Shown here: piece after piece, positions 1 to 33,177 of the stretch | Layout of the letters: each line of letters starts with the position of its first letter | Numbering within the stretch: position 1 is the first letter of the stretch | NCBI GenBank assembly: GCA_025454315.1 | Contig: JALOOP010000048.1 | Location: 1-33,177, forward strand | Reading direction: 5' to 3' | DNA length: 33,177 bases | Source: Oculatellaceae cyanobacterium Prado106 | GTDB lineage: Bacteria > Cyanobacteriota > Cyanobacteriia > Elainellales > Elainellaceae | Made by a program: the position numbers and the translations under genes | The notes under the pieces: generated by a model | Told to the model about the DNA's origin: nothing | The model's input: only the letters and a program-made list of their open reading frames with translations | The model's database searches: none

Positions 1-741
1 TTTGAGCATTCTTTTCTAGCGCAGCAGATGGGCGTGGAACTCGTGGAAAGCCGCGATTTAGTCGTCGCTAACGGCTATTTGCAAATGCAAACGACGAAGG
101 GATTGAAGCGCGTTGATGTGATCTATCGCCGCATTGACGATGATTTTATTGATCCCCTGGCCTTTCGTCCCGATTCGTTGCTGGGCGTACCGGGGCTGCT
201 GGAGCTTTATCGACAGGGAAAGGTGGCGATCGCCAATGCCCTCGGTACCGGAGTCGCCGATGATAAAGTGATCTACGCCTATGTCCCCAAGATGATCCGC
301 TACTATCTGGGCGAAGAACAACTCCTGCCCAATGTGCCCACCTATCTCTGCTGGGAGCCGGATCAACTCAAGTATGTGCTGGCCAATCTGGATAAACTGG
401 TGGTCAAAGCGGCCAACGAATCGGGCGGCTATGGCATGTTGGTCGGCCCCCACGCCACGCCGGAACAGCGCGAGGAATTTGCCGGACGGATTCAGGCCAA
501 GCCGCGAAACTATATTGCCCAGCCGACGCTGTGTTTGTCACGGGTGCCGACTTTGTTTGGCGATCGCATCGAAGGCTGTCACGTCGATCTGCGCCCCTAC
601 ATCCTCTACGGCAAAGAAATCTACATCAATCCCGGTGGACTAACGCGGGTGGCGTTGCGGAAAGGGTCGCTGGTGGTCAACTCTTCCCAGGGGGGAGGCA
701 GTAAGGATACTTGGGTCGTTTGTGAGGGAGAAACATGCTAA
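1..741 (+). CDS. Circularly permuted ATP-grasp (type 2) protein, COG2308-like, 5' end missing
   Basis: The reading frame is open from base 1 (it begins [17 protein letters not shown]), so the gene starts before the window and only about 246 C-terminal residues are visible. That opening phrase, the stretch [18 protein letters not shown] and the end [14 protein letters not shown] are typical of the circularly permuted ATP-grasp family (COG2308, DUF404/DUF407). Members are predicted to join a carboxylate to an amine with ATP, probably making or modifying peptides; the substrate is not established. The stop overlaps the next gene by 7 bases, so translation of the two is probably coupled. The context with alpha-E, transglutaminase-like and Anbu genes matches a known conserved neighbourhood. 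The family call is secure; the chemistry is inferred from the family. Confidence 0.9.
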
Positions 742-1685
742 GTCGCGTCGCTGAATCGATCTATTGGCTCAACCGCTATGTCGAACGAGCCGAAAACATT
801 GCCCGCTTTGTCGATGTCAACCTCAACCTGCTCCTGGATTCGCCCATGGGTGTGACCCAGCAATGGGAACCGCTGATTTTGACCACGGGCGATCTCAGTT
901 TATTTCGGGAGCGCTACGGTGAAGCCACCGCTGAGTCCGTGGTGCAGTTTCTCACCTTCGACAGCAGCTACCCCAATTCCATCGTCTCCTGTCTGCAAGC
1001 CGCTCGGGAAAATGCGCGATCGGTACGCGAAATCATCTCCTCAGAAATGTGGGAGCGGGTCAATTCCTTTTATCTCATGGTCAAAGAAACCGCCCAAGCC
1101 CCACCCCTCTCGCAATTACCCAGCTTCTTTGCCGAAGTCAAACTCGCCAGCCACCTCTTTGCAGGCGTGATGGATGCCACCATGACCCACAATGAAGGCT
1201 GGCACTTTGGCCAACTAGGCCGCCTGCTGGAACGCGCCGACAAAACCGCCAGAATCCTCGATGTCAAATACTTCATTCTGTTGCCGTCGATCGTGGATGT
1301 GGGAACCACTCTAGATGAAGTCCAGTGGATGGCCTTGCTGAAATCCGCCAGTGGATACGAAATGTACCGCAAACGACAACATCGCATCACGCCCCACGAC
1401 ACGGCAAAGTTTCTAATCATGGATCGAGAATTTCCCCGTTCGATTCGCTTTTGTTTAATGCAATCGGAACAATCCCTGTACAAGATCACCGGAACGACAC
1501 CGGGAACCTGGAGCAACTCAGCGGAAAGAACCTTGGGGAGACTGCGATCGCAACTCGATTTCCTCACCATCGAAGAAGTCATTGACCGTGGACTCCACGA
1601 ATTTTTAGACGACACCCAACGTCAAATCAACCAAGTCGGAGACTGCATCTTTGAAACCTTCTTTGCCCTCCAAGCCGTCAGCTAA
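735..1685 (+). CDS. Alpha-E domain protein (COG2307, DUF403)
   Basis: This 316-residue protein is predicted to be all helical. It opens with [20 protein letters not shown], the hallmark start of the alpha-E family, followed by helices rich in Arg, Glu and Leu. No enzyme motif is visible. Alpha-E proteins are encoded almost always beside the permuted ATP-grasp protein and are thought to be its partner, but their biochemical role is unknown. The start lies inside the last codons of the ATP-grasp gene, which fixes the ATG and suggests one transcript. Length is normal for the family and no damage is seen. Confidence 0.92.
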
Positions 1686-1760
1686 AGGTCTGTAGAATTA
1701 TAGGTCGATGATGCGTTACGCTCCGCCAACACATTCTACAAGCTGCGGTTTGATTTCTAA

Positions 1761-1793
1761 TCTCTGCGCCTCTGCGTCTCTGCGGTTCAAATT
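1761..1793 (+). repeat. CTCTGCG-type intergenic repeat
   Basis: A short tract made of CTCTGCG/CTCTGCGTC units lies between the alpha-E and transglutaminase genes, ending about 15 bases before the ATG. The reverse complement of the same motif (CAGAGACG units) occurs at about 2831-2857 and 5366-5392, there downstream of genes. This dispersed low-complexity repeat is probably non-coding. Confidence 0.6.
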
Positions 1794-1807
1794 CTTTCGT
1801 TGAATTC

Positions 1808-2671
1808 ATGGCAAAGTTCCAAATCTCCCACTCCCTCACCTACACCTACGATTGCCCCGTCCACTTCGCCCCCCACACCCTGCGTCTGCGCCCCCGCAGC
1901 GACGCCACCCAAACCCTGCATCAGTTCTCCCTCAGCATCAGCCCCACCCCCCAACAGATTTCCGACAGCATCGACCTCGATGGCAATGTCACCACCAAAG
2001 TTTGGTTCGCCGATTCTGCCACCCCCCAACTCACCCTGCAAACCCTAATCCAGGTCGAAACCTTCCTCACCAATCCCTTCACCTACATCCTGGAACCCTG
2101 GGCAGTCCGCCTGCCAATCGACTACCCCAGTTCGCTACAACACCAGTTACAACCCTACCTCACGGGTCATGCCGGGACAGGACAGGTCGATGCAGTGGCA
2201 CAACAACTGGCACAAGAGCTATGGCTGGCCAGCGACGGGCAAACTACGATGTTTCTCAGTCTCCTCAATCAGAAAATCTACCAAACCTGTCAATACACTC
2301 TGCGCGAAACCGGCGACCCGTTCCCCGCCGGACTCACCTGGACTCAACAATGCGGCTCCTGTCGAGATTTCACCGTCCTCTTTATGGAGGTCTGTCGGGC
2401 GATCGGGCTTGCGGCTCGTTTCGTCAGCGGCTACCAGGAAGGCGACCCGGATAGCAGCGATCGCCATCTCCACGCCTGGGCTGAGGTCTATCTCCCCGGT
2501 GCCGGTTGGCGAGGCTATGACCCAACCCAAGGACTCGCGGTTGCAGACGGACATATTGCCCTGGTGGCCAGTCCCTTTGCCCAGTACACCACTCCCGTCC
2601 TCGGAGCCTTAAAAGCAGGCGCAACGGCTCAGTCCACCTTGACCTATCAGTTGCTTCTGCAAAAGTTCTAG
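1808..2671 (+). CDS. Transglutaminase-like cysteine peptidase family protein (COG1305)
   Basis: This 287-residue protein has an N-terminal beta-rich domain (about 1-95, the bacterial transglutaminase N-domain, FQISHSLTYTYDCPV) followed by a papain-like transglutaminase core. The catalytic triad can be read directly: Cys185 in CGSCRDFT, His222 in HLHAWAEV and Asp238 in GYDPTQG. In bacteria such proteins may act as peptidases or transpeptidases rather than true transglutaminases. It follows the ATP-grasp and alpha-E genes on the same strand with a 122-base gap, the classical order for this set. The ATG at 1808 gives the normal family N-terminus. No signal peptide is seen, so a cytoplasmic location is inferred. 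The substrate is unknown. Confidence 0.92.
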   Translation: MAKFQISHSLTYTYDCPVHFAPHTLRLRPRSDATQTLHQFSLSISPTPQQISDSIDLDGNVTTKVWFADSATPQLTLQTLIQVETFLTNPFTYILEPWAVRLPIDYPSSLQHQLQPYLTGHAGTGQVDAVAQQLAQELWLASDGQTTMFLSLLNQKIYQTCQYTLRETGDPFPAGLTWTQQCGSCRDFTVLFMEVCRAIGLAARFVSGYQEGDPDSSDRHLHAWAEVYLPGAGWRGYDPTQGLAVADGHIALVASPFAQYTTPVLGALKAGATAQSTLTYQLLLQKF

Positions 2672-2830
2672 TTCTGTGCAAGAGTAGTCGATTAGGGGTG
2701 TTTGGCTCTCCGGTAATCAAAAGGACAGGGTTGCAGAGGAGCGATCGCCATCTACCACAACCCAACGAAATTCCAGGGGGACGAGGAAACCTACCTCATC
2801 GCCCCATCTTTTCGTTTCCCAAACCCTTAT

Positions 2831-2980
2831 AAACCGCAGAGACGCAGAGACGCAGAGAGGGAAAAGGCGAAAGGAAGGTTTCTGCCCATCCCCCCATCCA
2901 CCCTCTACTCCCCACTCCCTACTCCCTACTCCCTACTCCCCACTCCCCACTCCCCACTCCCCACCTCCCCACTCCCGCCC
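2831..2980 (+). repeat. Back-to-back CAGAGACG/purine tract and CCCCACT heptamer array
   Basis: After the transglutaminase stop the + strand reads CAGAGACGCAGAGACG and then a purine stretch (about 2831-2882). It then switches to a pyrimidine array of CCCCACT/CCCTACT heptamers (about 2905-2978) that ends a few bases before the methyltransferase ATG. The remaining part of this 315-base gap (2672-2830) shows no gene. Confidence 0.8.
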
Positions 2981-2986
2981 CCAATC

Positions 2987-3784
2987 ATGGACAACTACTA
3001 CGATCGCATCGCTGACCTCTACGACACTACCCGGTCATTGCCGCCTGAAATTGAGCAGCAGGTGACTCGCTTCATTCTCAATTTGGTGTCTGCTCATCCT
3101 TCCAGTCGATTTCTAGAACCTGGAATTGGGACGGGTTTAATCGCCATTCCGATTATCAAACAGGGCTATGCCTACACTGGAATTGATATCTCTGCGGAGA
3201 TGATGGCGCAGATTGAGCATAAGCTGGGCAGTCTGCCGGAAAATTTGACGCTGATCCAGGCGGATGCGGCGGCTTTGGATTTTGCGGATGCGACTTTTGA
3301 TGTCGTGCTGATGCGCCACTTTATTCATCTGGTGCCCGATTGGCGACTGGCGCTCTGTGAAATTCAGCGAGTCCTCAAGCCCCAAGGCTTCTTGCTCTAC
3401 TGCGAAAGTCCCTGGTCGCCCCATCAACAGGAGTTTGAGCAGCATTGGCGCAGTTTTCTCAATCAATATGACTGTTTCCAACCGCCGGGATGTGAAGATC
3501 GCGATCGCGCCAACCTCGACAAGGTCAAAACCTGGCTGACGGAGCGAGGCGCAACAGTGGAAATTGCGATCGCCGCCCAATGGCCCATCCAGGAAACCGT
3601 CGGCGATCGCCTCACCCTCTACGCCACCCGCGACCATGCCACCTGCTGGAGCATTTCCGATGAAGTTTTCCCAGAGGCGATCGCAGCCTTCAAAACCTGG
3701 TGCATCAACCACTACGGCTCAACGGAAACGGTTCTGTCGTCGGAGGGGAGGTTTAGTATTGTGTATGCGCGGAAAGATGATTAG
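2987..3784 (+). CDS. Class I SAM-dependent methyltransferase
   Basis: This 265-residue protein has a Rossmann-type methyltransferase core. Motif I is FLEPGIGTGLIAIPI (SAM glycine loop). The acidic residue after strand 2 sits in YTGIDISAEMM, motif II-like sequence in IQADAAALDFADATFDVVLM, and RVLKPQGFLLYCE marks strand 5. This matches the UbiE/type-11 group. The C-terminal 100 residues have no recognisable signature, so the substrate is unknown. The gene lies between the transglutaminase-like gene and the convergent Anbu gene, a place where methyltransferases are not part of the usual set. It may be unrelated or an accessory member. The ATG at 2987 directly follows a CCCCACT repeat and lacks a clear Shine-Dalgarno sequence. 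Confidence 0.9.
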   Translation: MDNYYDRIADLYDTTRSLPPEIEQQVTRFILNLVSAHPSSRFLEPGIGTGLIAIPIIKQGYAYTGIDISAEMMAQIEHKLGSLPENLTLIQADAAALDFADATFDVVLMRHFIHLVPDWRLALCEIQRVLKPQGFLLYCESPWSPHQQEFEQHWRSFLNQYDCFQPPGCEDRDRANLDKVKTWLTERGATVEIAIAAQWPIQETVGDRLTLYATRDHATCWSISDEVFPEAIAAFKTWCINHYGSTETVLSSEGRFSIVYARKDD

Positions 3785-4092
3785 GGAAAAGGGGAAAGGG
3801 AAAAGGGGAAAGGGACAAGGGGAAAGGGACAAGGGGAAAGGGGGGAACATCGGTGGAGTCGTAGATTTTCCTAGGGAAGATGAGCATTGGGCCAGAAGAA
3901 CGCGGATGGAGCCACAGACCTCCCAAAGAATATACAGGTCACCTATGTTCACTGATATTGATTTCACTGATATTGACAAAGCAAGAGAAACGGAAGTCCA
4001 TCCCAATTCCATCCGTAAGTTCTCATAAGTTCTCAATGGAATGTTCATAGATTTCCCCTTTCCCCTTTTCCCTTTCCCCCTTCCCCTTCCTT
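3783..4092. repeat. Purine tract - spacer - pyrimidine tract between convergent genes
   Basis: The gap between the methyltransferase stop and the Anbu stop starts with a GGGGAAA-type purine array (3783-3847) and ends with a CCCCTTT-type pyrimidine array (4052-4092). Between them are about 200 bases without a convincing gene, including two copies of a 15-bp unit starting TTCACTGATATTGA (3948-3977). The two arms are roughly reverse complementary, so a transcript could fold into a panhandle. The same arrangement recurs near 13000, 26100 and 29600. Confidence 0.75.
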
Positions 4093-4867
4093 AGTCCGTC
4101 AAAACATCCTCCGGGCTATCCTCCAAATAATGGTCATAGTAAGCCCACTCAATGTTGGGCATCCGCTCAAAGGCTTGGCGGAGGGAGTCTTCCCAGAGTT
4201 TGCGGATTTTGGCCAGGTAGGGGTCACCGAGGCGCAGGCGCAGTTGGTGGCGGATGTAGTAGCTATCGACCTCGTACATGATTAAGTTGATGGGCGGGCC
4301 GACGGAGATGTTGGACTTCATGGTGGAGTCGATCGACAGCAGGGCACTCTTGGCCGCATCTTCTAGCAGGGTGTTGTAGGTTAGGGTGCGATCGAGAATG
4401 GGTTTGCCGTACTTGGTTTCGCCGATTTGCAGGAAGGGGGTTTCGGGGGTGGCCTGAATGAAATTGCCCTGGCTATAGATCATGTACAGTTCGGGGTCTG
4501 CCCCACGAATTTGTCCGCCCAGCAGCAAAGTACATTGAAAGTCGATATTGTCTCGCTCTAGCCAGGGTCGCTCCTGCTCCTGGATTTGTCGCACCTTGTT
4601 GCCGATATAGTGGGCAATGCTGTAGAGATTGGGCAGGGTGTGCAGGTTTTCGGTTTCTTGCTGTCTGAGGTCTTGCTTCAGCGCATTCAGCACCGCTTGG
4701 GTGATGGACAGATTTCCGGAGGTGCAGAGCAAGATGACCCGTTGCCCCGGATCGGAGAAGTCAAAGAGCTTTTGGTAGGTCGAAATATAATCGACCCCGG
4801 CGTTGGTGCGAGAATCTGCTGCAAGAACGAGGCCGTGACAGGTAATAATGCCGAGACAATAGGTCAT
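4091..4867 (-). CDS. Proteasome-type peptidase, Anbu/BPH family (COG3484)
   Basis: The 258-residue product is an Ntn-hydrolase of the proteasome beta-subunit fold. From ATG 4867 it begins MTYCLGII. Removal of Met would expose Thr as the N-terminal nucleophile, as known for Anbu proteins, which have no propeptide. Counting that Thr as 1, Asp17 and Arg19 lie in LAADSRTNAG and Lys32 in YQKLFDF, matching proteasome active-site positions. An upstream in-frame ATG at 4954 would add 29 residues and bury the nucleophile, so it is rejected. Anbu genes normally accompany the ATP-grasp, alpha-E and transglutaminase genes. Here the gene is inverted, facing them and separated by a methyltransferase. Anbu forms open-ring homo-oligomers; its substrates are unknown. 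Confidence 0.92.
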   Translation of the reverse strand: MTYCLGIITCHGLVLAADSRTNAGVDYISTYQKLFDFSDPGQRVILLCTSGNLSITQAVLNALKQDLRQQETENLHTLPNLYSIAHYIGNKVRQIQEQERPWLERDNIDFQCTLLLGGQIRGADPELYMIYSQGNFIQATPETPFLQIGETKYGKPILDRTLTYNTLLEDAAKSALLSIDSTMKSNISVGPPINLIMYEVDSYYIRHQLRLRLGDPYLAKIRKLWEDSLRQAFERMPNIEWAYYDHYLEDSPEDVLTD

Positions 4868-5143
4868 TGGAGGCAAGTTGGATACGAGTTGGGAGCGAGT
4901 TGGAGGGGAGTTGGGAGCGATCGCGAGGCAATGATCTACGATGGAATCCATCATGTTGATTCTATCGAGAAGCGTGAGGCTCCGATAGCGCCCCGCTTGA
5001 CAAAACTTTTTCCAAAAACAAATTTTCCAAGGTCAACTGCGCCTCCGTTGGCAAAAAGACTTATCCTGAGAGGCTTTAAAGGGAAGCGCAATACATAGAT
5101 TTCTTAGATCCAAATTTCTTAGATTCAAACCGGAGAGGATTCC
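4868..5143. other. Divergent promoter region of Anbu and S4 genes with a 15-bp tandem repeat
   Basis: No gene is supported in this 276-base gap. Two tandem copies of ATTTCTTAGATYCAA lie at 5099-5113 and 5114-5128, directly followed by the Shine-Dalgarno-like GGAGAGGA of the S4 gene. The repeat is close enough to the start to affect its promoter or leader; this is inference. Confidence 0.5.
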
Positions 5144-5365
5144 ATGACTACAGACGTTGAACCGATTAAATTAGACCAATTCCTCAAAAAAGCCGGAGCC
5201 GTTCAAACTGGAGGCGAAGCCAAACTCTTCATCCAAAACGGCGATGTCAAAGTCAACGGCAAAACCGAAACCCGCCGAGGCCGTAAGTTGGTGGAGGGCG
5301 ATCGCATTACTCTCCTTGGGCAAACTTTTGTCGTCACTGAAGATCCCGATAGCGAACCTTATTGA
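5144..5365 (+). CDS. Small S4-domain RNA-binding protein (YbcJ/RlbA-like)
   Basis: This 73-residue protein consists essentially of one S4 domain. IKLDQFLKKAGAVQTGGEAK forms the first helices, followed by FIQNGDVKVNGKTETRRGRK (the S4 turn with basic residues) and VEGDRITLLGQ. This is the size and pattern of the stand-alone S4 proteins called YbcJ or YaaA-like, which bind structured RNA and are loosely tied to ribosome biology. A good Shine-Dalgarno sequence (GGAGAGGA) lies just before the ATG. No operon partner is evident, since psbU follows after a 300-base gap containing repeats. Confidence 0.88.
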   Translation: MTTDVEPIKLDQFLKKAGAVQTGGEAKLFIQNGDVKVNGKTETRRGRKLVEGDRITLLGQTFVVTEDPDSEPY

Positions 5366-5565
5366 ACGCAGAGACGCAGAGACGCGGAGGGAGGAAGGGG
5401 GAAAGGGGGAAAGGGGAAAGGGGAAAGGGGGGATCTTGGAGGGTTGCGTGGAATTAATCTAGGAAGGCGAAAATGGAAATCCCCTCCGGCTTCATCAGAG
5501 CTCCACTCAAAGATTCATTCAATGTATTCCCACTCCCCACTCCCCACTCCCCACTCCCTCCCCCA
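5366..5565 (+). repeat. Purine tracts after S4 gene and CCCCACT array before psbU
   Basis: Right after the S4 stop come CAGAGACG units (5366-5392) and a GGGGAAA array (about 5393-5432). After roughly 95 unremarkable bases a CCCCACT heptamer array follows (about 5526-5560), upstream of psbU. As in other gaps here, the tract behind the gene is purine-rich on the coding strand and the tract in front of the next gene is pyrimidine-rich. Confidence 0.8.
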
Positions 5566-5670
5566 AATCCGTGAAAACATCCCAAAAAGTGATAGTCTCT
5601 AATTTAAAAGCTGTGTGTATTTGGACTTAATATGAATTCCGATGAATTAAAACTGGGAGGAACCTTACGA

Positions 5671-6093
5671 ATGAAACGTTTGGTGGGTGTGGTAGTTGCC
5701 TTTTTCTTGATGCTCGGATGCTGGACTGGGCTGGGTTCTCAGTCTGCGATCGCCGCCACCTGGGTCAATCCCCTGGGTGCTTCGCCGGTGCTGGCTGTTG
5801 AAGCCCGGAACAAAGTTGACGACAAGCTGGCAACTGAGTTTGGCAAAAAAATTGACTTGAATAACACCAATGTGCGCGCCTTTTCGCAGTACCCTGGTCT
5901 ATATCCCACGCTAGCTCGAAAGATCATTGACAATGCGCCCTACAACGATATCAACGATGTTTTTGACTTGCCTGGGCTGACCGAGCGGCAATCTGAGCTT
6001 CTCAAAAACAACCTGAAAAACTTTACGCTTTCTCCGCCGGAAGATGCGTTGGTGGAAGGGGGCGATCGCTTTAATAATGGGATCTACCGTTAA
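5671..6093 (+). CDS. psbU: Photosystem II 12 kDa extrinsic protein PsbU
   Basis: PsbU is a lumenal subunit of the oxygen-evolving side of photosystem II in cyanobacteria, stabilising the manganese cluster and chloride retention. The start [18 protein letters not shown] is a hydrophobic signal peptide ending near SAIAA, consistent with export to the lumen. The mature part has the PsbU helix-hairpin-helix-like pattern: [36 protein letters not shown] and [20 protein letters not shown] 5671 has a Shine-Dalgarno GGGAGG at 5655-5660; an in-frame ATG at 5632 would put 13 hydrophilic residues before the signal peptide and is less likely. Length is 140 residues, normal for PsbU precursors. A candidate -10 (TAATTTAA) lies about 30 bases before 5632. 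Confidence 0.95.
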
Positions 6094-6095
6094 TT

Positions 6096-6140
6096 GGGTG
6101 GATGAGTCGATGGGTGGATGAGTAGATGGGTGGATGGGTG
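6096..6140 (+). repeat. GGATGGGT-type repeat after psbU
   Basis: Immediately behind the psbU stop the + strand repeats GGGTGGATGAGT-like units about three times. This is a short, imperfect tandem repeat with purine and T bias and no coding value. Confidence 0.6.
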
Positions 6141-6308
6141 AGCAATCAGGATTCTTTTTTTGCTCATGAACCTTTCTGTCACTTCCCCTTTCTAATTTTG
6201 TCGATCGCCCTAGTTTGATTCTGAATTGGGCTGATCGCCATCTCAACAAAAACCCCAGAAATGCATGATGTGCGATGCAAATTGCTCCACGTCATGCATT
6301 TCCTTTTT

Positions 6309-6373
6309 GGTTGACAATTTTGGCTGACAATTTTGGCTGACAATCTTGGCTGACAATCCTGGCTGACAATCTT
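6309..6373 (+). repeat. Five tandem 13-bp repeats GGCTGACAATTTT
   Basis: Five head-to-tail 13-bp units run from 6309 to 6373 with period exactly 13 (6309, 6322, 6335, 6348, 6361). Each has the core TGACAAT, and variation is confined to one T/C in the first unit and the last few bases. The array sits 144 bases upstream of nadB and 215 bases behind psbU. A 15-bp direct repeat (TCCTACAATCCCAGA, 6421-6435 and 6436-6450) follows. They may be regulatory iterons or neutral satellites. Confidence 0.85.
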
Positions 6374-6516
6374 CAAGCTTAAATGGTGGAATTGACCCAG
6401 GGCTGAATTTCCGTAGGCATCCTACAATCCCAGATCCTACAATCCCAGATCCAAAATACTCTCCTCCATCCACCCCTCTGCTGCTATATTAAAGCTCAAC
6501 CATTCGGGGGCTTGCT

Positions 6517-8271
6517 GTGCCTGAATCCACCTCCTCCAACCCCATGCCGCATCCCACACTGCCCGATCACTTCGATGTCCTGATTGTGGGCGGGGGCGCA
6601 GCGGGGCTTTATACTGCGCTCTGTTTGCCGCAGCAGTTAAACATTGGACTGATTACCAAAGAAAACCTTTCGATTTCGGCCAGCGATTGGGCACAGGGTG
6701 GCATTGCAGCGGCGATCGCCCCGGAAGACTCCACGACTTTGCACATTGCCGATACACTCCAGGCGGGAGCGGGGTTGTGTGAACCGGAATCGGTGGCGCT
6801 GCTGGTCGAAATGGCGGCCAGTTGCATTGGGACTTTGGTGCAGATGGGTGTGGGGTTCGATCGCCAGGGTGAAACTTTGGCCTTAACCCTGGAGGCGGCG
6901 CATTCGCGGCGGCGCGTTCTTCATGCGGCGGATGCCACGGGACGGGCGATGGTTTCCACATTGGCCGCTCAAGTGCTGAGTCGTTCTAATATTCAGGTAA
7001 TTTCTCAGGCATTTGTCTTGGATTTGTGGATGCAGGCGCAGGACTGCCGGGGTGTTTGTCTGGTTTATCAAGATGAGATTCGTTGGTTGGCAGCGGATCA
7101 TGTGGTGTTGGCCACGGGGGGCGGGGGACAGGTCTTTGCCCAAACCACCAATCCGGTCGTTAGTACGGGCGATGGCGTGGCGATGGCGTGGCGGGCGGGG
7201 GCACAACTGCGAGATTTAGAGTTTGTGCAATTTCATCCGACCGCGTTAACCAAACCGGGTGCGCCTCACTTTCTCATCAGTGAAGCGGTGCGCGGTGAGG
7301 GTGCCCATCTGATTGATGCTCAAGGCCATCGCTTTGCCTTTGACTACCATCCGGCGGGTGAACTGGCTCCCCGCGATGTGGTCAGTCGCTCCATCTTTCG
7401 CCATCTCCAAAAAACTGCCCCCGACAATCCCCAGGCCACCGTTTGGCTCGACCTCAAGCCCATCCCCGAGGCCACGATTCGGCATCGCTTTCCTAATATC
7501 ATTCGGGTTTGTCAACAATGGGGCATTGATCTGTTCCAGGTGCCCATTCCCGTTGCACCTGCGGCTCACTATTGGATGGGCGGGGTCACCACCAATCCCC
7601 ATAGCCAAACTTCGATCGCCCATCTCTATGCCGTCGGCGAAACGGCCAGCACCGGAGTCCACGGCGCAAATCGGCTAGCCAGCAATTCACTGTTGGAATG
7701 TCTGGTCTTTGGTGCCCAACTGTCCCATCATCTGTCGGAATGGCTCGAACAAACGGCTGATTCACGAACAAACTCAGAGATCCCGTCACAAGACTCTGCA
7801 CCACAGCCCATGATTTCGTCGATGAATCCCTTGATGAATCTGGCTGTGAATTGGTCGATGAATTCGCCGATCGCCCCTTCCGTTCATGCGCTCTCTACGC
7901 TTATGTGGCAGAGTGCAGGGATTTGTCGGGAACAGCGATCGCTCGATCCGGCGATCGCCCAAGTCAAAACCTGGCGCACCGAATTCGCCGACCATCCCCT
8001 GAGTCAATCCCTCCAAAAAGTCTTGTCCGCCCCATCCTCTGCCCCCTTACCCACCAATCCCACCCTCAGCCCCTCCATCCGATCCTGGGGCGAAACTCGA
8101 AATCTATTAGACATTGCCTATCTGATTCTCAAAAGCGCCGCATTCCGCACCGAAAGCCGAGGTGGCCACTATCGTTCCGACTATCCCGACACCGATCCCG
8201 CTTGGCAGGCTCATACTCTAGTTCAGGACGAAGACTGGAAAAAATCCCACCCCAGTCAAATTCTTCAATAA
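6517..8271 (+). CDS. nadB: L-aspartate oxidase NadB
   Basis: NadB oxidises L-aspartate to iminoaspartate with FAD, the first step of de novo NAD synthesis. The dinucleotide-binding loop VLIVGGGAAGLYTALCL lies near the N-terminus. Further family signatures are SDWAQGGIAAAI, FVQFHPTAL, RDVVSRSIF, YWMGGVTTN and ASNSLLECLVFG. The C-terminal helical domain follows (MWQSAGICREQ onward). At 584 residues it is a little longer than usual, because of a linker rich in Ser, Met and Asn (about 408-455) between the flavin and helical domains. GTG 6517 is taken as start with GGGGG just upstream; ATG 6544 is an alternative. Gene is apparently monocistronic. Confidence 0.95.
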   Translation: MPESTSSNPMPHPTLPDHFDVLIVGGGAAGLYTALCLPQQLNIGLITKENLSISASDWAQGGIAAAIAPEDSTTLHIADTLQAGAGLCEPESVALLVEMAASCIGTLVQMGVGFDRQGETLALTLEAAHSRRRVLHAADATGRAMVSTLAAQVLSRSNIQVISQAFVLDLWMQAQDCRGVCLVYQDEIRWLAADHVVLATGGGGQVFAQTTNPVVSTGDGVAMAWRAGAQLRDLEFVQFHPTALTKPGAPHFLISEAVRGEGAHLIDAQGHRFAFDYHPAGELAPRDVVSRSIFRHLQKTAPDNPQATVWLDLKPIPEATIRHRFPNIIRVCQQWGIDLFQVPIPVAPAAHYWMGGVTTNPHSQTSIAHLYAVGETASTGVHGANRLASNSLLECLVFGAQLSHHLSEWLEQTADSRTNSEIPSQDSAPQPMISSMNPLMNLAVNWSMNSPIAPSVHALSTLMWQSAGICREQRSLDPAIAQVKTWRTEFADHPLSQSLQKVLSAPSSAPLPTNPTLSPSIRSWGETRNLLDIAYLILKSAAFRTESRGGHYRSDYPDTDPAWQAHTLVQDEDWKKSHPSQILQ

Positions 8272-8421
8272 ACCGGGATGCACCTTTGATTTTCTGTACT
8301 TTGTATACAGAAAGCGACTCCCAGCGTTTAATGAGTCGAGCGATCGCCCTAGGGTGAAATTATTATTAAGATTTAGAAAAAATGCCTCAAATTTAGCAGA
8401 TTGAATCAAATTGCCCTTTTC

Positions 8422-8524
8422 AAGACTGGGCTAGAGCGGTACAGTTTGTGAGGGAATGGGGATAGACCTACCAGAGAAATCTGGAAACCGCGACCCCTTT
8501 CCTACGGAGTTTCTGAGTAGTCTT
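8422..8524 (+). ncRNA. Candidate structured RNA (rod-shaped fold)
   Basis: The sequence folds by hand into a closing stem AAGACT (8422-8427)/AGTCTT (8519-8524), an open internal region, a stem AGGGAATGGGG (8451-8461) with CCCCTTTCCT (8494-8503) containing one bulged T, and an apical hairpin CCAGA-GAAA-TCTGG (8471-8484) with a GNRA loop. Stem, bubble and terminal hairpin recall 6S-like RNAs, but the size is too small and I recognise no family sequence. Strand is uncertain. Confidence 0.25.
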
Positions 8525-8587
8525 TACAACAGGTTCAGGGATTGGAATACTGGGAAGCTCATTTCGGTTGCATCTTGGTAAAAACAA

Positions 8588-8642
8588 GCATCTAAGCGAG
8601 TTTTATGCCTCTGTCGCATGAAACTCACTCGTTGACAGATGC
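8588..8642. other. Strong stem-loop, strand uncertain
   Basis: GAGTTTTATGC (8598-8608) pairs with GCATGAAACTC (8616-8626) over 11 bp including one G-U, with the 7-base loop CTCTGTC. An outer GCATCT (8588-8593)/AGATGC (8637-8642) stem flanks it. No T run follows, so it is not a standard terminator. It lies about 220 bases before the histidine kinase start. Confidence 0.5.
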
Positions 8643-8860
8643 GCCTAGTTCCAGTAAAAAATGTTTTGGGTGGGGTTTGTGGGAACGAGTCATTCGCTTT
8701 CCCAAACTTTAGAGCAAGGATCAAACAAGCAAGGATTAGAGCGTGTTAGAGCGTGAATGAGCGCGGGCGTTGCTTTTACCCCATGCAATCGCAGGTATCG
8801 CCGCCTCTAAATTAAATTTCAATCGTATTTGAACCGCTATCTAGAGTAGTACAAGTCCCA

Positions 8861-11029
8861 ATGGCAAAAATATTGGTGGTGGAAGACGAGCGGGTGGCCG
8901 CTTGGAGTATTCAAGAATCCTTAGAAGGGTTTGGGCATACCATTGTCGCTAGCGTTGTCTCCGGTGCGGAGGCTATCCAAACCGCCGAGTCCACCCATCC
9001 CGATCTAGTGTTGATGGATATTCAGCTTAAGGGGCAAATTGATGGCATTGCCGCCGCTGAACAAATCCGCAGCCAGCTTAGAATCCCCATCGTCTACCTC
9101 ACTGCCCATGCCGATCACAGCACCTTGAGTCGGGCGATCGCCACGGAAGCCTTCGGATACCTGGTCAAACCCTTCAACCAAACCGAACTCCATACCACCA
9201 TCGAAATTGCCCTCCTCCGCAACCAATTTGAAAAGCGTCTAGAAGCCATTGAACAACGGCTTTCCACTACTTTAATCAGCATTGGAGACGGCACGATCGC
9301 CACCGATCGCAATGGTCAAGTTGTGTTTATGAATCCGGTCGCTGAAGATCTCACCGGATGGCAACAGTCCGAAGCCTTGGGTCAATATGCTGACTCCATC
9401 CTGGATCTCGTTGATGCCGAAACGGGCGAGTCCGTCGAAGAAAGTCCGATTATGCAGGCGATTCAAGAAGGAAAACGAGTTAGCTTGCCGGAACGCTATT
9501 TGTTACGCGCCAGGGATGGTTCAGAACGCGCCGTCGGAGACACCGCTGCACCGATTCGGGATGCTACCGGTGAAGTTACGGGAGGCATCGTTGTATTTCA
9601 AGATATCAGCGATCGCAAACAGATCGAAGCCGATCTCGAAAGACAGGTCAGGGAACGCACCGCGCAACTGCAACAAGCCCTCGACTTTGAAGCCCTCCTA
9701 AAACGTATCACGGACAAAGTCCGAGACAGCCTCGACGAAAGCCACATTCTCCAAACCGCCGTCCAGGAGCTTGCCGTAGAACTCAAAACCTCCTGCTGTG
9801 ATACCGGACTCTACGATCTTGATGCCGGGGTTTCAACCATTGCCTACGAGTGCCTCCAGACCGATGACCTGCCCTCCAGCAAAGGTAAAATCTGCCACAT
9901 GGAGGATTGCCAGCAGATTTACCGTAAACTCCAAAAAGGACAAGCGCTGCAATTTTGTTGGATTATCACCCCCAATCGACCGATTCGCTACAGCCCCAAG
10001 CGATTTGCGTCCCTCGCCTGCCCCCTGATTGACGATAAAGGTGTCATCGGTGATATGTGGCTCTATCGCCCCCATGAAGCCGCCTTTGAAGCCGCCGAAA
10101 TTCGCCTCGTCCAACAGGTCGCCAACCAATGTGCGATCGCCCTCCGTCAAGCCCGTCTCTATAAAGCCGCCCAATCCCAAGTGTCTGAACTCGAACGTCT
10201 CAACCAGCTCAAAGATGACTTCCTTAACACCATCTCCCACGAGCTTCGCACCCCGATCGCCAGCATCAAAATGGCCAGCCAAATGCTAGAAATCCGCCTC
10301 AGAGGTCTAGGTCTTCTAGAAACCGATGCCGAACAAACCGGACGCTATTTACAGATCTTGCAAAATGAGTGCGATCGCGAAATCAACCTGATCAACAACA
10401 TGCTCGATCTGTCGCGACTCGATGCCCAAATGGAGCCGATTTCGCAAACCCCTATTTCCCTCCAGGACTGGATTTTGCACCTGCTGGAACCCTTCACCAC
10501 GAAGATGCAAAAGCAACAGCAGCATCTCGTCGTCGATATCCCTGCCGATCTCTCACCGATCGTCTCCGATCTTTCCAGCCTGGGGCGCATCCTCACCGAA
10601 CTGCTCAACAACGCCTTCAAATACACCCCTGCCCAAGAAACCATCAAAGTCTCCGCCCGCCTCGAAACCCGAACCCCCCAAGACATCCGCCAGGAAATTC
10701 AGCAAGCCGCGTTGCTCAAAGACTCTCCGCCACCTCAAAATGGCAACCGCAGCGAATTTTTAGACAAAGCCTCTCTAACACTCCCCACCCAATCCCTCAA
10801 AACCTACTGCGCCATCCGCGTCAGCAACTCCGGCGTCGAAATTTCCCCCAGTGAACAAGCGCTGATCTTTGACAAGTTCTATCGCATCCCCAACACCGAT
10901 CCCTGGCGACACGGCGGCACAGGCTTAGGGCTAGCTCTGGTCAAACGTCTGGTCAATCACATCCAAGGCGAGATTGGCGTGGTCAGTGAAAAGGGTTGGA
11001 CGACTTTCACCATTTATTTACCGCTCTAA
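8861..11029 (+). CDS. Response regulator-sensor hybrid histidine kinase (REC-PAS-GAF-HisKA-HATPase)
   Basis: This 722-residue soluble kinase begins with a receiver domain (1-120): acidic pair in VVEDER, phospho-acceptor Asp53 in LVLMDIQLKG, and KPFNQ near 104. A PAS domain follows (about 128-260, TTLISIGDGTIATDRNGQVV), then a coiled linker QVRERTAQLQQ and a GAF domain (about 280-435). The GAF contains several cysteines (SCCDTG, ICHMEDC), which might matter for redox or chromophore binding, but no phytochrome-type attachment motif is clear. HisKA carries His460 in FLNTISHELRTP. The ATPase has LTELLNNAFKYTP and GTGLGLALVKRLV. No membrane segment is seen, so it senses cytoplasmic signals. The partner regulator is not adjacent. 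The signal is unknown. Confidence 0.93.
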   Translation: MAKILVVEDERVAAWSIQESLEGFGHTIVASVVSGAEAIQTAESTHPDLVLMDIQLKGQIDGIAAAEQIRSQLRIPIVYLTAHADHSTLSRAIATEAFGYLVKPFNQTELHTTIEIALLRNQFEKRLEAIEQRLSTTLISIGDGTIATDRNGQVVFMNPVAEDLTGWQQSEALGQYADSILDLVDAETGESVEESPIMQAIQEGKRVSLPERYLLRARDGSERAVGDTAAPIRDATGEVTGGIVVFQDISDRKQIEADLERQVRERTAQLQQALDFEALLKRITDKVRDSLDESHILQTAVQELAVELKTSCCDTGLYDLDAGVSTIAYECLQTDDLPSSKGKICHMEDCQQIYRKLQKGQALQFCWIITPNRPIRYSPKRFASLACPLIDDKGVIGDMWLYRPHEAAFEAAEIRLVQQVANQCAIALRQARLYKAAQSQVSELERLNQLKDDFLNTISHELRTPIASIKMASQMLEIRLRGLGLLETDAEQTGRYLQILQNECDREINLINNMLDLSRLDAQMEPISQTPISLQDWILHLLEPFTTKMQKQQQHLVVDIPADLSPIVSDLSSLGRILTELLNNAFKYTPAQETIKVSARLETRTPQDIRQEIQQAALLKDSPPPQNGNRSEFLDKASLTLPTQSLKTYCAIRVSNSGVEISPSEQALIFDKFYRIPNTDPWRHGGTGLGLALVKRLVNHIQGEIGVVSEKGWTTFTIYLPL

Positions 11030-11068
11030 CAAGCTACTGCTTTAACGAGTTTTTTCATTGTGATCGCT

Positions 11069-11370
11069 ATGAAAGCTGCCCTGATTTTTGCAAGTTTGCT
11101 GCTGTTGGTGAGTTCTGGCTGCTCTCCCCAAAAATTTTCGACCGCTGTTTCGGCTTCTTCTCAAACGGATGTCAAAATGACGCGATCGCTCAGCGGCTTA
11201 TCATTCCAGAAGTCGAAATTCTCTATGGGCTGGCGCTGCGAAACAAAGCTCAGGAACTGGTGATTGCCTACCACAAAGGTGCCATCCATCAAGTCAGCGC
11301 CATTGATCTCAAACAAAGAAAGGTCGTCTCGACACAACCCTTCACCGATCTAGGCACAGAGGTCAAATAG
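11069..11370 (+). pseudogene. Frameshifted small lipoprotein gene (putative)
   Basis: From ATG 11069 the frame encodes a lipoprotein signal peptide (MKAALIFASLLLLVSSGCS, lipobox VSSGC) and about 20 more residues. It then runs into an unconvincing tail ending at 11263. In the frame one base back, the sequence from about 11180 to 11370 reads AIAQRLIIPEVEILYGLALR, then a further 40 plausible residues to a stop. Joining the two gives about 100 residues with a normal lipoprotein look, so one indel near 11170-11190 probably broke the gene. A sequencing error or a short genuine 64-residue lipoprotein are alternatives. It follows the kinase gene by 40 bases on the same strand. Confidence 0.45.
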
Positions 11371-11400
11371 CTGATTTGCTAGCTGATTTGCGATCGGGGT

Positions 11401-11670
11401 TTAGCGACTTCCCGACCCCACCGATCGCCGAGGCACCCCTTCGCGACCTTCCATATCTGGATCATCACCATAGGGTTGGGTTGGTTTTGTGACGGCAGAG
11501 GCTAGCAGGAGAGAGGTGCGATCGCCAACCCACGCTCCCTTGGCCTGAGTCCCATTCACAGCATTATGCAGCGAACTTGCAACTGCCCTTTGCGCTAGCA
11601 GAAAAGGCAATCCCACCGTACTGGTCAACAGAAGATAAGCGACGAAACTTGACTTGAAAAGACTTTTCAT
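11401..11670 (-). CDS. Small secreted protein of unknown function
   Basis: From ATG 11670 this 89-residue protein has a signal peptide (MKSLFKSSFVAYLLLTSTVG, cleavage probably after AVAS). A mature part of about 60 residues follows, ending GREGVPRRSVGSGSR. The ending resembles the G-x-PxRR-x-G-x-G-[TS]R motif seen at the head of several secreted cyanobacterial families, as if the remainder were absent. I do not recognise the family. A longer in-frame start at 11817 would place a non-signal-like stretch in front and is less likely. It faces the broken lipoprotein gene (convergent, 30 bases apart). Confidence 0.5.
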   Translation of the reverse strand: MKSLFKSSFVAYLLLTSTVGLPFLLAQRAVASSLHNAVNGTQAKGAWVGDRTSLLLASAVTKPTQPYGDDPDMEGREGVPRRSVGSGSR

Positions 11671-12297
11671 GATCCCAGCCGAAATACAAATCGGCGCGAA
11701 AGTTCTAAGTCCTTCATTACGGTATCGTGTTTTCACGGATACGTAAATGATAAAATATAAAAAAGTCACATTCAGTAATCCGCATTTGCCCGTAAGGTTT
11801 TGTGATAGAGGCTGCAACTTAATAAAGTTTTAAACATTGAAATGAAAGACATCCGTGGATTCCCGGAATACAGGCTTAAACTAGACAACTTGTGAAGAAT
11901 TTCTTTAAATGTTGAATTCCGCAAACATACTAGCGCTTTCTTTAGGAAATTTAAAGGAATTGTAAATTTCTTTATGTGAAAAGACTTTTCTTTGCTTGTT
12001 TTGGATTCTAGAGTTTGGAGAATAGCTGGCAAAACATCCAAAAGATAGAGTCTCTAGAAATGAAGGGAAAACAAGCCAAGGTCTTGGATTTGACCTTAAA
12101 CCGCACCAGACGCAGAGGCGCAGAGGCACACGGCTATTTTCTAAGGGTCTTGATTAAAGGATAGGGTGGGTCGGTCAGGGGATGACAGGATGATGAGATG
12201 ATGAAAGAGCATCCTGTCCTTTCACCCCTTGCCCTTCTCATCTGCATTCATCTGTGTTTATCTGTGTTCATCTGCGTTTCCCCCTTTCCCTTTTTTT
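11671..12297. other. 627-base intergenic region upstream of cobO
   Basis: No gene is supported. The left part is AT-rich and holds the divergent promoter area of the small secreted protein. CAGACGCAGAGG-type repeat lies at about 12104-12128. A 9-bp inverted repeat (GACAGGATG 12184-12192, CATCCTGTC 12210-12218) can form a hairpin. Then comes a 10-base-period CATCTGTGTT-like repeat (about 12239-12279) and a pyrimidine tract (12280-12297) touching the cobO ATG. No cobalamin riboswitch signature was found. Confidence 0.5.
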
Positions 12298-12984
12298 ATG
12301 GAACCCACCCTCACCACTGACCAAGAAGCGATCGCCCTCAACGAATCCGCTACCTCCCCCACCCTCTCCGAAGATCAGTACCGCCGCAAAATGCAGCGCC
12401 GCAAAGAAGTCCAGGAACAGCGACTCTCCGAGCGCACCCTGGAAAAAGGTTTAGTCATTGTCCATACGGGCAACGGCAAAGGCAAAACCACCGCCGCATT
12501 GGGCATGGTGATGCGATCGCTCGGCCATGGCCATCGAGTGGCGATCGTCCAGTTCATCAAAGGAGCCTGGGAACCTGCCGAGAAACGGGTCTTTGCTCCC
12601 TGGACATTGCCCAACGACAGCGGCATTACCCAACTAGAATTTTTGGCCATGGGCGAAGGCTTCACCTGGGAAACCCAAGACCGTCAGCGAGACATTGAAA
12701 AGGCCGAAGAAGCTTGGCAACGGGCGATCGCCTTCATCCAAAATCCCGACTTCAAGCTCATCCTGCTCGACGAAATCAACATCGCCATCAAACTCGGCTA
12801 CCTCTCCGTCGAAACCATCCTCGCAGGACTCTCCCAAAAACCCACCGAAACCCATGTCATCCTCACGGGTCGTGGCGCACCCGCAGCCTTGATCGACCAA
12901 GCCGACCTCGTCACCGAAATGACCCTGGTGAAGCATCCCTTTAAGGAGCAGGGGGTTAAGGCGCAGGCGGGGATTGAGTTTTAG
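12298..12984 (+). CDS. cobO: Cob(I)yrinic acid a,c-diamide adenosyltransferase CobO
   Basis: CobO (CobA/BtuR type) transfers the adenosyl group of ATP to the cobalt of corrinoids, a step of adenosylcobalamin synthesis and salvage. The modified P-loop GNGKGKTT lies at residues 58-65 after LVIVHT, preceded by a charged helix typical of the family N-terminus. LILLDEINIAIKLGY is the Walker B-like strand and HVILTGRGAP the following strand. The protein has 228 residues. ATG 12298 directly follows a poly-T/C tract; an upstream in-frame ATG at 12229 would translate that repeat and is rejected. No other cobalamin genes are in the window. Confidence 0.94.
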   Translation: MEPTLTTDQEAIALNESATSPTLSEDQYRRKMQRRKEVQEQRLSERTLEKGLVIVHTGNGKGKTTAALGMVMRSLGHGHRVAIVQFIKGAWEPAEKRVFAPWTLPNDSGITQLEFLAMGEGFTWETQDRQRDIEKAEEAWQRAIAFIQNPDFKLILLDEINIAIKLGYLSVETILAGLSQKPTETHVILTGRGAPAALIDQADLVTEMTLVKHPFKEQGVKAQAGIEF

Positions 12985-13197
12985 AGGGGGAAAGGGAAAA
13001 GGGGAAAGGGGAAAGGGGGGACAATGAGGGGCGATCGCAGAATCTCGACAGAATCTTTAGCCTTTTCATTCCCAGTACATCTCCCAGTCCATTAACAACA
13101 TCAGTGAGCTGTTCTAGGATGCAGTTCTCCAGAAAGTTCATAGCCTCGTTAATTGATGTCCCTTTTCCCTTTCGCCTTTCCCCCTTCCCCCCTTCCT
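12983..13197. repeat. Purine tract - spacer - pyrimidine tract behind cobO
   Basis: GGGGAAA-type purine sequence (12983-13020) abuts the cobO stop. CCCTTTC-type pyrimidine sequence (about 13160-13197) closes the unit, with some 140 bases between them that include a HIP1 octamer at 13031-13038. The long palindrome at 13198 begins at once behind it. Confidence 0.75.
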
Positions 13198-13266
13198 AAA
13201 ACAATTGGAGGTGAATAGAGTAGTCTCTCCTGCGAGCAGGCTACTTTATCCACCTCCAATTGTTTT
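13198..13266. terminator. Long near-perfect palindrome, probable bidirectional terminator
   Basis: AAAACAATTGGAGGTG (13198-13213) is the exact reverse complement of 13251-13266. Pairing continues inward through AATAGAGTAG (13214-13223) with CTACTTTATC (13241-13250), with one A-C mismatch and one G-T pair. A smaller hairpin CCTGC-GA-GCAGG (13229-13240) sits at the tip beside a 5-base bulge. The outer arm ends in A4/T4 on the two strands, so it could stop transcripts from both cobO (+) and apcC (-), which converge here. Confidence 0.65.
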
Positions 13267-13547
13267 TGATATCAACTGATGGTTGGGTCGTGCTTACGGC
13301 TGCACTCTCTTAACTATAGCCCACATATCCCACCTTACGGACATCTGGGCGATCGCTTTATTGGAGCTTAATGATCATTTGATAAATCAGAGGAATGGAC
13401 TGACTCCCCTACTCCCCACTCCCTATTCCCCACTCCCCACCAAACAACAATGCTGGAAACTGGATACTCTCTTTAGAGGCTCATCACCCCCAACTCAGCA
13501 TCCCGTTCCCAGCATTCAAGGAAAATATTTGCAGCAATTGCAAAGGA
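13267..13547. other. Gene-free region behind apcC with CCCCACT array
   Basis: These 281 bases contain a CCCCACT/CCCTATT heptamer array at about 13404-13440 (purine-rich on the apcC strand) and no credible gene. A 100-residue open frame here includes translated repeat and has no protein-like character. Confidence 0.5.
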
Positions 13548-13751
13548 TTATAGTAAACCCGTGTTGGTTCCTGGCTTACCCGTAGCCAGTTGAACCTTGA
13601 CGATTTTGCCGCCCATTTTCATAATGCGTTGCTGTTCGCTAAACCAGTTATCAAAAGGGACGAGCTTGGTGAAATAAGTGTTTTGCAGTTCCCGCTGGGT
13701 GCGAGTCCGGGTTTTGCTGGGAACGCAGGCCGTAACTTTAAACATCCGCAT
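13548..13751 (-). CDS. apcC: Phycobilisome 7.8 kDa core linker ApcC
   Basis: This 67-residue protein begins MRMFKVTACVPSKTRTRTQR and ends ATGKPGTNTGLL, the exact size and pattern of ApcC. This small linker caps allophycocyanin trimers in the phycobilisome core cylinders. It contains the CpcD-type linker fold. A Shine-Dalgarno AGGAGCG lies about 10 bases upstream of the ATG. It is the last gene of apcA-apcB-apcC, with a long 299-base gap behind apcB. Confidence 0.97.
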   Translation of the reverse strand: MRMFKVTACVPSKTRTRTQRELQNTYFTKLVPFDNWFSEQQRIMKMGGKIVKVQLATGKPGTNTGLL

Positions 13752-14050
13752 AGCTGAATCGCGCTCCTGTGTAGCTCTGTTTTAAATTTGGCTTTCTAGA
13801 CTGAATATTCAGATCTTCTTCTGTATCCCAGTCTATCCGCTAAACCTGGGAATTACACTAAGTCTGGGAGCTTGAGGTCAATCTTAAGAAGTCCCAGCGA
13901 ATCTGAGTGAATCGCTCACCCCAAATTGCCGTTGACCCCCTAAAACTCATCCCAAACATCCCAGACCTGATACTTCCGTTCTTGAGAGAGGCTGAGTCTT
14001 TCGGTGTGAGGATGGGGGACTAACCCTATCTCAGACCGGGAGGCTCATGC
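13752..14050. other. 299-base apcB-apcC spacer
   Basis: No reading frame is convincing. The length suggests a transcript-level control element such as attenuation or processing, giving less apcC than apcAB mRNA; that is known for apc operons in general, but the exact structure here was not resolved by eye. Short inverted elements around GAGCGATTCACTCAGATTCG (minus strand) could pair as AGCGA/TCGCT. Confidence 0.4.
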
Positions 14051-14536
14051 TTAGCTCAAGCCAGAGCAGATGTAGTCGAGGTAAACGCCCATTTCTTTAC
14101 CAGCATCAGCACCCACTAGGCTAGCGGTGACTTCTTTGATGGCTTGGATGGCTTGGACGGTTGCCGCAACGGGAACACCCAGGGAGTTGTAGGTTTCTTT
14201 CAGACCATTCAGCACGCGCTCATCCAGGATGGAGGGGTCGCCAGCCAGCATGGCATAGGTGGAATAGCGGAGGTAGTAGTCGAGGTCACGAATACAAGCC
14301 GCATAGCGACGGGTGGTGTACATGTTGCCACCGGGACGGGTGATGTCAGAGTACAGCAGGGACTTAGCCACAGCTTCTTTGACGATCGCAGCAGCATTGG
14401 CGCTGATGGCGGTAGCGGCACGAACGCGGAGTTCGCCGCTGGAGAAATAGCCTTTGAGCTTGTCGAGAGCAGAGGCATCCAGGTACTTACCCTGGACATC
14501 AGCCGAGTTGATTACAGCAGTAATTGCGTCTTGCAT
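14051..14536 (-). CDS. apcB: Allophycocyanin beta subunit ApcB
   Basis: This 161-residue phycobiliprotein forms allophycocyanin alpha-beta heterodimers and trimers in the phycobilisome core, passing excitation to the terminal emitters. Cys81 ([15 protein letters not shown]) is the phycocyanobilin attachment site. Asn71 in PGGNMY is the conserved asparagine that is N-methylated in beta subunits. Length is exactly canonical. Shine-Dalgarno AAGGAAG (minus strand) lies at 14547-14553, ten bases from the ATG. The gene is 138 bases behind apcA on the same strand. Confidence 0.98.
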
Positions 14537-14674
14537 GATCTTTTTGCTTCCTTAAATTGAATTAATGTCTATCAGGCTAAAAAAATAAAAGTCGTGAAGG
14601 GGGAAAGAGCGGTCGGTGTAGTTTCGCTGGTGGAGTTTTGCTACAGAAGCTCAGTCCTGCGTTCATTCAGACTC

Positions 14675-15160
14675 TTACTGCATAGCACCGATAACGTAAT
14701 CGAAGTAAGCACCAGCTTCAGCCGCATCATCACCGGACATCATGGCAAGAGCAGCACTCTTCATGGCACCGACGCCAGCCGCGACTGCATCGACGGGGGT
14801 TCCGAGAGACTTGTACATCTCACGCACGCCGACGATACCGATTTCTTCGATGGGGGTGACATCACCGGAAACCACACCGTAGGTCACCAGACGCAGGTAG
14901 TAGTCCAGGTCACGCAGGCAGGTAGCGGTCATTTCTTCACCGTAGGCGTTGCCACCGGGGGAAACAACGTCAGGGCGCTTTTGGAACAGGGCATCGCCAG
15001 CTTGCTTGACGATTCTTTCGCGAGAATCGGTCAACACTTGCGCGATCCGCAGACGACGCTCACCAGAAGCTACGAAGCCTCTGATTTGATCCAATTCGCC
15101 AGGGCTGAGATAACGAGCCTCGGCATCCGCATTCACGATTGACTTCGTGACAATACTCAT
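14675..15160 (-). CDS. apcA: Allophycocyanin alpha subunit ApcA
   Basis: This 161-residue partner of ApcB carries phycocyanobilin at Cys81 ([14 protein letters not shown]), with the usual [20 protein letters not shown] start and the ending [10 protein letters not shown]. It is the first gene of the cluster. A strong Shine-Dalgarno GGAGGAA lies at 15168-15174 (minus strand). In many cyanobacteria apcE precedes apcA; here a divergent glycosyltransferase gene occupies that side, so the core-membrane linker gene must lie elsewhere. Confidence 0.98.
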
Positions 15161-15632
15161 TGATGGATTCCTCCGAAAAGCAAATTGTAACCAGATATGT
15201 TTAAACTGGCGTTCATTACTGAATGACTGAGAACCTTGGGTGAGGCGGTTTATTCCCCACTTTAGACATTTGGAAAATTCCCTAGAAAACCTTCCGCTAT
15301 CGACCCAAATTGAAAATCACCAATGCTGAAGCAGAGGGATACTCAACTGAGCATCTCTCAGTCTCTCGGATTATTTTCCGGCATTGTGACACCACTCTTG
15401 GAATATCAGTAATATTTCGTAACATTCTCTCATTTGAGACGCTTATCTCAGGTAGCTAGCTGAATTCGAGGTTTTTGTCAACTTCAGATTCAAGATCCAA
15501 TCCCTATGTTTTTGCAGAATCATTAGGGTTGCAAATCCTTGAGGCGTGTCTCTTCTTTTGTCGCATGGGGGTCAAGGACAGACGGCTGAGCGGGAATACT
15601 GGGAGCGTTGTACTTGATGGGATGGCGATCGC
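15161..15632. other. 472-base upstream region of apcA (divergent promoter area)
   Basis: No gene is present. This length is usual for the leader and promoter of apcA, one of the most highly expressed cyanobacterial transcripts. The right end must hold the promoter of the divergent glycosyltransferase. A candidate RpaB box is listed separately. Confidence 0.6.
15406..15423 (-). promoter_or_regulatory. Possible HLR1-like (RpaB) site upstream of apcA
   Basis: On the minus strand GTTACGAA and ATTACTGA stand as direct repeats 2 bases apart, about 250 bases before the apcA ATG. HLR1 sites recognised by RpaB are two (G/T)TTACA(T/A)(T/A) repeats with the same 2-base spacing. The TTAC cores match; the flanking bases are imperfect. 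RpaB control of photosynthesis genes is known, but this site is only a candidate. Confidence 0.25.
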
Positions 15633-16667
15633 ATGACAGACTTCACAGTTTCAATCCGAACCTACAACGGCGAGCAAAGACTGCCAGCGGTTTTAGACCA
15701 ACTGCGATCGCAAGCCAACCTCCAGGGAATCGACTGGGAAATCGTCATTGTGGACAATAACAGCAGCGATCGCACCGCCGAAGTTGTCCAGCAATACCAG
15801 GCCAACTGGCAAGTAGATGGCAAGGAAATTTGTCCATTGCGATATTGCTTTGAAGGCAGACAGGGAGCGGCGATCGCGCGTCGGCGATTGATTGAAGAAG
15901 CCCAAGGAACGTTCATTGGTTTTCTGGACGACGATAATGTTCCAGATCTTCATTGGGTCGCGACAGCCTATGCATTCGGCCTTGCTCATCCCCAAGCAGG
16001 CGCGTTCGGTGGACAAATCCACGGCGATTTTGAAGTCCCTCCGCCCAGGGATTTTGGCAAGATTGCACCTTATCTAGCGGTGATTGAACGCAAGCAAACC
16101 TTTTGCTATAACCGCGATGTAGACGGCACTCCAGCTCGAAAAGTCTTGCCGCCTGGAGCGGGGTTGGTGGTGCGGCGACAGGTCTGGTTAGACTGTGTCC
16201 CCGAGGAGCAAAAATTACAGGGGCCGATCGGCAATTCCTTGACCGCCAAAGGCGAGGATATGGAAGCGCTGCTCTATATCAGTCAGGCAGGTTGGGAGAT
16301 TTGGAATCATGCGGAACTGCATATGATGCATCAGATGCCCAAGTGGAGATTTGAGCGAGAATACTTGCTGCGGCTTTGTCAAGGGGTAGGACTGGGAAAA
16401 TATCCGTTGCGGATGTTGGGATATATGTCCTGGCAAAAGCCTTTTGTGGTTTGGTTTTATTGGCTGAATGATGGGCAAAAACTGATTAGGCTGTATTTGA
16501 AAACTTATGCTCAGTTAAAAACTGATGTGGTTGCGGCCTGTGAGTTGCAGGTTTTGAAATATAGCGTGGTGAGTCCGTTTTACCATTGGCGAGGCATGTT
16601 GTTGGAGAAGGTTGCAAAGGGGGGAAGGGGGCGATCGCAACAACCGCAACTTAAACAAACTATTTGA
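15633..16667 (+). CDS. Family 2 glycosyltransferase, HpsE-like
   Basis: This 344-residue GT-A glycosyltransferase starts MTDFTVSIRTYNGEQRLPAV. It contains the nucleotide-sugar strand IVIVDNNSSDRTAEVV and the metal-binding acidic cluster FIGFLDDDNVPD. The C-terminal half has the aromatic-rich pattern (WNHAELHMMHQMPKWRFE) seen in HpsE proteins. HpsE contributes to the hormogonium polysaccharide needed for gliding in filamentous cyanobacteria. Donor and acceptor sugars are unknown. No other hps gene is adjacent, so the specific HpsE role is less certain than the GT2 family. The ATG overlaps a HIP1-like GCGATCGC. Confidence 0.85.
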   Translation: MTDFTVSIRTYNGEQRLPAVLDQLRSQANLQGIDWEIVIVDNNSSDRTAEVVQQYQANWQVDGKEICPLRYCFEGRQGAAIARRRLIEEAQGTFIGFLDDDNVPDLHWVATAYAFGLAHPQAGAFGGQIHGDFEVPPPRDFGKIAPYLAVIERKQTFCYNRDVDGTPARKVLPPGAGLVVRRQVWLDCVPEEQKLQGPIGNSLTAKGEDMEALLYISQAGWEIWNHAELHMMHQMPKWRFEREYLLRLCQGVGLGKYPLRMLGYMSWQKPFVVWFYWLNDGQKLIRLYLKTYAQLKTDVVAACELQVLKYSVVSPFYHWRGMLLEKVAKGGRGRSQQPQLKQTI

Positions 16668-16898
16668 GTTGCAAACCTCCCAGGATGGAATTGAGGAAAT
16701 ACGCTGTAAAGCTTTAGAGTTTCAACACAACTCTACTTCTTGCAATATCCAACTCAATAATTTCTTCCATAGAAGAATTACCTGGTTAGAAGATTTGGCC
16801 AGGGTTCCCGATTGAGGAATCAGGAAGGTTTGAAGTGGGAAGCAGAGCATATAAATCACCAACCACATTCAACTAAACCTTATCTGACAATAGAGTAA

Positions 16899-16918
16899 AC
16901 TAAGTTTGTAGACTTAGT
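16899..16918. promoter_or_regulatory. Inverted repeat before the antitoxin gene, candidate operator
   Basis: ACTAAGT (16899-16905) and ACTTAGT (16912-16918) are reverse complements separated by 6 bases, 11 bases before the antitoxin ATG. Phd/YefM antitoxins repress their own operon by binding such short palindromes, so this position is right for autoregulation. Binding is inferred. Confidence 0.45.
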
Positions 16919-16929
16919 CGCATCAAAAA

Positions 16930-17175
16930 ATGGAAACCGTAAACATTCATCAGGCTAAAACCCATCTCTCACGGCTTTTGTCTCGTGTGGAGCTTGGGGA
17001 AGAAATTATTATTTCCAATCGAGGTATCCCGATCGCAAAGTTAGTTCCGTTTCATCCCTCATCCGATCGACGAGCCAGCTTAGGGCTAGATCAAGGGCAT
17101 TTTGTCGTGCCCGATGACTTTGATGCTCCGCTACCGGAAGAAATCCTGGCCGCATTTGAAGGCGGTGAAGCGTGA
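16930..17175 (+). CDS. Type II antitoxin, Phd/YefM family
   Basis: This 81-residue protein begins METVNIHQAKTHLSRLLSRV, the DNA-binding Phd/YefM fold, followed by GEEIIISNRGIPIAKLVP, the classical signature. The acidic C-terminal tail (DDFDAPLPEEILAAFEGGE) would wrap and neutralise the toxin. It overlaps the toxin gene by 4 bases (GTGA), so the two are translationally coupled. A palindrome just upstream may be its operator. Confidence 0.92.
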   Translation: METVNIHQAKTHLSRLLSRVELGEEIIISNRGIPIAKLVPFHPSSDRRASLGLDQGHFVVPDDFDAPLPEEILAAFEGGEA

Positions 17176-17573
17176 AGCTCTTGTTGGATACCCAATGCTG
17201 GTTATGGTGGTTTGCCCAGCCGGAACGATTGAGTGAGGAGGCCATTACACAGATCGCCGATGAAGCCAACGAGCTATGGTTCTCGGTTGCTAGCATCTGG
17301 GAAATTGGCATCAAAGTTGCGATCGGCAAGTTGCCATTACCGGAGTCGCCTGATAGCTATATTTCTAGCCGGATGAATCAGCTAGGTGTGAGAGCATTAG
17401 AAATTACGGCAACTCATGCTTTACAGGCTGCTGCACTACCGCTGCATCACCGAGATCCGTTTGACCGAATGTTGATTGCACAAACACAGCTAGAAGACAT
17501 GACCCTGGTAAGCGCTGATGCAATCTTCAGGCAGTACAGCAATGTTTCGATGATCTGGGCGACCCATTCCTAA
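17172..17573 (+). CDS. Type II toxin, VapC-like PIN-domain ribonuclease (COG3744)
   Basis: This 133-residue protein has a PIN domain with the acidic metal-binding residues visible: Asp6 (LLLDTQ), Glu44 (SIWEIGIK), Asp95/Asp98 (HRDPFDRML) and Asp116 (LVSADAIF). PIN toxins cleave RNA, often tRNA or rRNA; the target here is unknown. It starts with GTG inside the antitoxin stop. All expected catalytic residues are present, so the toxin looks intact. Such pairs are commonly moved between cyanobacterial genomes. Confidence 0.92.
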   Translation: MKLLLDTQCWLWWFAQPERLSEEAITQIADEANELWFSVASIWEIGIKVAIGKLPLPESPDSYISSRMNQLGVRALEITATHALQAAALPLHHRDPFDRMLIAQTQLEDMTLVSADAIFRQYSNVSMIWATHS

Positions 17574-17636
17574 AAATGGAGTCTAGTTGACTCACTGAAA
17601 TTACTCATTGAAATCACACTCTGCGACAATGAGCGA

Positions 17637-18434
17637 TTACGAGATTGGGAATGGGTTAGAATCGATCGCTTTCTCCAGAAAGACTAAAGGATTGTTCATT
17701 GATTTGGCAAAGCCGAGAATATTGCGATCGCGATGTTCATACACCAATTCCCCCTGTTGATTAAACATGAAAGTTCCCCCTCGTTGCGTCAGATAGGATG
17801 CATCCGGCACATAGGTTTTCCAGTTCTGCAACACTTCAGCCATGTTCCGCAGGCGCAGAGTTGCCAACTCAAACGGACGCTGAAAACCCTCACCGCCTGC
17901 CACATTGAAGAAAGAGCCTTTGAGTGGTGGCAGAGGAGGCGCTTTTACCGTTTCATCGTTGGCGATTAGTTGGGGGGCTTGGCGATCGCCCGTATACCCC
18001 CGCAACACTTCGGCCAATGTTCCTGGACTGCCCAACCCCGCACACATCAACATCAGATTCAACCAGGCATTTTGTCCTGGAGACAGGACAGGTACTTTGA
18101 AAGATAACCCTGAGTAGAGATTGAGTTGTTGATGTAAGGCTGCGGTTGGATCGACGAACAGGCACTCGGGGGGGAAACCCGTGAAGGTGCAGAACTTTTG
18201 AGCGGAGTTGCGATCGCCAATTCCCACCGCCCGAATCGTCAAAGGCATCTCTTGCAGCCGTTTTGCATCCCGTTGCAGCCACCAGACATACTCCAAACTG
18301 TCAAAATCCCCAAGCTGAGGCAACACCAGCACCAACAGAGGACTGGTTCGATCCCAACCCTCTAGGATGCCGCTCTCCTGCCCATCACTGGTGCGCTGTC
18401 GCTGGGTTTGATTCAAAACAGAAAAAGGATTCAT
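17637..18434 (-). CDS. Peroxiredoxin-like (AhpC/TSA, PRXL2/AAED1-type) protein
   Basis: This 265-residue protein has a thioredoxin-like fold. LVLVLPQLGDFDSLEYVWWL is the first strand and helix, CTFTGFPPECLFVDP a cysteine-containing segment, and GGTFMFNQQGELVYEHRDRN the C-terminal strand pair typical of peroxiredoxin-like PRXL2/AAED1 proteins. The canonical PxxxTxxC peroxidatic motif is not evident, so peroxidase activity is uncertain. It is encoded alone, divergent from the next gene pair over 80 bases. Family assignment is moderately firm; function is unknown. Confidence 0.75.
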   Translation of the reverse strand: MNPFSVLNQTQRQRTSDGQESGILEGWDRTSPLLVLVLPQLGDFDSLEYVWWLQRDAKRLQEMPLTIRAVGIGDRNSAQKFCTFTGFPPECLFVDPTAALHQQLNLYSGLSFKVPVLSPGQNAWLNLMLMCAGLGSPGTLAEVLRGYTGDRQAPQLIANDETVKAPPLPPLKGSFFNVAGGEGFQRPFELATLRLRNMAEVLQNWKTYVPDASYLTQRGGTFMFNQQGELVYEHRDRNILGFAKSMNNPLVFLEKAIDSNPFPIS

Positions 18435-18514
18435 GAGGCTTCCACTATCAGAAATTCAAAGTCTAGTTAGTATGATAGTCAAGCTGATATCAGAAAACGA
18501 ATGAGGTCAAACTA

Positions 18515-18814
18515 ATGACAATTTCTCCAGAGGAGAGGTTTCACCAACGACAACCTCGCTACAGCAAAGAAGAGTTTGCCCAAAGAGGCAACGAGATCTA
18601 TGAGACCCAAGTTCGCTCTCAGGTTGAAGAGGGGAATTCTGGAAAACTGGTGGCGATCGACATTGAAACAGGTGCCTTTGAAGTTGCAGACGCGCCCATG
18701 GTAGCCGTCGATCGCCTCTATGAACGTTTGCCAGATGCTCAACCTTGGGTCATTCGGATTGGACATCGGGCTGTTTTTCGGATGGGTAGTCGTAGTCTCA
18801 GGAACCCCGTATGA
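18515..18814 (+). CDS. Conserved hypothetical protein, partner of the retropepsin-like protease
   Basis: This 99-residue soluble protein starts MTISPEERFHQRQPRYSKEE. It has a charged helical N-terminal half and a beta-rich C-terminal half (LVAIDIETGAFEVAD, WVIRIGHRAVFRMG). I recall no characterised relative. Its stop overlaps the start of the aspartic-protease-like gene in ATGA, so the two proteins are made together. The layout resembles a toxin-antitoxin or regulator-effector pair, but nothing in the sequence proves this. Confidence 0.75.
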   Translation: MTISPEERFHQRQPRYSKEEFAQRGNEIYETQVRSQVEEGNSGKLVAIDIETGAFEVADAPMVAVDRLYERLPDAQPWVIRIGHRAVFRMGSRSLRNPV

Positions 18815-19182
18815 TGTTTGGTTATGTTAATCAAAATTGTGAAGCCACTATCAAAGTTGCCGTAGGGCGCATCGGTTCAGCCAAAATAACCGTTGATGCC
18901 ATTATTGATACGGGATTTACTAGCTTTTTGTCTTTGCCGTACTCTATCATCATAGATCTGGGATTGCCCTGGCATTACCGGGACGTTGGCACATTAGGCG
19001 ATGGCAGTGAAGTCTTTTTCGATATCTACAAAGCGTCTGTGATTTGGAATGGCCAGAACCGCATTGTTGATGTTGCCGCTTCCGATGCTGTTCCATTAGT
19101 CGGAATGAGTTTGCTACATGGTTTTAATCTCCAGATCGAGGCTGTTGAAGAAGGGCGCGTTATCATCGAAGCCCTCACTTAG
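18811..19182 (+). CDS. Clan AA retropepsin-like aspartic protease
   Basis: This 123-residue protein is a single retropepsin-type domain. The catalytic motif is Asp33-Thr34-Gly35 in DAIIDTGFTSFLSLP, and the second signature is PLVGMSLLHGFNLQIE near the end. Enzymes of this size work as homodimers, each subunit giving one Asp. In bacteria their substrates are mostly unknown. ATG 18811 overlaps the previous stop; a second ATG follows at once at 18814. AGGAACC upstream could serve as ribosome-binding site. Confidence 0.82.
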   Translation: MMFGYVNQNCEATIKVAVGRIGSAKITVDAIIDTGFTSFLSLPYSIIIDLGLPWHYRDVGTLGDGSEVFFDIYKASVIWNGQNRIVDVAASDAVPLVGMSLLHGFNLQIEAVEEGRVIIEALT

Positions 19183-19239
19183 GGTAAGTTCTAGAGTAAG
19201 TTCACCCTTCAGCTAAGGACTTAATCCATGACAATAATT

Positions 19240-20910
19240 TTATTTAAACCTTCCCGATCGCAAGATCGTAAAAATCAGCCATAGTCCCAGTAAACTTGCT
19301 GCGCCAAAGAAGATATTGCCAATGAGATGAACCTGGGGCGTTTGCTGTCCGGTCGAGAGAATGGCCGCGCCAATAATCAGCGAACCTACGACAGTGCTGA
19401 ACGATCGCCGATTTGCCGCATCATCCAAGGTTCTCCGTAGAGCGTTGAAGTCCTGAATGGAGAGATTGAGACGCAGGGTTTCGGAACTGAGGCGGTTGAG
19501 CAGGAATCCGATTTGGCGGGGCGATTCCAGGGAGAGTTCTTTGAATTCCAGGGCGGTTCTGAGGAACGATCGCGTCGGGTCTTTGCCCATCAGTTGTTGT
19601 CGAAATAGGTCGCTCATCAAGGGCGTAATTTCTTCGACAATATTGACCGTCGGATCAAACTCGCGTCCGGCTCCTTCCAGGTTGGCCAGGGATTTGGTCA
19701 AGAGGCCAATGTTGCTGGGCAGCTTGAGGTTGTTCATGCGGGCAGCTTGCAGAATGGCTCCAAAGGCTTCGCCCACGTTGAGATTGGAGAGGTTGACGTT
19801 GAGGTAGCGGCGGAGGAGGCGATCGTAGTCCGTCTGGAGGCGAATCACGTTGATCGGCTGGGTGACATCCATCGGTTTGGCCAGTTGCAGAGTCACCTGG
19901 GCACAGCGCTCTGGGTCAGCGTCAATAATCGCCAGAATCAGTTCCACCATCAGGTATTGGGTACGGGAATCCAGCACGCCCATCATGCCGCAGTCCAGAA
20001 TTCCAGCCCGACCATCTTCTAGATAAAACAGATTGCCAGGATGCGGATCGGCATGGAAAAATCCATCGATGAGATATTGCTGGAGAAATGCTCGAAATAG
20101 CAGTGTGGTGAAGGCTTGGCGTTCGTCTTTTTCTTCAGGCGTGAGTTTTGAGTTGACCGATTCTTTGCCGAACTTGGATTGCAGAATGGGTTTGCCTTCC
20201 AGCCATTCTAAAACTAGAATCTTTTTGCCCGAAAGCTCGTGATAGACCTTGGGAATGACGATTTTTTGGGTATCGAACCAGCGGCTACTAGCCAGGTTGC
20301 GGCGCAAGTCGTCGGTATAGGTGGCTTCTTGGTTAAAGTTCAGTTCCTTTTGCAGGGAAGTGCTAAACTCGTCAGCCAGCGCCACAATGCTGTAGCGCTT
20401 GCCAAAATTGGTCGTCTCCAGCAGCATGGCAATCTGCTTAAAGACGGAAATATCCCGCGACACGATCGTATCAATGCCGGGACGCTGGATTTTGACCGCG
20501 ACCGATTCGCCGTTTTTCAGGGTGGCGCGGTGGATTTGGGCGATCGATCCGGCTGCGATCGCCGTCTCACTAATCTCCGCAAACACATCATCCAGCGGCA
20601 TCCCCAACTGTTGCCGCAGTTCTGCCTCAATCTGCACCCAGGGCACGGGCGGCACATTGGACTGCAAATTACTCAACGCCTCAATATAGGAAGGCGGCAG
20701 CAGATCTGGACGAGTGCTGAGCAGTTGCCCCAACTTGACATAAACCGGACCCAAATCCCTGAGAATTTTGCAGAGAATCTCAGGGGCGGGAATCTCAGGT
20801 TCATCGCCTTTGCCAAGGGTGAGCAGTTGGCGCATGTAGTCCCACCCATAGCGGATCAGGACTTCGATAATGTCCCGTTGGCGGGCGATCGGGGTGATGA
20901 GGGCGGACAT
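19240..20910 (-). CDS. ABC1/AarF/UbiB family kinase-like protein
   Basis: This 556-residue atypical kinase has the family signatures: the KxGQ motif in YVKLGQLLSTRPDLLP, the Ala-rich loop in IAAGSIAQIHRATL, the ATP-binding Lys in VAVKIQRPG, the catalytic FFHADPHPGNLF and the metal-binding LDCGMMG. Two hydrophobic segments at the C-terminus (LIIGAAILSTG and GNIFFGAASLLGLWLIFTIL) anchor it to a membrane. In cyanobacteria these proteins are linked to quinone, prenyl-lipid or photosynthetic membrane homeostasis. Several paralogues usually exist, so no gene symbol is given. The start is followed upstream (minus strand) by a CCCCACT array reaching the ATG. Confidence 0.93.
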   Translation of the reverse strand: MSALITPIARQRDIIEVLIRYGWDYMRQLLTLGKGDEPEIPAPEILCKILRDLGPVYVKLGQLLSTRPDLLPPSYIEALSNLQSNVPPVPWVQIEAELRQQLGMPLDDVFAEISETAIAAGSIAQIHRATLKNGESVAVKIQRPGIDTIVSRDISVFKQIAMLLETTNFGKRYSIVALADEFSTSLQKELNFNQEATYTDDLRRNLASSRWFDTQKIVIPKVYHELSGKKILVLEWLEGKPILQSKFGKESVNSKLTPEEKDERQAFTTLLFRAFLQQYLIDGFFHADPHPGNLFYLEDGRAGILDCGMMGVLDSRTQYLMVELILAIIDADPERCAQVTLQLAKPMDVTQPINVIRLQTDYDRLLRRYLNVNLSNLNVGEAFGAILQAARMNNLKLPSNIGLLTKSLANLEGAGREFDPTVNIVEEITPLMSDLFRQQLMGKDPTRSFLRTALEFKELSLESPRQIGFLLNRLSSETLRLNLSIQDFNALRRTLDDAANRRSFSTVVGSLIIGAAILSTGQQTPQVHLIGNIFFGAASLLGLWLIFTILRSGRFK

Positions 20911-20957
20911 GGTGGGGAGTGGGGAGTGGGGAGTGGGGAGTAGGGAGGTGGGGAGAT
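20911..20957. repeat. GGGGAGT heptamer array upstream of the UbiB-like gene
   Basis: Heptamers GGGGAGT on the + strand (CCCCACT on the coding, minus strand) touch the start codon of the kinase-like gene. This again is pyrimidine-rich on the coding strand just in front of a start. Confidence 0.8.
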
Positions 20958-21132
20958 TCTGGGGGAATCAGGGGATGAGTCAGGTGATTCTTACGAGGAG
21001 GGGGAGGACACTCCTATTGTGATAGAAATTTTTGATTTTGTAGGGATGGCTTGTGACATTTGCTGCCCAATTTGCAAAGACCCTTGATTGGGAGACGCAG
21101 GCTTCAGCTTCTTGGTCTTCGATTTACCTTGT

Positions 21133-21588
21133 CTAGCCATTCTGTTGTGGATCGACCGCTTGTTGCGTATCGACCGCATAAAGTCTCTCTGTTGAGTTCG
21201 AGAGATAACTAGCGGCGGATGAACGGGGCGTTGTGCTGCCACAATTGCTATCAATTCCACCATCAATCTCACTGTCAATTTCACGCTGCAACTCTGAAAT
21301 TGAATCCAAAATTGCAACGAAGCGCTGTCCAAGATGGGTGAGTTTATATTCAACTCTTGGCGGAACTTCTGGGTAAGAAATCTTCTCTAGAATGCCAAAA
21401 CTAACCATTTTGCTCAAGCAATCATTCTGTACTTTTGTGGTGAGTCCATCAACAGCTCGCGTGATGGCTCCTGGGCGATCGACGCCTTGATAAATTAGGG
21501 TCAGGATTTGCATCGACCATTTGCAGCCGACAATATACTCGACCATTGCAGCGGCTGAAGTGTTTTTTTCTGTGCTTTTTCTATCCAT
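21133..21588 (-). CDS. HxlR-family transcriptional regulator
   Basis: This winged-helix regulator shows the HxlR core: VGCKWSMQILTLIYQGVDRP, then the recognition helix region LTTKVQNDCLSKMVSFGILE and the wing YPEVPPRVEYKLTHLGQR. The Cys in the first helix corresponds to the position that senses thiols, quinones or aldehydes in relatives such as YodB and HypR. ATG 21588 gives the usual N-terminal length (151 residues); an upstream in-frame TTG at 21624 with GAGG in front would add 12. The last 45 residues are low-complexity (Ser, Asp, Gln) and not family-like. It is divergent from an SDR gene, its probable target. Confidence 0.88.
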   Translation of the reverse strand: MDRKSTEKNTSAAAMVEYIVGCKWSMQILTLIYQGVDRPGAITRAVDGLTTKVQNDCLSKMVSFGILEKISYPEVPPRVEYKLTHLGQRFVAILDSISELQREIDSEIDGGIDSNCGSTTPRSSAASYLSNSTERLYAVDTQQAVDPQQNG

Positions 21589-21642
21589 TGGGTACGACCT
21601 GAATTTTTCTGGATTCCGCTTCAATTTCTACCTCAAAGTGCC

Positions 21643-21659
21643 TACCTTACTCAGAGGTA
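21643..21659. promoter_or_regulatory. Inverted repeat in HxlR-SDR intergenic region, candidate operator
   Basis: TACCT and AGGTA stand 7 bases apart between the divergent regulator and SDR genes. HxlR-family operators such as those of YodB have TACT-N7-AGTA-like symmetry, so spacing and sequence are similar. It is a candidate only. Confidence 0.35.
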
Positions 21660-21735
21660 CATACTTCCTAACTCGGTTGAAGCTTGACTATGATGCTTGC
21701 TGAAAGCGCATTGTAACCTTCAAAGAGAGATCGTT

Positions 21736-22512
21736 ATGTACCAGGATTTTAAGGGTCAGCAAGCATTAATCATCGGCGGCAGTAGTGGCATTGGAAAGAG
21801 CGTCGCAGAAATTCTCTTGAAAAATAGAGCATCTGTAACGATCGCCTCACGCAACTCTGACAAACTTCAGTCAACCCTAGGCGACTTGGAGCCGTTTGGC
21901 AAAGTTCAGGGCTGGCAAGCGGATATCAGCGATCGCCAAGGAACCTCTCGACTGGTGGAGCGGACTGCGAATGAGCTACCTAGGGTGCGTTATCTGGTCA
22001 ATTCTGCAGGTGTTTTTCTGCCAAAATCTTTTCTCGATCATGCTGATGTGGACTACGATCGCTATCTCAACATCAACCATGGAACTTTTTTTGTCACACA
22101 ACAGGTTGTCCGTAACATGGTTCAGCAAGGACAGGGGGGTGCGATTGTTAATATTGGCTCCATGTGGGCACACCAGGCTGTTTTAGCGACGCCCTCCTCC
22201 GCTTACTCGATGGCAAAAGCAGGGTTGCATTCCCTCACCCAGCATTTGGCCATGGAATTAGCACAGTATCAAATCCGGGTTAATGCCGTTGCCCCGGCGG
22301 TGGTAGAAACTCCTATCTATGGAGCTTTCATCAAACCCGAGGAGGTTCACACAGCCCTACAGGGGTTCAACAGTTTCCACCCCATTGGGCGGGTTGGACA
22401 ACCGATGGATGTGGCCGAAGCTGTAGCTTTTTTACTCTCCAACAGAGCTTCTTGGGTGACAGGAGCTACATGGAACATAGATGGTGGCGTTATGGCTGGA
22501 CGTAATGCCTAA
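21736..22512 (+). CDS. SDR-family NAD(P)-dependent oxidoreductase
   Basis: This 258-residue classical short-chain dehydrogenase has the cofactor loop GGSSGIG at residues 14-20, YLVNSAGVF (NAG-type motif), the catalytic Ser in IVNIGSM, Tyr157 and Lys161 in AYSMAKAG, and the typical end [16 protein letters not shown]. The substrate is unknown. ATG 21736 follows AAAGAGAGATCG; an upstream in-frame ATG at 21697 gives a non-family extension. Divergence from an HxlR regulator suggests induction by a reactive carbonyl, quinone or oxidant. This is inference from the family. Confidence 0.93.
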
Positions 22513-22550
22513 TTTTAAACTCCACCAAGGCAACACTCACCAAGGCAACC

Positions 22551-22981
22551 TCAAGATTTTTCTCTCTGTCGAAACTTTGAAGCATACCAATGCAAATACC
22601 ATAGCTGTCCGTCTGTTGGATCAGTTTCTGCTTTGGGAAGGTGGATTTGGTAGGAATTGGAGAAGTACAAAATTAAACTTTCGTCGGATGTAAACTTATA
22701 CCCGACCAGGATGGTTTCATTGAGGGGAGAGAACAGATTGCTCCATGCCTGGAATCTGGGATTGTAATCCGGTTCTTTATAACTGGGACAAGCGTAGGCG
22801 TCGGTGATGAGTTGAGTCTGATGAATGAAAGATCAAGGTGGGTCAATCCAGATGTAGCCTCGGTTGCCTAATTTTGGGAAAAATCGAATCTGAATTTTAG
22901 GGAGTTGCACGCCAGGGTTCGGTGGCAGACTCGTCCGACCAATTCCTGCAAAATCGACTCGTATTGTTGGCGATCGCTCAT
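22551..22981 (-). pseudogene. Decayed gene with frameshift and premature stop
   Basis: Reading the minus strand from ATG 22981 gives MSDRQQYESILQELVGRVCH and about 17 further residues to KFRFDFSQN, then a stop. One frame over, the sequence continues as KLGNRGYIWIDPP up to a TGA at 22833-22835, where related proteins probably have Trp (DPPW). In the same frame it goes on through CPSYKEPDYNPRFQAWSNLF, ETILVGYKF and LWYLHWYASKFRQREKS to a stop at 22551. One indel in a T/C/A homopolymer region near 22869-22880 plus one nonsense change thus interrupt a gene of about 143 codons. The intact family seems to be a small cyanobacterial protein of unknown function; I cannot name it. Confidence 0.65.
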
Positions 22982-23021
22982 TTCTAAACCTAATTTTCCA
23001 GCCTCGGGTATCACCTTTATT

Positions 23022-23082
23022 CTGCAAAAAGTAAAGAGGGGGAGGTTTGCGTCGCAAACCTCCCCCTCTTTACTTTTTGCAG
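23022..23082. terminator. 61-bp perfect palindrome behind the RPIxAS repeat gene
   Basis: Thirty bases (23022-23051, starting CTGCAAAAAGTAAAGAGG) are followed by one T and then their exact reverse complement (23053-23082). It begins 12 bases after the stop of the minus-strand repeat-protein gene. The stem is far longer than a normal intrinsic terminator and has no typical T run behind it. It could stop transcription, protect the mRNA end or be a small mobile palindrome. Confidence 0.6.
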
Positions 23083-23094
23083 TTCTCTTTAAGA

Positions 23095-23733
23095 CTAATC
23101 CAGGAAGCCCATCAGGGTTTCGCTGTCGTCGATTTCGTTGGAGGCGATCGGGCGACCACCGGGGAGGAGGCTGGCTTCTAGGAGATGGGGGTCACTGGCC
23201 ATGATGGGGCGACCGCCGGGGAGGGTGAGGTCATCGCGGACGACGAGATCGCTGGCGAAGACGGGGCGCTGTCCGGGGAGGGCGAATTCTGCGACTTGCA
23301 GGTGGCTAGCCATGATGGGACGGCCATTGAGGATGGTGCCATAGACATCCATGTGGCTGGCGGCGATGGGGCGTAGACCTGCCGACGCGAAGGTGTCTGC
23401 GACTTCGATCGCGCCTGCGGATACGGGGCGATCGGCGATGTAGGTGGGGGCTGCGACCTGGATTTCGCCTTTCTTGTCAGGTTGGCCGTTGCCATTTTCG
23501 GGCTTTTGAGCCAGTTCTAGTTTGCCTGCTTTGGCGGTGCCGCCGTTTTCGACTTTTTGTTCTACCATGAGTTCCTCCGTTTCACCTGCGGTTTTAAGTT
23601 CTACTGCGTTATCTGATGTGTTATCAGGATGGGTTGCCGCGCTGGATGTAGGGCTGGTTGCCGTATCTGCTGCTTTGGCAACTTGGCCTCTACCTCTACG
23701 ACTGCCTGCTCTTGATGCGCCATTGGTTGCCAT
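23095..23733 (-). CDS. Cyanobacterial protein with six RPIxAS repeats, function unknown
   Basis: The 212-residue protein has a basic, disordered N-terminus (MATNGASRAGSRRGRG) and a polar linker to about residue 100. Then come six tandem repeats of 17-19 residues starting with RP at 102, 121, 138, 156, 175 and 194. The consensus is RPIxASxLxVxxxxxLPGG (for example RPIMASHLQVAEFALPGQ). It ends with an acidic tail (DDSETLMGFLD). Such short Gly-Pro-bounded repeats suggest a repetitive beta structure; that is inference. I recall similar RPI-AS repeats in other cyanobacterial hypothetical proteins but no known role. A 61-bp palindrome follows and 17-bp iterons precede the gene. Confidence 0.75.
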   Translation of the reverse strand: MATNGASRAGSRRGRGQVAKAADTATSPTSSAATHPDNTSDNAVELKTAGETEELMVEQKVENGGTAKAGKLELAQKPENGNGQPDKKGEIQVAAPTYIADRPVSAGAIEVADTFASAGLRPIAASHMDVYGTILNGRPIMASHLQVAEFALPGQRPVFASDLVVRDDLTLPGGRPIMASDPHLLEASLLPGGRPIASNEIDDSETLMGFLD

Positions 23734-23751
23734 GAGTCAATACCCCTAAAC

Positions 23752-23802
23752 CATTACCCGTAACCTTGCATTACCCGTAGCCTTGCATTACCTGTAACCT
23801 TG
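23752..23802. repeat. Three tandem 17-bp repeats upstream of the RPIxAS gene
   Basis: CATTACCCGTAACCTTG occurs three times head to tail (23752, 23769, 23786) with single-base differences, beginning 19 bases before the start codon of the minus-strand gene. The position suggests either a leader element or a regulator-binding array. The remaining gap up to 24112 shows no gene. Confidence 0.8.
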
Positions 23803-24070
23803 CGAAATCATTATGCTGAAATCGCTGCGATCGGAATCAATCCAGCAACCCTAAATTTCATGGAATGACCCAATGAATTAGGAGATTTGAATTGCTCAGT
23901 TATCAGGATCAGCTATCAGTAAATGTTATTTTGCCCTACCACTAGAGTATAGGCACAGGTGAATTAGCGCAATCTAAATGTAGAGGCTCGAAATACACGC
24001 TATTTCTTAATAATCAAGTCCTTATCGTTGATATTTAAGTGACTTATCAATAAGCTTTGTAAAGCGAGTC

Positions 24071-24099
24071 AGGGATGCTTCATTTTGAAAAGCATCCCT
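24071..24099 (-). terminator. Hairpin behind the Psb32-like gene
   Basis: AGGGATGCTT (24071-24080) pairs with AAGCATCCCT (24090-24099) over 10 bp with a 9-base loop, 13 bases after the stop of the minus-strand TPM gene. No clear T run follows, so termination strength is uncertain. Confidence 0.5.
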
Positions 24100-24112
24100 T
24101 GGAATAAGTTCT

Positions 24113-24904
24113 TTAGGATTGCAGGATTTGGTATAGGTAATAGGTGGCCATGGGAATGATGGTCGCGAGTGCAAGTAGCACAATCACCACAATAGTGGCG
24201 CTGCGATCGTCGGTTTCTTCAGCCGTGGCAAAGGTGCTTTCGGTGTTGATGTCGTTGGTGACGATCGGGGGGCCGGGGTCGGGTTGTCCGGTGAGGATGG
24301 CGGTGAGGCGATCGCCCGCATCTTCAAAGGCTTGGTTGTACTTGCCGCCGCGCAAAGGCACCATCATGGTTTCCTGGGTAATGCTGTCGGCCATCTCATC
24401 GGAGAGCAGCGATTTGACCTCGGTTCCGGTTTGGATGGCGATCGTATTGGTGACATTATCTAGCACCACCAGGATCTGATTGGCTTGTTCTTCCGCAGTG
24501 GGAAACCATTTTTGGAACAAGTCCTGGGCAAAGCTGTCGATCGTTTCTTCGTAATCGAGCCGATGGATGGTGACAAACCGCACCTCATTCCCGGTAGACT
24601 GAGCGAGAGCATCGAGTTGGCTAATCAATTCTCCTTGAGTCAAACGGCTAAGTACACCCGCCTGATCGACTAATCGCGTGATGTCTCCAGCCTTTAGCGT
24701 CGGCATGTTGTAAACGCCTGTGGCTTGGGCCGGTAATGGATTGATCAACCAAGTCGTGCAGCAGATGATGAACCCCACAAGGCTCAGCATCCAGGTTGTT
24801 AGCCATGCCTGCCTGGAGGGAACTTGGAATTGCAAGATGCGATCGGGAACTAATGTCCGATTTTTTTGAGGTAGCCAATTTTTTTGAGGCAGGGAGTGTA
24901 TCAT
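24113..24904 (-). CDS. TPM-domain protein, Psb32-like
   Basis: This 263-residue membrane protein has an N-terminal hydrophobic signal (WMLSLVGFIICCTTWLINP, cleavage probably after PAQA). A TPM domain follows (about 70-205) with ITRLVDQAGVLSRLTQGELI, NEVRFVTIHRLDYEETIDSF and NQILVVLDNVTNTIAIQTG. A C-terminal membrane helix (TIVVIVLLALATIIPMATYY) follows a 30-residue acidic linker. In cyanobacteria and plants the TPM protein Psb32 protects photosystem II against photodamage and helps its repair; size and topology fit. The first 30 residues are hydrophilic, so translation may begin later, for example at the Met just before LSLVGF. Confidence 0.87.
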   Translation of the reverse strand: MIHSLPQKNWLPQKNRTLVPDRILQFQVPSRQAWLTTWMLSLVGFIICCTTWLINPLPAQATGVYNMPTLKAGDITRLVDQAGVLSRLTQGELISQLDALAQSTGNEVRFVTIHRLDYEETIDSFAQDLFQKWFPTAEEQANQILVVLDNVTNTIAIQTGTEVKSLLSDEMADSITQETMMVPLRGGKYNQAFEDAGDRLTAILTGQPDPGPPIVTNDINTESTFATAEETDDRSATIVVIVLLALATIIPMATYYLYQILQS

Positions 24905-25413
24905 CCTAGACGGTTCTAATAGAGGCTTACTTCAGAATCTTACCAAATCTAGGATCTTCAGGAATCAGGCGATCGCAGCCCCAGCACCCTACCCCAAAAG
25001 GGGTATTAGCATTTTCCCGAAGTCGCTTACCATAATTGAAGCCTTTTCCCAAAAATCTCCAACTTTGCCCCAAAAATTATTTCAATAAAAGCAACTGTAA
25101 TAAATTCCCCACCTTCTAGAATTTCCACTCAATCCATTCCCACCCTAAAAAATCTTGTATAAAGGTAACTAGCCCATCCCTGAAGTCGCACCTCGTCCCC
25201 TCAAAATATCTCCCCTAAATCACCCCAGACAAACCAATTTACTTCCCCACTCCCTACTCCCCACTCCCTACCCCCCACTCCCCACTCCCCACTCCCCACT
25301 CCCCACTCCCCACTCCCCACTCCCCACTCCCCACTCTCCCCCGTTTCAATACCTGTAACTCCCCCCACCTCCCCCGTCCCCCTGTCTATCCTGGAAACAT
25401 CTATCCTGGAACT
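24905..25413. other. 509-base intergenic region with CCCCACT array
   Basis: This region contains the divergent promoters of the Psb32-like and DUF3038 genes. A small palindrome TACCCC-AAAA-GGGGTA lies at 24990-25005 and a possible -10 (TATAAA) at about 25156. A pyrimidine array follows from 25243 to about 25342, in which nine ACTCCCC heptamers run with exact 7-base spacing (25277-25335). No gene is supported. Confidence 0.7.
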
Positions 25414-26025
25414 ATGTCCACCACCGTCCAGTCCTCCACGCCGCCCCCTCCTGCCAAGCCCGATTGGCAGAATTTGCCGATTCAGGCGCAACCTGACCCC
25501 CAGCAGCTTGATAACATCAAAGCTCAGCTTGACCTGGTGCTGCTTGCCCTAGAAGCCCTAGCCGAGATTAGCTCCGAAGACATGCTCCAGGCGGCTAACC
25601 AGCTTGACCTGGCTGATATGGTCAGCGATCGCGTCTCTCTCTGGCGGCTCCGGCAGTCCAGCCCCCTGCGGAAAGGTCAGGGGCGCAAACGGCTCGATGT
25701 GGATGAGGCGCGATCGCTCGTGCTAATCATCTGCCACCTCGCCAAAAACCACCAGGAACTGATCCGTCGTGCCGTCGCCCTATTAGAGCAACTCACCGAA
25801 CAAAACCGCGAACCTCACCATGCCGCTCTCCTCGGCAACTACCTGGACAACTTCAGCAACGCCTACCAGGAGCGCATGGAAAACGGCGACGATACCCCCC
25901 CCAGCCAACTCACCCACCTCGCCCTCAAACTCCTCATCGACCTCCTCTTCTACAGCGCCACCAACGGCTCAAAGCGCCTCTGGTTGGCTTTGTTGGAGCG
26001 CTCTACGCGAGCAGCAGGAGGTTGA
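25414..26025 (+). CDS. DUF3038 domain protein
   Basis: This 203-residue, mainly helical soluble protein carries the DUF3038 pattern: LDLVLLALEALAEISSEDML, DRVSLWRLRQSSPLRKGQGR and EARSLVLIICHLAKNHQELI, followed by THLALKLLIDLLFYSATNGS. The N-terminal 30 residues are Pro/Gln-rich. DUF3038 is restricted to cyanobacteria and is regularly encoded directly before a DUF4335 gene, as here, suggesting a joint function that is not known. The end overlaps no other gene; a GGGGAAA tract starts at the stop. Confidence 0.88.
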   Translation: MSTTVQSSTPPPPAKPDWQNLPIQAQPDPQQLDNIKAQLDLVLLALEALAEISSEDMLQAANQLDLADMVSDRVSLWRLRQSSPLRKGQGRKRLDVDEARSLVLIICHLAKNHQELIRRAVALLEQLTEQNREPHHAALLGNYLDNFSNAYQERMENGDDTPPSQLTHLALKLLIDLLFYSATNGSKRLWLALLERSTRAAGG

Positions 26026-26290
26026 AAGGGGAAAGGGAAAAGGGGAAGGGGGAAAGGGGAAACTTGGACTGATTTATGGAATAAATTACAGAAGGAAAAC
26101 GGTAAGACTTTCTTCGACCTGTTCTCATTCGACTTCTTCCAAAGATTCCAGTCTTTCATCTCTTTCATCAAAGACCTCAGTCTTTCAAAAAAAGATCTCA
26201 GTCTTTCAAAGATTCAATCCAAGACCTCCCTTTCCCCCTTCCCCTTTCCCCTTTCGCCCTCTTCCCCACTCCCTACTCCCCACTCCCCAA
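26023..26290. repeat. Purine tract - spacer - pyrimidine tract between DUF3038 and DUF4335
   Basis: A GGGGAAA-type purine tract (26023-26063) directly follows the DUF3038 stop. About 160 bases with repeated AAGACYTCAGTCTTTC-like phrases follow, then a CCCTTTCC and CCCCACT tract (26226-26290) touching the DUF4335 start. The internal phrase CTCAGTCTTTCAAA occurs twice. No gene is seen. Confidence 0.75.
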
Positions 26291-26291
26291 A

Positions 26292-27800
26292 ATGTCCACC
26301 TCCGTTCTCCGCCGATACACTCCCCCGACCTGCACCCTAGAGATTGCAGCGATCGGTTCTGCGTTGTCGCGTTGGACCGACCGTGCTGTACTCAAGAATT
26401 TGCGGTTTCAGTTGAGTTTTGATGACCCGAAGCTGCCGCCGGATCAGCAGGTGACGATTCGGGGCGATCGCAATCAGCTAGAAGCCCTCTGGGAAGTGGT
26501 TTCTACCTATATCCAAAATATTTTGATTGAGCCTGCACCCCAGTCTCTTTCATTAGGCTCAGCTACGGTTGACCATCCGGTTGACCCTGTCATGGATCAG
26601 GCCGTGGATCAGGCCATGGATCAGGCCATGGATCAGTCTATGGATCATCAGAGTCAGTCTTCGGTTTCGACTCTGGATCAAGCGCCTCATCTCCTGACGG
26701 CTCATCCTTCTGGGGTATCGCTTCAGCCTAGAGGGTTCCTTTCCCATGAACTGGCTTTGGGCACATTGGCGACCGAAGAATCCGGGTCTGTGATTCAGTT
26801 GAGTGCTTTGCAACTGTTTGATCTGGCGAATGCCTTGGATGATTACTACGCCGAAGTGATGACCCTGCCCAGTTTGGGACGTGCCCGGTGGTCTAAGGCT
26901 CCTGTAGGGTGGATGCAGGCGGCAGCGGCTGCGGTGCTGGTGGTGGGCGTGTCGGTTCCGGTGGCTCGGTTTGTCATGGATGTTTCTAGCCCCAACTTGC
27001 AAACCGCCACAGCCCCAACTACCCGAGAGATTGATATCAATTCGGCGCGTAGACCCATGCCGCCTAGCCTGCCGATTCCCACGTCACCGGGAGCAACGCC
27101 GCCGCCGCTGGTGTTAACACCGCTAACGCCTCCCGCAGCACCTCCCGTTGGGGTGACAGAGCCGCCTGCGGTGACTGCGCCTGTGCTGCCGCCCCAGCCG
27201 ACGATTCCGGACAGCGTCCAGCCGGAGCCAAAAACCACGATCGAGATTCCGGCAGAAACCGAGATGCCCAGCATTCCGGCTCCGGCAGCAGCGCCTAGCG
27301 TGACCGCATCGGCACCGCCGCGTCTGGAGGGGATTACTGAACCTGGGGCGATCGCTTCCTCTAATTCCCCTGCCAGTGCCTCCACCTTGGAACAAGAACT
27401 GGGAGCCGCCGGACTCTCGGCAGATAGTGCCGCTGGAATGGCCTCCAGCAGTGCTGCTCGAAGTGCCCCAATGGCAGCCAGTCCCAGTGCAGCCGCAGAG
27501 AACTCGACTTCGGGTAGCCTCTCCCAGGTGGCTGAGGTGAAAGATTATTTTCAACAGCGCTGGTCACCGCCTGCGGAACTGACCGAAACCCTGGAATATC
27601 GGCTATTGCTCAATGCCGATGGCTCATTGCAACGGATTGTCCCGCTGGGCGAATCCTCGGCCAATTTCCTCGATCGCACCAATATGCCCCTGATGGGTGA
27701 ACCGTTTGTCTCTCCGACCAGCGACGGCACAACCCCTCAAATTCGCCTGGTGCTGGGTTCTGACGGTAAAGTGCAGACCTTTTTGGAATATGCAAATTAG
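26292..27800 (+). CDS. DUF4335 domain membrane protein
   Basis: The 502-residue protein opens with MSTSVLRRYTPPTCTLEIAA, the hallmark of DUF4335. Its globular N-terminal part reaches about residue 195 and is interrupted by an MDQA repeat (residues 101-120) coded by five 12-bp units. One membrane helix follows (about 215-235, AAAAVLVVGVSVPVARFVM), then a Pro/Ala/Thr-rich linker of nearly 200 residues (about 240-415). The last 80 residues are globular: VKDYFQQRWSPPAELTETLE to the end. Its topology resembles TonB-like or wall-spanning proteins, with a cytoplasmic head, one helix and an extended periplasmic arm; that is inference. It pairs with DUF3038. Confidence 0.88.
   Translation: MSTSVLRRYTPPTCTLEIAAIGSALSRWTDRAVLKNLRFQLSFDDPKLPPDQQVTIRGDRNQLEALWEVVSTYIQNILIEPAPQSLSLGSATVDHPVDPVMDQAVDQAMDQAMDQSMDHQSQSSVSTLDQAPHLLTAHPSGVSLQPRGFLSHELALGTLATEESGSVIQLSALQLFDLANALDDYYAEVMTLPSLGRARWSKAPVGWMQAAAAAVLVVGVSVPVARFVMDVSSPNLQTATAPTTREIDINSARRPMPPSLPIPTSPGATPPPLVLTPLTPPAAPPVGVTEPPAVTAPVLPPQPTIPDSVQPEPKTTIEIPAETEMPSIPAPAAAPSVTASAPPRLEGITEPGAIASSNSPASASTLEQELGAAGLSADSAAGMASSSAARSAPMAASPSAAAENSTSGSLSQVAEVKDYFQQRWSPPAELTETLEYRLLLNADGSLQRIVPLGESSANFLDRTNMPLMGEPFVSPTSDGTTPQIRLVLGSDGKVQTFLEYAN
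26592..26651 (+). repeat. Five in-frame 12-bp repeats in the DUF4335 gene
   Basis: ATGGATCAGGCC-like units of 12 bases occur five times (26592, 26604, 26616, 26628, 26640) and encode MDQA VDQA MDQA MDQS MDHQ. The last unit is diverged. Such perfect in-frame repetition suggests recent slippage expansion in a tolerant linker. Confidence 0.85.
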
Positions 27801-27866
27801 GGAGTGGGGAGTGGGGAGTGGGGAGTGGGGAGTGGGGAGTGGGGAGTGGGGAGTGGGGAGTGGGGA
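27801..27866 (+). repeat. GGGGAGT heptamer array behind DUF4335
   Basis: Nine AGT-bearing heptamers with exact 7-base period follow the DUF4335 stop codon directly. They are the reverse complement of the nine-unit array at 25277-25335, so the two-gene DUF3038-DUF4335 unit is bracketed by inverted copies. Only 13-17 bases separate the array from the convergent gamma-glutamyltransferase stop. Confidence 0.9.
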
Positions 27867-27883
27867 ATCTGAACCGGTTGCTT

Positions 27884-29461
27884 CTACACCCTGGCAAATG
27901 CCCCACCTCGACGGCGATCGCCCGCCCCCGCCAAATCCCCCGTCTCATCACAAGTCACCGCATGAACGCCACCAAAGAACATATTCTGCTGTGGCCATTG
28001 TTCAACGGTTCCATTAAACGGAAATTCTTGGGTCTGAAGCGGCAACGGATCAAAGCCCGGTTCCAGGTTGAGAACGCCGCCTTCCCAATGGAGTCGCGGA
28101 CTGCTGACCGCCGCCTCAATTGACTGGCCAAAGTCCAACACCTGTGAAATCACCTGCAAAATCGCTGTCCGAATCCGATTCGAGCCACCTGACCCCAGCA
28201 CCAACTCAGGCCGCTGGTTTTTCAGCACCATCGTCGTCGACATCATCGAAGAAATCCGCACATTCGGCTGCCATTGGTGAAACCCTTGGGGATGCAAATC
28301 GGCTTCACCCAGCATGTTGTTGACCATGATGCCCGTGCCCGGAATCACATAGGAAGACCCTTCGCCATTGGAGGTCGTGACGCTGGCCGCGTTGCCTTCC
28401 CGGTCGATCGCACTGACATGGGTCGTACTGCCCCATTTATTGACCGCAGGACTCAGCCGGGGATTAAACCTCGAAAGATTGGCTAGATATTTGGCTAGAT
28501 GATCAGGCGCGAGGAATTCTTGGGCGATCGCACCCTCATACAGTCGTCCATCGTACCCCTCCTGTCTAGCCTGATTGGTTAGCCGCATTACCTCTGCCAG
28601 GACTTGGACATAGGCGGTTGAATGGGGGGCGATCGCCGACAAATCCAGGCCAGACAACAGCCCCAGCGCAAACGCAATCAGGGTTCCACCCGAGCTAGGC
28701 GGCGGATTGGTCAAGAAGGTATTGCCGCGATAGCAGGTCATCAAAGGCTGTCGTTCTATCACCTGATACTGCGCCAAATCCTCCAGCGTCAGATATCCCC
28801 CCTGCTCCTGGCAATCGCGCACCAGCCGCTGAGCAATCTCTCCTTCGTAGAATCCCCGTGCCCCTTCTGCTACCAGATAACGCAGCGAGTCTGCTAGCTC
28901 GGGCATTTTGAGGCGATCGCCCACCTGCGGCAATTTACCGTCTGTCACATAAATCTGTCGGGCAGCATCCGAGGCCAGAATAATGGGACTCAAGATGTGA
29001 AAACAGTAAGCTTGGAATTCGTTGACCTCAACTCCGCTCTGGGCAGCGGCGATCGCCGGTTCTGCCACCACCGACAGCGGCAAGCGCCCCAACCGCTGAT
29101 GCACCTGCAATAGTCCCTGGATCGTTCCCGGCACCGCCATCGATCCCAATCCAATGTGAAACTCCTGGGTCACCCCACTGCCAAACTGAACCGACACCGG
29201 ATAGAAATCAATCTCCTTTGAATTTCGCTTGTGGCGCGGTGTTTGGGTAAAAAAATCAAACAAAACATCCTGCTGATCCGCCGTATGCGCCAGCAAAAAT
29301 CCCCCACCCGCCACCGAAGTCAACATCGGTTCTGCCACAAACGAAGCCATGACCGCCCCCACCGCCGCATCAAACGCATTCCCCCCAGCCTCAAAAATCT
29401 GGACTCCAGCAGCAACAGTGATGGGGTGACCTGCGGCGATCGCGCCTTTGGGGGTTGGCAT
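27884..29461 (-). CDS. ggt: Gamma-glutamyltransferase
   Basis: This 525-residue Ntn-hydrolase cleaves gamma-glutamyl bonds, as in glutathione turnover. The N-terminal part has AAGHPITVAAGVQIFEAGGN and AVGAVMASFVAEP, then LTNPPPSSGGTLIAFALGLL. The processing site and nucleophile lie in GSTTHVSAIDREGNAASVTT; Thr346 corresponds to the catalytic Thr of E. coli Ggt (TTHYS). IPGTGIMVNNML and LVLGSGGSNRIRTAI are further signatures. ATG 29461 is chosen because the family start (MPTPKGAIAAGHP) follows at once; an upstream start at 29599 would translate a repeat-derived Ser/Pro stretch. No signal peptide is seen, so a periplasmic site, usual in E. coli, is doubtful. Confidence 0.93.
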   Translation of the reverse strand: MPTPKGAIAAGHPITVAAGVQIFEAGGNAFDAAVGAVMASFVAEPMLTSVAGGGFLLAHTADQQDVLFDFFTQTPRHKRNSKEIDFYPVSVQFGSGVTQEFHIGLGSMAVPGTIQGLLQVHQRLGRLPLSVVAEPAIAAAQSGVEVNEFQAYCFHILSPIILASDAARQIYVTDGKLPQVGDRLKMPELADSLRYLVAEGARGFYEGEIAQRLVRDCQEQGGYLTLEDLAQYQVIERQPLMTCYRGNTFLTNPPPSSGGTLIAFALGLLSGLDLSAIAPHSTAYVQVLAEVMRLTNQARQEGYDGRLYEGAIAQEFLAPDHLAKYLANLSRFNPRLSPAVNKWGSTTHVSAIDREGNAASVTTSNGEGSSYVIPGTGIMVNNMLGEADLHPQGFHQWQPNVRISSMMSTTMVLKNQRPELVLGSGGSNRIRTAILQVISQVLDFGQSIEAAVSSPRLHWEGGVLNLEPGFDPLPLQTQEFPFNGTVEQWPQQNMFFGGVHAVTCDETGDLAGAGDRRRGGAFARV

Positions 29462-29737
29462 GGGGGAGGAAGGGGAAAGGGAAAAGGGGAAGGGGGAAAG
29501 GGGGGATGGATGGAAATGAGGGATGGAATTTGGGGTCTTCTTAGAGTGTCTTTTCTGAGACTTCTTCTTAGACTTTATTGATATTGATCTGAAGTCCACC
29601 GTGGTTCATCCAGGTTGATTCTATCGACCTTTCAGAAATTCTACGGCTCATCTTAGTTGATCTCTGTTGATCTCTTCCTAGAAATTCTAAGACTCCCTCA
29701 TCGTTCTCCCTTTCGCCTTTCGCCTTTCCCCTTTCCC
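29462..29737. repeat. Purine tract - spacer - pyrimidine tract between aroA and ggt
   Basis: On the + strand a GGGGAAA-type tract (29462-29506) touches the ggt start codon, so it is pyrimidine on the coding strand. After about 195 bases, including TATTGATATTGATCTG, a CCCTTTCGCC-type tract (29703-29737) reaches the aroA stop and is purine on the coding strand. No gene lies between them. Confidence 0.75.
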
Positions 29738-31081
29738 CTAACCCATCACCGTTTGCAACGTCCCCACAAAATCCGGATAAGAGATTGCAGCAGCTTCGGC
29801 GCGTTGGATGGTGGTGTTGCCTCGGGCGACGAGGGCGGCGATCGCCAAACTCATGGCAATCCGATGATCGGTGAAGCTGTCTACCTCTGCGCCGACCAGG
29901 GGGGAACCTCCGGTGATTTCCAGGCCGTCGGGGAGTTCGGTGAGGGTGGCTCCCATGCGGGTCAGTTGGGCAGCCATGACGGCGAGGCGATCGCTCTCCT
30001 TCACCCGCAGTTCAGCGGCATCGCGAATCACTGTGGTACCCTTTGCCATCGCTGCGGCCACCGCCAGGATGGGAATTTCGTCAATCAAGCGGGGGATTAG
30101 ATCTCCGGCGATCGTGCAGGCTTTCAGAGAACTGGAACGAACCCGCAGATCCGCAACCGGTTCTCCGGCTACTTCGCGGGGGTTTTCCAAGGTAATGTCC
30201 GCTTCCATCGCCGCGAGGGCTTCTAAAATACCTGTGCGGGTAGGGTTAACGCCTACATTTTGAATCGTCAGATCAGATCCAGGGACTATAGCCCCAGCCA
30301 CCAACCAGAAAGCCGCAGAGCTAATATCTCCAGGCACAATCACGGACTGGCCCTGTAACGGTGCGCCACCCGTGACCGTCACACTGCAAGTTTCTGGGTC
30401 AACCGTCAGATGGGCACCGAAGGCTCTCAGCATCCGTTCGCTGTGATCCCGAGAAAGGGCAGGCTCGGTCACGGTTGTTTCCCCTTCAGTCATCAGACCC
30501 GCTAGGAGAATGCAGGATTTGACCTGGGCAGAGGCGATCGGCGACTGATAGTGAATGGGCTTGAGCGATTGTCCTTGAACCGCCAGAGGCGCAAACCCGC
30601 CCTGTCTGTGCCAGATCTGGGCACCCATTTGTTGCAGCGGTTTAATGACTCGGGACATGGGGCGCGATCGCAGCGAAGCATCCCCCGTCACCGTAAAATA
30701 TCTGCCGGGATGGGAGGCCAACAGCCCCATCATTAGGCGAATGGTAGTACCCGAATTGCCTGCGTCCAGGATATCGATCGGCTCCTGGAGTTGTCCCAAG
30801 CCAATGCCTTCCACCGTGACCAATTCCGTGTTCAGGTCAGAAATCTTCGCGCCCATCGCCCGAAAACAAGCCGCAGTACTCCGGGGGTCTTCTCCCAGCA
30901 GCAGCCCTTGAATTTGCGTGGTGCCCTGTGCGATCGCCCCCAGCATCAGCGATCGATGGGAAATCGATTTATCGCCTGGAACCTGGATTTGACCCCGCAA
31001 CGCAAGTCCGGTCGTGGGGGGTGTTACCGTTAGCACATCCTGTTTTTCGGTGCGATTGAGGAAGACAGTAGTAGTAACCAT
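29738..31081 (-). CDS. aroA: 3-phosphoshikimate 1-carboxyvinyltransferase (EPSP synthase) AroA
   Basis: AroA joins phosphoenolpyruvate and shikimate-3-phosphate in the shikimate pathway to aromatic amino acids and quinones. The protein has 447 residues. Substrate-binding signatures are [15 protein letters not shown] (residues 34-48), [46 protein letters not shown] and [12 protein letters not shown]. The combination GDKS, SAQVK, RDHSE and NPTR is the set described for class II EPSP synthases. ATG 31081 is chosen; an in-frame ATG at 31162 would run back over the divergent promoter region. A purine tract follows its stop. Confidence 0.95.
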
Positions 31082-31213
31082 TAGGATAGACTGACGTGAA
31101 GGGGCGTTAGTAATCCTATCGTGTTTATCGCCTCCAGGACGCTGCAAATGCTGACCCAACACCGGATTCCCGTAAGTTTGTCACTCCTCTCTTTTGACCT
31201 GCCCGTATGGTCT
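31082..31213. promoter_or_regulatory. Divergent promoter region aroA / 31214 gene
   Basis: If the downstream gene starts at 31214, this 132-base stretch is the shared promoter. TAATCCTAT at about 31111-31119 is a possible -10-like sequence. If it starts at GTG 31121, only 39 bases would remain, which is short for two promoters. Confidence 0.3.
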
Positions 31214-31690
31214 ATGGTCGAAACGGACGCCACACTTTACCAAAAAGACCAAGATACCTTCCATGTTCTGCTCACCGAGCCTGTCATCACAGACCCGGTT
31301 CAACCCACCCCAACCGACAGCCTAGAAGATTGGGCCATCCGTCTGCCCGAAGCCGTCCGACCCAGCGCCCAACCTCAACCCACGCCTCGCCTGCTGTGGC
31401 TAGAACTCTCCCCCTACCGCGTCATCATGACGATGCAGGGCAACGGCCAATTCAGCTACCGTCACTACTGGGAACAGGGCGTCTACGGGGTCAGCCGCTA
31501 CTGGCTACAAACCCCAGACCTCTCCCGCAACCAAATCCGCCTCCGCAACTTCACCCGCCACCTCAAGCTAGAAGGCCAAACCCTGCCCCACCATCTCCGG
31601 GTCGAATATGAGCTATGGACTCAAAACTTGCAGCTAGGCCATTACGTCCTCAATCTCGAAATTCATCACCCAGATGTTTTCGACGAATAG
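31214..31690 (+). CDS. Conserved hypothetical protein
   Basis: This soluble protein of about 158 residues starts MVETDATLYQKDQDTFHVLL. A Pro-rich middle (PVQPTPTD, SAQPQPTP) is followed by a beta-rich domain with many aromatic residues (LLWLELSPYRVIMTMQGNGQ, SYRHYWEQGVYGVSRYW) and a C-terminal LRVEYELWTQNLQLGHYVLN. I do not recognise the family. Start is uncertain: GTG 31121 and ATG 31148 (AGGA nine bases upstream) are in frame and would add 31 or 22 residues. 31214 leaves room for the divergent aroA promoter. Two hairpins follow the stop. Confidence 0.65.
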   Translation: MVETDATLYQKDQDTFHVLLTEPVITDPVQPTPTDSLEDWAIRLPEAVRPSAQPQPTPRLLWLELSPYRVIMTMQGNGQFSYRHYWEQGVYGVSRYWLQTPDLSRNQIRLRNFTRHLKLEGQTLPHHLRVEYELWTQNLQLGHYVLNLEIHHPDVFDE

Positions 31691-31718
31691 GTTAGGCATA
31701 TCAACAAGGCGTAATTTT

Positions 31719-31753
31719 TTGGGGAGGGTGATGCGTCTTCGCACCCCTCCCCA
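31719..31753 (+). terminator. GC-rich terminator-like hairpin
   Basis: TTGGGGAGGG-TGATGCG pairs with CGCACCCCTCCCCAA around a TCTT loop, with one bulged base. It lies 29 bases behind the unknown gene and is followed by GTGTTTTCG. It fits an intrinsic terminator for that gene. Confidence 0.6.
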
Positions 31754-31828
31754 AGTGTTTTCGTTCTATTCAATCCGCAATTCCTAACCTCATAGATATC
31801 AAAGATAGATATCAACAGTAGATGTCAA

Positions 31829-31868
31829 CGACAAGGGGCTACAGCATTGACGCTGTAGCCCCTTGTCG
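31829..31868. terminator. Perfect 17-bp-stem hairpin between convergent genes
   Basis: CGACAAGGGGCTACAGC (31829-31845) is exactly reverse complementary to 31852-31868, with the 6-base loop ATTGAC. It lies 51 bases beyond the stop of the response regulator on the minus strand and behind the plus-strand gene. This is a probable bidirectional terminator. Confidence 0.65.
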
Positions 31869-31919
31869 CTTTCTAGAACTTCCTATGGAACTTCATTGAT
31901 TTGCCTTCAACGATTTGCC

Positions 31920-32876
31920 TTAAACTGCGACTGCTTGCCGATAGCGGGCACAGGTCAGCGCCATTCCCACCTGCTGAGCCGACTGGTGAATCATCGCCAG
32001 TTCCTCTTCCGACATGGGACGGGGTTGCTTCCACTGTAGCGAAAGCACCGCCAACACATCGTCTCGGAAGGTGGCTGGAATCAGCAGATGCGCCTGCACT
32101 CCAGAACTCGCGTATTGGGGATTATTGGCTAGATCCGCGTCACCGGGGATATTCATAGAGGCTTGCATTTTTTTGCTGGCGATCGCTTCCTCTGTCAAAG
32201 GATCTTGATCCAGCCAATTCTGGATCTCACCTTCCAGACTGTAGCTGCCCTGGGCGGCCAAGGATTTGCCCTCCACCAGTTGCAGGATACAGCCATCGGT
32301 CGAGAAATTTTCGCCAAAGGCAGCGGCGATCGGTTGCAAACAGGATTCTACTCCGGATGCTTGACGCGCAATTTGCACAATGCTGTTCAGCAATGCCGTA
32401 TGAGCTTGGGCGCGGCGCAGTTCTTCGGTGCGCTGTTTCAACAACTCATAGGTTTCAGCCGCCCGTTGCACAACCGCCTTGAGTTCGTTCGGGTCCCAGG
32501 GCTTGGTGATGTACTTATACACCTGCCCTGAGTTAATGGCATCTACCAGGTCTTCCACATCGGTAAACCCGGTCAAAATAATCCGCATCGTATCGGGGAA
32601 CTGAGGCACCGTCTTACTTAAGAACTCAGTCCCCTTCATTTCGGGCATCCGCTGGTCAGAAATAATGACCGCAACTTCACCCTCAGTCGCCAGTATTTCG
32701 AGCGCTGAAATCCCACTGTCCGCCCGCAGGACATTAAAATCCCGTCGAAAGGTACGGTAAAGCAAGTCAAGGTTATCGGGTTCATCATCGACAACCAGCA
32801 TTTTTGGTTTTTTGGGTTTCTCTAGGCTCATAAGCTGACGACCAATACGATTAACTTCTGGGATGGCGGTATCCAT
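31920..32876 (-). CDS. Response regulator with GAF domain (REC-GAF)
   Basis: The 318-residue protein starts with a receiver domain (about 25-145): acidic residues in MLVVDDEPDN, phospho-acceptor Asp74 in IISDQRMPEMKG, Thr in IILTGFTD and Lys in YKYITKPWDP. A coiled helix (VQRAAETYELLKQRTEELRR) leads to a GAF domain (about 165-312, LLNSIVQIARQASGVESC to QQVGMALTCARY). No DNA-binding or cyclase domain is present, so it may act through protein contacts or as a phosphorelay part. ATG 32876 is preceded by AAGGA at good spacing; Met16 is an alternative start. No kinase gene is adjacent in the window. Confidence 0.92.
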   Translation of the reverse strand: MDTAIPEVNRIGRQLMSLEKPKKPKMLVVDDEPDNLDLLYRTFRRDFNVLRADSGISALEILATEGEVAVIISDQRMPEMKGTEFLSKTVPQFPDTMRIILTGFTDVEDLVDAINSGQVYKYITKPWDPNELKAVVQRAAETYELLKQRTEELRRAQAHTALLNSIVQIARQASGVESCLQPIAAAFGENFSTDGCILQLVEGKSLAAQGSYSLEGEIQNWLDQDPLTEEAIASKKMQASMNIPGDADLANNPQYASSGVQAHLLIPATFRDDVLAVLSLQWKQPRPMSEEELAMIHQSAQQVGMALTCARYRQAVAV

Positions 32877-33177
32877 ATATCAAGTCCTTCTTCAGCAAAT
32901 CCAGACATAAAAAGCCCGTGTATGCCGAGGGATAAAGTAGAAACACGGTTTAAGAAAAAAGCACGAATTTTGCAGGAGAGTGGCGCATGAAGCGAGTTTC
33001 TGCCCTTCAAAGTTCATCTGGCTGAAGCAATTTCCCCAAATTCATCTAAAGCAACGGGCTTCCTAAATAGTCTTGACAAATCTGGGCGGTTTATAACACT
33101 TCCTTTAAAAATTCGTTGGGGTCTTTGCGTGTTCGCCGCAGGGGTGTGGAGGGAGTGGAAAGGGGGAGGGGGAAAGG
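32877..33177. other. Right-edge intergenic region
   Basis: No credible gene is visible in these 301 bases. The segment ends in a purine tract (about 33147-33177, GGGGAGGGGGAAAGG type), another member of the low-complexity family found throughout the window, cut by the edge. Confidence 0.5.

Follow-up and report, generated by a model that had tools for sequence, protein, structure and literature searches.

RPIxAS-repeat proteins, a conserved and unnamed cyanobacterial family with a near-invariant C-terminal peptide and a possible scaffold role

What does a small protein do when half of it consists of short, regular repeats and no enzymatic motif is in sight? Such a protein is encoded in the stretch of DNA analysed here (the window, 33,177 nucleotides in full). 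Here, we describe its repeats and genomic surroundings, its distribution among cyanobacteria, the fold predicted for a relative, and the roles that have to be weighed against one another.

The repeat gene and its surroundings

The gene, its parts and the neighbouring elements are as follows.

23095..23733, minus strand: gene of the RPIxAS-repeat protein, 212 amino acids, with ATG start and stop; homologues found
23431..23733, minus strand: N-terminal tail, residues 1–101, variable, of low hydrophobicity, basic at its start only
23374..23430, minus strand: repeat unit 1, residues 102–120, 19 amino acids, missing or degenerate in several relatives
23323..23373, minus strand: repeat unit 2, residues 121–137, 17 amino acids
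23269..23322, minus strand: repeat unit 3, residues 138–155, 18 amino acids
23212..23268, minus strand: repeat unit 4, residues 156–174, 19 amino acids
23155..23211, minus strand: repeat unit 5, residues 175–193, 19 amino acids
23098..23154, minus strand: last unit and acidic tail, residues 194–212, RPIASNEIDDSETLMGFLD
23098..23115, minus strand: near-invariant C-terminal motif, LMGFLD-COOH
23752..23803, no strand: 17-bp direct repeat in three copies, upstream of the repeat-gene start
23022..23082, no strand: perfect inverted repeat with 30-nt arms and a 1-nt spacer, downstream of the repeat-gene stop
24113–24904, minus strand: Psb32 (NF047379), a protein of photosystem II repair, immediately upstream of the repeat gene

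Six RP[IV] signatures, at residues 102, 121, 138, 156, 175 and 194, define units of 19, 17, 18, 19, 19 and 19 residues that together cover residues 102–212. In 20,000 shuffles of the protein the signature occurred at most three times (and that once), against six in the real sequence, which confirms the six units of 17–19 residues with an RP start named in the original prediction. The LPGG-type unit ends proposed with them hold for three of the six (LPGQ, LPGG and LPGG), but two others close with SAGL and LNG, and the sixth forms the tail. Likewise, the N-terminal tail had been called basic, which is true of residues 1–30 (five K+R, one D+E) but not of residues 1–95, where charges are balanced (12 K+R, 13 D+E). 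The acidic C-terminal tail is real, with five D+E and no K+R in residues 199–212. A hydropathy test, as distinct from a signal-peptide predictor, found no stretch hydrophobic enough to serve as a signal peptide or membrane anchor, either in the window protein or in 56 aligned family members (maximum 19-residue Kyte–Doolittle value 0.84 and 1.28, respectively). By eye, an AGGGG at 23743–23747 (minus strand) lies 9 nt ahead of the ATG. When, as a check on coding status, the C-terminal 116 codons are compared with those of five homologues, 66–76 differences fall at third, 14–34 at first and 11–18 at second positions.

Both flanking elements that had been reported, the repeats in front and the palindrome behind, are present, but the isolated, tightly controlled unit read from them is not supported. 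The palindrome amounts to a terminator-like hairpin of bidirectional type, and two other contigs carry weaker, partial matches to it. The genome has no copies of the 17-bp repeats besides those at 23752–23803, and relatives show nothing equivalent in their upstream DNA. The gene upstream, Psb32, is on the same strand.

The neighbours could themselves point to a role, in photosystem II repair with Psb32 or in DNA repair and stress with UvrB. Of 30 same-family loci, 17 have Psb32 upstream in the same orientation; among 28 loci from other families (L035–L062), 20 have a divergent uvrB. These counts are lower bounds, since the flanks covered 1.5 kb and some loci reach contig ends. The two neighbourhoods are, however, lineage-specific and mutually exclusive in these loci, and class-wide no neighbour is general (of 23 regions, 8 have UvrB and 3 have Psb32). 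We therefore regard a function shared with these neighbours as highly unlikely. In 12 of the 30 same-family loci the repeat gene has an ABC1/UbiB-like kinase gene downstream in the same orientation; in the window (19240–20910) the kinase gene is separated from the repeat gene by an SDR dehydrogenase gene and another gene.

Elsewhere in the window, the genes for allophycocyanin beta and alpha (14054–14536 and 14678–15160, minus strand; TIGR01337 and NF058521 over cut-off) confirm a phycobilisome-bearing cyanobacterium. PsbU, an extrinsic photosystem II protein, is encoded at 5632–6090 (plus strand). At 16930–17573 (plus strand) a Phd-type antitoxin gene overlaps by 4 bases a 133-amino-acid frame that looks by eye like a PIN toxin and has no NCBIfam row. 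Many arrays of 7-bp units (ACTCCCC type) occupy intergenic DNA, at 2907–2976, 25244–25336, 27800–27866 and other sites.

A conserved cyanobacterial family

Far from being a singleton, the window protein is one of a family that spans most of the cyanobacterial class, with 203 of 242 genomes matching a broader profile (A4). A profile search at E 0.001 found matches in 55 of 60 related genomes, its own included; the five others are G020 and G028 (78% and 82% complete), G036, G051 and G052. Within the window's own family (f1), 34 of 36 genomes have the gene. At least 19 of the 39 class genomes that A4 does not match belong to one small-genome family, f2, and a direct search of f2 found no match in 61 genomes with the same profile that matches in 203 class genomes. 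The f2 genomes measure 1.0–3.9 Mb and are presumably those of picocyanobacteria with alpha-carboxysomes. Matches in another family, f17, are marginal (E 6e-4 to 2e-6). A narrower profile matched 124 of 386 genomes drawn across the phylum and, among the matches listed, all are in the window's class; a scan for close relatives over 84,980 species returned two loci, both cyanobacterial, and a plasmid search gave repeat matches in Nostocales only. A phage origin was rejected: tblastn against 50,697 phage records gave no match, and PHROGs none for two family proteins.

The family is absent from the collections of known families that we searched. Pfam gave no match for the window protein and scattered weak rows only for the 56 members; in NCBIfam the window protein has nothing near cut-off, and 38 members again give scattered weak rows. 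These rows (TRM1, AIDA-I, S17 and others) concern single or scattered members and were taken as chance. A search of PDB sequences gave no match up to E 10. In agreement with the absence of an enzymatic motif noted at the outset, the searches of Pfam, NCBIfam and PHROGs found no enzymatic family. A literature search, with most subscription papers outside its reach, listed no paper describing the family, and one with six family peptides gave no paper at all. The RPIxAS-repeat proteins are a real family, conserved in cyanobacteria and unnamed.

The C-terminus is constrained. All 56 aligned members end in [FY][ILMV]D and 52 of them in LMG[FY][IL]D, although the profiles used to find them included this end, and truncated relatives may be under-counted. 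A DNA search for LMG[FY][IL]D followed by a stop, which is independent of the family profiles, hit the family gene in each of 10 genomes; 11 of its 12 hits are this gene and the twelfth is the end of a 43-residue stop-to-stop frame, while the reversed pattern gave no hit in the same genomes. Retention in 203 of the 242 class genomes, a near-fixed C-terminus and the lack of a Pfam or NCBIfam entry suggest that the family likely does something basic in cyanobacteria that has yet to be named, and the repeat profile and C-terminal motif offer a direct experimental handle on it.

Two further ideas, on the tails and on the long members, were rejected. The tail is not universally basic or AT-hook-like (27 of the 54 tailed members have a basic cluster, 2 of 54 one of RGR type), and the frames of 280–428 amino acids at L151–L155, inspected by eye for fusions to known domains, have longer tails or more repeats and no added domain. 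One homologue (L151:2508-3794) has a K/A/T-rich, histone H1-like N-terminal tail of about 300 residues.

Predicted fold and possible roles

Across the 56 aligned members, RP-like starts are 19 residues apart in 154 of 241 cases and 16–20 apart in 230, counted with a pattern that also allows S for R and catches a few chance SP matches. Spacings of 16–18 in the window's own lineage break the strict periodicity, and unit number ranges from 3 (L075) to 11 (L155, counted by eye). In 117 internal units of 19 residues, VILMFYW occupy position 5 in 99%, 10 in 89%, 12 in 98%, 16 in 79% and 18 in 76%, and positions 3, 4, 8, 9, 11 and 14 in 0–11%. Position 7 is A or S in 78 (67%), position 1 is G in 94 and position 8 is S in 87 of the 117; R3 and P4 are constant because they define the unit, whereas G1, S8 and the hydrophobic residues at 10, 12, 16 and 18 play no part in that definition. 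Judged from these sequences, the alternation over the whole unit looks solenoid-like, unlike a short motif with free linkers.

With a 56-sequence alignment, AlphaFold2 did not fold the window protein (mean pLDDT 51.5, pTM 0.18). For L066, a homologue with more regular repeats (C-terminal 133 amino acids, 38 sequences), mean pLDDT was 76.3 and pTM 0.66, with regular short strands and pLDDT blocks of 82–88 across most repeats and the C-terminal peptide at low confidence; the five models of this run spread from 76 down to 54. AlphaFold2 can over-predict solenoids on regular repeats. In VIA, right-handed beta-helices align with the L066 model at 2.1–2.8 A, led by the secretion domain of FHA (Z 12.9, 117 residues) and including the Thermus bactofilin filament 6rib (Z 9.1, 2.4 A, 97 residues) and BacA 2n3d (Z 8.8). 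For many left-handed beta-helix acyltransferases the alignment reaches only about 10 A rmsd. On our interpretation of these rows, the L066 repeats are predicted to form a right-handed parallel beta-helix. The confident match to a known structural family that could have explained the repeats away did not appear: Foldseek against the PDB gave no significant match (best E 0.08) and the VIA matches are generic. Because the window protein stays unfolded in silico, the evidence for a solenoid is the alternation within units and the model of one relative, rather than a model of the window protein itself.

Our favoured reading, held tentatively and with a confidence a little under even, is that of a cytoplasmic, non-enzymatic beta-solenoid scaffold with a flexible N-terminal arm and a C-terminal docking peptide. 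The C-terminal half, with its 3–11 units of about 19 residues, would wind into a right-handed parallel beta-helix, with G1, R3 and P4 at the turn and with positions 5, 7, 10, 12, 16 and 18 pointing inward. The variable N-terminal tail would act as a flexible arm, and the rod would display LMG[FY][IL]D, with its free carboxylate, as a putative docking peptide for a conserved partner. By analogy with bactofilins, the rods may also stack end to end. A scaffold or binding role was among those first suggested and is the best fit, with a mechanism that is only partly supported.

A flexible protein could bind partners as well. In a disordered multivalent binder, comparable perhaps to the repeat linkers that cluster enzymes, each RP[IV]xAS unit would be a short linear motif for a site on a folded partner. 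The failure of AlphaFold2 to find structure in the window protein despite its 56 rows is consistent with this, as are the variable unit number among homologues and an N-terminal tail poor in hydrophobic residues (median fraction 0.16 vs 0.34 in the repeats). Yet constraint and a buried-type alternation run across the full 19-residue period, spacing is near-constant, and the regular homologue is modelled as a beta-helix; a wholly disordered binder is on balance unlikely, if worth keeping in mind.

A rival form of the scaffold idea links the protein to Rubisco, the beta-carboxysome or carbon concentration and puts it under the control of RbcR. At L118 and L120 the repeat gene has divergent uvrB on one side and purN on the other; beyond purN come genes for an AAA ATPase, for a histidine kinase and for murJ (at L120 the order is uvrB, repeat gene, purN, AAA ATPase, small protein, histidine kinase, murJ). 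In Synechocystis we take slr0477 to be purN; with this, the gene order, which at L120 fits slr0476, and slr0488 as the MviN homologue, slr0476 is probably the orthologue of the repeat gene. The assignment of slr0488 comes from PMC3516471, which also has slr0476 down under iron starvation. PMC12014562 places slr0476 in its RbcR-regulon Table 1 with rbcLXS, ccmK-N and sbtA, but gives its change in the sll0528 mutant as log2 -1.02 only. Other papers record slr0476 as a detected protein, raised in an slr1037 deletion (PMC4057619), and among the hypothetical proteins of a hexane proteomics table (PMC3479031). Another candidate orthologue, slr0442, was dropped, as the literature gives it as the minor pilin PilX2.

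The RbcR box itself, with the consensus ATTA(G/A)-N5-(C/T)TAAT given in PMC13249358, argues against such control. Upstream of rbcL, as a positive control, it occurs exactly in 6 of 27 cases (0.08 expected). Upstream of the repeat family it occurs in 0 of 29 (0.17 expected), with up to one mismatch in 4 of 29 (3.5 expected), and exactly once over 84 repeat-gene loci (0.56 expected), and RbcR control of the family is not supported. Nor is there conserved linkage to rbcL, the distance being about 8 kb in G046 and tens of kilobases to megabases in other single-contig genomes. Absence from f2, whose members we suppose to have alpha-carboxysomes, speaks for a carbon-fixation scaffold, but a single clade-wide absence is weak evidence. 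As the box test picks out rbcL and not the family, we keep the link to carbon fixation as a lead only; an RbcR-controlled scaffold of this kind is very unlikely. The broader proposal, of a cyanobacteria-specific beta-solenoid scaffold that organises a conserved partner through the LMG[FY][IL]D carboxylate, possibly in carbon fixation, we hold to be decidedly unlikely.

Comparison with related repeats, adhesins and bactofilins

A second subfamily, with up to nine IDGxRPIxxS-type units, occurs on Nostocales plasmids (L099–L102) and genome contigs (L157–L163). These paralogues, from within the phylum, share the repeat period and the RPI signature, but differ in the acidic turn (DG) before RPI, in their C-terminal peptide and in their patchy occurrence. 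Most copies end in [FY][IVM]D; L158, L159, L161, L162 and L163 end in [FY][IV]D, as family members may, whereas L157 and L160 terminate without a C-terminal peptide.

The secretion domain of FHA and other right-handed beta-helices resemble the homologue's model in overall fold, and the leading VIA row invites the reading of a secreted or surface adhesin. Two-partner secreted adhesins of the FHA type carry an N-terminal signal peptide for export. The repeat protein is much smaller, has no secretion signal and no sequence match in the PDB; the hydropathy maxima of 0.84 and 1.28 leave neither the window protein nor the 56 members with a hydrophobic signal segment, and beta-helices generally score alike in VIA. 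An adhesin is accordingly an extremely improbable reading, and the surface role once thought possible loses its footing, there being no hydrophobic segment for a signal peptide or membrane anchor.

The closest comparison is with bactofilins (PF04519), which are defined by self-assembly into non-polar filaments without nucleotide. They too are small, with flexible termini and short rungs in a right-handed beta-helix, a core modelled here for one homologue but not for the window protein, and the likeness in VIA to 6rib concerns the homologue's model only. The repeat family differs in its RP[IV] signature, its 19-residue units and its C-terminal LMG[FY][IL]D. The PF04519 profile does not match the window protein, PF04519 is not among the 24 Pfam families that gave rows for the 56 members, and profile-profile comparison with it gave a probability of 0.2%. 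True bactofilins are encoded by separate genes in 26 of 40 genomes, the window's own included (G000:C467). These bactofilins (L111:697-1113 in G000:C467; L106–L117) often carry a PEL[VM]G peptide close to their C-terminus, faintly reminiscent of the LMG at the end of the repeat proteins. On the best reading, the repeat protein would work like a bactofilin as proposed, but is not one. Under the broader, decidedly unlikely proposal given above, cyanobacteria would have a further structural element beside the known cytoskeletal proteins and true bactofilins, near-universal outside one small-genome family.
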